A stretch of 55,944 nucleotides of DNA from Verrucomicrobiales bacterium (GTDB taxonomy: Bacteria; Verrucomicrobiota; Verrucomicrobiia; Limisphaerales; UBA11320): the NCBI GenBank assembly GCA_016793885.1, contig JAEUHE010000154.1, forward strand, positions 1 to 55,944. The letters are read 5' to 3'. Shown here one piece after another: positions 1 through 55,944 of the stretch. Numbering within the stretch: the first letter of the stretch is position 1; each line of letters opens with the position of its first letter. The position numbers and the translations under genes were made by a program. The notes beneath the pieces are model-generated. The model had not been told where the DNA came from, ran no database searches, and saw only the letters and a list, made by a program, of their open reading frames with translations.

Positions 1-334
1 ACGCAGACCTAAGCCTTATCCGCTCCTGATGAAACATCGGAGAACGTTTCGCGAAATTTCCCATCGAAACCGATACTACAAAAACAGCGTCTTCGGTCCC
101 AAATACCGCATTTCTTCGAAGCGCTAACTAACTGCCATTCAGACCTGTCCCCATTTCGGCACGTGGCCTGTCCCTGGCAAGGGGAGGGGGCGGAAGAGGC
201 CTGTCCCTGCCACACAGGAATCAATTGGGGGCAAACGCAATGTTGGCAGCGCCTAGCGTTTAGCAGTGCGCGGGATGGCTGCATCATTCAGCAAAACCAT
301 CCGCGCCTTGCTTTGATCTAGGTCCTGCTGTTCC
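1..334. other. Intergenic region with REP-like CCTGTCCC motifs
   Basis: No convincing gene is seen. Three copies of a CCTGTCCC core, in the same orientation, lie at about 148-205, the last two preceded by GG or AGG. The reverse complement GGGACAGGCCT recurs near 16501-16625 and near 41984. Such short dispersed motifs resemble REP-type sequences that accompany REP-associated tyrosine transposases, but no such transposase gene is in the window. The open frame on the minus strand here is Cys/Arg/Ser-rich and looks like a by-product of the repeats. Confidence 0.45.
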
Positions 335-787
335 ATGTCAGCCATGTTCGACTGGCTTACATTCGCAGTCTATTTTCAGGGCAAACTTCTCGGGATTGAA
401 TGGCATCCATGGAAGCTGATTGGCTGGCTGGGCAATATCTGCTTCTTCTCTAGATTTTTGGTGCAGTGGTATGCCACGGAGCGTCGCCAGCAAATTACCA
501 TCCCTTCTGCGTTTTGGTGGCTTAGCCTGGTGGGCTCCTTGTTTCTTCTATCCTATGCCCTCGTCTATCAACAGGATTCAGTGTTTATCTTTGCCAACGC
601 GTTTAACTGGATCCCGTACCTGCGCAACCTGGTCATTCACCATCGCCAAAAGCGTGCCTCTAAAGTCTGCGGCGGTTGCCAAACAAAAAGCCCGGGACAC
701 GCACGATATTGCCTTGAGTGCGGGTCCATCTTTCCGACCTGCGATTCACCCAAGGGTATCGCCTCTCCGAACGCCGATGAGGCTTAA
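335..787 (+). CDS. Lipid-A-disaccharide synthase N-terminal domain (LABN) membrane protein with C-terminal zinc ribbon
   Basis: A 150-residue membrane protein. Residues 10-103 carry the LABN pattern seen at the N terminus of some lipid A synthases and as free-standing proteins: WKLIGWLGN, then FFSRFLVQWYATER, a PSAFWWLSLVGS segment, and a final NWIPYLRNL motif. Three hydrophobic stretches are likely membrane helices. The catalytic LpxB domain is absent, so the role is probably membrane or lipid related but not established. Residues 112-129 add a small zinc-ribbon-like C-x2-C-x10-C-x2-C motif, which is unusual for the family. A second in-frame ATG lies at 344. The next gene follows after about 36 bases on the same strand. 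Confidence 0.8.
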   Translation: MSAMFDWLTFAVYFQGKLLGIEWHPWKLIGWLGNICFFSRFLVQWYATERRQQITIPSAFWWLSLVGSLFLLSYALVYQQDSVFIFANAFNWIPYLRNLVIHHRQKRASKVCGGCQTKSPGHARYCLECGSIFPTCDSPKGIASPNADEA

Positions 788-823
788 TACTCGCTAGCTC
801 GTGCCGATTTCTTCGTCGTGAGC

Positions 824-1600
824 ATGATCGAATATCGCTTTCTGTTCGAGGGACTGGCCCCATTAAGGTTTCAGATCCAACTCGACCGTGGAGAACCAAC
901 ACCCTCGTCGGCCGGACCGCACTCCGACTGGACGCGACTGGGCGTCCATCAATGTGAAGGGTGCCCACTCAAGCCCAGCGCACATGCCTATTGTCCTACT
1001 GCGGTGGATCTTGAACCGATTATCGAACAGTTCAAAGGGGTCTTCTCCTATCAAACCGTAACTGTAGAAGTCGTCACTCCCCAACGAAACTACTCAAAAA
1101 CTTGCGATGTGCAGACCGGCCTGCGCTCGCTGATCGGACTGATCATGTCAACCAGCCGCTGCCCGTGGTACTCCCAACTGAGGGGTCTTGCCCAGAGTCA
1201 CCTGCCCTTCGCAGACATGGAGGAAACCCTGTTCCGGGTCACCGGGGCGTATCTCATGCAACAATACTTCGAAGCAAGATCAGGCGGTAAAGCAGACCTC
1301 CTCCTGAAGGATTTGGAACAGCTCTACCAAGGCCTGTGGAAAGCAAACCAATCCTTCAAGGAACGGCTCCAATTGGCATCGACCAACGACGCCAACATCA
1401 ATGCCATCGGAGCGCTCTCCATGATTTCCCAAGGGGTCTCGTTTTCACTCCAAGAAGACCTGACCCAAATCCAGGAGCATTTCTGGGGCTTTCCGATGGG
1501 AATACCGTCCCTTGGTCCCATGGGTGGAGACCTGCACCGTGCGACGCAGAAGGCCTCGCCGGATGCGACTTCCTGCCGACTCCAAAGCGTGGCGGCCTAA
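824..1600 (+). CDS. Conserved hypothetical protein (DUF6901-like)
   Basis: A soluble protein of 258 residues with no signal peptide or membrane segment. Its start (MIEYRFLFEG), the Cys motif C44-x2-C47-x9-C57 and the stretch CDVQTGLRSLIGLIMSTSRCP match my recollection of a conserved family of unknown function, possibly named DUF6901; I could not check the name. The Cys cluster may bind a metal or be redox active (inference). The C-terminal half is helical, and the segment NINAIGALSMISQGVSFSL looks conserved. ATG 824 was chosen over GTG 818 because the family resemblance begins there. It lies just downstream of the LABN gene, so the two may be co-transcribed. Confidence 0.65.
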   Translation: MIEYRFLFEGLAPLRFQIQLDRGEPTPSSAGPHSDWTRLGVHQCEGCPLKPSAHAYCPTAVDLEPIIEQFKGVFSYQTVTVEVVTPQRNYSKTCDVQTGLRSLIGLIMSTSRCPWYSQLRGLAQSHLPFADMEETLFRVTGAYLMQQYFEARSGGKADLLLKDLEQLYQGLWKANQSFKERLQLASTNDANINAIGALSMISQGVSFSLQEDLTQIQEHFWGFPMGIPSLGPMGGDLHRATQKASPDATSCRLQSVAA

Positions 1601-1621
1601 ACCGAGCAGAAAAGAAACACT

Positions 1622-2401
1622 TTAGGGCTTTTTCTTAAAGAGGTCCTTGATACCTTTGCCGGCCTTCTCGATTCCGTCCACAGCACCTTTACCTAGATCT
1701 TTCACGGTGTCCGTCACCACGCCACCCAGGCTCTTGAGAGCCACCGTGGCAACCGAAGTCACACTGCCAGTAACCTCGGTCATAACTTGCTGCACCAGAG
1801 CAGCCGGAGAGATACCCTCTGGCCCCTGTCCCAATCCAGTCAGGTGAATATCCGGCAGGGCCACGGTAGTTCCCTTCCCGCCCAATAAAGGAAAGGTCAG
1901 ATTGACTTTGGTGTTGCTGATCACCAAGTCATCAACTTGGAGTTTCTTTCCAGATGACGTCCCGTTGGGTTGAGTAGATTGCGATGACGGCACGGCAGAC
2001 TGAACATTCGCAAGAATTTTGGTAAGGTTGTTGTCGTTGGGACTTCCCTCCACATTGATCGTGGCGGCATCAAGCCGCAGGGAGTGAATGACCACCTTGT
2101 CGGAAAACAGTGAGCTTGGGGAAAGTTTGACACTGATATGGTCGGCCTCCAAGGCCGTCGGACTCTTGTAGCCCTGGGGGTTGCCCACATGTAGGCCGCG
2201 TAATGAGGCGCTGCCCCCTAGCAATGACAGACTAACCCCGTCCAAACGGAGTGTGGTCTGGGTCAACGAGGGACCGACTGTCTCGACTCCCTTCTTGATC
2301 ATCCCATCCAGAAAGAGCACGAGGAGGATGACTCCGGCAATGATCAAGATCATGCCGGCCACAGCAACACGAATGGCAATTTTTTTCACGGTTCCTTCCA
2401 A
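1622..2401 (-). CDS. AsmA-like membrane-anchored protein
   Basis: A 259-residue protein with one N-terminal membrane helix (about residues 7-31, MVAVAGMILIIAGVILLVLF-like) and a large beta-rich extracytoplasmic part. The pattern 'LDGVSLSLLGGSASLRGLHVGNPQGYKSPTA', seen in short pieces around residues 52-83, and 'HSLRLDAATINVEG' near 105 are typical of AsmA/DUF748-type repeats found in envelope proteins linked to lipid transport and outer-membrane homeostasis. The C terminus is Lys-rich. It lies 28 bases downstream of the tolC-type gene on the same strand, so the pair is probably one operon serving the cell envelope. The exact function is unknown. Confidence 0.65.
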   Translation of the reverse strand: MEGTVKKIAIRVAVAGMILIIAGVILLVLFLDGMIKKGVETVGPSLTQTTLRLDGVSLSLLGGSASLRGLHVGNPQGYKSPTALEADHISVKLSPSSLFSDKVVIHSLRLDAATINVEGSPNDNNLTKILANVQSAVPSSQSTQPNGTSSGKKLQVDDLVISNTKVNLTFPLLGGKGTTVALPDIHLTGLGQGPEGISPAALVQQVMTEVTGSVTSVATVALKSLGGVVTDTVKDLGKGAVDGIEKAGKGIKDLFKKKP

Positions 2402-2429
2402 TCTGAGGACTCAGGCATCCAGCTATCCC

Positions 2430-3983
2430 CTACTCCTTGACGTCCACTTCAATTTTATTGCGTTCCAAGATTTCGCCTTCGAGCAGGGAGAGTTTCGTCC
2501 GAGCCTTGTTGTACTCGAGCACCGCATTCAGCGAGGAGATTTGAGCGGAGGTAAGGCGACGACGCGCCTCCACCACAGCAAGTCCATTCGGCTGGCCGAG
2601 CTGAATCTTCGACTGTTCGGCCCGCAAGACTTCCTCAGCCAATTGGGCGGCCCGACGCGAAGGGGCGATCCGGCGATAGGCGGCGGACATCTGTTTGCCC
2701 GCATTCTCGACCTCCGAAAGAATGTCGAGTTCGAGCTTTTTCATTCTCAGCAAGCTCTGCTGCTTTTCCTCCTGAGTGGCCCGATACCGGTTCCGCGCCG
2801 ACCGGTTGCTGAGGGGAATGCTCATCGTGACGCCGTAGCCGTAAAAGGAATTGACCCCGCGTCGGACTTGACGGCTTGCGCCCCCGAGCTCGGGATCGAT
2901 GCCCGTCAGCCCATAACTCCCTACCAAATCGAGGCTGGGGAAGAGTTGGTTTCGATCGTAGCGAAGAACAATATCTTGCTTCTCCATCTCGACCTTGAGC
3001 TGCTGAACATCAGGCCGCTTGGTCATGGCGTCACGCCAGCTTCCCATCTGGTCAAACTGCTCTTCGATCTCGAAGAAAGGGTCGGTAAGATCCAGCGGGC
3101 CGGCCTGAAGGTCCTTGACGTCCTCGATGAGCAGCCTTCGGAGGTTGTGCTCCGACTCGGTCTCTGCACGCTCGGCGTCCACCACACTCGCAGCCACGTT
3201 TACGGCATAATAATCAAACAGTTTCTCTTCGATCGGAGCCAAAGCGCTCGATTGGATCCTGGACCTGACTTCAGACAGCAGTTGGTTGGCGCTCTCCAAC
3301 GTGACACGGTGCACTTTAACCACCTCCTGGGCATGCAAGGCGTCGAAGTAGGCAGCTTGGACAGCGCCAACAGTGGCCATCATTCGGCTGACGAGATTAT
3401 TCTCGGAAATCTGGAGATTCTTGCGGCTGACCTGAATCTTCATCCGGTCTGCATCCGTCCAAAAGTCCTTAAGCAGCGGCTGCTTGAGAAATATACCGCT
3501 GCTGAGTCCGTATTCGTTGGTGTTCCGGAATCCAGTGCCTGGCACGCCCAAGTCGCGTAGATCGGTGAGTGCCTTCCATTTCGTTAATGCGCCATTCAGG
3601 TCATACGTCAATCCGGTGGGAAGCTTACCCGAAATCCCGCCGCTAAAGATGTCGCTGGTCAGCTGGTAGGGAACATCCCCCTCCTCCTTCTTCCGATCAA
3701 ACATGCTCGGCTGATCGAGGAAATCACGGGTGGCGGAAATGTTGAAGGTGGGATCATAGACACCTCGAGACTCATCAAGGCGATGCTGGGCGATCTTGCC
3801 GGATAACCTCTCTATTTTGAGGTCCAGATTGTGCTTCAACGCAAGCTGGAAACAGTCGCTGAGGGACAAGGACCGATGAGCAGGATCGGAGTCCGCAGCG
3901 CGGAGCGCGCCGGCGACGCTGCAGGAGATCAACAAGCAAATTCCGAGAGGCCGGACCGGGAAGCTAATGATAAGCGCTTTCAA
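2430..3983 (-). CDS. TolC-family outer-membrane efflux protein
   Basis: A 517-residue outer-membrane channel component. A signal peptide (hydrophobic about residues 8-28, ending near ALRAAD) is followed by SLSLSDCFQLALKHNLDLK, the usual opening of TolC proteins, and by two halves of long amphipathic helices interrupted by beta-strand segments such as SLDLVGSYGLTG. Its length is within the usual TolC range (430-550). Only a TTG start (3981-3983) fits the signal peptide, and no strong ribosome site is visible. It is transcribed divergently from the MntR-like regulator and is followed by an AsmA-like gene. No inner-membrane pump or periplasmic adaptor is adjacent, so the transported substrate cannot be read from context. 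Confidence 0.85.
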   Translation of the reverse strand: MKALIISFPVRPLGICLLISCSVAGALRAADSDPAHRSLSLSDCFQLALKHNLDLKIERLSGKIAQHRLDESRGVYDPTFNISATRDFLDQPSMFDRKKEEGDVPYQLTSDIFSGGISGKLPTGLTYDLNGALTKWKALTDLRDLGVPGTGFRNTNEYGLSSGIFLKQPLLKDFWTDADRMKIQVSRKNLQISENNLVSRMMATVGAVQAAYFDALHAQEVVKVHRVTLESANQLLSEVRSRIQSSALAPIEEKLFDYYAVNVAASVVDAERAETESEHNLRRLLIEDVKDLQAGPLDLTDPFFEIEEQFDQMGSWRDAMTKRPDVQQLKVEMEKQDIVLRYDRNQLFPSLDLVGSYGLTGIDPELGGASRQVRRGVNSFYGYGVTMSIPLSNRSARNRYRATQEEKQQSLLRMKKLELDILSEVENAGKQMSAAYRRIAPSRRAAQLAEEVLRAEQSKIQLGQPNGLAVVEARRRLTSAQISSLNAVLEYNKARTKLSLLEGEILERNKIEVDVKE

Positions 3984-4110
3984 GGTGTCAAAAGTTCAAC
4001 TGGGCTTCCTAGGGTTTACCATCCCGAAGGGGTCGGTGTCCAGCGACGGAAATTGGAACGTTCAACTGTCCTTGCTCGGTCCGCGTTGATTGTGTTTGAT
4101 TGGTCCCCAC

Positions 4111-4554
4111 ATGCCGCAGTCAACGCCAAGCCAAAGCGCAGAAGACTACCTGGAACGAATCCACGAGTTGATCACTCGCAAAGGGTACGCCAGGGTGGTA
4201 GATATTGCCGAATCCCTCGGGGTCAAACAAGCCTCGGTGACGAGCATGGTTCAGCGACTGGGCGAGCTGGGCTATCTAAATTATGAGAAATACCGGGGCC
4301 TGATGCTTACCGAGAGGGGCCTGGAGGTAGCTTGCAATATCCAACGCCGTCACAAAACCCTCTCCCGGTTTTTTTCCCTGTTCGGCCTCTCCAAAGAGGT
4401 GCAAAGGAAGGACATTGAGGGAATCGAGCATCATTTGAGTCCTGACACCGTAACCTTACTGGCCGATCTGGTGAATTTCTTTGAGAAAAAGCCCAAAATG
4501 CTGGATAAATTCCTGAATGGCCGGGACTCGAAGCCGAATGATCCGAAGGCCTAG
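4111..4554 (+). CDS. mntR: MntR/DtxR-family manganese-responsive transcriptional regulator
   Basis: A 147-residue metal-dependent repressor. The N-terminal winged helix (residues 10-75; ARVVDIAESLGVKQASVTSMVQ, then YLNYEKYRGLMLTERG) is followed by the dimerisation domain containing DIEGIEHHLS. All six metal ligands of Bacillus MntR are present, shifted by exactly four residues: D12, E15, H81, E103, E106 and H107, which favours Mn(II) sensing over an Fe(II) DtxR. ATG 4111 is preferred over an upstream TTG at 4090 because the family starts close to the TPS...EDYLE motif. It is divergent from the TolC gene, which may belong to its regulon (inference; no operator was identified). Confidence 0.88.
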   Translation: MPQSTPSQSAEDYLERIHELITRKGYARVVDIAESLGVKQASVTSMVQRLGELGYLNYEKYRGLMLTERGLEVACNIQRRHKTLSRFFSLFGLSKEVQRKDIEGIEHHLSPDTVTLLADLVNFFEKKPKMLDKFLNGRDSKPNDPKA

Positions 4555-4582
4555 CGCCTGATCCCGCCAAATCTAGCAACGT

Positions 4583-4602
4583 CTCCCCTTTCCATTGGGG
4601 AG
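4583..4602. terminator. Possible bidirectional terminator between convergent genes
   Basis: A short hairpin of CTCCCC (4583-4588) and GGGGAG (4597-4602) with an 8-base loop sits between the convergent MntR-like and deacetylase genes. There is no clear U tract on either side, so efficiency is uncertain. Confidence 0.35.
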
Positions 4603-4608
4603 GGATGC

Positions 4609-5475
4609 TCACTTTCCTTCCAAGCCCTTTAGGTAGGCGATGATCAGCTGAGGGAGTTCCTCGCTGTAGCCGCCTTCCAACACACTAAAGACCGGAATTC
4701 CGAGGAATCGAAACTGTTGCCCAAGCCAGTAGTAGTCCTCGGCCTCCAGCGTCCCCTGGGCTAATGGATCCTTCGCATAGGCATCAAACCCAGCGGAAAC
4801 ACCCACCAAGTCGGGTTTGAATTTCTGGAGCTCACGCAAACCTCTCTCGAGAGTTGCACGATACTGCCGCCGCGGAGTCATCGGGGGGACCGGGAAATTA
4901 AAACAGTTGTCCCCTCGATGAGCTTCCCCCGTTCCTGGGTAACAAGGAAATTGATGGACGGAGAAAAAGGCGGTGCCGGTCTGGCCGAGGAAAATGTCTT
5001 CCGTGCCATTGCCGTGGTGCACATCAAAGTCATAAACGGCAACTCGCTTAACACCCGAAGCCCGGGCCTCGAGAGCGGCGATGGCGATCGAGTCGAAATA
5101 ACAAAAACCCATCGCGTGGTGCCGAGTGGCGTGATGGCCCGGAGGGCGTAGCAAGCTAAAGGCCCACTGGCCTTTGCGAGCCAATGTAAGCGCACGCAAG
5201 GCTCCGCCAACCGACCGAAGAGCGTGCTGACCTATCTGAGGGTGAGTCGGGGTATCCCCATCGAAATCCTCGCTTCCTCGGCGAACGCTCTCCAGCAGTC
5301 CACGGTCATGAGCGCGCAGGACCTGCTCATCGGAAACCTCCAAGGGTGTGATCCACTCGCACGCGAGAGTTGTTTGGCCCTTCAACGCGTCCACGCTGGC
5401 CTGAATCCGAGCAGGCCGCTCGGGATGGCCTAGCCTATGATAACCAGTACAACGAGAATCGGTAACGATATTCAT
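4609..5475 (-). CDS. Histone deacetylase superfamily (class II-like) zinc hydrolase
   Basis: A 288-residue enzyme of the HDAC/acetoin-utilisation/acetylpolyamine amidohydrolase superfamily, which removes acyl groups from lysine or polyamine amines. The active-site set is complete: the H114-H115 dyad in RPPGHHATRHH, zinc ligands D151 and H153 in YDFDVHHGNGTED, D231 in SAGFDAYAKDP, and Y270 in the final EGGY loop. The length (about 290-370 is usual) and the GFDA form fit the class-II-like bacterial group. The start at ATG 5475 (MNIVTDSRC) is chosen because the family begins at this strand; the reading frame stays open upstream but its sequence is not domain-like. It is convergent with mntR. The natural substrate is not deducible. 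Confidence 0.85.
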   Translation of the reverse strand: MNIVTDSRCTGYHRLGHPERPARIQASVDALKGQTTLACEWITPLEVSDEQVLRAHDRGLLESVRRGSEDFDGDTPTHPQIGQHALRSVGGALRALTLARKGQWAFSLLRPPGHHATRHHAMGFCYFDSIAIAALEARASGVKRVAVYDFDVHHGNGTEDIFLGQTGTAFFSVHQFPCYPGTGEAHRGDNCFNFPVPPMTPRRQYRATLERGLRELQKFKPDLVGVSAGFDAYAKDPLAQGTLEAEDYYWLGQQFRFLGIPVFSVLEGGYSEELPQLIIAYLKGLEGK

Positions 5476-5700
5476 GGCGAAAATATCAGTCAAACCACCC
5501 CAGAACCTGGGCAGCGTGATAGTCATGGCCCTGCCAGGCATTGACGCTGCCCTTAGCAAACCAGCAGCCGGTAGCCAGGATTTTTGAGTGAACTGAACGG
5601 GAGGACTCAAGACAATTCCCGGAGGGATTTGAAGGCATGAAAAAGAAGACGTGATCCTGGATTGCACGAGTGTGGGAGTGGCGCTACAAACGCTTAGCTA

Positions 5701-5715
5701 GTTGGCAGAGCCAAC
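5701..5715 (+). promoter_or_regulatory. Short hairpin in the leader of the large carboxykinase-like gene
   Basis: A perfect 6-bp stem GTTGGC/GCCAAC with a 3-base loop lies 15 bases before the ATG at 5731. It could affect translation initiation in this leader, which has no clear Shine-Dalgarno site. The hairpin is seen in the sequence; the function is inference. Confidence 0.25.
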
Positions 5716-5730
5716 CGACATCTACATCGA

Positions 5731-8700
5731 ATGAGCAATAAGTTTGCGAAGGCAACCGCCCACAACTTGACCTCGGCCCTGACCTCGGACGAGAAGTTCA
5801 TCCAGTATATTAACTTAAAGCTCGCCTTCATGGGGTGTCCAACGGTGGAGGCGGGTGGCGACGCGGCGCTTCAGGAGATGGCAGCGGCCCTACTGGCCCA
5901 TCAGCGGGAGACGGACCGTCTGCTCGCCAAGTATCTCCCACCCGTCGATCAGAGAATCCAGGACTTCCTCGCGGAGCACCTGCGCGAAGTTGGGCATGTG
6001 CCTCGATTGCCCAGCCGAACCTTCATTCTGGACCGCCCGGGTATCGCCCGTGTGCTTTCACTCCCGCCCGACAAGAACGAATTCGTCTCGGAGATCGTCA
6101 AATCCTACCGCTTGAAGCAAGGAGTGCTGCACAACCCCAGCAGCGACCGTCGAACAACCCAGGGGGTGTTCCACGTTGCCGAAGGAGGTCTGCCCATTCC
6201 CGCCGACAAGGTCGCGGTCCCCAGAGCCGTATTCTCCCATTTACTAAGGCACGCGCTGAATCCTCCCAAGAAGCTGATGCGCCTGCCGTTTACCTCATCG
6301 CAAAGGCAGCAGGCCGAGTGCTTTGTCTCGCTGCTCTTGCGGCCGCTCGTCTGCCCTGGCGTGCCAGGATTCATTCCGGAGAAGTCCATGGAGATCCGTT
6401 TTTTTGCTCCGGGCAATCTGGTTTCGAACCTCGATTTTGTTGAGAGCATTTTTGGAAACGCAGGGGATCCTTTTCTGCCCGAAAATGACGCCGCCCTGGA
6501 CATCCATCATTGGACTGGACACACCGGTTGCGTGATCTTGGCACCTCACCTTATCCGGCTCACCAAGAAGGAACTCGGATTGCCTCACGTGGATCAAGCC
6601 ACCGATCGCCAGAAGCGCGATAGGATGTGCTATGAGAATCCCGAGGAGATGTACAATGGCGGCGCAGCCTTCAAGGTGACATGTCGGACCGCCGAGGGCG
6701 TCATGGTGACGATTATCGCCGACAACTATTTCGGCTACTGCAAGAAGGAGGTCAAAACGCAGATCAGCTACGCTGCGAACCTGTTTGGTCTTTGCGAGGA
6801 GGAGCATGCCGGCGGAGCGATGGTCTACGCCAGCTATGACTTGGGCGAGGAGTTCAGCGGCAATTTACATGTGCGCCGACTGGATCGTTCCTTCGCGGAC
6901 GTCATCGAACGGTTCGGCCCGATCATGAACCTTCAGCCTGAAGGCTACGCCATCGACAAGCGTTACCCCGACATCATTTATGTTCCGGAGGACGTCCATT
7001 TTGATTTGCACAAGCAGGAAGTGAGCTGGCAGCAGGCCGGCCAACGCCAGTCCATCCGCCTTCTACCCGGTCGGACCTACATTCGTCCCTCCGGCTACAA
7101 GGTGCAGATGGAGAAACCACAGGGCAATCGCTCCTGGCGGTTGGTGGGCACAGTTGCCGAAGGAACGGTGTGTCACAAGCCATGCACGGTTTCCGGGGGC
7201 GGAAAATCAGAGATTTCAAAGCCGATTAGCGACGCAATCCTTCAGGGGCCCATTTTCGTCACTCACTTCCAAAAGGACTTCGACCGTGTCGCGGAGTTGC
7301 TCAAGCGAGATTACACCCATCGGTTTAAGAAAACAGCCAATCGGACCAACGATAGCCGCTCCATTTTGGCTTCGGAACGGTCGCTTGGCTCGGTGATCAA
7401 ACTCCTCACGCCGTCGCCGAGGGAATACACGGCCGCGTATAACGAGTGGTTGGCGAGCATTCCCCAACACATCAAAGAGCTGGTCTTTGTAGTGAAGCGC
7501 TTCTACAAGCCGGAGTGGGGCGAACGCTGGCGGGATCACTTCGGTGTCGACATCATCAACGGAGTCCCGGGCAATGAGCTGAAGTTGGACAATAGAAAGC
7601 TCGCAACGGCCTATCTCAGAGTTGGTTACGACGGCGATGGAGCCTGGCGCGTGTTTGGAGTTCGAAAGGACTTCATGCCGGCCGCCAAGCTGCAGATGGA
7701 GGACGACATCACGGCATCCGTGGTGGTGCCCCGGTCCGCCCTTTCAGACCTCAACCCTGATCATCCTAGCGACGTGGCCTCCTTCAAGTTTGTTCAGAAT
7801 TGCGAGCAGCGGCTCTTTCAAAGACCAGATGACGCCATTCATCGCGGGTATGACAAGCAAACCGAGGCGGATTTTGCGCAAACGGGGAACTTTTTCTCCA
7901 ACTATGAGCCGCTCACTCCCAGCTCAGCCCGCCTACTCATGGAGGACTCCATTGGCTACGTTAAATACACCGAGCCAATGCAGCAGCTCATCCGAGACGC
8001 GATGCACGGCGAGCCCGGATCTTACTTTGTCTGCACCTCCAACCCTAGGCTAGTGGACGGAAAACCCTCCAAGAATCCGAGGTATCTCCAGCTCAGACCT
8101 GATCTTGTAAATCCGCGAGCAAACTATCTAGCCGAGATCGCGACACGCTTCCTACGGCGAATCCCGCTGGGGCAACCCGTGCTCACTCCGGTGAGTGCCA
8201 CCCTCCCAGGCCGACGCAACAACGGTCCCGATCTAGCGTCCAACATTCGTCCGCTTGCCGTGTATAACCCCATTCACTTCATGGAGCTGCCTGAGCTGTT
8301 CATGGAGTTCATCTGCAGCATCACCGGAAAATCGCCCTCCACGACGGGAGCGGGCTCCGAAGGGGCCTTGACCAAAGGACCGTTCAACGCACTCCCTCCG
8401 ATCATCGACCTGAACGCGGCGGTGATCTCGAGTATTCTCTGCGGAGTGAATGGCTTCGTGACCAGTGCTGGTTGCGTAGGACCCCACGCACGGGTCGACC
8501 ATGATATCAGCCTCTTGGTTCCTGAAGTTTGGTGCCGGATGAGCTCAGCCGAGCGAGAACCGAAGTTCTTGATCGAGAATGGATACCTGGCGCGTTGCGA
8601 GGACATGGCCTACGAGGGCCGGACGCTGCAGTTTTCACGCTTTGGCTACCGCATCACCGCACGCTTCGCCCAAAGCTTCTTTGGCCGGGTCTTCCATCAC

Positions 8701-9189
8701 CCTCACGTGGTCTTTGATGCCAACATGCTCCAGCCTGAGCTGCAGGACATGAGCGTTTTCGCAGACGGAATCGACAACGTCATCTCCACTCAGCAGCGTG
8801 TTGCGGAGATGTATTTTGAGGATGGAAGCGTCGGCCAAGCCTGCCCCCCACTGAACGCCCTACTGCATATCATGAGAGACGGGCATTGGGAGGGAAAACG
8901 ACTCAGTGATGCGGGGGTTCGGGAGCTTTTCACGACCAAGTCCCTGCTCGAAAGCGGATGGTATGAGAACCGGTTGCGGGCGAAACAAATCTTGGACATC
9001 AGGCAATGGCAACGCCATATCAAGGCGGTGGAAACCTTTCTCGCCAAAGAGACGCATTCTGAGGAAGCGAATCGACTTGGACTAAACCAGCGTCTCAAAG
9101 AAGCACGGCAAATGCTGCGCGAGGTCGAGATGCCAGAGTATCTAGCCAAGCTGCGTGGGACCCTGGGACTGCAGCCTGAACTGGTTTGA
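5731..9189 (+). CDS. Probable PPi-type phosphoenolpyruvate carboxykinase (large conserved protein)
   Basis: A soluble protein of 1152 residues without signal peptide or membrane helices. The size, the near-invariant-looking block DNYFGYCKKEVKTQISY (331-347) followed by EEEHAGGA, and later blocks TGAGSEGALTKGPFN (about 870-885) and GCVGPHARVDHD (about 914-926) match my recollection of the PPi-dependent PEP carboxykinases of Entamoeba and propionibacteria, which interconvert PEP/CO2/phosphate and oxaloacetate/PPi. No standard Walker A motif is present; SGGGKSEISK at 488-497 is a P-loop-like Gly-Lys-Ser segment that might bind pyrophosphate. Many databases may list such proteins as hypothetical. 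It stands alone, with a MITE-like element directly downstream. The family call is from memory and is moderately sure; that this is a real intact gene is very sure. Confidence 0.6.
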   Translation: MSNKFAKATAHNLTSALTSDEKFIQYINLKLAFMGCPTVEAGGDAALQEMAAALLAHQRETDRLLAKYLPPVDQRIQDFLAEHLREVGHVPRLPSRTFILDRPGIARVLSLPPDKNEFVSEIVKSYRLKQGVLHNPSSDRRTTQGVFHVAEGGLPIPADKVAVPRAVFSHLLRHALNPPKKLMRLPFTSSQRQQAECFVSLLLRPLVCPGVPGFIPEKSMEIRFFAPGNLVSNLDFVESIFGNAGDPFLPENDAALDIHHWTGHTGCVILAPHLIRLTKKELGLPHVDQATDRQKRDRMCYENPEEMYNGGAAFKVTCRTAEGVMVTIIADNYFGYCKKEVKTQISYAANLFGLCEEEHAGGAMVYASYDLGEEFSGNLHVRRLDRSFADVIERFGPIMNLQPEGYAIDKRYPDIIYVPEDVHFDLHKQEVSWQQAGQRQSIRLLPGRTYIRPSGYKVQMEKPQGNRSWRLVGTVAEGTVCHKPCTVSGGGKSEISKPISDAILQGPIFVTHFQKDFDRVAELLKRDYTHRFKKTANRTNDSRSILASERSLGSVIKLLTPSPREYTAAYNEWLASIPQHIKELVFVVKRFYKPEWGERWRDHFGVDIINGVPGNELKLDNRKLATAYLRVGYDGDGAWRVFGVRKDFMPAAKLQMEDDITASVVVPRSALSDLNPDHPSDVASFKFVQNCEQRLFQRPDDAIHRGYDKQTEADFAQTGNFFSNYEPLTPSSARLLMEDSIGYVKYTEPMQQLIRDAMHGEPGSYFVCTSNPRLVDGKPSKNPRYLQLRPDLVNPRANYLAEIATRFLRRIPLGQPVLTPVSATLPGRRNNGPDLASNIRPLAVYNPIHFMELPELFMEFICSITGKSPSTTGAGSEGALTKGPFNALPPIIDLNAAVISSILCGVNGFVTSAGCVGPHARVDHDISLLVPEVWCRMSSAEREPKFLIENGYLARCEDMAYEGRTLQFSRFGYRITARFAQSFFGRVFHHPHVVFDANMLQPELQDMSVFADGIDNVISTQQRVAEMYFEDGSVGQACPPLNALLHIMRDGHWEGKRLSDAGVRELFTTKSLLESGWYENRLRAKQILDIRQWQRHIKAVETFLAKETHSEEANRLGLNQRLKEARQMLREVEMPEYLAKLRGTLGLQPELV

Positions 9190-9197
9190 GAGAAGTG

Positions 9198-9410
9198 TGT
9201 CAGAACGCCCCGTGACTTATCGATCCTAAGACGCCAGGTCTCCGGAACTTCACTGGCTTCGCCTGACCCCCTTGCGATAAACAACATCGCTCTGATACAG
9301 GCTCCGCCCCCTGGGCCTACATCGCCCTCCTCGGTGCGATGCTCTGTCGCTGCGCCTCCTCGTTTCCTCACAGCGAACTTCGCAACCGGCAAGACCGGGG
9401 CGTTCTGACA
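9198..9410. mobile_element. MITE-like element with 15-bp terminal inverted repeats
   Basis: A 213-bp segment is bounded by perfect 15-bp inverted repeats, TGTCAGAACGCCCCG at 9198-9212 and its reverse complement at 9396-9410. It fills most of the gap between two genes and carries no gene I trust; short minus-strand frames through it are Arg/Ser-rich. The structure fits a non-autonomous miniature inverted-repeat element. No target-site duplication is obvious in the flanks, so an alternative is a dispersed chromosomal repeat of another origin. Confidence 0.55.
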
Positions 9411-9555
9411 ACGCGCTCACCTTACCAGCTCCACGGAGCTCAACAATCGCTTGAAGTAGTGAACCGAGGAAGATTCGTCGAGACTGCTTCCCTAAAAGTA
9501 GGGACACCGCGTTTTGCCACTACCCAACTTGCGCCTTTCGAGGCATGCTCAACCC

Positions 9556-12534
9556 GTGCCACAATATCCGCTATTCCGCTGGGGCGCGCTGGCCATCGCC
9601 ACCGGCCACTGGTTGCAAGCTGCTGAGCCGGAAATCTCCAATTTAGACCTTCCAAGAATCCCGGCAACAGAGCCAGCAAGGGCGCTCAGCACCTTCCTGA
9701 TCAAGCCAGGTTTCGAGCTGCAGCTGGTCGCGGCCGAGCCACTGCTGGCCGACCCGGTGGCCATGGATTTCGATGAGAACGGCCGACTGTATGTCGTTGA
9801 AATGCGCGACTACTCTGAGCGACGCGATGAGCAGCTGGGCAGAATCCGCGTGCTCGAGGACACCGACGGAGATGGTCGCTTCGACCAAAGCTTCGTCTTC
9901 GCGGAGGGGTTGCCCTGGCCCACCGCCGTTGTCTGTTTTGACGGAGGAGTGTTTGTGGGCTCGACCCCGGACATCATTTTCATGAAGGACAACAATGGGG
10001 ATCGGCGAGCTGACCAACGCGAACTCATTTTCAGCGGTTTCGCGGCTGATTCCCTGAAGCGCCTCAATGTGCAGGCATTGTTCAATTCCTTCCACTGGGG
10101 ACTCGACAATCGCATCCATGGCTCTGCCAGTGTGAGCGGCGGCCGCATCACGATCGCGAGATCCCCCGGGAGCAAGCCGGTGGAGCTGCGAGGCCGCGAT
10201 TTTTCGTTTGATCCGCGAACCTTCGACCTGCGTCCTGAAACAGGCGGGGGACAACACGGCATGAGCTTTGACAACGCAGGCCGGAAATTTCTCTGCAGCA
10301 ACAGCGATCATATTCAGTTCGCGGTGTTTGATGATCGCTATCTCGGCCGCAATCCTTTTGCCGAGTTGCCATCCCCGCGACAGAGTATCGCCAAGGACGG
10401 CCCGGCCGCCGAAGTGTTTCGCCGAAGTCCTGATGAACCTTGGCGAGTCATCCGCACGCGCTGGCGTGTCACCGGAGCAGTGGAGGGCTTGATTGAAGGC
10501 GGAGGACGACCCTCCGGCTATTTCACCGGCGCTACCGGCGTCACGATTTACCGAGGCGACGCCTTCCCTTCCGACTATCTCGGCGACGCGTTCATAGCCG
10601 ATTGCGGAAGCAACCTCATCCACCACAAGAAAGTGAAAGCGGATGGAGTCAGCTACACAGCAGACCGAGCGCCCGATGAAAAAAAGACTGAGTTTCTGAC
10701 CAGCACCGACAATTGGTTCAGGCCGGTCCAATTTGCAAACGGTCCCGATGGTGCGCTCTACGTCGCCGACATGTATCGAGAGACGATCGAACATCCCTGG
10801 TCGATTCCTGAAAGCATCAAACGTCACCTAGACCTCAACAGCGGTAACGACCGAGGCCGAATCTATCGCATTGTTCCGACTGGCTTCAAACAACCCACCG
10901 CCCTGAGGATCGCCCAACAGAGTCCCGAGGAGTGGGTCGGCACGCTCGAACATCCCAACGGGTGGCACCGCGATACGGCCTCCCGATTAATCTTCCAGCG
11001 GAAAGACAACTCGCTGATCCCTGCGCTGCTTCGAGTGGCCACAAACTCTCCAACACCTCTGGGAAGAATACATGCGCTGTGGGCCTTGGATGGCCTGCGC
11101 GGGGTAAACGAAAAAAGTTTAGCCTTCGCACTCGCGGACACGTCGCCCACGGTTCGAGAGCAGGGGTTACGGCTCTTGGAGCGCTGGCCTCAGTTCCTCG
11201 GCTCGCCAGAAATCAGGAAAGCCCTCGGATCTCTGGCAACGGATAGCAACCCAAGGGTGTGTTACCAGCTCGCCTGGTCGCTTTCTGTTATCGAGCCGGC
11301 GGATGAAACGAGCCTACTGAATCAACTTTCTGAGCGGAGCCTCTCCGAGCCGGCGTTGGTTCCTGCGATCCTGAACGCGGTTGAAACCAACTCGCTGATC
11401 ATGCTTCACGCTCTGCTGACCCGGAATCCAGCCGCAGATCAGCCAGGGCCCGCCATAGGCATGGCGCTTTGCCGAATGATCGGGAGACGAGGGATCCCTG
11501 ATGAGCTGGAGGCAGCGATGCGCACCATCGCAGGCCTGAAGCCTTCCACACTCAGCGTTTCCCTGCTCGGGGCACTCGCGTCGGGAGTGGCTCGCCCGCA
11601 AGAACTCCTGACCTCCAAGACCTCCGCAGAGGTCGTAGCGCAGCATGTCGATTGGGCGATGCTAGCGGCTCGAAATACCAACAGACTCAGCAGTCCAGAT
11701 CACACCGGAGCGTCCGCGATCCGACTGATTGGCTACCTTCCCTTTTCCCGTGGAGGGGAGACCCTGCTGACGGCCCTGGGACCGAAACATCGGGGGGACG
11801 AGCGGGCGGCAGCCGTCGAGGCCTTGAGCGCCTTCGGTTCCGCAGATGTGGCGAATCTCCTCGTCAGCCGGTGGAACGAGTTTGCATCTGAGGTTCGCCC
11901 CGAGCTCATTACCCTCATGACCCGCCGCAAAGCCTGGGTTCCCGCTTTGGTGGCCGGCGTGGAGCGAGGAGCGATAGCCCGTCTGGAGCTGAACACAGCC
12001 CAAGTAAACGCGCTCCGCGCTGAAAAGGAGCCGGAGCTGAAGGAGAGAATTCTTACCCTGCTGGGAGCCCCCAAAACAGTTCAAAGGCAAACCATCGTGA
12101 ACCGATACTTACCCGCCCTCGCCCTAAAGGGGGATCCGTCGCGCGGGCTGAAGGTCTACGATCAACGATGCGCCACTTGTCATCGCCACCAAGGACGGGG
12201 GCGTGCGGTTGGACCTGATTTTGAATCGGTCCGCTCGATGGGTAAAGAGAAGCTGCTGACCCAGATTCTGGACCCGAACCGGGAGGTCGCTCCCAACTTC
12301 CAGGCTTATCTGATGGAAACCGCCGGCGGCGAGTCGCTCACCGGTCTGTTGGTGGCCGAGACTCCAGCCAACATTCGGCTTAAGACGGCCGACGGACTCG
12401 AAACTCAGTGGAGTCGCGACCAGATTAAATCGTTTGCTCCCGCAGGGCTGTCCCTGATGCCAGAGGGGCTTGAGGAAGGGGTTAGCGAGCAGGACATGGC
12501 CGATCTGCTGGAGCTCCTGGCTCCAACTCCATGA
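9556..12534 (+). CDS. PVC-type membrane-bound dehydrogenase/cytochrome c protein
   Basis: A secreted protein of about 990 residues. After a short signal-like stretch comes a six-bladed beta-propeller of the sorbosone/glucose dehydrogenase type (DPVAMDFDENGRLYVVEMRDY, later FANGPDGALYVADMYRE), then HEAT-like helical repeats, and a C-terminal heme domain with CATCH beginning about 120 residues before the end, followed by GRAVGPDFESV and the ILDPNREVAPN motif. This order defines the PVC-specific 'membrane-bound dehydrogenase plus heme-binding domain' family (TIGR02604/TIGR02603), thought to oxidise sugars or polyols in the periplasm. The start is uncertain: GTG 9556 is used, TTG 9514 is in frame upstream. 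The creatininase-family gene follows after 51 bases, then an MFS transporter, suggesting a catabolic operon. Confidence 0.85.
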   Translation: MPQYPLFRWGALAIATGHWLQAAEPEISNLDLPRIPATEPARALSTFLIKPGFELQLVAAEPLLADPVAMDFDENGRLYVVEMRDYSERRDEQLGRIRVLEDTDGDGRFDQSFVFAEGLPWPTAVVCFDGGVFVGSTPDIIFMKDNNGDRRADQRELIFSGFAADSLKRLNVQALFNSFHWGLDNRIHGSASVSGGRITIARSPGSKPVELRGRDFSFDPRTFDLRPETGGGQHGMSFDNAGRKFLCSNSDHIQFAVFDDRYLGRNPFAELPSPRQSIAKDGPAAEVFRRSPDEPWRVIRTRWRVTGAVEGLIEGGGRPSGYFTGATGVTIYRGDAFPSDYLGDAFIADCGSNLIHHKKVKADGVSYTADRAPDEKKTEFLTSTDNWFRPVQFANGPDGALYVADMYRETIEHPWSIPESIKRHLDLNSGNDRGRIYRIVPTGFKQPTALRIAQQSPEEWVGTLEHPNGWHRDTASRLIFQRKDNSLIPALLRVATNSPTPLGRIHALWALDGLRGVNEKSLAFALADTSPTVREQGLRLLERWPQFLGSPEIRKALGSLATDSNPRVCYQLAWSLSVIEPADETSLLNQLSERSLSEPALVPAILNAVETNSLIMLHALLTRNPAADQPGPAIGMALCRMIGRRGIPDELEAAMRTIAGLKPSTLSVSLLGALASGVARPQELLTSKTSAEVVAQHVDWAMLAARNTNRLSSPDHTGASAIRLIGYLPFSRGGETLLTALGPKHRGDERAAAVEALSAFGSADVANLLVSRWNEFASEVRPELITLMTRRKAWVPALVAGVERGAIARLELNTAQVNALRAEKEPELKERILTLLGAPKTVQRQTIVNRYLPALALKGDPSRGLKVYDQRCATCHRHQGRGRAVGPDFESVRSMGKEKLLTQILDPNREVAPNFQAYLMETAGGESLTGLLVAETPANIRLKTADGLETQWSRDQIKSFAPAGLSLMPEGLEEGVSEQDMADLLELLAPTP

Positions 12535-12585
12535 CCGCACTTGTCTCCGCAAGGCAGAACCGCTTAATGTGCATTCACGTATTCA

Positions 12586-13344
12586 ATGCAACTCACTGAC
12601 ATGACCTGGCGCCAGGTCTCCGACCTGTCCAAAGACACCCCGGTGGTAATCCCGGTGGCAGCCTTGGAGCAACATGGGCACCACATGCCGCTGTTCACCG
12701 ACAGCCAACTCTTGGCCGAAGTCATCCGTCGGGCGGCCTTGAGTTTGGGAGACAAACTCTTGATCACGCCCCTTCAGTGGCTCGGGAACTCGGACCATCA
12801 TTTGGATTTTCCAGGCACGCTATCCGCAGCCCCACGGGTTTATTTGGACATTCTAACCGGGCTCGCCGACAACTTCATACACCATGGTTTTCGGCGGATC
12901 GTGTTCATCAATGGTCACGGAGGGAATGACGTGCCAGGTAAGCAGACGGTGTTTGAGCTGCGCCAGAAATATCGACAGCGGAAGGACCTACTTCTGCTGT
13001 TTGGGACCTACTGGCTGCTGGGACAGCAGGCACACCAACCCGACCCAGCATGGGTGCAACATCAAATGGGACACGCCTGCGAGTGGGAAACCTCGATGAT
13101 GCTAAGGATCGCGCCTCATCTGGTCGGCAACTATCAGGCAGCACCCGATGTACCCTTCGGCAATCCGTTCGAACCCGCCTCGCGGGGCTGGGTGACTCAG
13201 GATCGGACGGAACCTGGGCACATCGGTAGCCCGAAAGCTTCAACGGCAGATAAAGGCGAGGCACTCCTGAGCCGATTCGCTGGGGATGTCGTGGCGCTAC
13301 TGAACCGGGTTGTGGCATGGGACGGCAAGTCCTGGGAGGGATGA
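12586..13344 (+). CDS. Creatininase-family amidohydrolase
   Basis: A 252-residue metal-dependent hydrolase of the creatininase/FAPy-deformylase fold. Metal-site residues are visible: E28-x-H30 in LEQHGHHMP, D39, H111 in INGHGGND, and the acidic pair E166/E168 in HACEWETS. The length is typical (240-270). Family members open cyclic or formyl amides (creatinine, pterin or flavin-pathway intermediates), so the substrate here is open. The neighbours are a PVC cytochrome upstream and an MFS transporter whose ATG overlaps this gene's stop codon; together they suggest uptake and breakdown of a small amide- or acid-bearing compound. Confidence 0.85.
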   Translation: MQLTDMTWRQVSDLSKDTPVVIPVAALEQHGHHMPLFTDSQLLAEVIRRAALSLGDKLLITPLQWLGNSDHHLDFPGTLSAAPRVYLDILTGLADNFIHHGFRRIVFINGHGGNDVPGKQTVFELRQKYRQRKDLLLLFGTYWLLGQQAHQPDPAWVQHQMGHACEWETSMMLRIAPHLVGNYQAAPDVPFGNPFEPASRGWVTQDRTEPGHIGSPKASTADKGEALLSRFAGDVVALLNRVVAWDGKSWEG

Positions 13345-14609
13345 GCACTCCCCGCGACACCCGGCAGGGAACTTGGCGATGGTGGATCTGCGGACTGCTG
13401 CTCTGCGCCTCGACGATCAACTACATGGATCGGCAGACCCTCGCGAATGCCGCCGTACGTATTACCAAACAGTTCCAGCTCTCCAACGAACAATATGGCA
13501 ATCTGGAGATGGGGTTTGGATGGGCATTCGCCGTAGGATCGTTGGTCTTCGGGTTTTTGGCGGACGCAATTTCGGTTCGATGGGTCTATCCAGCGGTGTT
13601 GTTGCTCTGGTCCGTTGTGGGCTTTGCCACCGGTCTGGTGGAGAGCTACAGTGGACTACTCATCTGCCGCACACTGCTGGGCTTTTTCGAGGCAGGACAC
13701 TGGCCATGCGCGATCAAGACCACTCTTAAGCTGCTAGAGCCCAAGGATCGCTCCATGGGAAACAGCGTGCTTCAGAGTGGAACTTCCATCGGTGCTATCA
13801 TCACCCCGTTACTGATGCGTTTCCTGCTCACCGATGAACTGGACAGTTGGCGCTTCGCATTCCAGCTGGTGGGTCTGATCGGACTGGTATGGATCGTTGC
13901 TTGGTTTTACTTGGTGCGCTCAGGGGACCTGGACGATACCCCCAAAACCGCAACCGCCTCCGAAAGCCAGGCCAGTTTGCTCGCCTTGAGAAACGCTTTG
14001 GTCAGCCGAAAGATGTTCGCGGTTCTCATCGTCATCGCCCTGATCAACACCTCGTGGCAGATTCTGCGTGCGTGGCTTCCCAAGTTCCTTCAGGAGGGGA
14101 GAGGGTTCACCGAGCGAGCCGCTCTGGATTTTAACTCCCTCTTCTACATCGCTACCGACGTTGGGTGCCTCGCTGCGGGCTTTTTGACACTGTGGCTCGT
14201 GAAGCGCGGTTGGAGCGTCCATGGGTCCCGAATAGGGGTTTTCGGCTGCTGTGCCGCACTAACCGCCCTGACGACCCTGGTAGCCATCCTGCCCAAAGGC
14301 TGGGCTCTAGGGGCTACCCTACTGTGCGTAGGGGCGGGCTTGTTGGGGCTTTTCCCCATTTACCACGCCCTGACCCAGGACATTTCTCCCGCTCATCAGG
14401 GCAAGGTCACTGGGATCGCCAGCGTAGCGGCTTGGCTGTTCGCCCCGCCGGCCCAAAAGTTGTTCGGCTGGATGGTGGACAAAACAGGATCTTATGACCT
14501 GGGCCTCGTGATTGCAGGGTGGCTCCCCGTGCTAGCTCTGCTCGCGCTGGTCGTACTGTGGAGGAGCAACCCCACGGTTGACGCAACGAATCCCAGCCGT
14601 CCTAGTTGA
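13341..14609 (+). CDS. MFS transporter, anion:cation symporter (hexuronate-like) family
   Basis: A 422-residue membrane protein with 12 predicted helices. The early NYMDRQTLANAA motif and the FGFLADAISVRWVYP loop are typical of the ACS subfamily (ExuT-like transporters of hexuronates and other organic anions). The start at ATG 13341 overlaps the creatininase stop as ATGA and is preceded by GGGAGGG, indicating translational coupling; an earlier in-frame ATG at 13317 lies inside the upstream gene. The transported compound is likely a carboxylate used with the adjacent hydrolase and periplasmic dehydrogenase (inference). Confidence 0.85.
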   Translation: MSTPRDTRQGTWRWWICGLLLCASTINYMDRQTLANAAVRITKQFQLSNEQYGNLEMGFGWAFAVGSLVFGFLADAISVRWVYPAVLLLWSVVGFATGLVESYSGLLICRTLLGFFEAGHWPCAIKTTLKLLEPKDRSMGNSVLQSGTSIGAIITPLLMRFLLTDELDSWRFAFQLVGLIGLVWIVAWFYLVRSGDLDDTPKTATASESQASLLALRNALVSRKMFAVLIVIALINTSWQILRAWLPKFLQEGRGFTERAALDFNSLFYIATDVGCLAAGFLTLWLVKRGWSVHGSRIGVFGCCAALTALTTLVAILPKGWALGATLLCVGAGLLGLFPIYHALTQDISPAHQGKVTGIASVAAWLFAPPAQKLFGWMVDKTGSYDLGLVIAGWLPVLALLALVVLWRSNPTVDATNPSRPS

Positions 14610-14615
14610 GCAAGG

Positions 14616-14649
14616 CTTGGGGAGCGGGGGGGCAGAAACCCTCCCCAAG
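14616..14649 (+). terminator. Terminator-like hairpin after the MFS gene
   Basis: A perfect 9-bp stem, CTTGGGGAG at 14616-14624 and CTCCCCAAG at 14641-14649, begins seven bases after the MFS stop codon. The loop is G-rich and the following sequence becomes T-rich only after about 20 bases, so this is a plausible but not classical intrinsic terminator. Confidence 0.5.
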
Positions 14650-14727
14650 ATGGATTCTCTGATCGCTTAAGTTTTATTCAGATTTTCCGATTGCTCCCTG
14701 GTTGGAGACCCAAGAAAGATATCTCGA

Positions 14728-15480
14728 ATGAAAGCAGTCGTCTTAGCAGCTGGAAAAGGGACTCGGATGCGGGAACTCACTCAAGAGATCCCCAAACCGA
14801 TGCTCAAAGTCCAAGGCAAACCCATCCTGGAGCATATCCTAAACGGACTTAAGGATGCGGGCATCAGCGAGATTTTCATCGTGACCGGCTTCCGGGCTGA
14901 GGTAATCGAAGAGTACTTTGGAAATGGAAGCCGTTGGGGATTGCGGATCGAATACGGCCGCCAAGTGGTACAGGACGGTACGGGGAAAGCCCCCGAGCTT
15001 GCCAAGGGATTTATCGGTTCCGATGATTTCCTGCTTACGTACGGAGACATTCTCGTTCGTCCAGAGACCTACCAACAAATGATCAAGCGCTTCCGCGAAG
15101 GTTCCTTCTCGGGGGTGGTCACGGTCACGGGCAGTGAAGATGTGACCAAGGGGGGCCTCAACTTCTTTGACGATGAATTCTGTCTCCGGCGCCTGGTAGA
15201 AAAACCGACAGCGGAGCAAGTTGAGGAGTTGAAACGCACCGGATGGCTGAAGCCGGGACAGACGGCGTGGTACAACGCTGGCATCTATCTGTTTCGCCCA
15301 GTCGTATACGATTTCACTGCCAAGCTTCAAAAATCCCCACGCGGAGAGTACGAGTTGACTGATGCACTCAACGCCCTCGTCGCTTCTTCTCACAAAATCG
15401 CAGGGATGCAAATTGCTGGCCGATGGGTGGATGTGCGAGATCCTGAGGTGCTGGCGAGCCTGGAAACAAACCAGCTTTAG
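14728..15480 (+). CDS. Sugar-phosphate/polyol-phosphate nucleotidyltransferase
   Basis: A 250-residue enzyme of the NTP-transferase family (RfbA/GlmU-N/HddC-like), activating a sugar or polyol phosphate with a nucleoside triphosphate. The signature loop LAAGKGTRM (6-14), the lysine in PKPMLKVQGKPILEH, and GDILV (metal-binding Asp) are all present. It lacks the left-handed beta-helix of GlmU, so it is not bifunctional. The identity of NTP and sugar cannot be fixed; the dTDP-glucose, GDP-heptose or CDP-polyol types are all possible. Its stop codon overlaps the stop of the convergent rhomboid gene. A CDP-alcohol phosphatidyltransferase lies 4 kb downstream, which could use an activated polyol (inference). 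Confidence 0.85.
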   Translation: MKAVVLAAGKGTRMRELTQEIPKPMLKVQGKPILEHILNGLKDAGISEIFIVTGFRAEVIEEYFGNGSRWGLRIEYGRQVVQDGTGKAPELAKGFIGSDDFLLTYGDILVRPETYQQMIKRFREGSFSGVVTVTGSEDVTKGGLNFFDDEFCLRRLVEKPTAEQVEELKRTGWLKPGQTAWYNAGIYLFRPVVYDFTAKLQKSPRGEYELTDALNALVASSHKIAGMQIAGRWVDVRDPEVLASLETNQL

Positions 15481-16364
15481 CCAGTCTGCCCTTTAAGGGC
15501 CAGCCACCACGTAACCGAGACGAGCAGGGTGAAAGCCGCCTTGCAAGGCAGGTCCCAGCGGGACTGACTTTGCAAATTTCCAGCGAAGGGACTTAGTAAC
15601 AATCCGAACACTGCACCGATCACGAAGCCCGCGACATGGACGAGAATGTCACCCTGCGGGCTGAAGCCGAGGAGGACCAGCAGTAAAACCCCGGCGATAA
15701 GCCCGCGGGCCGTGGTCAGCACGGGACGTTCGCGCCACTCTTGAAAGCGGAATGCTCTCACCGCGATCAACCCAAGAGCAGCCATCACCGCCCCGGAGGC
15801 ACCCAAGCCATGGTAGGCAACCGGGCGCATCAACAAACCCACCCCGTTGGCCAGGGCTCCAGCCACAGTCATGGCCAGCAGCGCCTGACCGGCTCCGTAT
15901 TCGACCATGGCGAGACTTAAAAAGATCAAGCCGGTGCTGACATTGGAACTCAGGTGGCGCACGTCTGCATGCAATGATGTCGCCGTCACCGATCGCCACC
16001 ATTCACCAGCCAATACTCGTTTAGAATCAAATTCCCCGAGTGGGAGCAGCAGGGAGCCCTCGGCCATCTGGAAAGCAAAGAGAATGCACACCAGTGCGCC
16101 CCATCCTAGGCTCTGCCAGTCAAAAAGGATCCGGGTTCTTGGGAGCGGGCGTTGCCAGCGCCGATGGCGGTTCTCCCTTTGGTATTGTTCGAGGATTTGG
16201 AGAGATCGCGAAAGTTCTTCGGCTGGGACCAGCAAGTCAGGGTAAGGCTGCGCATCTCTCTGAAGAAGCTCCGGTTCGATACCCTGGCTCACGAGCACCA
16301 GCGACCAATCCATTGCTTGCCGATGCGAACGAGGCCCTAGGGACGCCTTGGAACGGTCATCCAT
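15477..16364 (-). CDS. Rhomboid-family intramembrane serine protease
   Basis: A 295-residue membrane protein with about six C-terminal helices. Hallmarks are H137-x3-N141 (RHLSSN), the catalytic serine S190 in GLGASGAVMAALG, and H243 in HVAGFVIGAVFG, which together give the Ser-His dyad. The N-terminal 75 residues form a soluble domain (SLVLVSQGIEPEL...LLVPAEE) also seen in other bacterial rhomboids. ATG 16364 (MDDRSKASLG) is chosen; sequence upstream in frame is repeat-like. Rhomboids cleave membrane proteins within or near helices; the substrate is unknown. The stop TAA shares two bases with the stop TAG of the convergent nucleotidyltransferase gene. Confidence 0.85.
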   Translation of the reverse strand: MDDRSKASLGPRSHRQAMDWSLVLVSQGIEPELLQRDAQPYPDLLVPAEELSRSLQILEQYQRENRHRRWQRPLPRTRILFDWQSLGWGALVCILFAFQMAEGSLLLPLGEFDSKRVLAGEWWRSVTATSLHADVRHLSSNVSTGLIFLSLAMVEYGAGQALLAMTVAGALANGVGLLMRPVAYHGLGASGAVMAALGLIAVRAFRFQEWRERPVLTTARGLIAGVLLLVLLGFSPQGDILVHVAGFVIGAVFGLLLSPFAGNLQSQSRWDLPCKAAFTLLVSVTWWLALKGQTG

Positions 16365-16500
16365 GGAGCAGCCTTTCCCGGGAGAGACCACCCGGCGAGC
16401 CACCCCGCGCGCCTCCCCGGAGACGGGGATTGTGTTGGGAGAGTTCCAAACTCGGGAGAAGGTAGGGCAGCGATAGGAAGTTCGCCAGTTTTTCACAACC

Positions 16501-16630
16501 AGGGACAGGCCTCACTTTCGTGCCTGGGACTCAAGAGGGACAGACCTCACTTTCGATTGTGTAACGACGGGCAAGCCGTGGTGTCTGTTGAGGCTTAAGG
16601 GGGCCAGAAGGGGACAGGCCTGCTTCTTTG
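16501..16630. repeat. Cluster of GGGACAG-type REP-like motifs
   Basis: Three copies of a GGGACAG(G/A)CCT motif (near 16502, 16540 and 16611) occur in the 450-base gap between the rhomboid and secreted-protein genes. Two of them continue as CACTTTCG. The same core, in the opposite orientation, is present at 148-205 and in the same orientation near 41984, so this is a dispersed family in the genome. No gene is seen in the gap. Confidence 0.5.
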
Positions 16631-16744
16631 TCCGTGGCTACCAGCAACTCGACCGAGAACGGAGCCGTTTCCTACATCCAGCAAGCCAGGTTCGATCCCA
16701 AAGCGACTTCTAGGATCGTCGCAATAACTGCATCAGAAACAGAA

Positions 16745-16774
16745 AAGGCGCCGAAGGATATCCTCCGGCGCCTT
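16745..16774 (-). terminator. Intrinsic terminator of the secreted Ig-like protein gene
   Basis: A strong hairpin has a 9-bp outer stem (AAGGCGCCG at 16745-16753 and CGGCGCCTT at 16766-16774) and an inner AGGATATCCT palindrome. Read on the minus strand, it lies about 40 bases after the stop codon of the 780-residue secreted protein and is followed by CTTTTCTGTTTC, a reasonable U-rich tail. Confidence 0.65.
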
Positions 16775-16816
16775 GAACGTGTTATTGAATGAGGGCTAGC
16801 TGAGTTAATGAATAAC

Positions 16817-19159
16817 TCAAGGCTGCCGCAAGCGGTAGTACCGTGCCTTGTTATTGGCACCCGAGAGCGGTGCGCTGTAAGGGCTGGTGGCTCCGGCCAC
16901 AGTCTGCCAGCTGGCAGGTGACAGGCTCGTGGTGCTTTCCAGCACAGAGCCCACGGGAGGTGTCGGCCAGGTAATAACCGCGTTGCCGTTCGCGATGGAA
17001 ACACTCAGCTTCACCGGAGGCAACACCACCACGTTCGTCGTTATGGTGGAGGGAATATTTGCCAGTAACTCCAGATCGAACACCACATCACTGCTCGTGG
17101 CGCTGGATTGATGCAATTCCACAGCAATCTGATTTTCACCTTGGACGATGTTGGTCAAGGCAAACGTGATGCCGTTGGTCAAGGAAGCATCGCCCGCTCG
17201 ATCGGTGGCGAATGAGGTGTAGGTGGGAGTTCCCGTCATACCGAATCGGGCGGCAATTTGGCCATTCAGCCAAACCACGATTCCATCATCCACCACGTGC
17301 CCATAAGTAAGCCTCACGCCATTCGTGGCACCCCGGAAATCAAAGGTCTTCCGGAAGTAGTAGGTGATGAGACGGTTACCGTCCACGTCGCTCAGATTGA
17401 GCAAGATGTTCTTGGAAGGCAGCGGCACTTCTTCGTCTTCATTGTAGAAAAGGCCATTACCCACTTCCCAGCGGTTGTTTTCCACATAGGCCTTGGTCTG
17501 CCAACCCACTCCCACTGGAGGATTGGTGCCCTGCTGATAGTAATGCCACTCGCTCGCAAACGGGATCAGAGTGAACACACCACCGACCTGCACGGCCAAC
17601 CCGTTGTTGAGCGCATTGGCAACGCCGGCATTGTCGGTCAGATTGCGAGGAAGCAGCGTATAGCGAGCGCCCGCCGTCAGGGGAGCCGCCGGCTTGATCA
17701 AGATACTCTGGCCATCGATGTCTTCGATGGTGTTGATCGCGATGACTTCCCCAAGTTGGTTGGTCAAAGTGTAGTTGGCCTTGTCCAGGGCTGACGAGAG
17801 CTTCATGCTCTCAGAGAAGGTCAAGGTGATTCCCTCAGTGTCCTCTTCATAGATCGCAGAAACAATGGAAGGAGCTCCCACGTCCGGAATAACACTCAGA
17901 GTCGCGTTGCTGCTGACCGCCTTCACCGTCGCACTCGCAGCACCAATGACCTCAACGAACACTTTGGCGCCATTGTAAGCCAGAGGAACGGGCTTGATGC
18001 TCAACACCCGATTGGTGGCGTCAGCAATGGTGTTGGTCTTGCCATCGGCACCGACCAAGAACCACTTGTACTTGAAGGGTGCCTTGCCGTCCGGAAGCAC
18101 ATCGAAAGTTGCGGTAGTTCCTTCAACCACGTTGGTGAGGCTGATAGGGTGACGGACAATGCTGACCGGGCCACCCACTCGGTTGGTGTAGGTCTGGACC
18201 AATTCCAAACCAAATCCCGCGGTTCCATCCGCCGCCGTGCGCTGATGGACCTCAACGGCGAGATGGTTCACACCCTCCACGACTGCGTTATTAAAAGCAG
18301 GGAGCGTAAGCAGGCCCGTGGTGGGCCGCCAACTGAGAGCGCCGGACGCACTCGCCAGGGTTCGATAGGTGGGCGCGGTGATAGCTGCCGAGATGTTCGT
18401 GCGCCAAACCTCTTTGCCGTTCAAATAAACAATCGCGCCGTCATCGATGAAGTACTTCACTGCAAAGGTGCTGTTAAACAAGCTCCCGATAACGTTGAAC
18501 TTGGTTCGGTAATAGGCTGTGGTGGACGCCGTGTCGACTTCGTTGGGATAGCAGCACAGAGTCGTGTTCCCGTTGGGCGGCGGAGTGCCACCGACACCGA
18601 GATAAAAGCCGGCGAGCCCAAAGAGGAACTGGCTTTCGTAATCGTAGTCTATCTGGGCCCAAGAATTATCAGTGAACCGGAACTGAGCAAATTCCGGATA
18701 GTAGGCGTCGTCACGACGATACCATTCGCCCTCACGCGGGATCAGTGTCGAGACGGTGCGAATGACCACGGAGTTCGTGCCGACCATGACATTGTCGTTC
18801 GTGTCACTGAGACGGGCGACATACAGCCCCCAATCACGGTTTAGATCGAGTTCCTCTGCAAACGTAGCGACCACGTTAGTGGTCGAACGGGGTGTCACCG
18901 AGGTGTTGGTCTCCACAATGACGGCGGTCAAAGTCCTCACAGGAGAACCGCTCAGAGTACGAATCCGATAGTTGGTCGCTTGGAAGACGGAGTTGGTATC
19001 GATTCGCTCTGAGAACGTCACATGTACCTGATACATGTTCGTGGTGTAACGAGTGGCGGAAACGAGCGTCGGCGGGGTGGTATCAGCAGGATCGGCAGCT
19101 CTGACTGACACGGCCAACGCGAACGCCAGGACCAAAGGGGCAAGGAAGAAACGTCGCAT
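16817..19159 (-). CDS. Secreted multidomain Ig-like protein with C-terminal FYR-type module
   Basis: A 780-residue exported protein with a clear signal peptide (residues 1-21, ending SVRAAD). It has an internal duplication: two SbsA-like Ig domains (around 27-130 and 425-530, both with TFSE(R/S) motifs) are each followed by a lectin-like domain with a matching YFIDDGAIVYLNGKE and HVVDDGIVVWLNGQ segment (about 240-260 and 630-645). An Ig-like domain lies between them. The last 65 residues contain ITWPTPPVGSVLESTTSLS, then SWQTV and YYRLRQP; this module recurs in two other secreted proteins here. It is probably a surface or extracellular matrix protein; no catalytic domain is recognised. It has its own promoter and terminator. 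Confidence 0.75.
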   Translation of the reverse strand: MRRFFLAPLVLAFALAVSVRAADPADTTPPTLVSATRYTTNMYQVHVTFSERIDTNSVFQATNYRIRTLSGSPVRTLTAVIVETNTSVTPRSTTNVVATFAEELDLNRDWGLYVARLSDTNDNVMVGTNSVVIRTVSTLIPREGEWYRRDDAYYPEFAQFRFTDNSWAQIDYDYESQFLFGLAGFYLGVGGTPPPNGNTTLCCYPNEVDTASTTAYYRTKFNVIGSLFNSTFAVKYFIDDGAIVYLNGKEVWRTNISAAITAPTYRTLASASGALSWRPTTGLLTLPAFNNAVVEGVNHLAVEVHQRTAADGTAGFGLELVQTYTNRVGGPVSIVRHPISLTNVVEGTTATFDVLPDGKAPFKYKWFLVGADGKTNTIADATNRVLSIKPVPLAYNGAKVFVEVIGAASATVKAVSSNATLSVIPDVGAPSIVSAIYEEDTEGITLTFSESMKLSSALDKANYTLTNQLGEVIAINTIEDIDGQSILIKPAAPLTAGARYTLLPRNLTDNAGVANALNNGLAVQVGGVFTLIPFASEWHYYQQGTNPPVGVGWQTKAYVENNRWEVGNGLFYNEDEEVPLPSKNILLNLSDVDGNRLITYYFRKTFDFRGATNGVRLTYGHVVDDGIVVWLNGQIAARFGMTGTPTYTSFATDRAGDASLTNGITFALTNIVQGENQIAVELHQSSATSSDVVFDLELLANIPSTITTNVVVLPPVKLSVSIANGNAVITWPTPPVGSVLESTTSLSPASWQTVAGATSPYSAPLSGANNKARYYRLRQP

Positions 19160-19506
19160 AGGTTGTTGACTTCGATTTTGTACTATAACACGTGTTGACT
19201 ACATTCCCAAAATCCGGCACGTCGGGGTGTGAGAGCTGCCTTCGGCATCTCGCTCCAAAAATACGCACGCTGGCTTTCGGGAATGCATCTAAGAAAAGAG
19301 CATGACTTTTCAACTTTGGCAACTCGGAAAACGGGTTGGCCGTCAAGTTCCCAGCCTTTATTGGCATCGAAAACTGTATGCTTTTTGGACACTCCTGCCA
19401 ACCTAAGGGCTTCAAGCCACGACGTGCACGCCTATGCGCCTCGAGACAACGATCCCTCAATAACCTATCGACCAATCAGTTAGAAAACTTCAGAAGATTG
19501 CTCTTG
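19160..19506. other. Divergent intergenic region
   Basis: This gap of about 350 bases separates the secreted Ig-like gene (minus) from the phosphatidyltransferase gene (plus). It contains the promoter candidate at 19182-19210 and a 10-bp palindrome, AACACGTGTT (19187-19196). A plus-strand frame stays open through the right half of the region but its translation has no domain character. Confidence 0.4.
19182..19210 (-). promoter_or_regulatory. Candidate sigma-70-type promoter with palindromic spacer
   Basis: On the minus strand, TTGGGA and TATAGT are separated by 17 bases, ending about 22 bases before the start codon of the secreted Ig-like gene. The spacer contains the perfect palindrome AACACGTGTT, a plausible repressor or activator site. 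The spacing is ideal; the -35 box matches four of six consensus bases. Confidence 0.4.
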
Positions 19507-20730
19507 ATGCCTCTTTCGGTGTTCTCTAGAAACCCGCTCACTTCTATCTATGGGTACAACCATCCTGCAGGCCAAGTCCAGCACCTCACAAACCAGACAG
19601 CCAAGCTCTTGAGCCTTCCCGCTCTCATCTTCTGCCGTGAGGACCACGGGTCCCATCCTGTAGCCACTCTGCCCTTGCTCGACCGACTTGTCGTGGCGGC
19701 GTTTCGCGCAGGCTGTACCCCGATCCACATCGTGGCAGCATCCACCCCGCCAAACCTCCCACGCTCGCAAGCCTGGAACATCCCAGTGCAGCTCCACCTC
19801 GAAACGCCTAGGCTGGCAGGATCAGCCCTCATCATTCAGTCGACTTGGCTGCTCCAAGCGGCCGATCTTCAGCGCGCCATCGCTCAACAGGGCCGCCTGG
19901 TTACCGCCTGCGGACGCCCCATCCCAGCCGGGTTCATCTCTTTCGGCTCATCTATCTCACCTCAGTCTCGGCTCGACGACCCTCAGGCGCTGGAGACGGC
20001 ACTGAGCCAAGGTCCATCAGTCATGGCGGAAGGCATCACGCAGGAGGTCCTGGATGCCCCATCAGCGAAGAAAGCCAGCCAAGCCTTGTGGGATTCAATC
20101 ACCAGCAGCAGCGACGGCTTCGTGGATCGGTGGTTCAACCGCCCCATGGGACGGGCCATCTTCTCGAAAGCTTTCGTCCGGACGCCCATCACCCCCAACC
20201 AAATCTCCCTGTTGTCGATCGGCGTAGGCGTGCTCGGCGCTTGGTTCATTGCCTCGGGGGAACGCGCTTCGACCATCTGGGGGGCCCTGCTGTTTCAGTT
20301 ATCGGCCGTTATCGATTGCGTGGACGGAGATGTAGCCCGAATCCTGTTCAAGGAGTCTAAACTGGGGAAATGGCTCGATCTTGGGGGAGATCAGGTCGTC
20401 CACATCTCGATCTTTGGCGCAATCGCGTGGGGCCTTCATCGGGCTGGCTCCGAGGCGCCCGTTCTCATGCTGGGGGCTGCTTGTATCGTGGGAGCAATCC
20501 TGTCGTTCGCAGTGGTTCTGCATGGCATTCTTCGTCCGCCCCCAGGTCCAGCCCACTCCCGGCTTCAAGCCTTCATCGACGGGGCTACCTCACGGGATTT
20601 CTCGGTCCTGGTGCTGGCGTTGGCTGCCATCGGCAGGTTGGAGTGGTTTCTGTGGCTGACTGCCATCGGGTCTCAGGTTTTCTGGATCACAGCCCTTCTC
20701 CTGCAACGCGATAGGAGTCCGGGAAAATGA
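19507..20730 (+). CDS. CDP-alcohol phosphatidyltransferase with degenerate N-terminal nucleotidyltransferase-like domain
   Basis: A 407-residue membrane enzyme. The C-terminal half carries the complete CDP-alcohol phosphotransferase signature D273-G-x2-A277-R278-x8-G287-x3-D291-x3-D295 and about six helices; these enzymes move a phospho-alcohol from a CDP-linked donor to an acceptor alcohol, making phospholipids or phosphodiester polyols. Residues 30-170 resemble a sugar nucleotidyltransferase fold (ALIFCRED...LPLLDRLVVAAFRAGCTPIHIVAA) but lack the Gly-rich G-x-G-x-R loop. A similar fused arrangement occurs in bifunctional inositol-phosphate cytidylyltransferase/DIPP synthases. ATG 19507 was chosen; the upstream frame is not domain-like. 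The next gene's ATG overlaps its stop codon. Confidence 0.8.
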   Translation: MPLSVFSRNPLTSIYGYNHPAGQVQHLTNQTAKLLSLPALIFCREDHGSHPVATLPLLDRLVVAAFRAGCTPIHIVAASTPPNLPRSQAWNIPVQLHLETPRLAGSALIIQSTWLLQAADLQRAIAQQGRLVTACGRPIPAGFISFGSSISPQSRLDDPQALETALSQGPSVMAEGITQEVLDAPSAKKASQALWDSITSSSDGFVDRWFNRPMGRAIFSKAFVRTPITPNQISLLSIGVGVLGAWFIASGERASTIWGALLFQLSAVIDCVDGDVARILFKESKLGKWLDLGGDQVVHISIFGAIAWGLHRAGSEAPVLMLGAACIVGAILSFAVVLHGILRPPPGPAHSRLQAFIDGATSRDFSVLVLALAAIGRLEWFLWLTAIGSQVFWITALLLQRDRSPGK

Positions 20731-21728
20731 AGTGGGCGGTGAAAGCCCTGCTCTCGGGTGTGGGGGTATGGATCTGCCTCCAGCTGCTCAAGCAGGTCGA
20801 TGCTGAGGAACTTAAGCGCAGTCTGGGAGTGCTGGGGTTCTGGGCGCCGACGGTATTGATTCCCTATTTCGGCGTTTACCTCATCGACGCGGCAGCGTGG
20901 CGGGCGTGCTTCGGAGCAGCAGGGATTCGATCCATCCCCTTCGCCACGCTGCTGCGGATTCGCTGGTGCGGCGAGTCGCTGAACAATGTCGTACCTTCGG
21001 CCTATGTGGGCGGGGAGGCTCTCAAAGTCGTCCTACTTGCTAAACGTGGGATCCCAACTGACCAAGCCACCGCGGCAGCCGTTATCTCCAAGACCGTGCA
21101 GACCCTGGCTCAACTGATCGTCCTCGCCGCCGCCGCGCTGGCATTCTTGAGCTTGGTTCCCTCCGACTCTCCTCTCCGTGGCGGACTCCTGGTCGTGATG
21201 CTTGGCACCCTAACGCTGGTGGCAGGGCTTTTCTGGATTCAACGCCGGGGGATCTTTGGAACCCTGGCTGATCTGCTCAAGCGGCTGGGTATTCATCTGG
21301 CCATCCTGGAAAAGTCGCGCCCGAAGTGGCAACCCATCGACCAGACTATCACTCGGTTCTACGGGCAGGAGCGCCCCCACTTTTTTAAAGCGTTGTTGCT
21401 GTATTGCCTGGGCTGGCTGCTGGATAGCCTGGAAGTCTGGTGGTTTGCCTATCTGATCGGGCATCCCATCAGCTGGTTCCAGGCGCTCTCCGTCGAAGCG
21501 TTTGTTGGCGTCGCCAAGATCCTGGGGTTATTCGTGCCCGGTGCGCTCGGAATCCAGGAATCGGGCATCCTGCTGGTGGGGCGAGCGGTCGGGCTCTCCG
21601 ATTCGTTCTGCCTCGCCTACGCCTTGGTTCGTCGGGCGCGCGAGATCTTGTTCGCGCTTATCGGCTGGGGGCTCTTCACCTGGGAGGGCATTCCGCTGAA
21701 GGCGGTAGGGATGACCAAACGAGCCTGA
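20727..21728 (+). CDS. Lysylphosphatidylglycerol-synthase-type flippase-like membrane protein (UPF0104)
   Basis: A 333-residue protein with about eight membrane helices and the conserved SLNNVVPSAYVGGEALKVVLL segment and GVAKILGLFVPGALGIQE segment typical of the LPG_synthase_TM/UPF0104 family. The soluble aminoacyl-transferase domain of MprF is absent. Relatives flip aminoacylated or glycosylated lipids across membranes. Its ATG overlaps the stop of the phosphatidyltransferase (ATGA), so the two are translated together; a joint role, synthesis of a lipid-linked product and its flipping, is a fair inference. Confidence 0.8.
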   Translation: MKWAVKALLSGVGVWICLQLLKQVDAEELKRSLGVLGFWAPTVLIPYFGVYLIDAAAWRACFGAAGIRSIPFATLLRIRWCGESLNNVVPSAYVGGEALKVVLLAKRGIPTDQATAAAVISKTVQTLAQLIVLAAAALAFLSLVPSDSPLRGGLLVVMLGTLTLVAGLFWIQRRGIFGTLADLLKRLGIHLAILEKSRPKWQPIDQTITRFYGQERPHFFKALLLYCLGWLLDSLEVWWFAYLIGHPISWFQALSVEAFVGVAKILGLFVPGALGIQESGILLVGRAVGLSDSFCLAYALVRRAREILFALIGWGLFTWEGIPLKAVGMTKRA

Positions 21729-21807
21729 TCGGGATTCGCGGCCATGCCACGGATTCACTTTTCACTTTCCCGCTCCACCAGGGCTGGCGCACCATGATCG
21801 CCACATC

Positions 21808-22617
21808 ATGAAGAACTTGTTTGATCTGACGAATGAGGTGGCGGTGGTCATTGGAGCAACGGGGGTCCTAGGTGGCGCACTGGCGGAAGGCCTGGCCGCG
21901 GCGGGTGCTGCGATTGCCGTGGTCGGACGAAACGAAGAGCGAGGAGCAGCGCGGGTCGCAGCCATCCGGAAGAGCCAGGGACGGGCGGCATTCTTCCCGG
22001 CCGACGCCTCCAACCCTGCCCAGCTCAAGCAAGCCCATGAAGCCATTCTCCGCGAGCTCGGAGCCCCCACGATCCTAGTCAACGCGGCCGGGGGTAACGA
22101 CCCCAAGGTGACCGTCACTGCGGATCACCCCTTTGAGTCGATTGCATTGTCAGACTGGCAAGCCAATTTCGATCTGAACCTGGTGGGAGGCGCCTTGCTG
22201 CCGTGCCAGGAATTTGGGCCGGCCATGTGCGAGCGTGGAAAAGGGAGCATCATCAACATTGCGAGCGTCTCGGCGCATCTGCCCCTTTCACGAGTTGTGA
22301 GTTATTCGGCAGCGAAAGCAGCGGTGCTGAGTCTGACGCGCTTCCTTGCCCGAGAGTGGGCTCCTCGCGGCGTTCGGGTCAACTCGCTGACCCCGGGGTT
22401 CTTCCCAGCGGAGCAGAACCGCAAGTTGTTGTTTCAGGAGGACGGTTCGCCCACGGCCAGGACGCAATCCATTTGGGGCCACACGCCGATGAAACGCTTC
22501 GGCAGTCCCGAGGAACTGGTGGGGGCCGTGGTCTTTCTAGCCAGCGCAAAAGCCAGCGGCTTCGTGACTGGCACCGACCTCGCCGTCGATGGTGGTTTCC
22601 TGTCTCAAACCATTTAA
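21808..22617 (+). CDS. SDR-family oxidoreductase (aldonate/fructuronate-reductase-like)
   Basis: A 269-residue short-chain dehydrogenase. It has the nucleotide-binding GATGVLGGALA loop (16-26), VGRNEERG after beta-2 that suggests NADP(H) tolerance, N124, the catalytic S153/S155, and Y166-x3-K170. The C-terminal 'TGTDLAVDGGFLSQTI' type ending is standard. The overall pattern resembles the SDR group annotated as D-mannonate oxidoreductase or gluconate 5-dehydrogenase. The LarA-like racemase gene starts 18 bases downstream, which suggests the two enzymes process a common hydroxy acid. Confidence 0.8.
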   Translation: MKNLFDLTNEVAVVIGATGVLGGALAEGLAAAGAAIAVVGRNEERGAARVAAIRKSQGRAAFFPADASNPAQLKQAHEAILRELGAPTILVNAAGGNDPKVTVTADHPFESIALSDWQANFDLNLVGGALLPCQEFGPAMCERGKGSIINIASVSAHLPLSRVVSYSAAKAAVLSLTRFLAREWAPRGVRVNSLTPGFFPAEQNRKLLFQEDGSPTARTQSIWGHTPMKRFGSPEELVGAVVFLASAKASGFVTGTDLAVDGGFLSQTI

Positions 22618-22634
22618 CCAACCCGCCGAAAATC

Positions 22635-23936
22635 ATGGCCACCATGCTTCCTTCCTTGATAGCTGAGGCGTCCGTCACCGAGGGCTCGCTGGCCGATGCC
22701 CAGGTCAGCGAGGTTGTCGCCCGCTGCTGCGCCCGAGAGGCGTATGCCAACAAGCGCGTGTTGCTGATCATTCCTGACGGCACCCGAACCGCGCCGGTCG
22801 GACTTCTCTTTAAAACGCTGTTCGCGCAAATCGGTGGCGCCGTGAAAACGATCGATATTCTGGTCGCTCTCGGGACCCATCAGCCGATGAGCGAAGCAGC
22901 CATCTGCGATCGACTGGAAATCACCGCCGAGGAAAGGCGGGACCGGTACGGTCGAGTTCGGTTCTTCAACCACGAATGGGATAACCCAGCGGCGCTGCAG
23001 ACGATTGGAACACTCACCGCGGCGGAGATCAGCGAGCTGTCTGGAGGAAGATTTTCGATGGATGTGCCGGTGGAGATCAACCGGCGAGTGTTCGACTATG
23101 ATGAGCTGATCATCATCGGGCCGGTGTTTCCCCATGAAGTCGTAGGATTCTCCGGAGGCAACAAATACCTCTTTCCCGGGATAGGCGGGCCCAAGATTCT
23201 AGATTTCTTTCATTGGCTGGCGGGTGTGATTACCAACCCCCGGATCATAGGCAACAAGTGGACTCCTGTCCGCAAGGTCGTGGATCGGGCCGGGGCCCTC
23301 GTGACAGTGCCAAAGAAGTGCCTGGCAATGGTAGTGACGCCCGACAAGCGGCTCGTCGGCCTCTTCGGCGGCACCCCCGAGGGAGCGTGGGACGCGGCCA
23401 GCCGGCTCTCAGACCAGGTCCATATTCTCTACAAGGATCATCCGTATCACACCGTGATCTCCGTGCTTCCGCCCATGTACGATGAGGTATGGGTGGGAGG
23501 CAAGGGCATGTACAAGTTGGAGCCGGTGGTTGCCGACGGGGGTGAGGTGATCCTTTACGGACCTCACATCCATGAAATCTGCCTGACCCATGGAGCCAAC
23601 ATACGAAAACTGGGTTACCACTGTCGCGACTACTTCCTCAAGCAATGGGACCGGTTCAAACATTTTCCCTGGGGAGTGATTGCACACTGCACCCACGTCC
23701 GAGGCATCGGAACCTATGAGAACGGCGTAGAGAACTGCCGGATCAAGGTCACACTCGCGACGGGGATTCCGGAGTCCGTGTGTCGTGAGGTGAATCTTGG
23801 CTACCGAGACCCGGCCTCGATCCGAGTGGAAGACTACGCCCATCGAGAGTCAGAAGGCATTCTGGTGGTACCCAAGGCAGGGGAGATGCTGTACCGACTC
23901 AAGAATCCCCCGGCCTGGGCTCGGGTGGAGGGTTAG
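22635..23936 (+). CDS. LarA-family nickel-dependent racemase/epimerase
   Basis: A 433-residue protein of the LarA (DUF2088) family, whose members racemise or epimerise 2-hydroxy acids with a nickel-pincer nucleotide cofactor. The key residues of Lactobacillus LarA are matched with the same spacing: H167 (PHEVVGFSGG), K177 (GGNKYLFPG), the lysine that carries the cofactor, and H193 (FFHW), equal to H174/K184/H200. Upstream are DGTRTAP (48-54) and H82 in LGTHQPM. The cofactor-making larB, larC and larE genes are not in the window. ATG 22635 is used; ATG 22644 is possible. It probably forms an operon with the SDR gene, suggesting a sugar-acid rather than lactate substrate (inference). Confidence 0.83.
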   Translation: MATMLPSLIAEASVTEGSLADAQVSEVVARCCAREAYANKRVLLIIPDGTRTAPVGLLFKTLFAQIGGAVKTIDILVALGTHQPMSEAAICDRLEITAEERRDRYGRVRFFNHEWDNPAALQTIGTLTAAEISELSGGRFSMDVPVEINRRVFDYDELIIIGPVFPHEVVGFSGGNKYLFPGIGGPKILDFFHWLAGVITNPRIIGNKWTPVRKVVDRAGALVTVPKKCLAMVVTPDKRLVGLFGGTPEGAWDAASRLSDQVHILYKDHPYHTVISVLPPMYDEVWVGGKGMYKLEPVVADGGEVILYGPHIHEICLTHGANIRKLGYHCRDYFLKQWDRFKHFPWGVIAHCTHVRGIGTYENGVENCRIKVTLATGIPESVCREVNLGYRDPASIRVEDYAHRESEGILVVPKAGEMLYRLKNPPAWARVEG

Positions 23937-24100
23937 CCCACCAGCCCATTCCTTGGAATTATCGTGATGACATACGGTTCCGTACCACCTACCTTCCGCG
24001 CCATCTCTTCGGTGTAACGCCGTTTCAGCCGTCGTTTTTGGTCTGTCGTATCCTCTTTTGACCCCCGGGGAGAGTCGGTCCCTAAACAATACTATTAACC

Positions 24101-25714
24101 ATGACGACTACTCACACCGTTCATCGAACTCCCCAAAAAAGAGGCCTATTCCCCTGCCAACTCCTGCTCGGATTCAGCGCCGCCGCACTATGCACTCAGC
24201 CCATCGAAAGCTGGGCTGGCCCCAAAGGAACGATTCACGCCCGATACCTTTCGGTCTCGCCCACCATGGACGGCCGGCTCAGCGATTGGCCGCTAGACCA
24301 ATACCAAGTCATAGCCCAGCATCCGGAGTTCCCCGAGGTACGCGATTCTGATTCGTCGTTCGCGGACGGCAACCAACTGGTGTTCAGCCTGGATCGGATC
24401 GGCCGATTCAACCAGACCTCCTTTCTGGCCTGGATCGATGGCGACCGTTACAGTGACTTTGGCTCCTCGGTGTATTTCGGATACGATTCCAAGTTTCTCT
24501 ATGTGTTGGCGGTGACAATCGATGACGTCGCTCAAGGAGGACGCGACACCACCGAGTTCGGTTCCTCCGGTGGGCTCAACGACGGATTCGGTTTGCTCAT
24601 CGATGCCCGAGGCGACAGCGCGGAGTGTGTTGCGGACCGAGACTTTCCTCGATTCAACAACGGCACGCCCCACACCGACGACTTTCAGATCACAGCGGCC
24701 TTGAACGACCGCTTCAAGCCCGCCGGAGCTGATGCAGACGAACGGGGTGCCCGGCAGGTCATTGAGCAGGCTGGATTGCCGGCGCTGATGGCAGTGAGAG
24801 GGGGCGCCGTGGGCCAATACCAGCAGGCGTTGGACCGATCCAACACCTCGGACGGTCAAAGAGATATCGTTGCGCGACACTACAGTGATTTACGAGCCGC
24901 GGGGGCGCTGAATCCCGAGCTATTCGACGAAAGCACTCGCATTTTCTCGGGGTACATCATCGAGATGAGAATCCCGTTCTCGGCGTCCATAGGGTTCGTT
25001 CCAGACCATGACATGGGGATCGAGCTGTTCTGGCGAGATGCGGACGGGACCAACGATCCGGGGCACGGGGCCAACGATGTATCTTGGGGAGCATGGGCGC
25101 AGAGCAGCGAATTGGACTGCGCCAATCCACGTTTCTCGCTCATGAACGCGGCGAATTGGGCCAAGCTGGTCTTCGATGGGGCGGCGTCCATCGGCAACAT
25201 TGTTTTCCGGGACAGCAACGCCAATGGGATCCAAGACGCCGGAGAACTCGGCGTGGATGGGGTCAGAGTAGAAGTCATCCGGTGCGAGGACAACACCGTG
25301 ATGGGGGTCACAACGACCAGCGACGGAGGCTTGTATAGCTTCGCACTCCAACCAGGCGACTACCGCCTCAAGTTTAGCGGTCTACCCGCGAGCCATGTTT
25401 TCAGCCCATCGACACCGAGTCCCAACTCCGACGCCTTGGACAGCGATTCCGATCCCGGCACCGGGATGACCGACTGCACCACACTGATCGCGGGTGAAAG
25501 CGACTCGGACTGGGATGCGGGAATCTATCCGCTCGAGCGGCCCCAAATCCGAAGACAGGGGAACAGCCTGGTTCTCAGTTGGTCGGGACAGGGAACCGTC
25601 GAGCAGACCGATTCCTTGATCGGAGGAGGTCAATGGTCCGCGGTTCAGAACGCGAAGAGTCCCTTTACCATAGCGCCATCAACCACCTACCGGTTCTATC
25701 GTGTGGTCCGCTGA
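24101..25714 (+). CDS. Secreted CBM9-like/SdrD-B-domain protein with C-terminal FYR-type module
   Basis: A 537-residue exported protein. A signal region (hydrophobic about 17-33) precedes a CBM9-like beta-sandwich (about 45-355; starts TMDGRLSDWPLD, with DGFGLLIDARGD and a late ELFWRDADGTND). Residues 362-480 form an SdrD-B/Cna-B type domain (IVFRDSNANGIQDAGELGVDG and the SDSDPGTGMTD end), a rigid stalk module with Asp-rich calcium-binding loops. The last 55 residues (LVLSWSG...VEQTDSL...QWSAV...FYRVVR) match the C-terminal module of two other secreted proteins in this window. It is likely a cell-surface glycan-binding protein; no catalytic site was recognised. Confidence 0.72.
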   Translation: MTTTHTVHRTPQKRGLFPCQLLLGFSAAALCTQPIESWAGPKGTIHARYLSVSPTMDGRLSDWPLDQYQVIAQHPEFPEVRDSDSSFADGNQLVFSLDRIGRFNQTSFLAWIDGDRYSDFGSSVYFGYDSKFLYVLAVTIDDVAQGGRDTTEFGSSGGLNDGFGLLIDARGDSAECVADRDFPRFNNGTPHTDDFQITAALNDRFKPAGADADERGARQVIEQAGLPALMAVRGGAVGQYQQALDRSNTSDGQRDIVARHYSDLRAAGALNPELFDESTRIFSGYIIEMRIPFSASIGFVPDHDMGIELFWRDADGTNDPGHGANDVSWGAWAQSSELDCANPRFSLMNAANWAKLVFDGAASIGNIVFRDSNANGIQDAGELGVDGVRVEVIRCEDNTVMGVTTTSDGGLYSFALQPGDYRLKFSGLPASHVFSPSTPSPNSDALDSDSDPGTGMTDCTTLIAGESDSDWDAGIYPLERPQIRRQGNSLVLSWSGQGTVEQTDSLIGGGQWSAVQNAKSPFTIAPSTTYRFYRVVR

Positions 25715-25738
25715 TAGAGCCCAAGGGCCGACACGGAA

Positions 25739-25798
25739 ACGCAGCGGGTAAGATCACGAGAAAACCCAACGGTTACCTCGAGATCACGCCCGCTGCGT
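25739..25798. terminator. Inverted repeat between convergent genes, probable terminator
   Basis: A perfect 10-bp inverted repeat, ACGCAGCGGG (25739-25748) and CCCGCTGCGT (25789-25798), with a 40-base loop that contains a short direct repeat AGATCACG, lies in the gap between the secreted CBM9-like gene and the convergent NtrC-type regulator. It may end transcription from one or both sides. Confidence 0.4.
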
Positions 25799-25837
25799 CA
25801 AAGTAGGAAGGAAAGGCCGCGGAAACACCGGCGCGCC

Positions 25838-27178
25838 TCAGGCCGCAATCTGGTATTGCTTGAGTTTGTTGTAGAGGGTTTGCCGACCGATTCCAAGAAT
25901 CTTGGCGGTCTTGAATTTGTTCCCGCCGGTCTGTTCAAGAACCTCAATGATCTTGGCGCGTTCGGTCCTCTCCATCAGTGTCAAACCCGGAATGGGGGCG
26001 TCCTCGGCCTGGCTGTATTGCGGAAGATTCAGATGTTCGGTGTCGATCTGGGGCTGGTCGCAGATCAGAACGGCCCGATAAATCTCGTTGACCAGCTGAC
26101 GGATGTTCCCCGGCCAATCGAACTGCATCAACCGCTCCTCGGCCGCGGGGGTGAATCCCATCGGCGGCCGATTCTCCTGCGTGGCGAACCGCTTCAAGAA
26201 GGACATCGCCAGAGGCATGATGTCCTCGCGTCGTTCACGCAGAGGGGGAAGGTGAACAGAAACCACACCGATGCGATAATACAGATCTTCGCGCAGCTTC
26301 CCGGATCGGATCGCCTCCTCAATCTTGCGATTGGTGGCGGCAATGATCCGGCAGTTGACCGGGAAGTCCGTAGAATCGCCAACGGGCCTGATTTTTTTGT
26401 CCTGCAAAACTCTCAGCAACTTGCTCTGGGTCTCGATGGGCATCTCCGCCAATTCATCAAGCAGCAAGGTGCCGCCGTTAGCCTCCCGAAACAGCCCGGC
26501 CTTGTCGGCCTTGGCGTCGGTGAAAGCACCCTTCTTGTGTCCGAACAGCTCGCTCTCGATCAGCTCCTTGGGCAAGGCCGCGCAGTTGATCTTCACGCAT
26601 TGACCCTTGCGACCGCTGAGGGCGTGGACGAGATCGGCGATGACCTCCTTGCCTGAGCCACTCTCACCCGTAATCAGGATGGCCGCATCGCTGGGAGCGA
26701 CTCGCTCCAGCAAGGTCAGCACTTTCTTCATCGAAGGAGAGTTGAAGACCGGCACAGCACCCCCACTGAGGGCGGTGACCGTCGCTCTCAGGGCACGGGT
26801 CTCCTCGTGAAGACTCTTCCGCTCGAGAGCTTTTGCGATCAGATTGAGCAAACCCTTGGGGTCGATCGGCTTTTGTTGAAAGTGAAATGCGCCCCGCTTG
26901 ATCGCTTCAACCGCCGCCTCGAACGAGGCGTGACCGGTCAGAACAATCACCTCGGCCGAAGGCCATTGGCGCTTGATGAGAGGCAGGAGATCGAGACCGT
27001 CCGCATCGGGAAGCTTGAGATCAAGCAGCACGGCATCCGGGGGAGGACCGCCAAAAGCGGTCTGGAGCGCAGCTGAATCGCCAACCTCGATGGTCTCGTA
27101 ACCGCCGGTCTCTAGCATCATCCTGATGACATCCCGGAGCGGTTCCTGGTCGTCCACTACCAAAACTCGATACTTCAT
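25838..27178 (-). CDS. NtrC-family sigma-54-dependent response regulator
   Basis: A 446-residue activator. The receiver (1-120) has acidic pocket D9/D10, phosphoacceptor D53, T81 and K103. The AAA+ domain (about 145-370) has Walker A GESGSGKE (171-178), Walker B GGTLLLDEL (235-243) and the sigma-54-contact loop as GAFTDA (217-222) instead of GAFTGA. The C-terminal Fis-type helix-turn-helix (about 395-446, ending GRQTLYNKLKQYQIAA) is intact. ATG 27178 was chosen; the open frame continues upstream into the preceding gene. No sensor kinase is adjacent. It lies four bases after the glutamine-amidotransferase-like gene and is almost certainly co-transcribed with it. Confidence 0.88.
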   Translation of the reverse strand: MKYRVLVVDDQEPLRDVIRMMLETGGYETIEVGDSAALQTAFGGPPPDAVLLDLKLPDADGLDLLPLIKRQWPSAEVIVLTGHASFEAAVEAIKRGAFHFQQKPIDPKGLLNLIAKALERKSLHEETRALRATVTALSGGAVPVFNSPSMKKVLTLLERVAPSDAAILITGESGSGKEVIADLVHALSGRKGQCVKINCAALPKELIESELFGHKKGAFTDAKADKAGLFREANGGTLLLDELAEMPIETQSKLLRVLQDKKIRPVGDSTDFPVNCRIIAATNRKIEEAIRSGKLREDLYYRIGVVSVHLPPLRERREDIMPLAMSFLKRFATQENRPPMGFTPAAEERLMQFDWPGNIRQLVNEIYRAVLICDQPQIDTEHLNLPQYSQAEDAPIPGLTLMERTERAKIIEVLEQTGGNKFKTAKILGIGRQTLYNKLKQYQIAA

Positions 27179-27182
27179 ACTT

Positions 27183-27950
27183 CTATTGCCGATTCCTGCG
27201 GCAAGCCGCGGTGAAACTCCGGAATAATTCCAGATGTTCCCGATATCGCGCCCAGAGGCGTTCCGGATGGAACTGAACGGCCAGCAGGTATGGCAACACG
27301 TCCATGTGAGCTGATCCCAACTCCATTCCCTCAACGATACCATCTCTACTAACGGCAGATGGCTGTAAAACTTTAGCCAGCCTGCCCACCGCTTGGTGGT
27401 GAGTACTATTCACGCCCATTTTCAAACATCCCACAGCCGACGCAAACAGAGACCCAGGAGAGATGTCCACCTCATGAACAAGGCTCTCTTTGGCGTCGAT
27501 CCGGCGGTGATTAATAATAGGCGATGGCACCTCAGAAGGTATATCGGCAATCAAGGTGCCCCCTAAAGCCACATTCAGGATTTGCATGCCTCGACAAATG
27601 GCCATCAAGGGGATACGCCGACGAAAAGTCTCTTGGATGACGAGCAGTTCGAAGGCATCACGTTCCGGTCCGTCGAAGGACATGGTCGCTCGGAGCTTCT
27701 GGGATATCCTGGGGGCATAGAGCGCAGGATCTACATCGTCACCTCCTGTCAGTAAAATACCGTCGGCCAAGCCTACCACCTCTCGGACATAGGTTTCATC
27801 CACCAGACAGCTGAGAATGAGGGGAATCCCATCGGCGGCGCGGATGGCGGCGGCGTAGGACTCCGACAGGCTGCTCTGCAAACCACCGGATCCCGGGGAT
27901 GCTTTACCCGTTTGCGGAGCCACAAGAATAAGAGGAGGTCGAGGTGTCAT
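27183..27950 (-). CDS. Gamma-glutamyl-gamma-aminobutyrate hydrolase-like class-I glutamine amidotransferase (peptidase C26)
   Basis: A 255-residue enzyme with the class-I glutamine-amidotransferase catalytic triad: C119 in AICRGMQ, H228 and E230 in VQFHPE. The LTGGDDVDPALY motif (67-78) and HHQAVG (184-189) place it in the PuuD/peptidase C26 group, which hydrolyses gamma-glutamyl amides such as gamma-glutamyl-GABA. The rest of the putrescine (Puu) pathway is absent from the window, so the physiological substrate is open. It lies 19 bases after the PVC cytochrome gene and four before the NtrC-type regulator, forming a tight three-gene minus-strand operon. Confidence 0.82.
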   Translation of the reverse strand: MTPRPPLILVAPQTGKASPGSGGLQSSLSESYAAAIRAADGIPLILSCLVDETYVREVVGLADGILLTGGDDVDPALYAPRISQKLRATMSFDGPERDAFELLVIQETFRRRIPLMAICRGMQILNVALGGTLIADIPSEVPSPIINHRRIDAKESLVHEVDISPGSLFASAVGCLKMGVNSTHHQAVGRLAKVLQPSAVSRDGIVEGMELGSAHMDVLPYLLAVQFHPERLWARYREHLELFRSFTAACRRNRQ

Positions 27951-27969
27951 AGAACAGATGGGCAGGCTT

Positions 27970-30900
27970 CTAGGGGAGAGGGACCTGAGCGGGAGCCATT
28001 AGGTATCGAATGAGGTCCCGCAACTGGGTGTCGTCGAGCCCATCGATCAAACCCTCGGGCATCATGGAGAGAGCCGAAGGCTTCACCGACTCGATCTCGG
28101 TCCTCTCCAAAACCAACGACTCACTGGCACTTTGCACCGGGACAGTCTTTTCGCCGCCCTGCCCCACCAAACCATTCAAAACCCGGCCATCTTTGAGCGT
28201 GACCACGGACACCCGGTAATTGTCGGCGACCACCCCGCTCGGGTCCAGCAGGTTGTCGAGGAGGTAATCCAGGTTGCGACGATCCGAGCCGGTCAACTCA
28301 GGCCCCACCTGACCGCCTTCACCAAAGAGCTTGTGACACGTGGCGCAGGCCTGTTGAAAGAGCTTCCGTCCGCGTGAGGCATCGGCCTGATTCACCGCTT
28401 CCACGGGCAAGCGGGCTTTGAACTCCGCCAGGCGCTGCTGCTTCTCCGCAGACAAGGAACGGGACAAAGGCCAAAACTCGTCGACTCGCCGACTGATATG
28501 CGGCACTTCCAAACTTCGCAGCTGGCGTACTTGGACTACCCCCACCTCATCGCGCGAGATCGTTCCCTTCCCTACCGCATCTAGAAGTGCGATGGCGAAC
28601 GCTGGACGTGAAGCCAGCGCTTGAATGGCTTCGGTCTTGGCAGCCGCCGATCTCAAAGATCGATAGTGCTTCAGCAGCAACTCGGGGGTCTCGGCACTTC
28701 CGAGTGCAGCCAGGGCTTGAATGCCATCCGAGGCCATCTCGAGTTCGGCGAGCAAGGGCTGGATCAGGGAAACCAGGTTATCCGCCCGGCTTTGAACCAA
28801 GGCCCGCAGCGCTTGCCGCCGGGAAGCGAGGTCCGCGGATCCGTCGCCAACGCGTTGGCGCAGTTCGTCCATGGCCCGCCCGTCGCCAAAAACCACCGAA
28901 AGCTCTCGGGTCAGCCCACGGACCTCCTCCGATGAACTGGCCGAAAGCCGAGGCGCGAGGACCGTCCAGGCGGAGGGCGCCTGGGCTTTTCGCCACCCGC
29001 GCAACGCATCCACCATCCCACCCAACATCGCGGTCTGGTGAGCCACCTCTGAATTCTTTGCCAACCCCGAAATGAACCGGTCCATGAGAGCCAAGTTTTG
29101 ATCCCAGTCCTCCGCGAGCTGCCGGGTAACGAACCGTCGGATCTTGGGAAGCCCGCAACGCTCCGCCAGGTCTGCGGCTCGGGCTTGGTGAAGAGCGACA
29201 GCGGGCTGGATGGCGTACCAGACCAACAGGGGATACGTGGGATCGTTAGCGAATTCGGATCGAGACGACAGCACTTCGGCCAGCTCCCACCGATTCGCCG
29301 GAGGCGCCTTTTGCAGCGTCCCAGCCAAGAACGCCAGGACCAAACCGGAAGCCTCGGTTCGGGCGAGGTCTACGAACTGGGCCATCACCTCAGGCGAATG
29401 TGGCTGGCTGTCCACCAACAGTTGTATGGCCCAAACGCGCAGCTGCTCGTGCGGGTCGCGAAGATGGGATAGTAACCAGGAAGTCTCCACGCCACCGGTG
29501 ACATGGAGGCACCACCAAGCGCGAAGTTTACGACTCACCTCCGGTTGGGCGTCGAAAAGCTCGCGCAGTTGAGCACGGGCTTGTGACATGTCGGCTCCGG
29601 CCAAGAAGCGTTCCTGCAATAGCAAGCGGGCCTGACGCACAAACCAATCGTTGGGATGGAGCTGAAGCTGCACCAACTCTACATGGGAAAGCTGCCGCAA
29701 ATCGCGCGGGCCCGCGATCTTCGGAGCCCCATAGGTCAGTTTAAACACCCGACCTGAAGTTCGATGAATTCCCTCGTGATCGTGGCATTCACCGATATCA
29801 GACCAGTCTGCCACGAAAACACCGCCATCGGGTCCGTAAACCAGATCGATGCCCCGAAACCAAGGATCCGAGGAGTGCATCAGGTCCGGAGCATGCTTCC
29901 CCACATAGCCAGCACCACGTCGCTCAATCCGATCTTGGTTGAGTCGCTTACCATGGTAATTCACCGCGAAAACTGAGTTTCGGTAAGACGCCGGCCAGTT
30001 GTCCCCCAGGTAGATCATCAGCCCGGAGTGCGCATGTCCACCCCCGGCCTGAGAGGTGGTGGGGGTCACGCCCAACTTGCGAATGTCGTGCCAGATTTCC
30101 CGGGTGTCCCAATGAAAATGGTCAGCGGTCTGATCGATGAGTTCATAGAGGTGGCGGTTTTCATGTTCACCGAACATCCGCTTGTAATACGCGCCGGGAA
30201 CCACATGCCACAAATGTCCGATCACGGTGTTGATGAAAAACAACTGCCCGAATTCGTCCCAATCGTGCCCCCAAGGATTCGTAGTGCCGCGGGCGACGAC
30301 CTCCACCCGACGCGAGGCAGGATGATAGCGCCAGATCCCCACGTTCACCGACACCCGGTCTGCCTTCGCCGTACCCGGCGCGCCGACTTCGCTGGTGCCC
30401 AGAATGCCCTGTCGGCCGTAAAGCCACCCATCCGGTCCCCACTTAAGCCCGTTGGCGATCGTGTGGCGGATAACACCGTCGCTCCAACCATCCAGCAAGA
30501 CTTGAGGTTCCGCATCCGGCACATCATCCGCATTGCGATCGGGCAGAAAGAGCAGCTGGGGTGGGCAGAGCGCATAGACGCCCCCGAGTCCGACGGCGAT
30601 GCTGGTAAGTTTGCGACCCTGGTCCCAAAAAACGGTGCGCTGGTCAAAACGGCCATCATCGTCGGAGTCCTCTAAAATCAGAATGCGATCTCGCAAGGTG
30701 GGATGGAAGTTCACCGCATTTTCTGAGTAGGTATAATTCTCGACCACCCACAGCCGGCCGCGAGCATCCGTCGTGATCGACATAGGCTGCTGCACATCAG
30801 GTTCACCGGCGAAGAGACTGACGCGAAAGCCCTCAGGAACCTGGATCCGGCTCAAGGCCTCTTTTGGCGTCAGCAGCGGAATGGTCTCTTCCTGAGTATT

Positions 30901-31032
30901 AAACACCTTAGGGAAGTCAGATTCCGCTGCCAGGCTTGTGGTGCGGGGAAGGTGTGCAGCGAGGCCAGCGACAACGAGTCCTAAGCCCAGGCGAAGACCA
31001 GGGGAGAGAATGGCGTGGGAAAAGAAGTTCAT
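27970..31032 (-). CDS. PVC-type membrane-bound dehydrogenase/cytochrome c protein
   Basis: A secreted protein of 1020 residues, second of its type in the window. After a signal peptide (hydrophobic about 9-31, ending TSLAAES) there is a beta-propeller (VPEGFRVSLFAGEP, GRLWVVENYTYSE, DLVYGPDGGVFVADWSD), HEAT-like repeats (about 430-800) and a heme-binding domain with CATCH at 896-900, followed by GGQVGPELTGSDRRN and LDPSGVVADNYRV. Two His-rich loops in the propeller (GHDWDE; GGGHAHSG) may bind metal. ATG 31032 is chosen for the signal peptide; the frame is open 75 bases further upstream. It heads the operon with the PuuD-like hydrolase and the NtrC-type regulator, implying regulated periplasmic oxidation of a substrate. 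Confidence 0.85.
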   Translation of the reverse strand: MNFFSHAILSPGLRLGLGLVVAGLAAHLPRTTSLAAESDFPKVFNTQEETIPLLTPKEALSRIQVPEGFRVSLFAGEPDVQQPMSITTDARGRLWVVENYTYSENAVNFHPTLRDRILILEDSDDDGRFDQRTVFWDQGRKLTSIAVGLGGVYALCPPQLLFLPDRNADDVPDAEPQVLLDGWSDGVIRHTIANGLKWGPDGWLYGRQGILGTSEVGAPGTAKADRVSVNVGIWRYHPASRRVEVVARGTTNPWGHDWDEFGQLFFINTVIGHLWHVVPGAYYKRMFGEHENRHLYELIDQTADHFHWDTREIWHDIRKLGVTPTTSQAGGGHAHSGLMIYLGDNWPASYRNSVFAVNYHGKRLNQDRIERRGAGYVGKHAPDLMHSSDPWFRGIDLVYGPDGGVFVADWSDIGECHDHEGIHRTSGRVFKLTYGAPKIAGPRDLRQLSHVELVQLQLHPNDWFVRQARLLLQERFLAGADMSQARAQLRELFDAQPEVSRKLRAWWCLHVTGGVETSWLLSHLRDPHEQLRVWAIQLLVDSQPHSPEVMAQFVDLARTEASGLVLAFLAGTLQKAPPANRWELAEVLSSRSEFANDPTYPLLVWYAIQPAVALHQARAADLAERCGLPKIRRFVTRQLAEDWDQNLALMDRFISGLAKNSEVAHQTAMLGGMVDALRGWRKAQAPSAWTVLAPRLSASSSEEVRGLTRELSVVFGDGRAMDELRQRVGDGSADLASRRQALRALVQSRADNLVSLIQPLLAELEMASDGIQALAALGSAETPELLLKHYRSLRSAAAKTEAIQALASRPAFAIALLDAVGKGTISRDEVGVVQVRQLRSLEVPHISRRVDEFWPLSRSLSAEKQQRLAEFKARLPVEAVNQADASRGRKLFQQACATCHKLFGEGGQVGPELTGSDRRNLDYLLDNLLDPSGVVADNYRVSVVTLKDGRVLNGLVGQGGEKTVPVQSASESLVLERTEIESVKPSALSMMPEGLIDGLDDTQLRDLIRYLMAPAQVPLP

Positions 31033-31129
31033 GAGCGTTAAAGTAACCGAAGGGCATAGCACTTCGCCCCGGCACAGTCCATATCCGGTTTGCGGGGTAA
31101 TACGCATGGCGCGTTTAGCGGGCCATCCC

Positions 31130-31262
31130 TGAGTTATGAGTGGGAGTGAGTTATAGTTATGAGTTGCCGAAGCGGAATCGTCCGGAGACGGACGACGCTA
31201 CAAGTTAATTAACACCGTCAGGATTAGCCTCAGGCAACTGGTCACTCATCACTCGTCACTCA
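31130..31262. repeat. Intergenic ACTCAT/GAGTTATGAG repeat region
   Basis: Between the divergent PVC cytochrome and ppnP genes there are repeated GAGTTATGAG-type units at 31131-31164 and, in the opposite sense, several copies of CACTCAT near 31243-31262, so the segment can fold back on itself. This looks like a simple-sequence-derived repeat; it also must hold the two divergent promoters. No gene is seen in the 280-base gap. Confidence 0.35.
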
Positions 31263-31314
31263 TTTGCCCCCCTGCGGCTTGACACCAGCCAGCCGCATCG
31301 CGAACATCATCAAC

Positions 31315-31644
31315 ATGGCATCTGTTCCTACTGAATTTCGCGGCGTCACGGCAGTGACGAAGGCTAATGTGTACTTCGATGGCAAGGTCGTCAGCCACAC
31401 AGTGCTATTCGCTGATCAAAGCAAAAAGACCCTGGGGCTGATCTATCCGGGTAAATTCCATTTCGGAACCGACAAGGCTGAACGGATGGAAATTGTGGCC
31501 GGCGAGTGCATCGTTAAACTGGACGGGCAGACCAGCCAAACCAGCTACAGCGCGGGGCAGTTCTTCGATGTCCCCGCCAAGTCAGGATTCGACATCGAGG
31601 TGAAATCCGGCATCTGCGAATACATCTGCTCGTTCCTAGGCTAA
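31315..31644 (+). CDS. ppnP: Pyrimidine/purine nucleoside phosphorylase
   Basis: A 109-residue cupin of the PpnP (formerly YaiE, DUF1255) family, which splits nucleosides with phosphate into base and ribose 1-phosphate. The typical run ANVYFDGKVVSHTV near residue 18, then KKTLGLIYPGKFHFGTDKAE and the ending FDIEVKSGICEYICSF are all present, and the length (about 93-105) fits. ATG 31315 (MASVPTEF) is chosen over upstream in-frame starts because the family begins there. It appears to be a single-gene unit, convergent with the PQQ-propeller gene. Confidence 0.88.
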   Translation: MASVPTEFRGVTAVTKANVYFDGKVVSHTVLFADQSKKTLGLIYPGKFHFGTDKAERMEIVAGECIVKLDGQTSQTSYSAGQFFDVPAKSGFDIEVKSGICEYICSFLG

Positions 31645-31653
31645 CGCTGCCTA

Positions 31654-31789
31654 ATTTTGGATTTTAGATTTTAGATTTTGGATTGGAACGGTGAAACGGT
31701 GACAGAGTTGGCGGTGGGGTCAGTTACCAGCTGTCACCGAGCAATAGGTCGTTGGTAATCCAAAATCAAAAATCCAAAATCTAAAATCC
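31654..31789. repeat. AT-rich inverted repeat built of GATTTT units between convergent genes
   Basis: The left arm (31654-31684) is made of TTTTGGATTTTAGATTTTAG-type units and the right arm (31757-31789) of the complementary AATCCAAAATC units, enclosing about 70 bases of normal composition. The arms would form a long hairpin; the right arm includes the stop codon of the PQQ-propeller gene. Its position suggests a transcription end point; its low-complexity units suggest a dispersed repeat family. Confidence 0.6.
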
Positions 31790-33079
31790 CTTCACCGGCT
31801 GGGGTTCTTTCTCTTCGACCCGGTAGAGGTGCTGGGCACTGCGCAGGAAAAGAGAGCGCCCATAAGCAGCGGGCGATGCGCGCATCCCGGGTGCCAGCTG
31901 ATTCTGTCCTAGTACCTTGAATTTTCGTCCGATCTCCACGACCGTGCCTGTACCTTCCTCGTTAAAAACGTAGAGTTTGCCTCCACCCGCGATAGGCGAG
32001 GCCGAATAGGTGCCCGGCAACTGTTCACGCCACACCAGGTTCCCGAGTTTAGCCTCCACGCAACTGAGTAGTCCGGTATCCTCGAGGAGGAAGAGCAGAT
32101 TCCCGACCATGAGAGGCGAAGCGTGGTGAGGAACGTTTTTTCGTTGTTTCCAAGCGAGATGGGTTTCGGTCACCACATTCGATCCGCCGGTTCGGATTGC
32201 CCAAAACTCGCCTCGCCCACCCCCAGTGGCCGTGAACACCAGACCAGATCCCGCGATGGGCCGGGTCCATCCTCCATAACCTCCGGGATCCTCAACTCGC
32301 CAGAGCTCGTGACCCGTCGCGGTATCGTAGGAGTAAAAGGCCTGGGCTCCTAAGCTCATCAAGGAGAACTGCGTTCCACTTAAGACGACCAGGGGGGTGG
32401 AATAGGCCAGTTTGAAATCGTTGGAACCGTTCGGTCGCCCTTCGGCCGTACCGGCCTGATACGCCACCGAGCGCGTCGTTTGCCAGAGGGTTTTCCCGGT
32501 TTTCCGGTCGAGAGCCACCACGAACTGTCGATCCGATCCGTCAAACTGCAGGAAGAGTCGATCCAGGAACAAGACGGGCGAGGAGAAGCTTCCGCGGGGC
32601 TGCTGGCAGGTGAGATCCGTGCGCTGCCAGATCACCGCGCCGGTCGTGACATCCAGGCAGGCGACCCCGCTAGACCCGAAGGAGGCATAAAGATGCCCCT
32701 CCTCGAGAGCGGGGGTGGCCGCAGCAAATGCTGCGGGCGTCTCGCCGGCCTCGCTCTTGGGCAAGGGAAACAGCTCCTTCTGCAAGCGGATCTTTCCGGT
32801 AAGCCGGTCGAAGCAGACCACCGTCAACTGCTGATGGGTCGGTGAAGCCGCTGTGAGCCAAACTTGGTTACTGGAGACCACCGGCGACGACCAGCCGAGC
32901 CCGGGCACTTCCACCTTCCACACAACGTTAGAGGTTTCGCTCCATGCCAGGGGAAGCCGCCTAGACAAAGTCAGCCCGTTTCCCAAAGGTCCTCGAAACT
33001 GGGACCAGTTCTCCTGCCCCATCATCGCGAGCACCGAGCAGGACCACACCACGGCGATTAGCTGAGGGAGTCGGTTCAC
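31781..33079 (-). CDS. Secreted PQQ-type beta-propeller protein (BamB-like repeats)
   Basis: A protein of about 432 residues made of outer-membrane-assembly/PQQ-dehydrogenase-type blades: ENWSQFRGPLGNG opens the domain and repeats such as VACLDVTTGAVIWQRTDL, VALDRKTGKTLWQTTR and YDTATGHELWRVEDPGGYGG recur. There is no PQQ-binding or catalytic residue set, so it is better viewed as a scaffold or binding propeller than an enzyme. GTG 33079 is used since it gives a signal peptide (LPQLIAVVWSCSVLAMMGQ); the frame is open upstream to 33319 but that would overlap the divergent queE start. Confidence 0.72.
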   Translation of the reverse strand: MNRLPQLIAVVWSCSVLAMMGQENWSQFRGPLGNGLTLSRRLPLAWSETSNVVWKVEVPGLGWSSPVVSSNQVWLTAASPTHQQLTVVCFDRLTGKIRLQKELFPLPKSEAGETPAAFAAATPALEEGHLYASFGSSGVACLDVTTGAVIWQRTDLTCQQPRGSFSSPVLFLDRLFLQFDGSDRQFVVALDRKTGKTLWQTTRSVAYQAGTAEGRPNGSNDFKLAYSTPLVVLSGTQFSLMSLGAQAFYSYDTATGHELWRVEDPGGYGGWTRPIAGSGLVFTATGGGRGEFWAIRTGGSNVVTETHLAWKQRKNVPHHASPLMVGNLLFLLEDTGLLSCVEAKLGNLVWREQLPGTYSASPIAGGGKLYVFNEEGTGTVVEIGRKFKVLGQNQLAPGMRASPAAYGRSLFLRSAQHLYRVEEKEPQPVKGF

Positions 33080-33215
33080 GAGGGGGAGGCTAGCCGAGAT
33101 CTCGTCCCAGGGCAACCGCTGTGAGTTCGGTGGCTTCGGAATTGGAGTTCCACCATGGACCGCGGTGGCACGAAAGGAGTTTGGCGGATGCGATGTCTCC
33201 AGATAAGCTTCGTGC

Positions 33216-33953
33216 ATGGGTTCCGAATCATTGGTGGTCAACGAAGTGTATATAAGCCTGCAGGGGGAAAGCACCTTTGCCGGCGTGCCGTGTGTGTTCG
33301 TCCGCCTGACAGCGTGCAATCTCCGGTGCTCCTATTGCGATACCGCCTATGCCTTCACGGAGGGTAAACGACAGCCGCTGGAGTCCATTCTCCGTCGGAT
33401 CGATGAACTCGCCGCCCCTTACGCCCGCACCGCCGGAAGTCAGAAGCTGCCCTTGGTCGAACTAACCGGAGGCGAGCCCCTCCTGCAACCCGCCAGCCTG
33501 GATCTCATGCGGCTCCTTTGCGACCGGGGCTTTACCGTACTTCTGGAGACCAGTGGAGCCCACGACATTGGAAAAGTGGACCCCCGAGTTCACCGCATCA
33601 TGGATCTCAAATGCCCCAGCAGCGGAGAAGTGGATCGAAATCGCTGGGCCAACATCGAGCTGCTCCAGCCGACCGACGAGGTCAAGTTCGTGATTGGCAC
33701 CCACGAGGATTACGAATGGGCCAAAGCCGCGATCACCCAGCACACCCTGCACGAACGCTGCCCACTGCTCTTTTCCTGGGTTTATCCCTTGCGCCCGGAA
33801 CAACAGGAGGCCTCCCTCAAGCGGGTGCCGCAAGGCCAAACACCCATTGGACGCAAAGAACTGGTCGAGCAGATCATCGCGGACGCCTTGCCGGTCCGGT
33901 TCCAGCTACAAATGCACAAGATTGTGTGGGCGCCAGACCAGCGGGGAGTGTGA
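33216..33953 (+). CDS. queE: 7-carboxy-7-deazaguanine synthase (QueE)
   Basis: A 245-residue radical-SAM enzyme making 7-carboxy-7-deazaguanine from 6-carboxytetrahydropterin in queuosine/preQ0 synthesis. The cluster motif C34-x3-C38-x2-C41 (TACNLRCSYCDT), the substrate-loop ISLQGEST (13-20) and LTGGEPLLQ are diagnostic. The stretch LKCPSSGEVDRNRW and the C-terminal MHKIVW also fit. The length is in the normal 200-250 range. No other queuosine genes (queC, queD, queF) are in the window. It is divergent from the propeller gene and its stop is followed by the first of two large inverted-repeat elements. Confidence 0.9.
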   Translation: MGSESLVVNEVYISLQGESTFAGVPCVFVRLTACNLRCSYCDTAYAFTEGKRQPLESILRRIDELAAPYARTAGSQKLPLVELTGGEPLLQPASLDLMRLLCDRGFTVLLETSGAHDIGKVDPRVHRIMDLKCPSSGEVDRNRWANIELLQPTDEVKFVIGTHEDYEWAKAAITQHTLHERCPLLFSWVYPLRPEQQEASLKRVPQGQTPIGRKELVEQIIADALPVRFQLQMHKIVWAPDQRGV

Positions 33954-34007
33954 GTTTTTTCCAGGCGAGGGCATTACGATTCAAAGGTCCGACGAGACAA
34001 TCGTCCT

Positions 34008-34160
34008 CTTGTACGGAGTTCCGCCTTTAGGCGGTCCCCTGGGGATTGGTGACCATTGGACGGCCATATTCTACAATAGTGGCCCAACTCGCTCGCCTTT
34101 CCGCCTGAAGGCGGAACTCCATACAAGGAACCAAGCCTCGCGCGGAAATAATCACACCCC
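34008..34160. repeat. Inverted-repeat element, copy 1 (upstream of giant CotH gene)
   Basis: A 106-bp core is bounded by 20-bp arms, GGAGTTCCGCCTTTAGGCGG at 34015-34034 and its near-perfect reverse complement (19 of 20) at 34101-34120, with a 66-base centre. The arm match extends outward to 34008 and 34127 with one further mismatch. Each arm is itself a hairpin (CCGCCTTTAGGCGG). A tail CGGAAATAATCACACCCC follows at 34143-34160. The same arrangement, same orientation and same 66-base spacing, is found at 40178-40283, on the other side of the 1945-residue gene. Confidence 0.75.
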
Positions 34161-34225
34161 ATTCGCTCGCCAGAGCCCTCTTTTCGTTGCTGCGCAACGC
34201 CCGCAGTGATACAAAGATCAAACTC

Positions 34226-37200
34226 ATGACTCCCGCTGTTCACGCCCTGTCTGACACTGCTCCTGCTGGTTCTCTTCCCCTACGTCTCACTCCGGGAACC
34301 ATTTTGCGGCGCTGGCTCCTGCTCAGCTGGCTCGGATTGGCCGGCACGCTCCTGAGCAAGGCTGAGAGCGTGGTGGTGTTCAACGAGATCCACTACCATC
34401 CACAGGATGGAGATAGCGCGGGCGAATTCATCGAGCTGATCAACCAGAATGCGACGGATCTCGATCTCTCGGGATGGCACATTGCTGGAGCGGTCCAATT
34501 CCAATTCCCTCCCAAAACCATCCTGGCGGGGGGCCAAACGCTGGTCATTGCTTCGAAACCGACTGATCTGGCAGCCAAGGCCGGGATAGCCACCGTGTTC
34601 GGACCGTGGACCGGGAATCTTTCCAATGGCGGAGAACGGCTGGAGCTCATCGCCCAGAACGACCGACGCATGGATGAACTCTCCTACTCGGACACTCCTC
34701 CTTGGCCGGTTGGGGCCGATGGCACAGGGTTCACGTTGGTGAAACGGAGCGCCAACCTGGACAGTGCGAACCCGAAATCATGGACCGTCAGTTCGCAACC
34801 CGGGGGGACCCCAGGCCGAATCGAGTGGCCAGTGCTTCCAGAGTCCAAGGCTCCGGAGTCCATAGGCTCACTGCTGGCCTTTTACCCCTTCGACGATGGC
34901 CCGCAGGATATCAGCGGAAACGGCCGTGATGGAACAGTCTCCCCCACGGGGGCCAATCGCACGACCGACAACAGTGGCTATGAGGGAAACGCCTACCGGT
35001 TCAATGGTCAGGGGTTCATCGATCTGCCCGTCAACCTCACCCCCAGCCTGTTTCCTCAGGTAACCATTGGCGCCTGGGTCAAAGCCGCTGGTCTCAGCAG
35101 CCCCGCTCGCAACGAGATTCTTTCCACGGACAACGGAGGCTATGACCGAGCGCTCACCATCGACTCGCGTAGCGGCCCGGATGAATCGGGCGTAGCCCGC
35201 TACGGTGCCTTCGGCGGTGCCGCGACGGGTTTGGTCATAGGCCCCCAAGCGCGCACCAGTGATGGCTGGGTCTTCGTAGCCGCCGTGTTTGATTCCACCA
35301 AAGCCCGGACCACGCTCTACGTTCGAACGAACACTTACACGGGAGCGGCCTCGCACGGCCCTTCGAGCTCGATCGTGCGGGTGGGCGCTCACCCTCAAGG
35401 CATCGAGTTCTTCAATGGGTGGATCGACAACGTCTTCCTGTTCAATCGTGCCCTCTCCAGTAATGAAATCGCCACGATTCGAACCCAGGGGGCAGCCGGT
35501 GTTTTATCCGTAGCGACCAACACCGTTCCCGACGCACCGACGGCAGAGCTGCCGTTGCTCGTCCTGCTACCCTTCGACAGCGGTGCCCAAGATGTGAGCG
35601 GAAACGGTCGGATCGGAACAACCAATGGAGCGGTCAGCTTGACAGCGGGCGGCGCAGGCAGAGAAGGAGAAGCCTATCGATTTGCCGGAGGTGGGGTAGG
35701 CATCCCCGTTGACTTGGGGCCCCGCAGTCACCCTCAACTAACTCTAGGCGCGTGGGTGAAGCCTGCAGCGGTGGCCACCCCTTACCGACGTCGGGTTCTC
35801 TCCACCAGCAGCCGAGCCTTCGAACGGGGACTGCATCTGGATTCACGGGTGGGTGAGACGGAGTCCGGAATCACACGCTATGCCGTGCCCGCAGGCGACG
35901 GGGTGGGAATGATAGCGGGTCGGCCCGCCACCACCAACGACACCTGGACTTTCTGTGCTGTCGTTTACGATGCGCACAGCGCTTCCACTCGCTTCGTGGT
36001 GGATGACGAGTTGTTTACCGGAGAGGCCACCCAGAACGCAACGGTCACGGCACTGACCATCGGTCGCGGGCCCACCGGGAGCGATCCCTTTCAGGGGCTG
36101 ATCGACAACGTCTTCGCGTTCTCGCGCGCCCTCACCTTCGCGGAGCTGCAGAGCATCCGCGCCGGGGGTACGAACGCGATCTGGGCGCTCAATGTCCCAT
36201 CGAAGACCACGACGTCGACAAACCTCCCGCCCGTCGCCGCTGCGCCCCCGGTCGTGTTGAATGAGATCCCGGCGGCGCGCGACAATCCCCCGCGCGTCGA
36301 GTTGGCCACCACCACCGACCGGATCATCGATCTGCCAGCATTGATGGTCTCGTTCAGTTCCGCCACCTCCACACGCGACGTCACCATCCCCGCGCGTCGG
36401 GTCTCGCCCGGGGAGCATTGGATGGTGGAGGCGTTGCCGGCTGGTGCAAGGCTTGCCGCGGGAGATCGAATCGTCCTCTACGATGCGACCAAGCAACGGC
36501 TGCTCGACGCCCAGATTGTTCAAGAGTGGCCCCAGGCCAGACTTCCCGACAGCGCTGGAGAATGGCAGCGAACCACAGTAACGAGTCTCGGCACCACCAA
36601 TCCAATCGTTCGCCCGCTAGAAGTCGGCTTTAATGAAATCCATTATCATGCTCCCGCTCGATATCCGGATGGCCGTCAGGAAGAATCCACCGATCAGTGG
36701 ATCGAACTCTACAACCGTGGCGGGGAGGACGCCAAACTCGGAGGGTGGAGAATTGGCGGCGATATTCAGTTTACCTTTCCCGCGGGAGTGGTGCTGTCGG
36801 CCGGGAAATACCTTATCGTTGCGAACAACATCGCCCGCTTCGAAGCCACCTGGCCCAATGTCCAAGCCTGGGGTCCGTGGGTAGGCAAGCTATCCTCCAA
36901 GGAAGGCAGAGTATGGCTGGAAGACGAGGCCGGACAAAGGGCGGATGAGATCGTCTATCGCGACGGAGGACGCTGGCCGGTAAATGCGGATGGCGGAGGC
37001 TCGAGCCTGGAGCTGCGCGATCCCAGGGCCGACCATCGTTCGCCTGAGGCGTGGGCCTCCAGCGATGAGAGTTCCCACAGCAGTTGGCAGACCTACACCT
37101 ACCGAGGAGTGGCGGCACAGAATCCGGGCTACAACGTAGGGAACGATCAATTTCAGGAACTGGTGATCGGGCTACTAGATTCCGGAGAGCTTTTGTTGGA

Positions 37201-40063
37201 CGATATCCGGGTTACCGAGGCCCCCAATGGGACGCCGGTAGCGCTCATTCAGAACGGGAGCTTCGATACGGATATCCCCGGAAGCCTGCCCGCCAAATGG
37301 CGCATAGGGGGAAATCATGGCGCCCATGGTCGAACTCGAGTGGTGACCGATCCCACCAACCCTGGAAATCAATGTCTGCACTTGGTGGCGACGGGGGCGA
37401 CCGATTACCTCCACAACCATGCCGAGACTACCCTCAAAAAGGGCACGACCGTCGCACGGGTGGTTTCCGGGAGAGAGTATGAAATCTCTTTTCGGGCCAA
37501 GTGGGTCGCCGGAACCCCGCTGCTCAACACGCGCTTGTATTTCAATTTCCTTCAACGAACGCATGTCATCGCGACGCCTCCACGTTCGGGCACACCCGGC
37601 GCCCAGAATTCACGCTTCGTGGACAACTTGGGCCCTACACTGGATGGCCTGCGGCACTCACCGATCGTTCCGGGTCCCAGCCAAGCGGTATCCGTGCAAG
37701 TCAACGCCCAGGACCCGGACGGCCTAGCAAACGTGCTGCTTCAGTATTCGGTGGACGGAGCCGCCTGGCGCAAGGAACCCATGACGCCTGTTCACCCAAA
37801 AGGTGTGTGGACGGCCCAGATCCCTCCCCAGAAGGAGGGCGCGCGCATCCAGTTCTACGTCGAGGCGAATGACCTTCTCGGGCGGACTTCTTTTATTCCC
37901 GCAGAGGGCCTGGGATCCCGCGCCCTCTACACCGTGGAGGCCTTCCCGAACAGCCCGGGGACACTGCATCGAATGCGGGTGCTGACCACCGCGGCCGACG
38001 CGAACTGGCTTTACCAACCCACCAACCGAATGAGTAACGAGCGGATCGGCGCCACCGTGATCTACAATGATCGGGAGGTGTTTTACAACGTGGGGTTGAG
38101 GCTCAAGGGCAGTGCCTTTGGTCGAAACAACGACACGGAAACCGGCTGCAACCTGGAATTCGATCCCGCCCAACCATTCCGCGGGGTTCATGGCACGATT
38201 GCGCTGGAACGGTCAGGAGGTGGTGCGGGACGCGAAATTCTGGGCAAGTATTTCTTCAATCAAGCCGGAGGTGGTGTGGGCGGGCTCTTTGACGACGTGA
38301 CGTCGGTGCAGATGCCGCGCCCCCAGGACAATGGCTTTGCCCTGATCGCCCTCAGCCGGAACACCGAAGATTTTCTATCCTCCCAATGGAAAAACGGCGA
38401 CGAGGGTTCGGTCTGGAACATGGATCTGCTCTATAGTCCAAACGGAACCACCACCGGCAACGCCGAAGCCCCGAAGCTCAACTTCCCCTACAACCACGAC
38501 TTTGGTCAGCCCGATATTCAAGACCTGGGCGACGACAAGGAGACCTATCGTTGGAACTTCCAGCTCCGAAATCATCGGGATCGCGACGACTATGTGCCGC
38601 TTATCCGCGTGGCCAAAGCGTTCACCCTCACCGGAGCTCAGTTGGATCAAGCGACTCAGGAAGCGATTGATGTGGAGCAGTGGCTCCGGCACTTCGCGGT
38701 GCATACACTCGTCGGAAGCATCGACGTCTATATGCGGTATTGGAATCACAACCTCCGGCTGTATGAGCGCCCCGAGGACGGCCGCGTGTTGGCACTGCCT
38801 TGGGACTTGGACAGCTCGTTCACCATCGAGACCACCGCCCCGCTGTGGAGCGCCAGCAACGGAATCGGGTCTCCGGTCCGCTTCGCCAAAGTGATCGAAC
38901 TTCCGGGAAACGCACGCCGATTTTACGCTCATGTGCTCGATCTGGCGAACACTGTCTGCACCCCAGGCACTGCGGTAAGATGGGCAACCCATTACGGCGC
39001 ACTGTGCCAGCAGGATTTCGCGCCCTTTGCAGACTTCCTCATCCAACGACGCCGCTATGCCCTTACTCAGATGAGGAGCCTCACCAACTTTTTCCGGCTC
39101 ACCACCCCGCTGGAGATCGGGGCCACTAATAACCCGGTTTTGGTCAGCGGCCAAGCTGGCATCGAAGTCCGTTCCTGGGTGGTCAATCGTCAAGTTGTCC
39201 CCACCACTTGGACGGGCACTTCGCGAGGCCCCACCAATTTTACCCTCCAGGTCACCGCGCAGCCCGGCACGAATCGGCTGACCTTGGAAGCCTTGGACCA
39301 CGACGGCAACATCTTGTCGAACTACACCCGCCAGATCACCGTGATCTTCCAAGGAGATCCGCCGTCCCAGCCGGGGTTACGGATCAACGAGTGGATGGCT
39401 TCGAACACACGCACGCTGTCAGACCCGGCCGATGGCGATTTCGAGGATTGGTTCGAGCTTTACAATCCGGGAACCACAGCGATCGACCTGAGTGGATACC
39501 TTCTGTCGGATCGAGCCACCGCTGCCGGCGGATTCGTCGTTCCGACGAACGGGAATTATGTCCTGCCACCACGCGGCTTTTTGCTCGTTTGGGCGGATGA
39601 GGAAACGGATCAGAATTCCGCCAGCACGCGAGATTTGCATGTGAACTTCAAGTTGTCGCAAGCGGGGGAGGCGATCAGTTTGCGCGACCCATCCGGAAAA
39701 GTGGTGGACGCGGTGGTCTTCGAATCCCAGATCGAAGATCTTTCCGAAGGTCGCTTTCCGGATGCGGCATCGGTGTTGTTGCCGCTCACGACGCCTACGC
39801 CCGGGCAGCCCAACTTCTACCGAGCCCCTCCCGAGGCCCCGATTCTTCGCAATGTCAGCCTGGTGGGAGGCAGCCAGATCCACTGGGAGGTGTCAGGCCG
39901 CACGGGCTATCGGTATCGATTGGAGACCAAGAATTCGTTGAGCGATCCAGAGTGGCGTCCCGTCGGCGATTGGGTCGCAGGAACCGGCGAGTTGCTCCGG
40001 TTTCAGGCGAGTGTGAGCGGGGAGGCAATCCCGCACCGCTTTTATCGCGTGGTGGCGGAGTAG
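34226..40063 (+). CDS. Giant secreted LTD/LamG/CotH multidomain protein
   Basis: A 1945-residue exported protein. Domain order with rough residue positions: signal region 20-46; lamin-tail domain 47-190; LamG/concanavalin-like 214-428 and 443-651; LTD-like 671-791; lamin-tail 795-945; beta-sandwich resembling a carbohydrate-binding module 975-1118; Ig-like 1142-1238; CotH kinase-like 1249-1628 (GLRLKGSAFG, WNHNLRLYERPEDGR and LPWDLDSSF); lamin-tail 1717-1848; C-terminal FYR-type module 1871-1945. CotH kinases phosphorylate secreted proteins; whether this copy is active is unknown. ATG 34226 (MTPAVHAL) is preferred over an in-frame start at 34187. The gene sits alone between two copies of an inverted-repeat element. 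It is probably a surface or matrix protein. Confidence 0.82.
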   Translation: MTPAVHALSDTAPAGSLPLRLTPGTILRRWLLLSWLGLAGTLLSKAESVVVFNEIHYHPQDGDSAGEFIELINQNATDLDLSGWHIAGAVQFQFPPKTILAGGQTLVIASKPTDLAAKAGIATVFGPWTGNLSNGGERLELIAQNDRRMDELSYSDTPPWPVGADGTGFTLVKRSANLDSANPKSWTVSSQPGGTPGRIEWPVLPESKAPESIGSLLAFYPFDDGPQDISGNGRDGTVSPTGANRTTDNSGYEGNAYRFNGQGFIDLPVNLTPSLFPQVTIGAWVKAAGLSSPARNEILSTDNGGYDRALTIDSRSGPDESGVARYGAFGGAATGLVIGPQARTSDGWVFVAAVFDSTKARTTLYVRTNTYTGAASHGPSSSIVRVGAHPQGIEFFNGWIDNVFLFNRALSSNEIATIRTQGAAGVLSVATNTVPDAPTAELPLLVLLPFDSGAQDVSGNGRIGTTNGAVSLTAGGAGREGEAYRFAGGGVGIPVDLGPRSHPQLTLGAWVKPAAVATPYRRRVLSTSSRAFERGLHLDSRVGETESGITRYAVPAGDGVGMIAGRPATTNDTWTFCAVVYDAHSASTRFVVDDELFTGEATQNATVTALTIGRGPTGSDPFQGLIDNVFAFSRALTFAELQSIRAGGTNAIWALNVPSKTTTSTNLPPVAAAPPVVLNEIPAARDNPPRVELATTTDRIIDLPALMVSFSSATSTRDVTIPARRVSPGEHWMVEALPAGARLAAGDRIVLYDATKQRLLDAQIVQEWPQARLPDSAGEWQRTTVTSLGTTNPIVRPLEVGFNEIHYHAPARYPDGRQEESTDQWIELYNRGGEDAKLGGWRIGGDIQFTFPAGVVLSAGKYLIVANNIARFEATWPNVQAWGPWVGKLSSKEGRVWLEDEAGQRADEIVYRDGGRWPVNADGGGSSLELRDPRADHRSPEAWASSDESSHSSWQTYTYRGVAAQNPGYNVGNDQFQELVIGLLDSGELLLDDIRVTEAPNGTPVALIQNGSFDTDIPGSLPAKWRIGGNHGAHGRTRVVTDPTNPGNQCLHLVATGATDYLHNHAETTLKKGTTVARVVSGREYEISFRAKWVAGTPLLNTRLYFNFLQRTHVIATPPRSGTPGAQNSRFVDNLGPTLDGLRHSPIVPGPSQAVSVQVNAQDPDGLANVLLQYSVDGAAWRKEPMTPVHPKGVWTAQIPPQKEGARIQFYVEANDLLGRTSFIPAEGLGSRALYTVEAFPNSPGTLHRMRVLTTAADANWLYQPTNRMSNERIGATVIYNDREVFYNVGLRLKGSAFGRNNDTETGCNLEFDPAQPFRGVHGTIALERSGGGAGREILGKYFFNQAGGGVGGLFDDVTSVQMPRPQDNGFALIALSRNTEDFLSSQWKNGDEGSVWNMDLLYSPNGTTTGNAEAPKLNFPYNHDFGQPDIQDLGDDKETYRWNFQLRNHRDRDDYVPLIRVAKAFTLTGAQLDQATQEAIDVEQWLRHFAVHTLVGSIDVYMRYWNHNLRLYERPEDGRVLALPWDLDSSFTIETTAPLWSASNGIGSPVRFAKVIELPGNARRFYAHVLDLANTVCTPGTAVRWATHYGALCQQDFAPFADFLIQRRRYALTQMRSLTNFFRLTTPLEIGATNNPVLVSGQAGIEVRSWVVNRQVVPTTWTGTSRGPTNFTLQVTAQPGTNRLTLEALDHDGNILSNYTRQITVIFQGDPPSQPGLRINEWMASNTRTLSDPADGDFEDWFELYNPGTTAIDLSGYLLSDRATAAGGFVVPTNGNYVLPPRGFLLVWADEETDQNSASTRDLHVNFKLSQAGEAISLRDPSGKVVDAVVFESQIEDLSEGRFPDAASVLLPLTTPTPGQPNFYRAPPEAPILRNVSLVGGSQIHWEVSGRTGYRYRLETKNSLSDPEWRPVGDWVAGTGELLRFQASVSGEAIPHRFYRVVAE

Positions 40064-40169
40064 GAGATGAATGGGGGGGATCGGGGGATCCCGAGCCGGA
40101 CGCACGGATCTCGCCCAGTTGAGACCCCGCCCCACTTACCGGGTGTGATTAAGTCCGGGTGAGGCTCGA

Positions 40170-40353
40170 CCCCGTATGGAGTTCCGCCTTTAGGCGGTTC
40201 CCTGGGGAGGGATGTCTGTTGGTTGGCTAAAATCTATGCCGCTAGGATATTTCCTCCGCCTTTCCGCCTGAAGGCGGAACTCCAAACAAGAGAACGATCG
40301 GCTTCTCGGACCTTGGAACAGCAACAGCCTCCCCCGGAAATAATCACACCCCC
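40170..40353. repeat. Inverted-repeat element, copy 2 (downstream of giant CotH gene)
   Basis: Arms GGAGTTCCGCCTTTAGGCGG (40178-40197) and its near reverse complement (40264-40283) enclose 66 bases, as in copy 1 at 34015-34120, in the same orientation. The GGAAATAATCACACCCC tail is here at 40336-40353, about 29 bases further from the right arm. The centre sequences of the two copies differ except near the arms. The rest of the 350-base gap before nuoC holds no gene I can support. Confidence 0.75.
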
Positions 40354-40414
40354 ACTCACCCCCTTCCCCACTTAGAGCTTCCGTCAGCTAAGCGGCTGGA
40401 GTTAACTCGAGTCC

Positions 40415-41041
40415 ATGGAACCGCTCGACCAGCTCAAGGCCCGGATCGAGGGCGCCGTCCCAGGCGCCAAGCTCGAACTCGTGCCCAACGATGCCCCCTG
40501 CAATCAGCCTTCCCTGCTCGTCGACCCGCTGCATGCGGTCGCGATCGCTCGCCATTTGAAGGAGGCACCCGGCCTGCGCTTGGATTTCGCCTCGAACGTG
40601 ACGGGCATCGATTGGCCGGATCGGGTTGATAAAACCAAGGTCAAGGTCAAGAAAGTGGTCGATGGGGTGGAGAAGGAGGTCGAGGAAACGATCGAGACCA
40701 AAAAAGCGGGATATCTCGAGGTCGTGTATCATCTCTACTCCATGGAGCTTCGACACGGCCCGGTCATTTTGCGGCTGCGGACGAAAAACCGCGCTGACGG
40801 CGTCCATCTTCCTTCCTTAACTCCCGTGTGGCGAGGGTGTGAGCTTCAGGAACGGGAAGTGTTCGACCTGTACGGGGTTCGATTTGATGGGCATCCCGAT
40901 TTAAGACGAATCCTCATGTGGGACGAGTTCAAGGATCATCCCATGCGCAAGGACTACCAGGAGCCGAACGACTACGAATACGAGCCCACGGCGCATGACG
41001 ACGTCCTGGAGAAGCACCAGAAACAACAGCCCCCTTCGTAG
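40415..41041 (+). CDS. nuoC: NADH-quinone oxidoreductase subunit C
   Basis: A 208-residue 30-kDa-type subunit of the peripheral arm of complex I, which sits next to NuoD at the quinone end. The diagnostic C-terminal block (about residues 145-190) reads EREVFDLYGVRFDGHPDLRRILM, with DEFKDHPMRKDY following. A Lys/Glu/Val-rich insertion (about 72-98, KTKVKVKKVVDGVEKEVEET) is unusual and enlarges the N-terminal half. nuoD is not fused and is not next to it. Separation from the other nuo genes by a YoaK-like gene is odd. The gene appears intact. Confidence 0.9.
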   Translation: MEPLDQLKARIEGAVPGAKLELVPNDAPCNQPSLLVDPLHAVAIARHLKEAPGLRLDFASNVTGIDWPDRVDKTKVKVKKVVDGVEKEVEETIETKKAGYLEVVYHLYSMELRHGPVILRLRTKNRADGVHLPSLTPVWRGCELQEREVFDLYGVRFDGHPDLRRILMWDEFKDHPMRKDYQEPNDYEYEPTAHDDVLEKHQKQQPPS

Positions 41042-41058
41042 TAACCCTCGGCGTATCG

Positions 41059-41727
41059 ATGCTGTCAAAACTTCCTCGCTGGATCTGGTTTGGCACCTGG
41101 GTGCTCGCCTTTGTAGCGGGAATGGTCAATGTCATCGGCCTGCTCGGATTTGAACACCGCGCCCTTACCCACCTCACCGGCACCACCTCGCTTCTTGCTG
41201 CGGCGATAGCAGATTTGGACCTGCCAGAGATCCTGCATCTCGTGATTACCATCGGGTCTTTCCTAGCTGGAACCGTGATCAGCGGTTTATTGGTGCAGGA
41301 CAGCAGCCTGAAGTTGGGACGTCGCTACGGGGTGGCATTGCTGCTGGAGAGCTTTCTTCTTTGTGCTTCCGTCCCCCTGCTCCGCGGGCAGAACGCAGCG
41401 GGAGACTATTTTGCCGCATGTGCCATCGGCCTGCAGAACGCCATTGTCAGCACGTACAGCGGTTCGGTCGTGCGAACCGCGCATTTGACCGGAATGTTCA
41501 CGGATTTAGGTATTTTCCTGGGACATTTCCTCAAAGGCATTCCCGTCGATCTCTTGCGGTTGAGACTCTGTCTGAACATCATCTCCGGGTTCCTGTGTGG
41601 AGGCATTGCCGCGGCGGCGGTCTTTCAATACCTGGCCTATGACACCTTGATTATCCCGGCACTGATCACCCTCACGCTGGCATTCGCCTATCATCGATTC
41701 CGTCTGCGGCATACGGTTGACGCCTAA
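41059..41727 (+). CDS. YoaK family (DUF1275) membrane protein
   Basis: A 222-residue protein with about six membrane helices. The features GMVNVIGLLGFEHRALTHLTGTTS (early) and CAIGLQNAIVSTYSGSVVRTAHLTGMFTDLG match the YoaK/DUF1275 family, small membrane proteins of unknown or debated transport function. The start lies 17 bases after nuoC's stop, so it is probably co-transcribed. It separates nuoC from the rest of the complex I genes. A role in complex I is not known for this family; insertion by rearrangement is the simpler explanation. Confidence 0.82.
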   Translation: MLSKLPRWIWFGTWVLAFVAGMVNVIGLLGFEHRALTHLTGTTSLLAAAIADLDLPEILHLVITIGSFLAGTVISGLLVQDSSLKLGRRYGVALLLESFLLCASVPLLRGQNAAGDYFAACAIGLQNAIVSTYSGSVVRTAHLTGMFTDLGIFLGHFLKGIPVDLLRLRLCLNIISGFLCGGIAAAAVFQYLAYDTLIIPALITLTLAFAYHRFRLRHTVDA

Positions 41728-42076
41728 GCCCCTCTACCTCCCCCCACGACGACCCCCTACCAACTCGATGAACGTACGTTCACCGAGTTGGTAGGGGGTA
41801 GGGCCAGCGTCGAGGTTGCCCGAGGTAGGCCAGCGCACCTGGTCACTAACTCCCCCGAGGCAGGATCCTCAATGAGTCCGTTCTTGTCCGAAACAACGTC
41901 GAAATCGCCAGGGCTTACCCCAGCGCCTCGAGAGAGTTGTGCGACGAAAGTGCCGGCCACCGCCCAAATGACAAGTGAGGGGACAGGCCTCTCCCGGTAC
42001 TGTGGAACAGGCGGGTATTGATCTTTCGCAAACTTCTGGCTTCTCAGCGCTTGAGACTCTGTACTATTCTGCGCGC
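41728..42076. other. Intergenic region with large palindrome and REP-like motif
   Basis: A 350-base gap between the YoaK-like gene and nuoI. It contains the 48-bp palindrome at 41752-41799, one GGGACAGGCCT motif near 41984, and short open frames on both strands that I do not believe are genes. The nuoI promoter, if separate, must lie here. Confidence 0.4.
41752..41799. repeat. 48-bp near-perfect palindrome
   Basis: The sequence from 41752 to 41799 is its own reverse complement except for one mismatched pair (A at 41768 against C at 41783). The outer arms are ACCCCCTACCAACTCG and CGAGTTGGTAGGGGGT; the centre TGAACGTACGTTCA is also palindromic. It begins 24 bases after the stop of the YoaK-like gene. 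It may be a terminator, a dimer binding site, or a recombination scar. Confidence 0.75.
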
Positions 42077-42796
42077 ATGCTCGGTGGCGGCATTGTCAAA
42101 GGCATGGTCGAGACTGCCCGGAATTTCATTGGGTCGTACACCGATGAAGCCCGGCTGACCACGGTGGAATACCCCGAGGAGAGGATTCCCACCCAGGAAA
42201 ACGCGCGCCAATTTCCGTTTCTCGTCTATGACGGTGAGGATCCCATGTCGGGATTGCGCTGCGTGGCCTGCCAGATCTGTGAAAAGGAGTGTCCGCCTCA
42301 GTGCATCTTGATCGTCAAGGACACCACCAAGAAACCTGATTACATCGGGAAGCTGCAGTTTCAGCCCAAGGTCTTCGATATCGACATCTCGGTGTGCATG
42401 AGCTGCCAGATCTGTGTGGAGGTTTGCCCGTTCGATGCCATCAAGATGGACACCGAATTCGAGCTGTCCACCTCGGACCGGTTCGAAGGTTTGCTCGTTC
42501 ACAAGACGCAACTGGCAAAGCCCAACCGCCATTTTCATAAGATTCATCCGACCGATGCCGCCGAGGTCGACGGACGGCTCGCCGCGGAAAAAGCGAAAGC
42601 GGAGGCCAAGGCGAAGGCCGATGCCGAGGCCAAAGCCAAGGCAGCTGCCGCAGCCGCGGCGGCGCCCGCAACGGCCCCGGCTCCCGCGAGTGCTGGGGGA
42701 TCAGCAGCGGCCCCGGTGTCCCCGACGCCCGCGCCTAAGCCCAAGCCAACGCCACCGCCGTTGGCATCGACTCCGCCCGAACCGCCTAAACCTTAA
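42077..42796 (+). CDS. nuoI: NADH-quinone oxidoreductase subunit I (with long Ala/Pro/Lys-rich tail)
   Basis: A 239-residue ferredoxin-type subunit carrying clusters N6a and N6b. Two motifs are intact: C62-x2-C65-x2-C68-x3-C72-P and C107-x2-C110-x2-C113-x3-C117-P. ATG 42077 (MLGGGIVKGM) is chosen; the frame continues upstream without domain character. The last 70 or so residues are low complexity, an Ala/Lys/Glu helix-like run followed by a Pro/Ala stretch, and are not part of the usual 160-180-residue NuoI. It leads the compact run nuoI-H-J-K-L-M-M2-N. Confidence 0.9.
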   Translation: MLGGGIVKGMVETARNFIGSYTDEARLTTVEYPEERIPTQENARQFPFLVYDGEDPMSGLRCVACQICEKECPPQCILIVKDTTKKPDYIGKLQFQPKVFDIDISVCMSCQICVEVCPFDAIKMDTEFELSTSDRFEGLLVHKTQLAKPNRHFHKIHPTDAAEVDGRLAAEKAKAEAKAKADAEAKAKAAAAAAAAPATAPAPASAGGSAAAPVSPTPAPKPKPTPPPLASTPPEPPKP

Positions 42797-42831
42797 GCCC
42801 CCGACTGAGCCGAAGCGCACCCGACGACACC

Positions 42832-44043
42832 ATGCTGGATCTGTTAACGAGCTTCTTATCGATGCTGTGGAAAATGGTCAGCGACCAGCCGCAGCCCAAG
42901 GCGGATTTTCTGACTCATTTTCCCGATGTGTGGCAGCCGGTCGTCTCGAGCCTGCTATCCATCGTTCCCATCCTGATGGTTTTCCCCATGCTTTTCGCGC
43001 TGACGACGGTTATCGAGCGCAAAGGACTCGGGCGCATTCAAAATAGGCGCGGACCCAATCGTGTAGGCCCTGCCGGCTTCCTCCAGTTCGCGGCCGACGG
43101 CATCAAGACCCTCACCAAGGAGGATGTGGTCCCTCGAGCAGCCGACCCGTTCGTGCACTTCATCGCGCCGATCATCTTGGTCGTTCCGGTATTGCTCACC
43201 TTCTCCGTTCTCCCCTACGGCAAACATTTAGTACCGGTCGACCTCGACAGCGGGTTGTTGTTTTTCTTCGCTATCGGAGCCGCAACTGAACTCGCCGTTT
43301 TCATGGCCGGTTGGTCGAGCCGCAACAAGTATTCGCTGCTGGGGGCGATGCGCGCGATCGCCCAGATGATCAGCTATGAGATCCCGTTGATCCTCTCCGC
43401 CCTCACGGTGGTGATGCTCGTCGGGTCCATGTCTCTGCCGACCATTGTGGCCGCCCAGGTCGGGCAGCCGGGCGATTGGCTCGCGAGCTGGCATGTCTTC
43501 ACGCCTTGGGGATTCGCTGGCTGCCTGCTTTTCTTCGTCGCTGCGTGCGCGGAGGCCAACCGTTCCCCCTTCGATCTTCCGGAGGGCGAATCGGAAATCA
43601 TTGCGGGATACTATTTGGAATACTCTGGCTTTAAGTTCGCTCTGTTTTTCCTGGGAGAATACCTGGGGCTCTTTGCCGCCAGCAGCCTGGGGATTGCGCT
43701 CTTCCTCGGCGGTTGGAGCGCGCCCTTTCCTTTCCTCAACGCCTGGGTGCCGTCCTGGGTCTGGTTCCTCAGCAAGCTGGTGGTGCTCATCGCCATCTTT
43801 ATCTGGATCCGAGGCACGGTACCCCGGGTTCGCATGGATCAGTTGATGAATCTCGCGTGGAAGTTCATGCTGCCTCTGACCCTAGTTAACCTGCTGGCCG
43901 CCGGTTGCTGGCACTTCTTGGGTAACCCCGTAGCCCGGTGGGGAGTCACCTCGGTGCTCATCGCGGGGGCCTATTTGGCCATCAGCCGCGGTTTGATGCC
44001 CGCGAAGGAAATCGGAAGGCGAGTGTATCGGTATGCGGATTAA
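42832..44043 (+). CDS. nuoH: NADH-quinone oxidoreductase subunit H
   Basis: A 403-residue membrane subunit forming part of the quinone cavity and the first half-channel. Diagnostic stretches include ERKGLGRIQNRRGPNRVGP, LQFAADGIKTLTKED, the SYEIPLILS helix, the acidic loop EANRSPFDLPEGESEIIAGYY and GTVPRVRMDQLMNLAWK. It is longer than the 325 residues of E. coli because of an N-terminal extension of about 40 residues and extra loop sequence. It follows nuoI by 35 bases. All charged motifs look intact. Confidence 0.93.
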   Translation: MLDLLTSFLSMLWKMVSDQPQPKADFLTHFPDVWQPVVSSLLSIVPILMVFPMLFALTTVIERKGLGRIQNRRGPNRVGPAGFLQFAADGIKTLTKEDVVPRAADPFVHFIAPIILVVPVLLTFSVLPYGKHLVPVDLDSGLLFFFAIGAATELAVFMAGWSSRNKYSLLGAMRAIAQMISYEIPLILSALTVVMLVGSMSLPTIVAAQVGQPGDWLASWHVFTPWGFAGCLLFFVAACAEANRSPFDLPEGESEIIAGYYLEYSGFKFALFFLGEYLGLFAASSLGIALFLGGWSAPFPFLNAWVPSWVWFLSKLVVLIAIFIWIRGTVPRVRMDQLMNLAWKFMLPLTLVNLLAAGCWHFLGNPVARWGVTSVLIAGAYLAISRGLMPAKEIGRRVYRYAD

Positions 44044-44075
44044 AAGTAGGGTTTCTTAGGAATCCTTTTAAAGAC

Positions 44076-44591
44076 ATGGACGCCGTCTCATTCATTCTAG
44101 GTTTGATCACGCTCGCAGGAGCGGTGGCCGCCATGTCCCTGCGCAATCTGATCCATTGTGCCCTCGCCTTGATCCTCGCTTTCGGGGGCCTGGCCGGGAT
44201 CTTCCTCTATCTCAGCGCTCAATTCGTGGGGTTGGTTCAGCTGCTGGTCTACGTGGGGGCGGTAGGCATTGTCTTCGTCTTTGCCATTCTGCTCACGCGC
44301 GGCGGGGGGGAGGAGCCGAAGCCTTTCTTTTCGCCCTCCTGGTATGTGGGAGCGGGAACAGCGGCGCTGCTGGCGATCGTGCTGGGCGCAGCGATCCTTG
44401 GAAGTCCCTCGCTGACGGATCGAGAGGCCCACTCGACCAAACCGACGGTGAAAGAAGTCGGCGCCAAGCTCATGAAAGACTTGGTCATCCCCATGGAGAT
44501 CATGGCTCTACTGCTCACCTCGGCCCTGATCGGGGCGACCGTGATCGCCATGCCCGAGCCGAAGGGGAAGGATACCGAGGAGGCCAGTTAA
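44076..44591 (+). CDS. nuoJ: NADH-quinone oxidoreductase subunit J
   Basis: A 171-residue membrane subunit with five predicted helices. The motif FVGLVQLLVYVGAVGIVFVFAILL, containing the pi-bulge helix that couples quinone chemistry to pumping, is intact. ATG 44076 (MDAVSFILG) is used; an earlier frame overlaps nuoH and is not NuoJ-like. It lies 32 bases after nuoH and 12 before nuoK. Confidence 0.92.
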   Translation: MDAVSFILGLITLAGAVAAMSLRNLIHCALALILAFGGLAGIFLYLSAQFVGLVQLLVYVGAVGIVFVFAILLTRGGGEEPKPFFSPSWYVGAGTAALLAIVLGAAILGSPSLTDREAHSTKPTVKEVGAKLMKDLVIPMEIMALLLTSALIGATVIAMPEPKGKDTEEAS

Positions 44592-44603
44592 CTCACCCAC
44601 CGC

Positions 44604-44906
44604 ATGACTTTCTACCTCATACTCTCCGCCCTGTTATTCTGCATCGGCCTAGCCGGCGCTCTCATGCGCCGGAACGCGATTTTGGTGCTGATCGGAATTG
44701 AGCTGATGCTCAACGCGGCGAACTTGAACTTCATCGCTTTCTGGAAGTTTGCTGAGAAGGGCGACGACTTGAATGGGTGGATGTTTGCCATTTTCTCGAT
44801 CGCGATTGCCGCAGCCGAAGCCGCAGTAGGGTTGGCCCTGGTCATCGCCATCTACCGGCATTATCGCACCACCAACGTCGATGCCATGGATTCGTTGAAG
44901 GGCTAA
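44604..44906 (+). CDS. nuoK: NADH-quinone oxidoreductase subunit K
   Basis: A 100-residue subunit with three membrane helices. The two membrane-embedded glutamates essential for proton transfer are present at E33 ([11 protein letters not shown]) and E72 ([10 protein letters not shown]), equal to E36 and E72 of E. coli NuoK. The length is exactly that of the family. It lies nine bases before nuoL. Confidence 0.94.
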
Positions 44907-44915
44907 GACACCAAC

Positions 44916-47144
44916 ATGAGATGGATCGTCAACAATCTATGGCTGATTCCGGGCCTGCCGCTGCTGGCAGCGGGCCTGATCGCGCTCATTCCACGAGCGG
45001 GCCGGCGCCCGGCCGCCACCCTGGCCATCGGCGCGCTGGGCCTGTCGTTCTTGCTGTCCTGCGCAGCGATGGCAACAGCCAGCTCAGCGCACGGAACGCC
45101 GCTCGTCCATAACTTCACCTGGCTCGAGTTTGGGTCGACGGCGCTGCGGCTGGGCTGGCTGCTCGATCCCCTGAGCGCGGTCATGCTGGTGATGGTGACG
45201 TTCGTCGGGACCCTGATTTTCATCTACAGCGTCGGCTACATGGCCCACGACGCCAACTTCACGCGTTTCTTCTGTTTCTTATCGCTGTTCGCGGCCGCGA
45301 TGCTCGGAGTGATCATTGCCAACAACCTGCTCCTGCTCTTTATTTGCTGGGAGCTGGTAGGCCTCGCCTCTTACCTGCTCATCGGATTTTGGTTTCAGAA
45401 ACCATCCGCCGCAGCGGCGGCCAAGAAGGCGTTTATCACCACTCGCATCGGGGATATGGGCCTGTTCCTGGGCATGCTCTGGCTGTATTCGGACACAGGC
45501 ACATTGCTTTTCTACGACGCCGGTGCGGGATGCCTTGAAGCGTCGGCCATCGCTCAACTGGTCGGTAAAAGCATCGGCGCCGGACTGGTGGCCAGCACGG
45601 GCATCGCACTGCTGATTTTCTGCGGGGCGATCGGCAAGTCGGGTCAGGTTCCCCTCCATGTCTGGCTTCCCGATGCGATGGAGGGTCCCACTCCGGTTAG
45701 CGCCCTCATCCACGCAGCCACGATGGTCGCAGCGGGAGTGTTCCTCATGGCCAGAGTGTATCCGATTGTCTCGGCCCTGCCCCCGCCCGCCCCCACCGCC
45801 GTGATGGCTCAGGCTTCAGGCTCCCCGGCGGCGGCTTCGGGCGGTTCCGCGCAGGCAGCCACGACCACGTCAGCGGCGAAATCCACCGACTCTCACGCCC
45901 CCGCAGCTTCCGTTCCGCACTCGGCCGACCAAGCTCCCCGGCCCGTCTCGCTCGCTCTGCACGTCATCGCGTGGATCGGAGGCTTTACGGCGCTGTTCGC
46001 CGCGCTCATTGCCGTCGCTCAAACGGACATCAAACGCATCCTGGCGTATTCGACGGTTTCCCAGCTCGGCTACATGTTCCTGGGTCTGGCCACGGGAGGC
46101 GTGGCGGTGGGGATGTTCCATCTGATCACTCACGCCTTTTTCAAGGCCTTGCTGTTTCTGGGCGCCGGATCGGTGATCCATGGCTGCCATGAGGAACAGG
46201 ACATTCGACACATGGGCGGTTTGCGCCGGCTCATGCCGTTGACGTTCCTCACCTATGCCATCGGAATGATGGCGCTCTCGGGTGTGCCGCTGCTCTTCTC
46301 GGGCTTTTGGAGCAAGGACGAAATTCTGCACTCCGCCGCAGTGTGGAGTGGATCCAAATGGCCGTTGGTGTTTGCACTGCTCGGTGCGGTTTTGACCGCC
46401 TTCTACATGACGCGCCAGATGATCTATGTGTTCTGGGGCAGCTACCGCGGTCACGCGGGAGACGTTGCTTCAACGCAGAACGAAAGTCACTCCGCGCATC
46501 CCGTGTCCCATTCGAGTGCCCATCAGGTTCACGAAAGCCCGTCCGTGATGACCGTGCCGTTGGGGGTGCTCGCCGCGGGCGCGGTCCTACTCAGCGTCCT
46601 GGGCACTCCGGTGTGGCCCTGGTTTCATGCGTTCTTGAGCGGGCATGCGGTGAGTTTCGTGCCTCACATTTCGCTGGGGGTGCTGGCCGTGATGCTGCTG
46701 TCGGTCGCCTTGGTGGCGCTGGGCATCGGCCTGGGCGTTTGGATCTACGGGCGTCGACCGGGGGAGGATCTAGCCGTGCAGGATCCGTTGGAGACCGCGC
46801 GGCCTGTTTGGTTCGCAGTTCTGCGTGGTCGGTTCTTCATCGACGAGCTTTACGAGAAATCCTTTCTCTTTTGGAGTCGGCAAGCGGGCCGGTTTAGCGA
46901 CTGGCTGGACCGTCAGGTCCTCGCCGGAGCCGTGCGCAACGTGAAGGTGCTTTCGATCGCGGGTGCCTGGGTGGTGCGGCTCATGGACGACTTTGCGGTG
47001 AATCTGGGATGGGACCGCGGCTGCGACGGCATCCAGCGCGGCGGACGGTGGGCCTCCTGGATTCAGAATGGGCAAACCCACCGCTACCTCCGGGCGCTCG
47101 CCCTGGGAATGGCTGGGCTTATGATGTGGATTCTTTGGCGCTAG
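44916..47144 (+). CDS. nuoL: NADH-quinone oxidoreductase subunit L (enlarged)
   Basis: A 742-residue antiporter-like proton-pumping subunit at the end of the membrane arm; E. coli NuoL has 613. K241 in GAIGKSGQVPLHVWLPDAM and the block GPTPVSALIHAATMVAAGVFLMAR are intact. Two enlargements are visible. Residues about 288-342 are a Pro/Ala/Ser/Thr/His-rich insertion in the loop before the helix WIGGFTALFAAL. The C-terminal lateral amphipathic helix, between LYEKSF (about 645) and LRALALGMAG, is about 74 residues long versus about 41 in E. coli. The second change would let the helix span one more pumping module, matching the two NuoM genes that follow. Confidence 0.92.
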   Translation: MRWIVNNLWLIPGLPLLAAGLIALIPRAGRRPAATLAIGALGLSFLLSCAAMATASSAHGTPLVHNFTWLEFGSTALRLGWLLDPLSAVMLVMVTFVGTLIFIYSVGYMAHDANFTRFFCFLSLFAAAMLGVIIANNLLLLFICWELVGLASYLLIGFWFQKPSAAAAAKKAFITTRIGDMGLFLGMLWLYSDTGTLLFYDAGAGCLEASAIAQLVGKSIGAGLVASTGIALLIFCGAIGKSGQVPLHVWLPDAMEGPTPVSALIHAATMVAAGVFLMARVYPIVSALPPPAPTAVMAQASGSPAAASGGSAQAATTTSAAKSTDSHAPAASVPHSADQAPRPVSLALHVIAWIGGFTALFAALIAVAQTDIKRILAYSTVSQLGYMFLGLATGGVAVGMFHLITHAFFKALLFLGAGSVIHGCHEEQDIRHMGGLRRLMPLTFLTYAIGMMALSGVPLLFSGFWSKDEILHSAAVWSGSKWPLVFALLGAVLTAFYMTRQMIYVFWGSYRGHAGDVASTQNESHSAHPVSHSSAHQVHESPSVMTVPLGVLAAGAVLLSVLGTPVWPWFHAFLSGHAVSFVPHISLGVLAVMLLSVALVALGIGLGVWIYGRRPGEDLAVQDPLETARPVWFAVLRGRFFIDELYEKSFLFWSRQAGRFSDWLDRQVLAGAVRNVKVLSIAGAWVVRLMDDFAVNLGWDRGCDGIQRGGRWASWIQNGQTHRYLRALALGMAGLMMWILWR

Positions 47145-47192
47145 TGGATTTGAATCGATCGCGATCAACCAAACCGAACAACGACTGAATTG

Positions 47193-48752
47193 ATGTCCTT
47201 TCCTTGGCTGACATGCCTGACCGTGGTGCCGCTCCTGGGCGGAGTGATGGTCGTGGGGCTGGATGAGCGTTTCGAGCGCTGGTCGAGACGTCTGGCACTA
47301 TTCTTTCAGTGTCTCGCGCTGGCGCTGGTGGCTGGAGTCGCCTGGCAATTTGACACCTCGGCAACCGCCATGCAGTTCGTGGAGAAGGCCAGCTGGATCC
47401 CATCGATCCAGGTCAACTACCACTTGGGGGTGGATGGGCTGGGGTTGTTGATGATCGCTCTGGCCGCGCTCGTGCTTCCGTTCGCCACTCTGATGACGGC
47501 CCCAGACGTTCGGAACCAAAGCCTCTACTACGCCTTGATGCTGTGGGTGCAATCCGGCCTCTTCGGAGCATTCACCGCCCTGAACTTCGTTCATTGGTTT
47601 CTGTTTTGGGAGCTGAGCCTGATTCCGGCCTACTTTTTGATTAAGCTGTGGGGCGGCCCACAGCGAGGGCCAGCTGCCCGACTCTTCTTTGTCTACACCA
47701 TGGCCGGGAGCATCGCCCTGCTCTTGAGTTTCTTAGGAACCTATGTCGCCACCGGAACCTTCGATTTCCAGCAGCTCGCGGAGAAGGGTCGGGGGCTGGA
47801 TGGAGGTTTGGCGGCGCTGTTCAACATCAAGCTCGCCTGGTACTCCCTCTCCACCCGGACACTGGCGCTGATTCTGTTCGGCGGTGCCCTGCTGGGCTTC
47901 GCGGTTAAAGTCCCCATCTGGCCCTTTCACACCTGGCTGCCATTGGCGTATTCGGAAGCGCCGACCCCGGTGACCATGGTCCTGACCGGGGTGATGTCCA
48001 AACTCGGGCTCTACGGCGTTCTGCGCCTCTTGTTGCCGATTTTCCCCGAACAAATGCGCTGGGTTCAAACGCCGCTGCTCTGGTTGACCATCGCCTCGAT
48101 CGTTCTGGGCGCACTGGCTGCCATGGCCCAACGAGATCTGAAACGGATGCTGGGCTACCTCTCGATCAGCCATCTGGGCTATTGCTGGCTGGGAGTGCTG
48201 GCGGCGGTGCAGATCACTCCGGGCGATTCCAAATGGATGGTGGAGAAATCTGCCGCCCTCAGCGGCGCGATGCTTCAGATGTTCAATCACGGCGTGATCG
48301 CGGCGACCTTGTTCGGCATGGTGGGTTACTTGGAACTCCGTTCCGGGGGCCGACGAGACATCGACGACTTTGGCGGCCTTCGACAGGTGGCACCGGTCTT
48401 CTGCGGATTGATGGGCATAGCGCTCTTCGCTTCCATCGGGCTTCCGGGGCTCAGCGGGTTTGTGGGAGAGCTGCTGATTTTCAAAGGGGCGGTGGCGCTG
48501 ACCACGTGGGCGGCGGCCCTATCGACCGGGGGCCTGCTCATGACGGCGGTTTTCTTACTGACGCTGGCACAAAAAGTCTGGCACGGACCACTGAAAGCGT
48601 CCGGAGAAACATTTGCAGATCTAAGCTGGAAAGAGCGGTTGACGGTAACTCCCGCCATCGGCCTTATTTTCCTCCTTGGCGTGTATCCCCAGTGCGTGTT
48701 GAAGTTCGTCAACCCCACGGTGTTGACCTTGGTAGAAGGGTTGGGATTCTGA
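47193..48752 (+). CDS. nuoM: NADH-quinone oxidoreductase subunit M, first copy
   Basis: A 519-residue antiporter-like subunit. All pumping residues expected from E. coli NuoM are in place: E140 in FWELSLIP, K239 in GFAVKVPIWPFHTWLP, K270 in TGVMSKLGLYG, and the late glutamate in GLSGFVGELLIF. ATG 47193 is used; a TTG codon directly precedes it. The stop codon overlaps the ATG of the second nuoM by one base (TGATG), so the two are translationally coupled. Its sequence is clearly diverged from the second copy. Confidence 0.92.
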   Translation: MSFPWLTCLTVVPLLGGVMVVGLDERFERWSRRLALFFQCLALALVAGVAWQFDTSATAMQFVEKASWIPSIQVNYHLGVDGLGLLMIALAALVLPFATLMTAPDVRNQSLYYALMLWVQSGLFGAFTALNFVHWFLFWELSLIPAYFLIKLWGGPQRGPAARLFFVYTMAGSIALLLSFLGTYVATGTFDFQQLAEKGRGLDGGLAALFNIKLAWYSLSTRTLALILFGGALLGFAVKVPIWPFHTWLPLAYSEAPTPVTMVLTGVMSKLGLYGVLRLLLPIFPEQMRWVQTPLLWLTIASIVLGALAAMAQRDLKRMLGYLSISHLGYCWLGVLAAVQITPGDSKWMVEKSAALSGAMLQMFNHGVIAATLFGMVGYLELRSGGRRDIDDFGGLRQVAPVFCGLMGIALFASIGLPGLSGFVGELLIFKGAVALTTWAAALSTGGLLMTAVFLLTLAQKVWHGPLKASGETFADLSWKERLTVTPAIGLIFLLGVYPQCVLKFVNPTVLTLVEGLGF

Positions 48753-50266
48753 TGCTCGCTTGGCCTATATATCTGTGTCTGATTGGGGCGGCTGTCCAGT
48801 GGCTGCTGCCCAAGGACGATGCCCAGCCATCCCGCGTCGCAGCCCTCGTCACGGCGCTCGCCTGCCTGGGATGCGCGTTGGGGGGAGCGTTGGGACTGAC
48901 GGTTGAAGGCGGCTTGCAGACCATCACTCGTATCCCATGGGTGCCGGGTTTGGGGATCGAGTACTTTTTGGCCGTCGATGGCATTAGCCTTACCCTGGTG
49001 ATTCTCACCGGGATCGCGGCCACGGTGGGGGTCCTGTTCTCCTGGAACATTGAACATCGTCCCCGAGAATTCTTTTGCCTGTACTTGCTCCTCCTGGCCG
49101 GTTGCTTTGGCGTGTTCCTGAGTGCGGACTTGTTCCTGCTCTTCGTGTTCTACGAGCTGGCGATCATCCCGAAGTATTTCCTTATCGCCATCTGGGGTTC
49201 CAAGAATCGCGAGTATGGAGCCATGAAACTCGCGCTCTACTCCTTCATTGGAAGTGCGTTGGTCCTGGCGGGACTCGTAGCGGCCTATGTGGTGTCGGGT
49301 GCTAAAACCTTCAGCCTGCTCGAGCTGGCGCAGTTTCCCTTCGCGGAGACGTTCCAGTACTGGGCCTTCCCGGTGGTGTTCGTGGGATTTGCGATTTTGG
49401 CGGGTCTATGGCCATTTCACACCTGGGCGCCCACGGGACATTCCGCCGCCCCGACTGCAGCCTCCATGCTCCTGGCTGGCGTCGTCATGAAGTTAGGTGC
49501 TTACGGTGCCCTCCGCGTGGCCATTGTGTTGTTTCCCCAAGGGGCCATGGCTTGGCGCGGCGTGTTCTGCACGCTGGGTGCCGTCGGCATTCTTTACGGA
49601 GCGCTGGTCGCGCTGACCCAGAAAGACCTGAAATATGTCATCGGCTATTCGAGTGTCAGCCATATGGGCTTCGTGCTGCTGGGGATGGCGACGCTCTCGA
49701 CGATAGGGCTCAGCGGGGCGGTCCTGCAGATGTTCTCCCATGGTATCATCGGGGGACTGCTGTTCGCCGTCGCGGGCCGCATGGTTTATGACCGCACCCA
49801 CACTCGGGATCTGATGGAACTCCAACGCCTGCGCCTGAGCACCGCATTCCCGTTTGCCGCCGTCACGTTCGTTTTGGCGGGACTCGCCTCGATGGGGATT
49901 CCTGGTTTTAGCGGCTTCGTCGCGGAGATGAAGGTGTTGATCGGAGCGTGGCAGGTCTACCCGGGGCTGGCGGTCTTGTCGGGCATCGGCATCGTGGTCG
50001 GCGTCGCTTACACGCTCAGGGTGATCCAGATGACCTTTTACGGCGTGGCGAGTGGCGAAGCGGATCTGAACCTGCCGGCGGCGCGGGCCCTCACCGAAGG
50101 AGACCATGCCACTCCCATCTCGGTTCCCGAGCGCTTCGGCGCCCTGTTCCTGATCGCTCTGACCCTGGCCATTGGACTTTATCCGCGGCTGCTGCTGGAC
50201 TGGATTGTTCCGGCCTTCAGCTCGCCCCTGTTCGACGGTCTGCGAAAAGCGGGAGGTTTGGAGTGA
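48752..50266 (+). CDS. nuoM: NADH-quinone oxidoreductase subunit M, second divergent copy (NuoM2)
   Basis: A 504-residue second NuoM-type subunit. E135 (FYELAIIPKYF), K247 (AGVVMKLGAYG) and the late glutamate in GFSGFVAEMKVL are present, but the membrane lysine of helix 7 is not: the FAVK position reads FAIL (residues 213-216 in VGFAILAGLWPFHTW). Its start overlaps the stop of the first nuoM. Together with the long lateral helix of NuoL it suggests that the membrane arm holds four antiporter-like modules (L, M, M2, N). It is intact and shows no sign of decay. Confidence 0.9.
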   Translation: MLAWPIYLCLIGAAVQWLLPKDDAQPSRVAALVTALACLGCALGGALGLTVEGGLQTITRIPWVPGLGIEYFLAVDGISLTLVILTGIAATVGVLFSWNIEHRPREFFCLYLLLLAGCFGVFLSADLFLLFVFYELAIIPKYFLIAIWGSKNREYGAMKLALYSFIGSALVLAGLVAAYVVSGAKTFSLLELAQFPFAETFQYWAFPVVFVGFAILAGLWPFHTWAPTGHSAAPTAASMLLAGVVMKLGAYGALRVAIVLFPQGAMAWRGVFCTLGAVGILYGALVALTQKDLKYVIGYSSVSHMGFVLLGMATLSTIGLSGAVLQMFSHGIIGGLLFAVAGRMVYDRTHTRDLMELQRLRLSTAFPFAAVTFVLAGLASMGIPGFSGFVAEMKVLIGAWQVYPGLAVLSGIGIVVGVAYTLRVIQMTFYGVASGEADLNLPAARALTEGDHATPISVPERFGALFLIALTLAIGLYPRLLLDWIVPAFSSPLFDGLRKAGGLE

Positions 50267-51741
50267 CTACCGACTACCTCCATATTTTCCGGACGTTGCT
50301 TCCCGAGTTCCTCCTGGTCGCCACCGCTTTAGTGGTGCTGGGGACCGACCTGACCCTCTGGCGGCGCTGGCCAGTGTCCTTCCGCAAGACTTTGGCGGCA
50401 CTGCTCACCACGGTGGGTGGCTGTGCGGTAGGATGGTCCTTAAGTCGAGCTGGGAGCGACGTGAACCTCCAGGAAGGACTGTGGGTCGTTTCTGGTCCGT
50501 CCATCTTTCTCAAGCGAATTCTCCTGGGGTTAACCGTGGGGACCGCGTGGCTGAGCCGCGAAGAATCCTTCACCCGCCATGTTGGGGAATATTTCGTTCT
50601 CCTGCTGCTGAGCGCAGTCGGACTGTTTGCCTTGGTGAGCACAGAGCATTTGCTGGTGGCGTTTGTGTCCCTGGAACTGCTGAGCCTCTCCCTCTACACC
50701 ATGACCGCCTTCCACAAAGGATCCCTGCAGAGTGTGGAGGCAGGGTTGAAGTATTATCTGTTTGGCGGGATCGCGGCCGCCGCCCTGCTCTACGGGATCA
50801 GCCTGCTCTATGGAATATCCGGGGAGATCTCACTCACGCCCATGGCTGCCAAGCTCGGTGCCCAAGCGGCCGAGCCCATCCTCTATGTAGCCCTGGTTCT
50901 GGTGGCGGCGGGGCTGGGATTCAAGATCGCTGCGGTGCCCTTTCATCTGTGGGCACCCGACACCTATCAGGGAGCGCCCATCTCGACAGCCGCCTTCGTG
51001 GCCAGTGGTTCGAAAGTGGCCAGTTTCTTCCTGCTGGGCAAGCTGATGATGAGCGGCCTTCCTGCCGTGGCAGGCGCCGGAGGCTGGCGGGCGTTCCAGC
51101 CCGGTTGGATTCCGCTGATGGCCCTTATGGCCGCGGCGTCGATGATCATCGGGAATCTGGCCGCCTTGGCACAAACCAGCCTGCGCCGCATCCTGGCCTA
51201 TTCGGCCATCGCCCAAGCCGGCTACATCCTCGTCGGACTGTCGGGCAATCAGCCCGCCAGCACGCAGGCGTTGATGTTTTACGTCGTCACCTACGCCATC
51301 GCGAGCCTGGGTGTTTTTGGAATTGTGGCGATTTTGGAAAAGAACGGCGGGGCCGATTCCCTGGCTCGCTGTGCCGGGCTGAGCCGTCGATCTCCCTATG
51401 TCGCAGGTTGCTTGGCGGTGTTTATTCTTTCGTTTGCCGGCATTCCCCCGCTGGCGGGTTTCTTCGGAAAGTTCTACCTGTTCACCGCGGCACTCAAGTC
51501 CACGACGGGCTCGATGGGCATGCTCTGGCTCGTCCTGCTGGCGTTGGCCATGAGCTGCGTCGCGCTCTATTACTACCTCCAGATCCTCAAGCAGGCCTTT
51601 GTCTCTCCTGCACCCGATTCCAACGAGACTCTGGACATCACCTGGATGACGCGATTGTTGATTGGGCTCTGCGCGTTGGCGGTCATCCTGATGGGATGTT
51701 TCCCCCAGTGGCTCCTGAGCCGTTTTCCGGTGGGGCAGTGA
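50263..51741 (+). CDS. nuoN: NADH-quinone oxidoreductase subunit N
   Basis: A 492-residue antiporter-like subunit closest to the core of the membrane arm. K221 in LGFKIAAVPFHLWAPDTYQGAP and K251 in FVASGSKVASFFLL are intact, as is AQTSLRRILAYSAIAQAGY. It starts at GTG 50263, which overlaps the stop of nuoM2 (GTGA) and follows GGGAGG at a good distance. It is the last gene of the nuo run; a hexanucleotide repeat follows 32 bases after its stop codon. Confidence 0.93.
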   Translation: MTTDYLHIFRTLLPEFLLVATALVVLGTDLTLWRRWPVSFRKTLAALLTTVGGCAVGWSLSRAGSDVNLQEGLWVVSGPSIFLKRILLGLTVGTAWLSREESFTRHVGEYFVLLLLSAVGLFALVSTEHLLVAFVSLELLSLSLYTMTAFHKGSLQSVEAGLKYYLFGGIAAAALLYGISLLYGISGEISLTPMAAKLGAQAAEPILYVALVLVAAGLGFKIAAVPFHLWAPDTYQGAPISTAAFVASGSKVASFFLLGKLMMSGLPAVAGAGGWRAFQPGWIPLMALMAAASMIIGNLAALAQTSLRRILAYSAIAQAGYILVGLSGNQPASTQALMFYVVTYAIASLGVFGIVAILEKNGGADSLARCAGLSRRSPYVAGCLAVFILSFAGIPPLAGFFGKFYLFTAALKSTTGSMGMLWLVLLALAMSCVALYYYLQILKQAFVSPAPDSNETLDITWMTRLLIGLCALAVILMGCFPQWLLSRFPVGQ

Positions 51742-52107
51742 CGGGGGAGCGGCGAGTTTCCGACGGAGGGGGCGATTACGATTACGATTACGATTACGAT
51801 TACGATTACGATTACGATTACGAGAGAGAGGGAGAGGTGTTGCCCGCGGAACACACGGATCAGGAACAGGATCCCTGAGCAGATGAATTCTTTCCCATCC
51901 GAGTCATCCGTGAAATCCGTGGTTACCACTCCTGTTTCCCAGTTGGTTCCTCTCCGCGCCTTTGTGGGCAAACAGGTTCCCAGTTGACTGCCGGCTCGGG
52001 ATCCCCGGTGTGACCTCTATGCTCTCCGGGTGAAAAAGGCGCTCCAACCCCGATGTCTCACACAGAGGCCGCAGAGCTCACAAAGGATCGAGTTTGACAG
52101 CCCGGGT
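51742..52107. other. Gap between convergent nuoN and glycosyltransferase genes
   Basis: This 366-base stretch holds the GATTAC repeat, a GAGAGAGAGGGAGAGG stretch, two copies of TTCCCAGTTG (near 51936 and 51977), and a segment reading ATCCGTGAAATCCGTGGTTA, a type of low-complexity sequence that looks repetitive. I see no gene and no clear terminator hairpin. Confidence 0.4.
51774..51821. repeat. Tandem hexanucleotide repeat (GATTAC)8
   Basis: Eight perfect copies of GATTAC run from 51774 to 51821, starting 32 bases after the nuoN stop codon. As the unit is six bases long, changes in copy number would not shift a reading frame. It is a candidate slippage-prone microsatellite. Confidence 0.95.
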
Positions 52108-53307
52108 TTAACTCCATTCCGCTCGCGAGACGAATGACACATCAACTCCCAAGGTTAGACTTATCACCTCCAGCCACTTCGGAATTAAACTATCCCACGT
52201 CAAGGTCCGGGCAAATTCTCGCCCCGCTGTTCCGTACGTTTCTACCAGCCCGGGGTCTAGATACAATTTCTCGATGCAGCACGCTAAGTCGTCTGGGTCG
52301 ATCACCGCATGTTCCACGACGTTCGTTCCCGTGGTAATGGTTGTCAAAATCCTCGCCAGTTCTCCTCTCCCTCGAACCAATTCAGAGCAGGCGCTGTAGT
52401 CGGTGGCGACCACGGGTACGCCAGCCGAAAGGCTTTCGATGATCGGAAGCCCAAAACCTTCTGCGTTGCTTGGGAGTGCGGATATGTCGAAGAGGTTGTA
52501 AATCTGGTTAAGATGTGGATCTGGAATCGCCCTATCGAGTGAGAAATCGGGGCTGCACACGTCGGCTTTTCCCTCTAAACCATACCTGCGAAACAGGGTC
52601 ACAATGTCGTGACCTACATCGCACGGATTCATGTGGAGATAGAGGTGGATATCGTCGTACTTCGCTGCCAACAGCGCGAACGCCTTCACCAAAGCAGGGA
52701 TGTTCTTTCGCGGTTGATTACGTGCCACGCAGCCGACCACAAATTTGCCCTGGAACCGTGGGTGGCCCTTAATATCACTTCGGTTTGGAAGAGGTTGAAA
52801 GACCTCTGTGTCAACGCCGTGGTAAATGAGATGTGACCGCTTTGAGGGGATGCCGGTCTTTAAAACACTTCTACCAAATTCGGACATGCAGACGATCTCA
52901 TCCATCCCCATCAGGACGGACTCCCATGGTGGATAGAGCGGGCCCGCATCCACGGGGACGTAGGAGATCCATTTGAAGCCTTTTCGTGTGGAATGAGTGT
53001 GGATCCACTGTGTCATCCAGATCTCCCCTAGGCTGATGACAAGGTGTGGCTGGAACTCGTTGACAGCTCGTTCGAAGGAATCCTGACCATGGCTGCCCGC
53101 CGAGGAAGGATACATCCTGAGTGGATACGACGACGATGGGTATGGCCAGCCATCATATCCAACTCCGACCACAGCCAGTTCAAACCTTGGATTCTTCGCC
53201 AGACGAGTAGTCAGCTCTCGACTCACTCGACCGAAACCTGTCGCCAATAGCGGACTGTCGCTGACCCACAATATTCTAATCGTGCGACTCAAAGTGTTGG
53301 GTATCAA
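52108..53307 (-). CDS. Glycosyltransferase family 4
   Basis: A 399-residue GT-B glycosyltransferase. The C-terminal donor-binding half has VGCVARNQPRKN (R196/K201) and the EX7E pair E283/E291 in SNAEGFGLPIIESLSAGVPVVATD. The N-terminal half starts ILWVSDSPLLATGFGRVSREL, the Gly-rich loop of the acceptor side. No membrane helix is seen. Donor and acceptor are unknown. It is the last gene of the minus-strand module that holds the beta-helix and small beta-rich proteins, so it may glycosylate a phage, capsule or surface structure. GC is lower than in the nuo operon. Confidence 0.85.
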   Translation of the reverse strand: MIPNTLSRTIRILWVSDSPLLATGFGRVSRELTTRLAKNPRFELAVVGVGYDGWPYPSSSYPLRMYPSSAGSHGQDSFERAVNEFQPHLVISLGEIWMTQWIHTHSTRKGFKWISYVPVDAGPLYPPWESVLMGMDEIVCMSEFGRSVLKTGIPSKRSHLIYHGVDTEVFQPLPNRSDIKGHPRFQGKFVVGCVARNQPRKNIPALVKAFALLAAKYDDIHLYLHMNPCDVGHDIVTLFRRYGLEGKADVCSPDFSLDRAIPDPHLNQIYNLFDISALPSNAEGFGLPIIESLSAGVPVVATDYSACSELVRGRGELARILTTITTGTNVVEHAVIDPDDLACCIEKLYLDPGLVETYGTAGREFARTLTWDSLIPKWLEVISLTLGVDVSFVSRAEWS

Positions 53308-53530
53308 TGGTCACGGGAATGTAGGCACTGATGTGACAACCCTCCCACCAGCCCGGTTCAGGCATCGCATACGAGCCAGGCCAATTCTGTGGATCGGATC
53401 GCCGCTGTCTCAGCTTCCTGATCGTGAGCTCAGGAAGATAGAGTTGGATCGCGCGATGCACAGTGTTATCGCTCATACCAATTGATCTGCGGCGATCTTC
53501 CAACTCAGACCAAAACACGCGGTGAACCAT
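53276..53530 (-). CDS. Small hypothetical protein in phage-like module
   Basis: An 84-residue reading frame that fits between the 104-residue gene and the glycosyltransferase, overlapping the latter's start by 32 bases. Its composition is protein-like, with a basic helical stretch (EDRRRSIGMSDNTVHRAIQ, with LRQRRSDPQNWPG after it) and a Trp-rich centre (PGWWEGCHISAYIP). I do not recognise the family. Its position in an otherwise tightly packed minus-strand series supports it as a gene, but a spurious frame cannot be excluded. Confidence 0.45.
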   Translation of the reverse strand: MVHRVFWSELEDRRRSIGMSDNTVHRAIQLYLPELTIRKLRQRRSDPQNWPGSYAMPEPGWWEGCHISAYIPVTIDTQHFESHD

Positions 53531-53586
53531 TGGGGACTAAACATTCCGTTCCGGGAGATATCCAGATACCACTTCAGCACAATGGA

Positions 53587-53901
53587 TCAGGTACGATCGG
53601 CTCCGAAGGCAACAAGGTCGTACGTTCCTGTAGAGCTGGCCTTGATAATGTTTCCAAGAGTCAGGGTGATCTCACCAGGGAAAATGGCGGGGGTCGCCGC
53701 ACCACACGAAATTCGAGCAAATGGCACCCCAGGGGTTGCAGCTGCGTCCTTCAGAAAATAGAGGTCCACATTGGTTGCACCCGCGCTGTAGCACCGAATG
53801 TTGCTTACAATCGTAGATGTCGCGGGCGCCTGAACCGTGTAGATGGTCTGAAGACCAGTCACGCCGGAAAGGGATCCAAGAGTCTTAAGAATGAATGGCA
53901 T
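53587..53901 (-). CDS. Small beta-rich phage-structural-like protein, paralogue A
   Basis: A 104-residue protein without signal peptide or helices. It is rich in Thr, Ala, Gly and Ile and predicted to be all-beta. It resembles the neighbouring 112-residue protein over its length: each has an N-terminal L..L..(S/T)(G/P)V segment, a middle NIRCYSAGATNVDLYFLKD against VAIFNNSTTSLTVSLLRG, and a similar end (YDLVAFGADRT against ITVLLFGIERD). Such proteins occur as small decoration or tail-associated proteins in tailed phages; the assignment is inference. It lies 38 bases downstream of its paralogue. Confidence 0.6.
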   Translation of the reverse strand: MPFILKTLGSLSGVTGLQTIYTVQAPATSTIVSNIRCYSAGATNVDLYFLKDAAATPGVPFARISCGAATPAIFPGEITLTLGNIIKASSTGTYDLVAFGADRT

Positions 53902-53939
53902 AGAAGTTGGAGAATTATCGTTGTTGGCGCCGAGAGAAC

Positions 53940-54278
53940 CTAGTCCCTTTCAATTCCGAACAGCAGCACGGTGATGTTAGCACCACCGCCTGTTGGCGTT
54001 GCAGAGGCCTGCGCACTTAAGCCTTCCGCCGCCGCCAACTCGACCACATCACTCATGAACGCAGAAGCAGAGGCCCCTAGCGTCGCCGTTTTGTGGATCG
54101 GAACTGTCCCTCGTAGGAGACTTACTGTCAGACTCGTTGTAGAATTATTAAAAATCGCCACACCCGATATTAAAGCGGATTTCGGAGACACCGGTGAATA
54201 TATGCTCGTGCTGCTATTGGTGGTAAGAAGCATTACGCCGGGGGTAAGTGCATTGAGGACTTTGATATTTGTTGCCAT
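53940..54278 (-). CDS. Small beta-rich phage-structural-like protein, paralogue B
   Basis: A 112-residue protein, probably all-beta, without signal peptide. It starts MATNIKVLNALTPGVMLL and ends GANITVLLFGIERD, parallel to the adjacent 104-residue protein, so the pair looks like an old tandem duplication. The middle has a run of Ser/Thr-rich strands, and SASAFMSDVVELAAAEGLSAQ may be an amphipathic segment. The function is unknown; context with a beta-helix protein suggests a virion or tail-fibre-associated protein. It follows the beta-helix gene by about 95 bases. Confidence 0.6.
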   Translation of the reverse strand: MATNIKVLNALTPGVMLLTTNSSTSIYSPVSPKSALISGVAIFNNSTTSLTVSLLRGTVPIHKTATLGASASAFMSDVVELAAAEGLSAQASATPTGGGANITVLLFGIERD

Positions 54279-54372
54279 AGGTTCTTAGTGGATATCTGGC
54301 TCTTCGACGATTTTGTATTTCAGAATCGAGTCTCGCACATGTCTGTTTCGCGACATGCCCGCACACACTCGA

Positions 54373-55797
54373 TCAAGCTCGATGACGCAAGAGGGAAAGT
54401 ATAAATCCATCATCTGCGTCGGTTGCTAGCTCGGTGTAGAGACTGTTGTTTTCTTCTTTGAATCCTTGTACCAGTTTGCCCGCGGGAGCCCGGTTTTCGA
54501 AATACTGAACGGAGACGCACGCCTTGTTCGATAAGTTCGTCAGGCCTGGTAAAGCCGGAGAAGGTGGCGTAGGATTAAGGTCGAGCACGTTCTCTCGTAC
54601 CAACAAATTATTGACTCCTATAAGCATGGCACCACTACCTTTTTGATTACCCGGTGTCTGTCCGTTGAGATAACCAATCTTGTTGTTACGAACTATCACG
54701 TTGCCATAGGGAACTCCCGAGTTGTTGTTGTAGGTAATCACTCCCAAGGCATACCGATCTGAAATACCAGTTGGTTTAACATCAACCGGGGTTAGTTCGA
54801 TGACATTATTTTCAATAAGCAAACTCTTCACCGCGTACACCCCCCCGCCGGGCGCGGCCATCTGGAAATTTGGTCCAGCCGCTACGTTCCGATAGGTGTT
54901 GTTTCTTATAGTGATATCGACCGCCCCGAGTGTACTGAAGGGACCACCCTGAAAAATGTTTTGAATTTGGTTTCCTTCAACGACGCCGCCCTTGCACCAT
55001 GCCATTGCCATCGCACGTGCGTAATTTGCGGGCGTTCCGTCCGTCATGGTCGTACGTCCGCCATCCACAAAGCAGTTTCTGATGTAGGGGCTTGTTCCAT
55101 CAACTTGCGTAAAATTTCCTTCCGGGAAACCAACATGAAGCGCCGTCATATGCCGTGTCCACGTCGATCCTGGCTCGATGACGATGCAGTCTTGGATCCC
55201 GCAGTTCGTCACCGCACTCGAGAGGTTCGTTCCGTCGCCCGTAAGCATACCGATCACGTAACCCAGATTCCCACTGGATTGTTTGCTTCCCCAGTTTTTG
55301 ACCTTAACCTGAACGACACGCGAGTGGTTTCCCATGATCCGGACAGCTCCAAATGAGCTAGCACCGCTGTTCGCCGAAAAATTACAATCGATGGTCAGCG
55401 AGCTGACCTCACAATAGTCAGCACTCGTAGTCAGAGCATGTCCGACCGCGTAGATGTTTTTGGACGCAGTGGTATTGACAAGTTGGATGGTCGTCACATC
55501 AATGCCGGAACCCACTATCCGGATGCCGGGGCGCAACTGCCATCCCCCCGAAATACCGTCGTAATAACCCGTGGTTTGAAATACTCCTGGCCCCAGATGA
55601 ACGCAGCTGTTGTTTGAGATTCTTGTCGTGGGTGACGTGGCCCATAAAGCATCGAAATCGGCGGGAGTGTTCGCCAAAACAGTGAAAGGATCGTTTTGCG
55701 TGCCCGTGCCCAAAATTCCGGCGGAACCGCCCGATCTTACGGTGACCCACACATCAATCCTTGGTGGATCCAGTAGCAGCGCATCAATTAATGACAT
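54373..55797 (-). CDS. Right-handed beta-helix protein, tail-spike/pectate-lyase-like
   Basis: A 474-residue protein whose central part (about 95-420) has repeating beta-helix rungs: VRIMGNHSRVVQVKVKNWG, IQDCIVIEPGS, VVEGNQIQNIFQGG, ITIRNNTYRNV, LLIENNVIELTP, VIVRNNKIGYLNG and LLVRENVLDLNP. No signal peptide is present, which argues against a secreted pectate lyase and for a virion tail-spike or similar adhesion protein. The N-terminal part (DPPRIDVWVTVRSGGSAGILGTGTQNDPFTV) may be an attachment domain. It is the first gene of the minus-strand module and stands 97 bases from an IS3-type transposase start on the other strand. Confidence 0.7.
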   Translation of the reverse strand: MSLIDALLLDPPRIDVWVTVRSGGSAGILGTGTQNDPFTVLANTPADFDALWATSPTTRISNNSCVHLGPGVFQTTGYYDGISGGWQLRPGIRIVGSGIDVTTIQLVNTTASKNIYAVGHALTTSADYCEVSSLTIDCNFSANSGASSFGAVRIMGNHSRVVQVKVKNWGSKQSSGNLGYVIGMLTGDGTNLSSAVTNCGIQDCIVIEPGSTWTRHMTALHVGFPEGNFTQVDGTSPYIRNCFVDGGRTTMTDGTPANYARAMAMAWCKGGVVEGNQIQNIFQGGPFSTLGAVDITIRNNTYRNVAAGPNFQMAAPGGGVYAVKSLLIENNVIELTPVDVKPTGISDRYALGVITYNNNSGVPYGNVIVRNNKIGYLNGQTPGNQKGSGAMLIGVNNLLVRENVLDLNPTPPSPALPGLTNLSNKACVSVQYFENRAPAGKLVQGFKEENNSLYTELATDADDGFILSLLRHRA

Positions 55798-55842
55798 AGT
55801 GAAGTGAGGCGGACCCCGAAAACCGGGCCAGGGGTTAAGCTA

Positions 55843-55944
55843 TGATTGTGGCTGAAGGGTGTGGGTGTTAAACCCAAACCACAGCGACACATAATGAAAG
55901 CCAAACGGAAAAGACACGAACCCGAATTCAAGGCCCGCGTAGCC
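55843..55944 (+). mobile_element. Left end of an IS3-family insertion sequence (partial)
   Basis: The window ends inside an apparent IS3-family element. Its transposase start codon lies at 55894. A possible terminal sequence starts at TGATTGTGGCTGAAGGG (55843), beginning with TG as IS3-family ends do; the right end is outside the window, so the exact border and inverted repeat cannot be confirmed. Confidence 0.5.
55894..55944 (+). CDS. IS3-family transposase OrfA, N-terminal fragment (cut by window end)
   Basis: Only 17 codons are visible, MKAKRKRHEPEFKARVA, running off the window. This is the standard beginning of the helix-turn-helix protein (OrfA) of IS3-family elements, where K-R-x-R-H-x-P-E-F-K-A-R-V-A is highly conserved. 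The rest of OrfA and the DDE-type OrfB must lie beyond the edge. The resemblance is strong despite the short length. Confidence 0.8.
   Translation, partial: MKAKRKRHEPEFKARVA

Follow-up and report, generated by a model that had tools for sequence, protein, structure and literature searches.

A conserved multi-copy operon in a Verrucomicrobiota genome combines beta-helix proteins, small proteins of a phage virion family, glycosyltransferases and a secreted protein

The window (the whole stretch of DNA analysed here, 55,944 nucleotides) is an entire contig, C154, of a draft assembly (8.7 Mb, 274 contigs), and its right end carries five minus-strand genes of an operon that recurs elsewhere in the same genome. 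In order, the operon comprises A (a beta-helix protein of 800-900 aa), S (Sec-secreted, often with PEP-CTERM), B (a beta-helix protein), X/Y (small beta proteins), sometimes G (Gly-rich), Z (PGWWE/TPR or GT2-TPR) and GT4. Its families are known but their combination is new, and no published description of it was found in the open-licence literature. We tentatively read the window genes as the distal part of this conserved multi-copy bacterial operon, whose products would jointly build a glycosylated structure, at the surface or in the matrix, used in attachment or in handling polysaccharide, an explanation that we find plausible while stopping somewhat short of calling it probable. A preliminary description had offered the end of a prophage, a phage-derived particle and a cell-attachment locus as readings; the last of these fits best, as a putative function.

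In the proposed arrangement, A and B would be binding or enzymatic rods, and X and Y would be small jelly-roll-like, fibre-associated proteins of the phage virion family. GT4, joined in certain copies by a GT2-TPR protein or a second GT4, would add sugar to one or more of the operon's own proteins. S would use Sec for export and, where it has the tail, PEP-CTERM/exosortase sorting to reach the outer surface or matrix. Acting together, the products may form a glycosylated, extracellular structure on the cell surface or in the matrix, for polysaccharide attachment or handling. The locus is best read as a domesticated or shared fibre-glycosylation cassette joined to a secreted protein of PEP-CTERM type, with surface attachment or extracellular matrix as its probable role, and its phage-like parts would have been derived from phages, not the reverse. 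The operon brings a poorly understood family of small phage virion proteins, together with glycosyltransferases of phage type, into one locus with a protein that is secreted and sorted to the surface. Should the parts function jointly, this bacterium could help to show what the small phage proteins do, and fibre parts common to phages and cells would here be used by the cell for itself. Caution is warranted before labelling loci of this kind prophage remnants.

Gene content of the window

All five genes were recovered on the minus strand where they had been described. B (54373..55797) encodes a protein of 474 aa, predicted to be a right-handed beta-helix without signal peptide. X (53940..54278) encodes a small beta protein of 112 aa with C-terminal GIERD that belongs to a small phage virion protein family, and Y (53587..53901) encodes a paralogue of X of 104 aa; the two are one family, as had been noticed from the window alone. 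Z (53276..53530; 84 aa) has a PGWWEGCH motif near its C-terminus and overlaps the start of GT4 (52108..53307), a glycosyltransferase of family 4 in PHROG 2170.

A lower GC and a composition unlike that of the nuo operon had also been reported. The five genes had GC of 0.51-0.54 and GC3 of 0.52-0.60, below the means for the window's remaining long ORFs (GC 0.585, sd 0.02; GC3 0.68, sd 0.04). Reduced GC and GC3 were common to all operon copies. Codon comparison with the copy on contig C249 gave change in B of 0.30/0.24/0.67 at positions 1/2/3, and dN/dS of ~0.08 for X and ~0.08 for Y. Because change is concentrated at third codon positions, the window genes are real and under selection, and purifying selection on the operon genes is clear.

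The IS3 element said to adjoin the gene series was confirmed by sequence. Its left end lies at 55805 (55805..55944, plus strand), 7 bases upstream of the B start codon, at the site that S occupies in other copies; an orfA-like start (MKAKRKRHEPEFKARVA) at 55894 reads off the contig end, where it is cut. Two further copies of the element were found in the genome, both at contig ends. The window copy of the operon is partial, with A and S absent from contig C154 and the operon cut at the IS, and rightward extension is impossible because the window is the entire contig. Two candidates for the lost upstream half were considered. Contig C149 holds an A + S remnant whose B is cut after ~25 codons next to another IS-like end; since it carries its own B start, it is unlikely to be the missing half and looks like a separate broken copy. 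The S gene on contig C179 sits mid-contig amid unrelated genes and was rejected.

Copies in the genome and spread in the order

Three complete copies were found in the genome (contigs C249, C233 and C178). They vary in having either X + Y or a single X + Gly-rich G, and C233 has a second GT4 at the operon end. Adjacent genes overlap at the A/S junction (4 bases, in C249 and C233) and at the S/B junction (14 bases, in C178), which points to a single transcript. All X/Y matches in the genome (7/7) and all strong GT4 matches (4/4) lay inside operon copies. Between copies, B diverged more than GT4. Contigs and genes were also seen to break frequently within B.

Several divergent paralogues per genome, the greater divergence of B and the breaks within it are in line with a chromosomal store of fibre cassettes, with which an infecting or resident phage or tailocin would recombine to change its host range. 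We consider this highly improbable, as phage, tailocin and sheath genes were not encountered around the copies, the secreted gene is kept and the operon is under purifying selection by itself.

Among genomes of the order, the operon was present in three genera (6/196 genomes sampled). A profile of B found relatives in 21 of the 196 genomes, and a sample of 387 genomes from the phylum gave 5; most of these relatives were distant. The X/Y profile was the stricter operon marker, with matches in 7/196 genomes: four from the same genus as the window, members of two further genera, and one whose match was marginal. The named relatives are Verrucomicrobiota MAGs (UBA11320, Limisphaerales PMV_1.23 and NC_groundwater_1051); in UBA11320 and PMV_1.23 the genes S, B, X/Y and GT4 remain syntenic.

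Chromosomal context

The flanks of the three complete copies were scanned for ~15-30 kb on each side, where contigs allow. These copies lie at three other places in the genome, among housekeeping or otherwise unremarkable chromosomal genes (glycogen debranching enzyme, aminopeptidase, sigma factor, pseudouridine synthase, HlyD/MacB). Phage assembly genes were not detected within ~15-30 kb of them: terminase, portal, capsid and tail tube were all missing from the 25 families listed of the 59 PHROGs families matched by 88 flanking ORFs. PF03354, the one terminase family searched, was absent genome-wide. Viral genomes yielded relatives for the X/Y and glycosyltransferase families only and none for the whole operon.

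The idea that the window holds a prophage remnant or phage-derived particle, cut at its tail-spike end with head and tail genes beyond the IS, draws on the phage-like families of X/Y and the glycosyltransferases, on GC below that of the neighbours and on stretches of A that match phage tail-fibre profiles (phrog_9998, 2.7e-10; phrog_529, 3e-8). We rejected it as improbable on the chromosomal neighbours and on the lack of assembly genes among the flanking families listed; in addition, B had no match in phages or IMG/VR, and a Sec-secreted, PEP-CTERM-type gene lies between A and B, coupled to the beta-helix genes in the operon. A prophage end is therefore not supported. The description as phage-derived stands in part, for X/Y and the glycosyltransferases, whose families occur in the fibre or structural regions of phages. 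Two circumstances had been named beforehand as telling against a phage origin, namely neighbours consisting of polysaccharide biosynthesis genes only and no phage genes within 30 kb; the second largely holds at the copies open to checking, and the first does not. Among the 25 listed families, two bore the names 'tail' or 'minor tail' and were not assigned to a gene.

Beta-helix proteins A and B

The predicted model of B, which is of moderate confidence (mean pLDDT only 59, pTM 0.70), matched solved right-handed beta-helices at Z ~30 in a structure search, in agreement with the fold first proposed for it. The accompanying claim that B lacks a signal peptide held by a simple hydropathy scan, in which A, X, Y, Z and G likewise had none. 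The adhesin PfbA, the lyase RbmB, AlgE epimerases and phage tailspikes gave similar scores, with RbmB, AlgE and PL6 enzymes among the best solved fold matches. Since binders and enzymes score alike against so generic a beta-helix, binding and catalysis are not separable for B. The tailspikes HK620, Sf6 and phi29 gp12 and the adhesin PfbA share the predicted right-handed beta-helix fold of B at a sequence identity of 8-15%, a likeness of fold alone. A phage tailspike would match B in this fold, but no tail operon was found at any complete copy and no viral relative of B was detected; A also had no match in IMG/VR.

Window B begins with MSLIDALLLDP and ends with ELATDADD..LSLL, signatures common to A of other copies. 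In general A and B have in common MSLxDALLLDP at the N-terminus and an ELxTxxEDAxxLxLL-like signature at the C-terminus, and differ in their middles; distant B relatives outside the operon are without these signatures. It is possible, if rather doubtful, that the operon encodes a non-phage chromosomal fibre system in which the terminal tags lead A and B, without a Sec signal, to an S-held surface, where X/Y would join and the operon glycosyltransferases would decorate the product, giving several differently tipped glycosylated fibres per cell.

Small proteins X and Y

X and Y are members of a phage small virion protein family (PHROG 1276-like), with which they have both a profile relationship (hmmsearch 1.5e-19 to 2.7e-8; hhalign probability 97.9) and the same predicted fold. 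The X/Y profile matched small proteins in phage fibre regions, on a viral contig (1.5e-19), in Streptomyces phage Caelum (2e-13) and in Pelagibacter phage HTVC106P (1.7e-12). Structure matches in BFVD reached E down to 3e-7 at TM ~0.7, and the predicted fold resembles many small tailed-phage proteins, some of them annotated as virion structural. Solved structures were also tried for naming the function of X; the best matches (baseplate cup, Ena appendages, phage cement proteins) reached Z ~10, and the fold was too common for a name.

Caelum gp22 and HTVC106P gp53 and gp46 belong to the X/Y family by profile and lie in tail-fibre regions. Unlike the operon, Caelum and HTVC106P are true phage genomes, and in the stretches examined no relatives of B or GT4 were found. 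A closer parallel came from a search of viral contigs in which a single family member was the query. Phage contig IMGVR_UViG_3300042543_000436 (locus L132) has X next to a fibre protein and a PHROG 13126 GT2, as in the operon copies of G012 and G002. The row reads portal, major head, collagen-like fibre, X, minor tail, GT2, tail sheath and tail tube. In contrast to the operon, it stands between the head and tail-sheath genes of a contractile-tailed phage, a collagen-like fibre replaces the beta-helix proteins A/B, no S was seen and there was no GT4 match.

Glycosyltransferases and Z

GT4 matched PF00534 (Glycos_transf_1) at 59.8 bits (cut-off 26.4) and GT4-conflict PF20706 at 26.5 bits (cut-off 26.0), general GT4 models scoring far higher than the latter. 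Its best NCBIfam relative, far below cut-off, was a PEP-CTERM/XrtA-system glycosyltransferase. Phage enzymes of PHROG 2170 had 26-30% identity to GT4 over most of its length. PHROG 2170 GT4s lie near portal, terminase or capsid genes in Synechococcus phage S-CBS4, Tetrasphaera phage TJE1 and Microcystis phage Mae-JY09; unlike in the operon, no X/Y-like or B-like neighbour was detected in the stretches examined. Small proteins adjoining the S-CBS4 GT4 were considered as relatives of X and were not X-like. In other operon copies the place of Z is taken either by a TPR protein, which likewise has the PGWWE motif, or by a GT2-TPR protein; the GT2-TPR proteins of G012 and G002 belong to PHROG 13126, the family of the L132 GT2.

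Secreted protein S and the weighing of functions

S lies between A and B and has a Sec-like N-terminus. In C178 it carries a PEP-CTERM tail above the Pfam and NCBIfam cut-offs, and PEP-CTERM was recognised by sequence in S of L097, L063 and L064; S of C249, C233 and C149 is without the tail. Two exosortase genes were found in the genome. C178 S, having signal peptide and tail in a genome with exosortase, is thus a PEP-CTERM protein, and the Sec-like signal of S, the PEP-CTERM tails in several copies and the exosortases together resemble the PEP-CTERM/exosortase (EpsH) sorting system. PEP-CTERM proteins have been linked to exopolysaccharide producers and life on surfaces (PMC1569441).

This link can also be read in favour of an exopolysaccharide locus in which A/B would be epimerase- or lyase-type polysaccharide modifiers and GT4 an ordinary glycan synthase, with no fibre. 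The fold matches of B to RbmB, AlgE and PL6 enzymes and the XrtA-system relative of GT4 point the same way. We nonetheless think an exopolysaccharide locus unlikely: neither the copies nor the genes close to them included a flippase, polymerase or sugar-nucleotide gene, A/B have no signal peptides though such enzymes act outside the cell, and X/Y, of a virion protein family, would have no evident role.

The leaderless state of A, B, X, Y and G suggests a further alternative, a structure confined to the cytoplasm or set free by lysis, such as an intracellular scaffold, whose proteins would not exit an intact cell, with S a mere neighbour. Gene overlap and constant order, however, tie S to A/B in all complete copies, and we consider this alternative quite unlikely.

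A glycosylated surface or matrix structure is favoured by the paralogous copies of the same order in the genome and in three genera, by the A/S and S/B overlaps and by the confinement of X/Y and strong GT4 matches to the copies. The terminal signatures shared by A and B, the Sec-like/PEP-CTERM character of S beside two exosortases, the match of X/Y to fibre-adjoining virion proteins, the fibre-X-GT2 row of L132 and the tie between PEP-CTERM and exopolysaccharide producers (PMC1569441) argue in the same direction. The surface or matrix reading is weakened by A, B, X, Y, Z and G being without signal peptide and the operon without a dedicated secretion gene, by the generic nature of the B beta-helix and by the missing PEP-CTERM in S of C249, C233 and C149. 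PEP-CTERM genes mostly form single-gene operons (PMC1569441), whereas S lies within a multi-gene operon together with leaderless beta-helix genes.

The glycosyltransferase family 4 (GT4) gene of the module (window 52108-53307, minus strand) was 80% identical in DNA to its counterpart in the complete operon copy on contig C249 of the same genome (C249:19116-20421), whereas the beta-helix gene B was about 60% identical between the same two copies. This difference suggests gene conversion or unequal rates of divergence.

The interior of gene B was a repeated start or end point of contigs in G002, the genome of a relative carrying the operon (L062, L063, L069 and L095); these breaks perhaps arose from near-identical copies or from rearrangement. 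On C149, which carries a broken remnant of the operon, only ~25 codons of gene B were left (L061 1-266), and the sequence after this stub resembled the terminus of a distinct, second IS.

The domain of the Sec-secreted operon protein S was also found outside the operon, four times within one 1673-aa open frame outside the window (G000:C103:57102-60179) and singly on contigs C179 and C152.

Within the window, two tandem NuoM-like genes were followed by a NuoN-like gene (47190-50266), and a CGATTA tandem repeat of 8.5 perfect copies (51773-51823) lay in the interval from the nuo operon's end to the module.
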